From Parcubacteria group bacterium RIFCSPHIGHO2_01_FULL_47_10b (GTDB lineage: Bacteria > Patescibacteriota > Minisyncoccia > 2-01-FULL-47-10): a stretch of 11,070 bases of DNA. Below the pieces are notes generated by a model. That model was not told the origin of the DNA. It saw nothing but the letters and a program-made list of their open reading frames with translations, and made no database searches. This document shows positions 1 to 11,070 of this stretch, in pieces. Made by a program: the position numbers and the translations under genes. Position 1 is the first letter of the stretch; each line of letters begins with the position of its first letter. The stretch is from assembly GCA_001824325.1 (NCBI GenBank), contig MHXC01000011.1, positions 6,714 through 17,783 of the forward strand, written 5' to 3'.

Positions 1-2955
1 TTTTAATGACACAAAGCCCAGCTTTTCCACGGCATATTTTTTGATTTCGTCGAGCGGTGCGCTTGTGGCTATAAGCCGTCGGACTTCTTCGTCGACGAAC
101 AAAATTTCATAGATGGCGATGCGGCCTTTGTAGCCCTGCTCGTTACATATCTCGCAGCCGGGACCTGGTTTGTAAATCGCGATGGGCTGCCCGCGAAGTT
201 CTTGGGCGACATAACTGTTGGGCGATCGCTCAATTTCTTCGTTGATTTTCTGTTTGAGCTCATCGGTGACAGAGTCGTCGAGCTGTTTGCATTCCGGACA
301 GAGTCGGCGGACAAGGCGTTGCGCCATAATCACGTTCAAAGAAGCAGAAATGTCTTGATCAGAAATGCCTAAGTTGTCCATGCGCTTGATGGTACCCAGC
401 GCGTCATTGGTATGGACCGTCGAGAAAATTAAGTGACCGGTGAGCGCGGCCTGAATCGCTGTTTGCGCCGTGTCGTAGTCTCGGATTTCTCCTACCATCA
501 TGATGTCGGGGTCTTGGCGCAAGAGCGATCGAAGCGCGGTTGAGAATGTGTAGCCGGAGTCGGGATTGACTTGGGTTTGCATGATGCCGGCGAGCTTGTA
601 CTCGATCGGATTCTCGATCGTGATGATTTTCTCGGAGCCGGTGTTGAGCATGTTCAGAAGCGCGTACAGCGTGGTGGTTTTACCGGCGCCCGTGGGTCCG
701 GTGTTGAGGAGCATGCCGTTTGGTTTTCGAAGTTCTTTCATTAATTGCGCGAGTATTTTGGGATGCATGCCCAGCGTTTCGAGCTTGAGAGATTCGATAT
801 TTGGGTTGAGCAAACGAAGCACTGCGGTTTCGCCGTAGCCGCCGGGGATAACAGAGGTGCGGATGTCAAAGGTAGCGTCGCCAAGTTCTACGGCAAAGCG
901 GCCTTCTTGGATTTCGGAATAGGTGCCGACTTTGAGACCGGACAACTCCTTCACCTCTGCGATCAATGGCAAATAGAGTTTTTTCGGTACCTCCGCGATC
1001 GGTTGCAAGACGCCGTCAACGCGAAATCGAACTTCAAAATTATCTTTGCCTGGCTCGAAGTGGATATCGCTGGCATCCATGAGCTTCGCCGCAGCCATTG
1101 ACCAATGGAGCAACTCGTCGAGGTCTGCCTCGGCAAGCCGCTGCTCGATAAATGATTTTCGGAGGTTGTCTTTGGTGAGCGCGGCAATAATGTCTTTCGG
1201 AATGCGGAGCGTGCTGGACAAAAGCGCCAACACTGCCTTACCATAGAGCTCTTCGATGTAGCGGGCATCGCCGGCTACGCGCTGGATTTCTTCGAGGGAC
1301 GTTGTGCCGTCGAGCACTTTCAATAGGCCGTGCTGCAACAGCGTTACCATCCCCTGCTCCATCGCCGTTTTGCGGATGTCGTACGAGGTGGCGTCTTCGA
1401 GAATGAGCCGCTCGATCATGTCGTCCATGGGGAACATTTCGAAAATACCCGTTTGGCCTTTGTAACCGGTGCCAAAGCAGTCTTCACACCCGACTGCTTT
1501 CCATGCTTTGGTGAAATTTTCCGGCGGCGTGACTTTGGCGCGCGGCGACACAAGCGCGAGCGCTTTTACCATTGCCTCTTTCATGTCGACTGACACGTCG
1601 TATTCTTGTTTGCATTTCGGGCAGAGTTCGCGCACGAGGCGTTGCGCAATAATGAGCGACAGTGAGGCGGGAATAAGCGAGCGCTGGACATTTAAGTTGC
1701 GGAGACGCGGCACAGCACCGGCGGCGTCGTTGGTATGTAATGTCGAAAGCACCAAGTGACCCGTTAAAGCGGCGTTGATTGCCATATTAGCCGAGTCAGT
1801 GCTGCGGATTTCGCCGACGAGAATAACGTCGGGGTCTTGGCGGACGATTGCGGAGAGTCCCTGTTCGAACGTGTACCCTTCGCGGTCGTTGACTTGGGTT
1901 TGGGTGATGCCGGGGATTTGATACTCGATCGGGTTTTCAATAGTAATAATGTTGATTTCCGGACTGTTGATTTCGTTGAGCGCGGAGTAGAGCGTGGTGG
2001 TTTTACCGGAACCGGTTGGGCCGGTGGTTAGTATGAGCCCGTTTGGTTTGTCGAGTGCGGCTTTAATACGGCGGAGTTGTTCCGGGTGCATGCCCATTTC
2101 TTTGAGGATAAGGTCTACGACGCTAACGCCGAGCAAACGCATGACAATGGTTTCACCGCCGTGGCCGCTGGGGAGAATGGAAACACGAACGTCGATGTTA
2201 CTTTTCGGCACATCTTTGACGTCTTCGATGCGTACCGTAAAGCGGCCGTCTTGATTGGTGTTGTGGAGGTTGAGCTTGAGGCCCGCGAGAATTTTTATAC
2301 GAGACACAACGTAGTGATACACTATCGGATCGAGTTGTGCGATGTCATGTAAAACGCCGTCCACGCGATAGCGCAATGTTGTATGTGTGTCATAGGCGTC
2401 AAGGTGGATATCGCTTGATTTTGCCTTGAATGATCCAATAAAGACCGCTGCCATGAGCTCTGACGTTGAGGTTGTGAGGCGTTCGATTTCAGAACCGACT
2501 TCTTGGATCGAGTGCGCTTTGCGACTGAATTTTTCCCATGCGTCGCGAGAAATGTGAAAAATGCCTTCAACTGCAAACTGTGGGGCTTTGTACAGAGTAT
2601 AAAATTCCCACGCTTTATTGAGCGAGCTCTCGGATACGACCATAACGTTGAAGATGTATCCCTGGGCGTGGAGCGAGTCAATGGTTTTTTTGGTTTCCAG
2701 GAGGCGAGGGTCAAACACGCCGACGTGGAGTTTTTTGCCGGTATTTTGAATAATGGCAAGTTTCGCCCGACGCGATTCTTGCTCGGGAATGAGAATCAAG
2801 CTATCAAGATCGATGGGAGATGTTCGCAGATTGACGTACGGCAAATGTAACGCAAGCGCTCGCTCCTGCGTTAGCCGTTCCTCTTGCGCGCGGGTGACTT
2901 GGCCAATATATTCACCACGCTCAAAATCCGTATCAAAGGAATATCTCCCTGGCAT
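1..2955 (-). CDS. pilB: Tandem double-headed GspE/PilB-family pilus assembly ATPase, incomplete at the left edge
   Basis: Cytoplasmic hexameric motor ATPase that powers type IV pilus or type II secretion pseudopilus extension. One uninterrupted frame from ATG 2955 gives 985 codons with no stop. Residues about 26-125 resemble the GspE/PilB N-terminal domain, without the usual first half of a c-di-GMP-binding MshEN. Module 1 (about 150-561) has Walker A GPTGSGKTT at 312-320, Asp box E340/E344, Walker B with E382, His box H400/H407, and zinc cysteines C445, C448, C490, C493. After a linker of about 40 residues, module 2 (about 605 onward) repeats the set: Walker A 753-761, E781/E785, E823, H841/H848, C886, C889, C934, C937. 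It lacks its own N-terminal domain. By alignment with module 1, roughly 30 residues should lie beyond the edge. The usual family length is about 550-600. It follows the DHH-like gene by 26 bases, so co-transcription is likely. No clear ribosome binding site precedes the ATG. Confidence 0.93.
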   Translation of the reverse strand, partial: MPGRYSFDTDFERGEYIGQVTRAQEERLTQERALALHLPYVNLRTSPIDLDSLILIPEQESRRAKLAIIQNTGKKLHVGVFDPRLLETKKTIDSLHAQGYIFNVMVVSESSLNKAWEFYTLYKAPQFAVEGIFHISRDAWEKFSRKAHSIQEVGSEIERLTTSTSELMAAVFIGSFKAKSSDIHLDAYDTHTTLRYRVDGVLHDIAQLDPIVYHYVVSRIKILAGLKLNLHNTNQDGRFTVRIEDVKDVPKSNIDVRVSILPSGHGGETIVMRLLGVSVVDLILKEMGMHPEQLRRIKAALDKPNGLILTTGPTGSGKTTTLYSALNEINSPEINIITIENPIEYQIPGITQTQVNDREGYTFEQGLSAIVRQDPDVILVGEIRSTDSANMAINAALTGHLVLSTLHTNDAAGAVPRLRNLNVQRSLIPASLSLIIAQRLVRELCPKCKQEYDVSVDMKEAMVKALALVSPRAKVTPPENFTKAWKAVGCEDCFGTGYKGQTGIFEMFPMDDMIERLILEDATSYDIRKTAMEQGMVTLLQHGLLKVLDGTTSLEEIQRVAGDARYIEELYGKAVLALLSSTLRIPKDIIAALTKDNLRKSFIEQRLAEADLDELLHWSMAAAKLMDASDIHFEPGKDNFEVRFRVDGVLQPIAEVPKKLYLPLIAEVKELSGLKVGTYSEIQEGRFAVELGDATFDIRTSVIPGGYGETAVLRLLNPNIESLKLETLGMHPKILAQLMKELRKPNGMLLNTGPTGAGKTTTLYALLNMLNTGSEKIITIENPIEYKLAGIMQTQVNPDSGYTFSTALRSLLRQDPDIMMVGEIRDYDTAQTAIQAALTGHLIFSTVHTNDALGTIKRMDNLGISDQDISASLNVIMAQRLVRRLCPECKQLDDSVTDELKQKINEEIERSPNSYVAQELRGQPIAIYKPGPGCEICNEQGYKGRIAIYEILFVDEEVRRLIATSAPLDEIKKYAVEKLGFVSLK

Positions 2956-2981
2956 AGATGTATGCCTGTATTGTACTACTT

Positions 2982-4133
2982 CTAGAGCTCCTTGGCTAAT
3001 AGGTCGAATATGTGCTGTTGTGCGCCCTGAATATCTCGGAATTGTACGCGAAATACGAGTTTTTGGTTTTTAAGCACGCCTCCAAGCGGTTTTGCGAGCC
3101 GGCGCAGCTGCTCTTCTCCGTTGTATAAAATGCCTCGCACGCGACGCGTCGTTTCGGGCTGCCAGAGCAGTAATACGAGATTTCCATTTTTGATCGAGTT
3201 GGCGATTTCGTCGACAACTTGAGGCACGTCCTTTGACGAGCTTTCTGATGAGATAAAATCGTCCGGCGTGACGAATGTATGTACCAACCCAAGTTCGGGT
3301 TTTGTCTCGAGACGCCCAAGGGCTCGCCCCCAAAGCTTGAGGAGTGGGAGCGACTTGGTTCGGTAGAGGTGTTTGATAATTGTCTGCTGGTCTGCCTTAT
3401 GTTCCAGCAGCACTGATGCCGCATGGAACGAGTCGGGAGTCGTGCGGGCGCTTTCGAAATTGCGCGTCGAGGTGATAATGCCAGCGAGAAGCGCAGTGGC
3501 TGCTTGGGGTGTGAGCGTCTGTGGCGCTGATTCGGTTATAAGCGAAAGGACGATTTCAGCAAGCGATGCGCTTGTAATTTTGTGCAGATGAACCTGGCCG
3601 AATTGGGTATTATTCGGATTGTTGTCTATGGAAATGAGCGGCGTGTCGTATAATAGGCGTTTGTTTTGTGCCTGAATATCAGATAATTGTTCGATGTTGT
3701 TTGCCCCGACAGTGATGACGAGATCGATGGTACCCGGGATAAGCTCGGTTGAAACGGCGTTGGCGACAATCTCGTCGCTTCGGGGTGCGTCTGTTGGTGG
3801 GTCGACTTCGAGTGAAAATGTGAGCAGGTTGTTTTTGTCGTCTATGTCATACGTGACTGATTGCACCGGGGCTCTCTTTGTGTCTAGGGTTATTTTGAGC
3901 TGGGCAGTTGTACGGAGCGTTGTTTGTATATTCTGGAAAGAGGGTAAAAATTGGAGCGCTTCTGGGGATGCGCCGGTAGCCACTAGTTGGGGTTTTTTCC
4001 CAAGCTCATTCAGCACATCGTAGAGCCCGAGAGCTGCGGCAAGCGCATCATTGCTCGGATTTTTCGGAGTAGCAACGAGGATATTCGTTGCTTGTGAGAT
4101 GAGTTTATTTGCTTGTATGAGGGAGTCTTTCAT
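2982..4133 (-). CDS. Degenerate DHH/DHHA1-family protein (probable pseudo-phosphoesterase)
   Basis: 383 residues, soluble, no signal peptide. The layout matches NrnA/RecJ-like DHH phosphoesterases that cleave nanoRNA, pAp or cyclic dinucleotides, but the metal ligands are mostly gone. The first motif, normally HxNPDxD, reads PKNPSND at 23-29 (His to Pro, first Asp to Ser, last Asp kept). The signature DHH reads DNN at 170-172, in an otherwise canonical IDxxPxNTxFG context. The usual TDTG reads TSTR at 221-224. The DHHA1 GGGHxxAAG motif is replaced by GGVLKNQKL at 351-359. The helix-rich segment at 231-276 still matches the family well. I infer a non-catalytic fold kept for binding or a structural role. 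The open frame and tidy spacing argue against a pseudogene. It lies 26 bases upstream of the double PilB gene in the same direction, suggesting an operon. The role is unknown. Fold assignment is fairly confident; loss of activity is inferred. Confidence 0.8.
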   Translation of the reverse strand: MKDSLIQANKLISQATNILVATPKNPSNDALAAALGLYDVLNELGKKPQLVATGASPEALQFLPSFQNIQTTLRTTAQLKITLDTKRAPVQSVTYDIDDKNNLLTFSLEVDPPTDAPRSDEIVANAVSTELIPGTIDLVITVGANNIEQLSDIQAQNKRLLYDTPLISIDNNPNNTQFGQVHLHKITSASLAEIVLSLITESAPQTLTPQAATALLAGIITSTRNFESARTTPDSFHAASVLLEHKADQQTIIKHLYRTKSLPLLKLWGRALGRLETKPELGLVHTFVTPDDFISSESSSKDVPQVVDEIANSIKNGNLVLLLWQPETTRRVRGILYNGEEQLRRLAKPLGGVLKNQKLVFRVQFRDIQGAQQHIFDLLAKEL

Positions 4134-4182
4134 GGGGGCGGATTGATTGTGCCGTGGTTACTAATAACGTTGCCAACAGCAT

Positions 4183-4211
4183 AGACTACTGGGGGCGATA
4201 GGGGTTGTCAA
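4183..4211 (-). promoter_or_regulatory. Candidate promoter for the DHH-like/pilB operon
   Basis: Read on the minus strand, a perfect TTGACA lies at 4211-4206. A 17-base spacer leads to TAGTCT at 4188-4183, a weak -10. An alternative -10, TATGCT at 4183-4178, is too far away (22-base spacer). The leader would be about 45 bases. It lies in the 135-base divergent gap, back to back with the tsaE promoter candidate. The same gap holds two copies of GGGGGCG (4134-4140 and 4191-4197) of unknown meaning. Confidence 0.3.
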
Positions 4212-4233
4212 GGATCGCGGCTGTAAGATTTTT

Positions 4234-4262
4234 TTGCGCCCAGCAATCATATGGACTAGAAT
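4234..4262 (+). promoter_or_regulatory. Candidate promoter for tsaE, probably giving a leaderless mRNA
   Basis: A good -10 hexamer, TAGAAT at 4257-4262, is preceded at 17 bases by TTGCGC (4234-4239), a weak -35. Only six bases separate the -10 from ATG 4269, so transcription would start at or next to the start codon. No Shine-Dalgarno sequence is present. Confidence 0.4.
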
Positions 4263-4268
4263 GATATT

Positions 4269-4742
4269 ATGAAACGTGCTGAGAATAATACGAATATACG
4301 CACCCGTAACGCCGAGGAAACAAAAAAAATTGCCGCCGAGATGGGACGGAAATTACTGGTGGACATACAAGCTGGCGCGGTTACAGGGCCGGTGATTTTG
4401 GCGTTGCAAGGCGATCTGGGTGCTGGAAAAACAACGTTTGTGCAGGGCTTGGCATCGGGGCTAGGCATTGACGCACGAGTGACCAGCCCAACATTTACGA
4501 TTATGCAGCGATACCCCATTCCCGGACTCAATGGGTCGCTCTATCATATTGATTGCTATCGACTGGAGGGCGGCGAACAATTAGATGCGATCCACTTCAA
4601 TGATATTGTAGCTGACTCGCGAAGTATTATTGCTATTGAATGGCCGGAACGGGTTGGGGCGCGGGTGCCACGAGGCGCACACACAGTGAAATTTCGTGAG
4701 GGGAGGAGGGATGAGAGAGAAATAGAGATTGATTTTTCGTAG
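4269..4742 (+). CDS. tsaE: TsaE, tRNA t6A biosynthesis ATPase
   Basis: 157 residues, the usual size for this P-loop protein. TsaE acts with TsaB and TsaD to install N6-threonylcarbamoyl on A37 of ANN-decoding tRNAs, driving turnover of the TsaBD complex by ATP hydrolysis in the cytoplasm. Visible motifs in family order are Walker A GDLGAGKTT at 48-56, the SPTF motif at 73-76 (switch I region), HIDCYRL at 93-99 and the EWPER motif at 124-128. The N-terminal 20 residues are polar and poorly conserved. ATG 4269 follows the divergent gap directly and has a -10-like box just upstream. The gene stands alone; tsaB and tsaD are not in the window. The stop TAG at 4740-4742 overlaps the promoter region of the next operon. 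Identification is secure. Confidence 0.95.
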   Translation: MKRAENNTNIRTRNAEETKKIAAEMGRKLLVDIQAGAVTGPVILALQGDLGAGKTTFVQGLASGLGIDARVTSPTFTIMQRYPIPGLNGSLYHIDCYRLEGGEQLDAIHFNDIVADSRSIIAIEWPERVGARVPRGAHTVKFREGRRDEREIEIDFS

Positions 4743-4756
4743 AAAAACGCTAGAAT
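4729..4756 (+). promoter_or_regulatory. Candidate promoter for the MacA/MacB-like efflux operon
   Basis: TTGATT at 4729-4734 (4 of 6 to consensus), a 16-base spacer, then TAGAAT at 4751-4756 (5 of 6). The expected start point is near 4763, about 20 bases before ATG 4784. The -35 sits inside the last codons of tsaE. The -10 context CTAGAATGA/GCTAGAATGA is nearly the same as in front of tsaE. Confidence 0.42.
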
Positions 4757-4783
4757 GAACGCTCTACCTCGTAATTGAGACGT

Positions 4784-6487
4784 ATGCAAAAAACCGATAT
4801 TCACAGAATAAAAAAGCATTGGAAGCGGTGGGCTATGGTCGTTGCTGCAGTCCTTATTATCAGTATTATCGCTATTGCCAATAGGAGCGGTTCTCAAGAT
4901 AAAGCACTTGATCTCGTTACTGTTACGAAGCACGACATTGTCGAGCTGGTGAGTTTAACGGGGAGGGTTCGGTCAGTTCATGAAATGGACTTGGCATTTG
5001 AGCAAAGTGGCAAGGTGGAGCAATCATTCGTTAGTGTCGGCGATATGGTGAAGGCCGGCACTGTGCTGGTTACGCTGACAAGTAGTGATCTACAAGCGCA
5101 ACTCGCACAGGCACAGAGCTTATGGGCGGGCGAAAAGGCTAAATTACTCGAGCTTCAGTTAGGCGCTCGGCCGGAGGAGATAGCGGTTGACCAGACAAAT
5201 CTTTCAAATGCCGATATTGCACTGAGCGATGCTCGGGCGAATGTCGAAAGGGTGAGCGCAAAGGCCAGTGCAGACTTGGAAACCGCATTGAGCGGTGGCC
5301 TATCAGAAGGAACAAAGGCTGCTACGGTCGGCAAGAATGCGCTTCTTACTATTAGTCAAATCCAGGGCGATCACTTTACTTATAAAGACCAAGATAATAC
5401 CGCTGTTGCAGAAGCTAAGGGAAGGGCAGTGTTTGCCCTCTTTGGCGTAGAAAACGCTGATTGGTGGCAGCCAGAAAGCATCGGTATGTTAAGCGGCGGA
5501 TTGTATAGAACTCTCGCTGCTCCGAACATGGCTTTTTCTCAAGATGGAACAATGGGATTGCTTGTGCAAACAAAAAGTGCACTCGAGCTTACTGCAATTG
5601 CTTTGGACGCCGTCAATATAAAAGATGTGTTGTCAACGACAGAAAAAAGCGACCTTGCGAGCGAAAAGGTGTCCGTGAGTACGGCTCTGGCGAATGTATC
5701 GAATAAGTTACAGGCAATTGCGGGGCAAAAAGCAGCGAACGATAGTTTTATACAGAATGCTGCAGAGAAACTGAATCAGTCGCAGAGCGCATATAATGCA
5801 GCAGAAAAGGAGTTGCTTTTGAAGCGAGCGCCGGCGACTACAGAGCAGCTTACTATACAGGGGGCACAGGTTCAAAATGCTGCTGGAAAAATTGCCGAGT
5901 TGAACGCGCGGCTGCAAAAGACCCGATTGTACTCCCCTATTGATGGCGTAGTGACACGGAATGATGCAAAGATTGGAGAAATTGTTTCTGCAAACGAAGT
6001 TGTGGTTTCGATCATTGCCAATCAAGATCTAGAGATTGTCGCCAATGTCCCCGAAGCGGATATTGCCAGAGTTGCAGTAGGAAATACGGCACATCTTACG
6101 CTTGATGCATTTGGGTTTGACGAGTCGTTTGAGGCAACAGTGGTACGGATACATCCGGCAGAAACCATCATCGAAGGCGTGCCTACATACGAAACTATAT
6201 TTCAACTGGCTACTACCGATGATAGGGTTAAATCAGGCATGACTGCCAATCTCGACATCAAGACTGCTGAAAAAAAGGATATTTTGGCTATCCCACAGCG
6301 CGCTATCGTAAGTAAAGACGGCCAAAAAGTTGTGCGCGTGTGGGGCGGAACAGGAACGAAAACTTCTGTTACAGCGGAAGTGCAAGTTACAACTGGGCTG
6401 AAGGGCCAGGATGGATATATCGAAATTGTGTCCGGTCTCAACGAAGGCGATCAGGTGGTTATAGACGAGGGGGGCCGAAGCATGTAG
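4784..6487 (+). CDS. HlyD/MacA-type membrane-fusion (periplasmic adaptor) protein
   Basis: 567 residues from ATG 4784. A TTG at 4775 would add three residues, but the ATG is preferred. A cationic N-terminus precedes one membrane anchor at about 17-33, with no lipobox cysteine. Then come a beta-barrel/lipoyl half at about 45-100, a long helical hairpin, the second lipoyl half at about 380-415 (motif YSPIDGVV at 383-390), a beta-barrel at about 415-495 and a membrane-proximal domain at about 498-567. Such adaptors connect a MacB-like transporter to an exit path across the envelope. The hairpin is interrupted at about 170-290 by a less regular segment holding a W/F-rich patch, so the protein is much longer than the roughly 370-400 residues of classical MacA. 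The ATPase gene begins 7 bases after the TAG stop, so the two are co-transcribed. Substrate unknown; peptides, lipids or antibiotics are typical of the family. Confidence 0.88.
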   Translation: MQKTDIHRIKKHWKRWAMVVAAVLIISIIAIANRSGSQDKALDLVTVTKHDIVELVSLTGRVRSVHEMDLAFEQSGKVEQSFVSVGDMVKAGTVLVTLTSSDLQAQLAQAQSLWAGEKAKLLELQLGARPEEIAVDQTNLSNADIALSDARANVERVSAKASADLETALSGGLSEGTKAATVGKNALLTISQIQGDHFTYKDQDNTAVAEAKGRAVFALFGVENADWWQPESIGMLSGGLYRTLAAPNMAFSQDGTMGLLVQTKSALELTAIALDAVNIKDVLSTTEKSDLASEKVSVSTALANVSNKLQAIAGQKAANDSFIQNAAEKLNQSQSAYNAAEKELLLKRAPATTEQLTIQGAQVQNAAGKIAELNARLQKTRLYSPIDGVVTRNDAKIGEIVSANEVVVSIIANQDLEIVANVPEADIARVAVGNTAHLTLDAFGFDESFEATVVRIHPAETIIEGVPTYETIFQLATTDDRVKSGMTANLDIKTAEKKDILAIPQRAIVSKDGQKVVRVWGGTGTKTSVTAEVQVTTGLKGQDGYIEIVSGLNEGDQVVIDEGGRSM

Positions 6488-6494
6488 AGCTATT

Positions 6495-7178
6495 ATGGCC
6501 TTAATTGAAGTTGCAACTCTGGAAAAAACGTTCGAATTCGATGGCGTGGCCACACGAGTTTTGAAGGGGATTACCTTTGGTATCGAAAAAGGGGAATTTG
6601 TTGCGATTATGGGTCCGTCGGGATCGGGAAAATCAACGCTGCTACATATATTAGGACTTCTCGATGACATTACCCGCGGAACGTATTTTTTTGACGGCCA
6701 GTCAGTCGAGCAGATGGACGAGCTAGCACAAGCTGCGTTCCGAAACCAGAGAATGGGGTTTGTATTTCAGGCGTTCAATTTGCTTTCGCGTATTAGCGTA
6801 ATGGATAACGTGAAACTTCCACTGGCATATTCAAAGGTCCCTGAAAAAACATGGAATAACGTGGCGTTTCAGTCATTGCAGGCAGTGGGACTCGAACACC
6901 GCATTGATTATCAGCCGACGCGGCTGTCTGGCGGAGAGCGTCAGCGGGCTGCGATTGCTCGGGCTTTGGTAAATAATCCGGAAGTGATTTTTGCCGATGA
7001 GCCAACGGGCAACCTGGATTCGAAATCGGGAGAGCACGTGATGGGAATTTTAGATGGATTAAATAAAAAGCTGAAGCACACGATCATTTTAGTTACGCAC
7101 GATGTGAACATTGCGAAATATGCACACCGCGTGATCAAAATTAAAGACGGCCAGATCGAAAGCGACAAGCACCATTAA
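6495..7178 (+). CDS. ABC transporter ATP-binding protein, MacB/LolD type
   Basis: 227 residues, normal for the stand-alone LolD/MacB-type ATPase. It hydrolyses ATP on the cytoplasmic face to drive the mechanotransmission cycle of the following FtsX-like permease. All motifs are intact: Walker A GPSGSGKST at 40-48, Q-loop Q92 (FQAFNLL), signature LSGGERQR at 144-151, Walker B VIFADEP at 164-170 with catalytic E169, D-loop near 173-175 and switch H202. The FQAFNLL and ADEPTGNLD motifs place it in the MacB/LolD/FtsE group rather than among import ATPases. It begins 7 bases after the adaptor gene and ends 3 bases before the permease. There is no Shine-Dalgarno sequence; translation may depend on coupling or an unstructured start. 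In classical MacB the ATPase and permease are one chain; here they are separate, as in many Gram-positives. Confidence 0.95.
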   Translation: MALIEVATLEKTFEFDGVATRVLKGITFGIEKGEFVAIMGPSGSGKSTLLHILGLLDDITRGTYFFDGQSVEQMDELAQAAFRNQRMGFVFQAFNLLSRISVMDNVKLPLAYSKVPEKTWNNVAFQSLQAVGLEHRIDYQPTRLSGGERQRAAIARALVNNPEVIFADEPTGNLDSKSGEHVMGILDGLNKKLKHTIILVTHDVNIAKYAHRVIKIKDGQIESDKHH

Positions 7179-7181
7179 TAT

Positions 7182-8426
7182 ATGAAAATTCGATATAGTG
7201 TAAAAACTGCATTTCACGGTCTCAAAGCGAGTAAAAGCCGATCGCTATTGACGATTTTAGGCATTGTTATCGGCATTACCGGCATAATGCTGATTGTGTC
7301 GATTGGGTCTGGAGCGGAAAAGTTGATTTTGACGGAGATCGGGGGTTTGGGAGCAGATACGATCGTAATTCGTCCTGGTCAAGAACCAACAGGCCCATCC
7401 GATATTGCGCAGACATTATTTTCCGATTCGATCAAAAAGCGTGATCTGGTCGCGTTATCTAAGAAAAGCAATGTGCCTGATTTGGAAACGATGGCGCCGG
7501 TTGTGTTTGTATCCGGCGGCGCTTCTTTCGGTGGCGAGACTTATAGCCCTACGATTTTTGGCTGGTCTGCGGAATTTATGGGCAACACGCTCAACATATA
7601 TCCGGAACAGGGCGAATATTTTGGCGATGCAGAAATCAGCGATCGGGCAAGCGTTGCGGTTATTGGAGCAAAGGTTAAGGAGGAGCTATTTGGCGATGTT
7701 GATCCATTGGGGAAATATATCACTATTAAGAATCACAAGTTTCGAGTGATGGCGGTGTTGCCGAAAAAGGGCCAGCTGCTCTTTTTCAATGTTGATGAGG
7801 TCGTTATTATTCCCTATACGACAGCGCAAACATATATTACGGGTACGGACTATTATCAGGAAATTTTAGCGAAGGCACGTAGCGCGGATGTGGTGGATAT
7901 AGCGGTTGTTGATATTACGCGGACGCTACGCGAACTCCACAATATTAGCGATCCCAGCAAGGATGATTTTTATGTCGAAACCCAACAGGGGTTGGCAACA
8001 CAGGTCCAGACGATTATTCAAGTTTTAACAATCTTTTTGACATCTGTAGTTGCTATTTCGTTGGTGGTTGGTGGTATTGGCGTGATGAATATTATGCTTG
8101 TCTCGGTGAGCGAGCGGGTGAAAGAGATTGGTCTGCGAAAGGCCGTTGGTGCAACGAAATCCGACATCTCGAAACAATTTTTACTTGAGGCGATTATGCT
8201 CACCGGCGCTGGCGGGGCGATTGGTATTTTCTTGGGAACTATGCTGTCGCTGTTGTCTGCAGTAGTTTTAGCCAAGGGGCTGAATTTAAATTGGAACTTT
8301 AGTTTTCCGTTGGTCGGGGCGCTACTGGGGTTCGGCGTTTCGCTGTTGGTTGGTGTCGTTTTTGGGCTATATCCTGCCAAGAAGGCAGCTGAAAAAACGG
8401 CGATAGAGGCGTTGCGGTATGAGTAG
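7182..8426 (+). CDS. MacB/FtsX-family ABC transporter permease
   Basis: 414 residues with the four-helix MacB topology. Transmembrane helix 1 is at about 21-43, a large extracytoplasmic MacB-PCD domain at about 45-270, and three C-terminal helices at about 279-305, 333-365 and 376-397. The cytoplasmic loop motif ERVKEIGLRKAVGAT (311-325) and the terminal YPAKKAA...EALRYE stretch (397-414) are family hallmarks. With the preceding ATPase and adaptor it should form a dimeric tripartite-type pump that works by mechanotransmission rather than by moving substrate through the membrane itself. It starts 3 bases after the ATPase stop, so it is the third gene of the operon. No outer-membrane TolC-like gene follows. 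If the host has a single membrane, the complex would export to the cell surface. No catalytic oddities seen. Confidence 0.94.
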   Translation: MKIRYSVKTAFHGLKASKSRSLLTILGIVIGITGIMLIVSIGSGAEKLILTEIGGLGADTIVIRPGQEPTGPSDIAQTLFSDSIKKRDLVALSKKSNVPDLETMAPVVFVSGGASFGGETYSPTIFGWSAEFMGNTLNIYPEQGEYFGDAEISDRASVAVIGAKVKEELFGDVDPLGKYITIKNHKFRVMAVLPKKGQLLFFNVDEVVIIPYTTAQTYITGTDYYQEILAKARSADVVDIAVVDITRTLRELHNISDPSKDDFYVETQQGLATQVQTIIQVLTIFLTSVVAISLVVGGIGVMNIMLVSVSERVKEIGLRKAVGATKSDISKQFLLEAIMLTGAGGAIGIFLGTMLSLLSAVVLAKGLNLNWNFSFPLVGALLGFGVSLLVGVVFGLYPAKKAAEKTAIEALRYE

Positions 8427-8440
8427 GGGCGTGGTATGCT
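8412..8440 (+). promoter_or_regulatory. Candidate extended -10 promoter for the MntA-HepT pair
   Basis: TTGCGG at 8412-8417, a 17-base spacer and TATGCT at 8435-8440, with a TG dinucleotide at 8432-8433 forming an extended -10. The start point would fall within a few bases of ATG 8450, so the message would be leaderless or nearly so. The -35 overlaps the end of the permease gene. Confidence 0.38.
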
Positions 8441-8449
8441 CGAACTAGC

Positions 8450-8737
8450 ATGACGGTTGAGTCAATAAAGCAACAATTTAGTCCAATATTAAGGCAGCAT
8501 CATGTGGTGAGGGCGGGTATTTTCGGTTCTGTCGCAACGGGTATGGCCGGAGTAGAAAGCGACATCGACGTTTTGGTCGAATTTGAACCAGGGAGCAGTC
8601 TCTTCAACCTTATTTCGCTCAAGAATGATCTTACTGCAGCGTCTGGATCTGTGGTTGACGTCGTTACGTATGCATCTGTCCATCCAAAGCTTCGAGAAAG
8701 AATATTACAAGAAGAAAAAAGAATTTATGAGCGATAA
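8450..8737 (+). CDS. mntA: MntA-type minimal nucleotidyltransferase antitoxin
   Basis: 95 residues, typical of minimal nucleotidyltransferases. The active-site signature GSx10DxD is intact: G26-S27 then D38 and D40, with a third acidic residue D70 in the SVVDVVTY strand. In studied HEPN/MNT pairs this enzyme transfers AMP from ATP to a tyrosine of the HEPN toxin and so neutralises it. The frame overlaps the next gene by 11 bases (8727-8737), the usual arrangement for a co-translated toxin-antitoxin pair with the antitoxin first. An extended -10 lies just upstream, and there is no ribosome binding site. It could instead be an orphan nucleotidyltransferase acting on another target, but its partner carries the matching motif. 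Confidence 0.88.
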   Translation: MTVESIKQQFSPILRQHHVVRAGIFGSVATGMAGVESDIDVLVEFEPGSSLFNLISLKNDLTAASGSVVDVVTYASVHPKLRERILQEEKRIYER

Positions 8738-9077
8738 GAACCCAATAATTTTCCTCGAACATATCATCGAAAGCATCGAGTGTATCGATGAGTACCTGGG
8801 CGGTGTTTCTCTGGCTGAATTTAAAAGCGACAAAAAAACCCACGACGCTGTAATTCGGCAGCTTGAGATTATTGGAGAGGCGGTAAAAAATTTACCAGAG
8901 GAATTGCGAGTAAAATATACAGATTTGCCATGGAAAGAAATGGCTGGACTTCGAGATATTTTAATCCACCATTATTTTGGAGTAGATCTCGAGCTTACCT
9001 ACGAAGTTGTAATCAATGATCTAAAGCCAATCAAAGAAAAAATTGCTGTTATTCTAAACCAGTTGCGATCGCAATGA
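8727..9077 (+). CDS. hepT: HepT-type HEPN toxin (RNase)
   Basis: 116 residues from ATG 8727, chosen because it overlaps the mntA end and begins exactly where HEPN similarity begins. The same frame is open further upstream (from 8583) inside mntA, but that part is a shadow. The catalytic motif Rx4HxY of HepT toxins is present as R76, H81 and Y83 (RDILIHHY), following the usual WKEMAGLRD helix. Family members are dimeric all-helical RNases, or tRNA-acting toxins, held inactive by AMPylation of this tyrosine by the neighbouring MntA. The HIIESIECIDEYL helix at 12-24 is also family-like. It is the only gene here ending in TGA. Sequence directly after the stop stays open for 23 more codons in the same frame but shows no family similarity. 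Apparently intact. Confidence 0.9.
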   Translation: MSDKNPIIFLEHIIESIECIDEYLGGVSLAEFKSDKKTHDAVIRQLEIIGEAVKNLPEELRVKYTDLPWKEMAGLRDILIHHYFGVDLELTYEVVINDLKPIKEKIAVILNQLRSQ

Positions 9078-9160
9078 TTAAGCAGCGGAATCTGGACTTT
9101 TCTACAGCGTATATTCAACGATTTACAACGAGCCCTTAAAGACCTGTAGAAATAATCTTT

Positions 9161-9361
9161 ATGAAACATACGTCACTTGACCCTGCTGGACATTTGTCGC
9201 TCGCCGTCAGTGATTTTGAGAGGAGCAGGAGTTCTTATGCTGTTTTCTTTGCTTACCCAGATGGGATCGAATTATTGATTTTACCGAGATTGATCCGCGC
9301 GGTGTACCTGCATACAAGGTTATCGAGGTACTTTCGGAGCTTTCGTGATATGATTGGTTGA
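9161..9361 (+). pseudogene. Remnant of a glyoxalase/bleomycin-resistance (VOC) protein with its centre deleted
   Basis: A 66-codon frame. Residues about 11-24 (GHLSLAVSDFERSR) match the first beta-strand and helix of VOC-superfamily proteins, where the usual text is like HxxLxVSDxxRSxxFY. Residues about 26-38 (YAVFFAYPDGIEL) match the last strand of the same domain, usually xAVFFxDPDGxxLE. About 80-100 residues that should lie between are missing, so the two ends of a roughly 130-residue domain are joined directly. The remainder (39-66) does not resemble the family. The gene cannot form the metal-binding cupped fold. It sits directly downstream of a toxin-antitoxin pair, a common place for gain and decay. 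The assignment rests on short motifs only, so it is moderate. Confidence 0.5.
9346..9354 (+). promoter_or_regulatory. Candidate extended -10 promoter for polA
   Basis: TGATATGAT is a full extended -10 (TG, one base, TATGAT; 5 of 6 to consensus). No -35 is seen at the right spacing, which is tolerable for extended -10 promoters. The start would be near 9361, giving a leader of about 16 bases before ATG 9377 with no Shine-Dalgarno sequence. Confidence 0.3.
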
Positions 9362-9376
9362 TAGAGTCACTAAACT

Positions 9377-11070
9377 ATGACAATGCCAAGGGGCGCTCAG
9401 AAACGTTTTGTTATTATCGACGCGAATGCGTTGATTCACCGGTCGTATCATGCGTTGCCGGTGTTGACTGATCGTGCGGGGAATCCCACGCACGCGATTT
9501 ATGGTTTTACGTCGGTGTTGATTCGGTTATTCGATGAGCTGAAGCCGGACTATTTGGTTGCGGCCTTTGATCTTGATAAGCCGACATTTCGACATGAGAA
9601 ATATGCGGCATACAAGGGCACGCGGTCAAAGACGCCAGATGATTTGATCGAGCAGATACCGAAAATTAAGGGTGTGCTGCGGGCGTTTGGAGTGCCCGTG
9701 TTGGAATTGGCGGGGTTTGAGGCCGATGACATTATCGGCACGGTGAGCCGGCAAATGGGCGGCAGAAAGGTTGGCGACAGGGGCGCTGACCGCGGAAAAG
9801 CCAGTATCATTGAGACGATCATTGTTACCGGCGACTTAGATACGCTACAGCTGATTGATTCACACACGAAGGTCTATACGTTAAAAAAGGGCATCACCGA
9901 TACAGTGATGTATAACGAGGCAGCGGTGCGGGAGCGGTTTGGCTTGCGGCCCGATCAGCTGGCTGACTATAAGGGGCTTGTGGGCGATAGCTCGGACAAT
10001 ATTCCCGGGGTTGCTGGGGTGGGGCCAAAAGGCGCGAGTGAGCTATTGACGCGATTTGAAACGCTCGAAGGCGTGTTTCAGGTATTGGAAAAGGACGATA
10101 ACTCGATCAAACCCGCGCTGGCGAATAAATTACGTGAGCATAAAGATACCGCACTGTTCTCGAAGGAGCTGGCTACGATCGAATGCGCGGTGCCAATTAC
10201 GGTTTCGTTGAAAGATGCAGCATGGAAGGAGTTTGATAAAGACGCGGTGAAGAAAGAATTATTACAGTATGGATTCCGGTCGCTATTGGAGCGGCTGGGG
10301 ATTGGACAAATTGTTACTGCAGTGTCACCGAGCGCCATGGTTCGGTATGCGACATATGCTGGCGCAGAGGCATTAGCGAAACTACTGGAAAAACAGCCGA
10401 TTATTACGTTTGGGTATAGCGATGCCACAGGGGCTGTCAATGCCGAAGCCCGCGCGGCGAGCGCAAGTAATTTTTTGATTGGTTGGGATGCGCGACATAT
10501 ATATCGAGTGCCGGTGAGCGACGTAGCGAAATTTCGCGATATTTTTGAAGATGAAGACATTGTGAAACAGGCATTTGAAAGCAAGGCGTTTATGAAGTTG
10601 TTACAACGCGAAGGGATTGCGTTGCGAGGGTTCGACTTTCATGGATTTTTAGCGGCGTGGCTGATTAAGCCGGGACTGAAAACGTATGATTTAAAAAAGT
10701 ATGCGGCGGGGATTGAGGGCGGTGGCGAGGGCACAGAGCAAGAGAGGGTAGGTACTGATGATGAACTACTATGCATGGTAGCACGACTCATGACAGCCCG
10801 ACCGAAACTTGAGAGAGAGTTACAAAAACTAGAATTAACCAGGGTGCACGATACGATCGAGATGCCGCTTGTCGAAGTGTTGGCTGCCATGGAGTTGCAT
10901 GGGATGAAAGTGGATCCTGCGTTGTTGAAAGAGCTTTCAGATGAACTTGGCGGCTATGTGGATACGCTTGAAAAACAGGTGTACCAAGAAGCAGGCGTCG
11001 AATTTAATATCCGCTCCCCCAAGCAATTGCGAGAGATTTTATTTGATCGAATGAAATTGCCGCTGAAGGG
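9377..11070 (+). CDS. polA: DNA polymerase I, N-terminal part (cut by the right edge)
   Basis: 564 complete codons, no stop before the edge. Pol I removes RNA primers and fills gaps in lagging-strand synthesis and repair. The 5' nuclease (about 11-310) is intact: D15 (IIDAN), D65/D67, E115/D117/D118 (GFEADD), D153/D155 (TGDLD) and D204/D207 (GDSSDNIPG) with the helix-hairpin-helix after it (211-222). Between the GFEADD helix and the TGDLD strand is an extra glycine- and charge-rich loop at about 127-145. The proofreading domain (about 320-480) is vestigial: the DxE motif expected near 343-350 reads FGYSD, and the aspartate expected in the LKxD helix is Phe (F405), as in Taq or Bacillus enzymes. 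From about 485 the polymerase domain begins with PLVEVLAAMELHGMKVD (498-513) and FNIRSPKQL (543-551). The catalytic motifs A, B and C lie beyond the window. Confidence 0.95.
   Translation, partial: MTMPRGAQKRFVIIDANALIHRSYHALPVLTDRAGNPTHAIYGFTSVLIRLFDELKPDYLVAAFDLDKPTFRHEKYAAYKGTRSKTPDDLIEQIPKIKGVLRAFGVPVLELAGFEADDIIGTVSRQMGGRKVGDRGADRGKASIIETIIVTGDLDTLQLIDSHTKVYTLKKGITDTVMYNEAAVRERFGLRPDQLADYKGLVGDSSDNIPGVAGVGPKGASELLTRFETLEGVFQVLEKDDNSIKPALANKLREHKDTALFSKELATIECAVPITVSLKDAAWKEFDKDAVKKELLQYGFRSLLERLGIGQIVTAVSPSAMVRYATYAGAEALAKLLEKQPIITFGYSDATGAVNAEARAASASNFLIGWDARHIYRVPVSDVAKFRDIFEDEDIVKQAFESKAFMKLLQREGIALRGFDFHGFLAAWLIKPGLKTYDLKKYAAGIEGGGEGTEQERVGTDDELLCMVARLMTARPKLERELQKLELTRVHDTIEMPLVEVLAAMELHGMKVDPALLKELSDELGGYVDTLEKQVYQEAGVEFNIRSPKQLREILFDRMKLPLK

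Follow-up and report, generated by a model that had tools for sequence, protein, structure and literature searches.

Does one gene at this locus encode a PilB/GspE-type assembly ATPase with two motor heads in a single polypeptide, and if so, what kind of motor could such a chain build? The frame in question lies on the minus strand of the window, by which we mean the whole stretch of 11,070 nucleotides analyzed, and runs from an ATG at its start to the first base of that stretch (Table 1). Re-reading it bore out the original prediction of 985 codons with no stop and with both Walker A motifs in one frame. Contrary to what had been implied, the window does not contain the whole chain, whose 3′ end is lost in a stretch of N. 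Base 1 of the window corresponds to base 6714 of the contig, and the 88 positions before it (6626-6713) are all N. The gene runs straight into this gap, leaving the final residues of the chain (about 25, estimated from the lengths of relatives) unread. Pfam T2SSE (PF00437) matches the window chain twice, at 381.3 and 363 bits (cut-off 24.9), and motif alignment confirmed that each module retains its Asp-box glutamate, Walker B glutamate, His-box histidine and four zinc cysteines. The description of two complete modules stands for the N2D and CTD and fails for the N1D, which was found once, in module 1 only.

Table 1. Features of the two-headed gene and its upstream neighbor, in window coordinates
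Feature	Position	Strand	Details
Two-headed PilB/GspE-type ATPase	1..2955	-	985 codons in window; 3′ end cut by adjoining N run
Single N1D	2608..2847	-	Residues 37-116; weak MshEN/T2SSE_N match (PF05157), 20.6 bits, below cut-off of 23.1
Module 1 (N2D + CTD)	1279..2457	-	Residues 167-559; PF00437
Module 1 Walker A, GPTGSGKT	1999..2022	-	Residue 312 onward; motif table
Module 1 Walker B, GEIR, including catalytic Glu	1804..1815	-	Motif table and residue mapping
Inter-module linker	1123..1272	-	Residues 562-611, 50 aa; resembles module 1 N1D-N2D connector
Module 2 (N2D + CTD, without N1D)	1..1122	-	Residues 612-985, continuing into gap
Module 2 Walker A, GPTGAGKT	676..699	-	Residue 753 onward; motif table
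Module 2 Walker B, GEIR, including catalytic Glu	481..492	-	Motif table and residue mapping
DHH-family (NrnA-like) gene	2982..4133	-	Directly upstream of two-headed gene; motifs degenerate in window copy

By domain and motif content the chain belongs with the PilB/GspE assembly ATPases. Walker A, the Asp-box glutamate, the catalytic glutamate, the His box and two arginine fingers occur in both window modules and in nearly all of 49 aligned relatives with the same architecture. Both window modules also carry the tetracysteine zinc motif, as in PilB/GspE and unlike PilT/PilU; excerpts of PMC5424180 describe this motif as separating the PilB/GspE clade from PilT. NCBIfam scores, summed over the two modules, reached 838 bits for GspE (cut-off 630.25) and 836.4 for PilB (675.65), and the same summing also exceeded the cut-off for ComGA (473.5 against 300). 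The PilT/PilU model TIGR01420 gave a two-module sum of 330.2 (cut-off 319.1), far under the 838 for GspE, and the TfpB model NF053534 was not reached even though both modules were summed (716.5 against 850 bits).

We then asked how widely this architecture occurs. Among 142 related genomes, 20 (the window genome included) have one open frame covering both halves. A model built from nine such two-headed chains, or doubles, identified 55 two-module chains in 16 families among 383 genomes of the same class, all scoring at least 1097 bits, with single-headed proteins following from 778 bits down. None of the 55 has a stop inside the match; in three of them, G086, G246 and G166, the match is incomplete and lies at a contig end or close to one. 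A broader set of 379 genomes from the phylum, 32 from the class (again including the window genome) and 347 from other classes, contained eight doubles, four of them in the other classes (G693, G709, G598 and G573). A scan of named genomes with generic PilB patterns, which speaks for presence and not for absence elsewhere, added at least one double among the 80 loci listed, in Parcubacteria group bacterium GW2011_GWE2_39_37. Of the 60 doubles identified in this way (55 class, four other-class and the one listed by the named-genome scan), 49 were aligned and 11 left out. A quick tree, many of whose forks are weak, places single-headed relatives from the class with named Kaiser-, Giovannoni-, Nealson-, Staskawicz- and Moranbacteria, and other-class single-headed relatives with Uhr- and Falkowbacteria, together with the GWE2_39_37 chain; from this tree we read the host class as Paceibacteria-like. 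Together, these results indicate that the two-headed chain is real and represents an old branch of the PilB/GspE assembly ATPases.

Several candidate doubles were rejected along the way. Four (G032, G081, G112 and G123) turned out to be a pilB gene next to a pilT gene within a genuine pilus operon, several of the named loci from the cross-phylum scan likewise consist of two separate frames, and five long frames (G574, G556, G499, G649 and G454) are single-headed. A 737-residue single with a charged tail (G243) was considered as an intermediate, and this reading was dropped.

The segment joining the modules suggests what was duplicated. The linker is 50 residues long in 42 of the 49 chains and is the most variable part measured in sequence (mean distance 0.73). 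Its profile aligns to the connector that joins N1D and N2D in module 1, with an hhalign probability of 95.9, 9 percent identity and a P value of 5e-9 that refers to that one comparison, which suggests that the duplicated part comprises connector, N2D and CTD. We also searched for an internal start that could release a free module 2. In the window the stretch searched holds no ATG, and none of its GTG or TTG codons has a Shine-Dalgarno-like site; across the aligned chains, 37/49 have an ATG somewhere in this stretch, and 8/49 have an internal start with a Shine-Dalgarno-like site of at least five bases.

We also compared trees of the two modules. In our most careful tree, built from 34 of the 49 aligned doubles after near-duplicates were removed by hand, all 34 module 2 sequences from both classes form one clade (support 99/100); a previous tree, built from 35 doubles of the class, also gave a single module 2 clade. 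Other-class module 1 sequences group with other-class singles (100/96), and class module 1 sequences are interleaved with what we call slot singles, the single-headed PilBs of the same neighborhood. Module 1 and module 2 trees of the same genomes have 16 of 31 splits in common, compared with a mean of 0.19 and a maximum of 3 after shuffling. Mapped on the module 1 tree, which alone does not separate gain from loss, the presence of module 2 changed at least five to six times, suggesting that it is dispensable in many lineages. One single (G324) sits beside a double whose module 2 is decaying (G039), and in family f34 singles and doubles share the same surroundings.

The single module 2 clade favors one ancient duplication with repeated loss, and a duplication before the classes split, followed by repeated loss of module 2, would be the simplest account of these trees. 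That the fusion instead arose twice, once per class, is unlikely but deserves to be taken seriously: an AU test did not reject a tree in which module 1 and module 2 of the other class form one clade (p 0.088). Two origins sit poorly with the joint module 2 clade and with the linkers of five other-class doubles, which are 50 residues long in four and 49 in one.

We next asked whether both halves could work as motors. Residues were numbered by Geobacter PilB, with an offset that fits 10/10 residues and a residue set taken from excerpts of McCallum et al. (PMC5424180). The Walker A lysine (read from the motif table), the Asp-box glutamate and the Walker B glutamate are present in 49/49 copies of each module, and the His-box histidine in 49/49 of module 1 and 47/49 of module 2. 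In each module the R271 equivalent is found in 49/49 chains and the R286 equivalent is arginine in 47 and lysine in two; the two arginine fingers of module 2 are R in 49/49 and R or K in 49/49. Equivalents of T327, T411 and R455 are each kept in 49/49 of module 1 and 48/49 of module 2, and that of H413 in all 49 of both. At pore loop 1, the D398 equivalent is retained in 46/49 of module 1 and 47/49 of module 2, and the E400 equivalent in 42/49 and 47/49; the window module 1 is among the exceptions at both positions, with S and D, and the window module 2 has D and D. For module 1, dN/dS was 0.035-0.116 in nine computable pairs of ten close ones, pairs with saturated synonymous sites giving no ratio, and for module 2 it was 0.043-0.125 in ten close pairs; dS was below 1 only in G132/G067, G598/G573 and, for module 1, G013/G146, and the other ratios are rough because dS exceeds 1 in most pairs. 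Judged by alignment, both halves keep predicted inter-subunit as well as catalytic residues, and both look catalytic. The expectation that both modules would be catalytic is thus supported by intact catalytic residues and by low dN/dS, derived mostly from high-dS pairs.

The two modules have nevertheless diverged in ways that could suit a different division of labor, in which module 2 would be mainly regulatory or structural, binding ATP but slow or idle, and module 1 would do the work. Module 2 evolves faster (mean distance 0.499 versus 0.446) and is more divergent than module 1 in 1105 of 1176 pairs; it has lost zinc cysteines in 6/49 chains, six members of family f14 (the second cysteine pair of the truncated G598 is unread), and its His-box histidine in 2/49, and it is missing or lost in several lineages. 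The invariant Walker A lysine, Asp-box glutamate and Walker B glutamate, the retained arginine fingers and the low dN/dS of module 2 in ten pairs, most of high dS, argue against an idle module 2, which we consider unlikely on balance.

Across the 49 chains, differences between the modules lie mostly in the N2D. Module 1 and the slot singles show little or no variation at positions 200, 238, 248, 254, 256 and 276, which is not true of module 2, whereas R257 is fully conserved in module 2 alone, and CTD positions 379, 383, 384 and 387 are shifted between the modules. The N2D, in which most of these differences fall, is also the domain through which the motor contacts PulF in the PulE6:PulF3 model, as described in excerpts of PMC10790770.

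The genomic setting gave a different kind of information. The gene order seen most often in the class runs polA, tsaE, DHH gene, PilB, ruvB, PH-domain gene, yebC and ruvC, with much local variation. We examined 32 of the 55 class doubles in context, several on short contigs, and found a DHH relative in 17, ruvB in 19, tsaE in 20 and polA in 16; around 19 slot singles the corresponding counts were 14, 17, 14 and 14. The window carries the DHH gene, tsaE and polA, and ruvB lies about 2.4 kb past the PilB gene, separated from it by small ORFs and an AbiEii-type gene. Other-class doubles have different neighbors, one encoding a membrane protein and one belonging to the translin family. For three of these doubles the upstream gene was considered as a DHH relative and rejected (hhalign probability 0.3 percent).

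Pilus genes are found elsewhere. PilC occurs near one of the 32 class doubles (L230, about 5.5 kb away on the opposite strand) and near none of the 19 slot singles, PilM and PilD are absent from all 32 and 19 of these contexts, and the contig that carries the window gene, 17.8 kb long, holds no pilC, pilM, pilN or pilT neighbor. The neighborhood therefore gives no hint of a pilus. The window genome has its pilus operons on other contigs, one on contig 42 and PilB-PilC pairs on contigs 1 and 60. Thus the two-headed gene stands outside pilus operons, in place of its relatives' single-headed PilB.

A platform is nevertheless encoded in every case, with PilC found somewhere in 36/36 double genomes searched. 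Counting PilB and PilC by hand from match lists in 21 of these 36, we found as many ordinary single PilBs as PilCs in 20, the exception being G598 (3 versus 2). With the slot gene set aside, the same balance held in 12 of 14 slot-single genomes, the exceptions being G102 and G014; in G159, G096 and G014 the slot gene was assigned by best match to a model of doubles alone, and incomplete PilCs at the ends of contigs were included in the counts, which makes G118 fit and G014 not fit. As ordinary PilBs already balance the PilCs, neither form of the slot motor, single-headed or two-headed, seems to have a platform to itself.

These surroundings raise the prospect that the protein does not drive a pilus at all: it could be an orphan ATPase of the PilT/VirB11 type that serves some other function, perhaps DNA processing. 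Consistent with this, ruvB and often yebC and ruvC lie nearby, at least one of DHH, ruvB, tsaE and polA is found near 29/32 doubles and 19/19 slot singles, motors outnumber PilCs, and the chain weakly matches the branch-migration ATPase family PINA (30.7 bits against a cut-off of 800). The link to ruvB is not essential, as three class doubles (L075, L076 and L208) have none of the four genes nearby and other-class doubles have different surroundings. Given also the PilB/GspE-type motifs, zinc cysteines included, and the presence of PilC in all double genomes searched, we regard such a role outside pilus assembly as unlikely.

How might such a chain form a ring? In excerpts of PMC5424180, the packing unit of PilB-family rings is the N2D of one chain with the CTD of the next, and a two-fold (C2) organization is described for PilB rings there and in parts of PMC6858323. 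Since both halves keep residues on both contact sides, a six-module ring made from three chains is an economical reading. In such a ring, type-1 and type-2 modules would alternate and there would be three N1Ds instead of six. Modeling described in portions of PMC10790770 and PMC11656802 has a PilC/PulF trimer, each of whose two cytoplasmic domains meets one ring N2D; the two kinds of N2D could accordingly pair 3:3 with the two cytoplasmic domains of a trimeric PilC. The published platform models, as far as these excerpts present them, disagree between dimer and trimer. The ring would serve as an additional extension-type motor working on the PilC platform of ordinary pilus operons.

We are evenly divided on the general form of this proposal, in which the two-headed chain forms a three-chain, six-module ring and acts as an extra extension motor on a shared PilC, with both ring and function inferred. 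More tentatively, we suggest that it may be an obligate hetero-oligomeric motor with strict alternation and 3:3 pairing with a PilC trimer, an extra motor for the platforms of other PilBs that predates the class split and was lost many times. In an alternating three-chain ring, opposite subunits would be one of each kind, so the ring could not strictly be two-fold symmetric. This counts against the proposal, since known PilB rings have two-fold symmetry, and the hard-wired alternation of the original prediction faces the same difficulty. The deviating pore loop 1 of the window module 1, the repeated gain or loss of module 2 and the scarcity of pilus genes nearby weigh against it as well. If the proposal is true, the motor must run three-fold, not two-fold, or pair unlike subunits across the ring.

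The modules could also be arranged as two stacked rings, with six chains contributing one ring of module 1 and one of module 2 as in double-ring AAA+ ATPases. Each module keeps the residues for contacts with its own kind, and a flexible tether would allow such stacking. We think this arrangement improbable, as the PilB, PilT, GspE and CpaF rings in the available literature excerpts are single, module 2 has no N1D and the linker is nearly fixed in length. Linker length is no proof of ring geometry, since other segments are equally constant: the module 1 connector is 46-47 residues long in 44/49 chains and the module 1 zinc loop 41 in 42/49. That two pilB genes were wrongly fused by assembly or gene prediction is all but excluded, for although the gene ends in an N run, this run lies at the 3′ end, away from the linker, the two-gene look-alikes were recognized as pilB plus pilT, and the same fused frame in 55/383 class genomes makes a join or a lost stop at the linker very unlikely.

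A full-text search of the open-licence literature found no description of a two-headed PilB, an architecture that domain databases may well list; two passages whose wording came close deal with other subjects, and excerpts of two CPR pilus papers (PMC12206443, PMC6744442) name PilB with no mention of such a form. The proposed three-chain ring bears on how six subunits take turns, in two-fold pairs or by three-fold alternation, and on whether one ring can accommodate motor subunits of different kinds. The latter touches a question posed in a 2024 review, in the part of PMC11656802 concerned, of whether PilB and TfpB act as two discrete hexamers or as hetero-oligomers. Linked halves would allow either half to be switched off at a known ring position, which homohexamers do not.

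Among known systems, the closest to module 1 are the slot-single PilBs of other Paceibacteria, which occupy the same kind of neighborhood and differ in having one module (552-583 residues in 16/17 contexts, the exception being the 737-residue G243). Double-ring AAA+ ATPases resemble the two-headed PilB in carrying two ATPase modules per chain, but belong to another ATPase family with another ring geometry. Geobacter metallireducens PilB (PDB 5tsg/5tsh/6olj) has the same N1D-N2D-CTD order and the same Walker A, Asp box, Walker B, His box, arginine fingers and zinc tetracysteine, to which the two-headed chain adds a second N2D-CTD, leaving one N1D per two motor modules. TfpB of Acinetobacter baylyi, a second extension motor according to excerpts of PMC8213720, is likewise an extra PilB-type motor encoded outside the pilB-pilC gene order, but is single-headed. 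Finally, the GspF/PilC platform protein PulF is itself a tandem duplication (Cyto1, Cyto2), modeled in excerpts of PMC10790770 as a trimer under a six-module ring. Its duplicated halves and trimer-to-six arrangement parallel those we propose for the two-headed motor, with the difference that PulF is a membrane protein and no ATPase.

The DHH-family gene that neighbors the two-headed PilB is without the usual motif residues. In a comparison of 17 sequences, this copy reads SIDNN where several relatives have NIDHH, and the motif residues of the relatives also differ among themselves.

Two PilB frames have parts besides the motor. On contig 1 of G598, a genome from the second Patescibacteria class with two-headed chains, a 907-codon frame carries ahead of its motor part a long disordered stretch and what looks, on inspection of the sequence by eye, like an HU/IHF-type DNA-binding domain. 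The PilB in the polA-tsaE-DHH-ruvB neighborhood of G243 joins one motor module to a charged, coiled-coil-like tail of approximately 170 residues. A translin-family gene lies immediately 3′ of the two-headed chain in two genomes of the second class. In G039, whose two-headed chain has a decaying second module, a block with PilC and PilM genes has no adjoining PilB, and an ordinary PilB lies approximately 49 kb away.

Coordinates of the features described (L numbers, fetched loci; L009, contig of the window)
Feature	Locus	Positions	Strand	Context
DHH-family gene	window	2982-4133	-	
907-codon PilB	L239	2581-5301	-	G598
Single-headed PilB	L101	1897-4110	-	G243
Translin-family gene	L114	7995-8564	+	directly downstream of two-headed chain, second class
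Translin-family gene	L195	5916-6491	-	directly downstream of two-headed chain, second class
PilC/PilM block	L232	3711-10150	-	G039
AbiEii-type gene	L009	986-2307		left of window
AbiEii-type gene	L009	4961-5840		left of window
Nucleotidyltransferase and HepT-like pair	window	8450-9077	+	

Two AbiEii-type nucleotidyltransferase genes flank ruvB, one on each side, and each is adjoined by a smaller ORF, one of which (196 aa) had no match in a Pfam search. The window itself holds a nucleotidyltransferase gene paired with a HepT-like gene, arranged as in a MntA/HepT toxin-antitoxin system.
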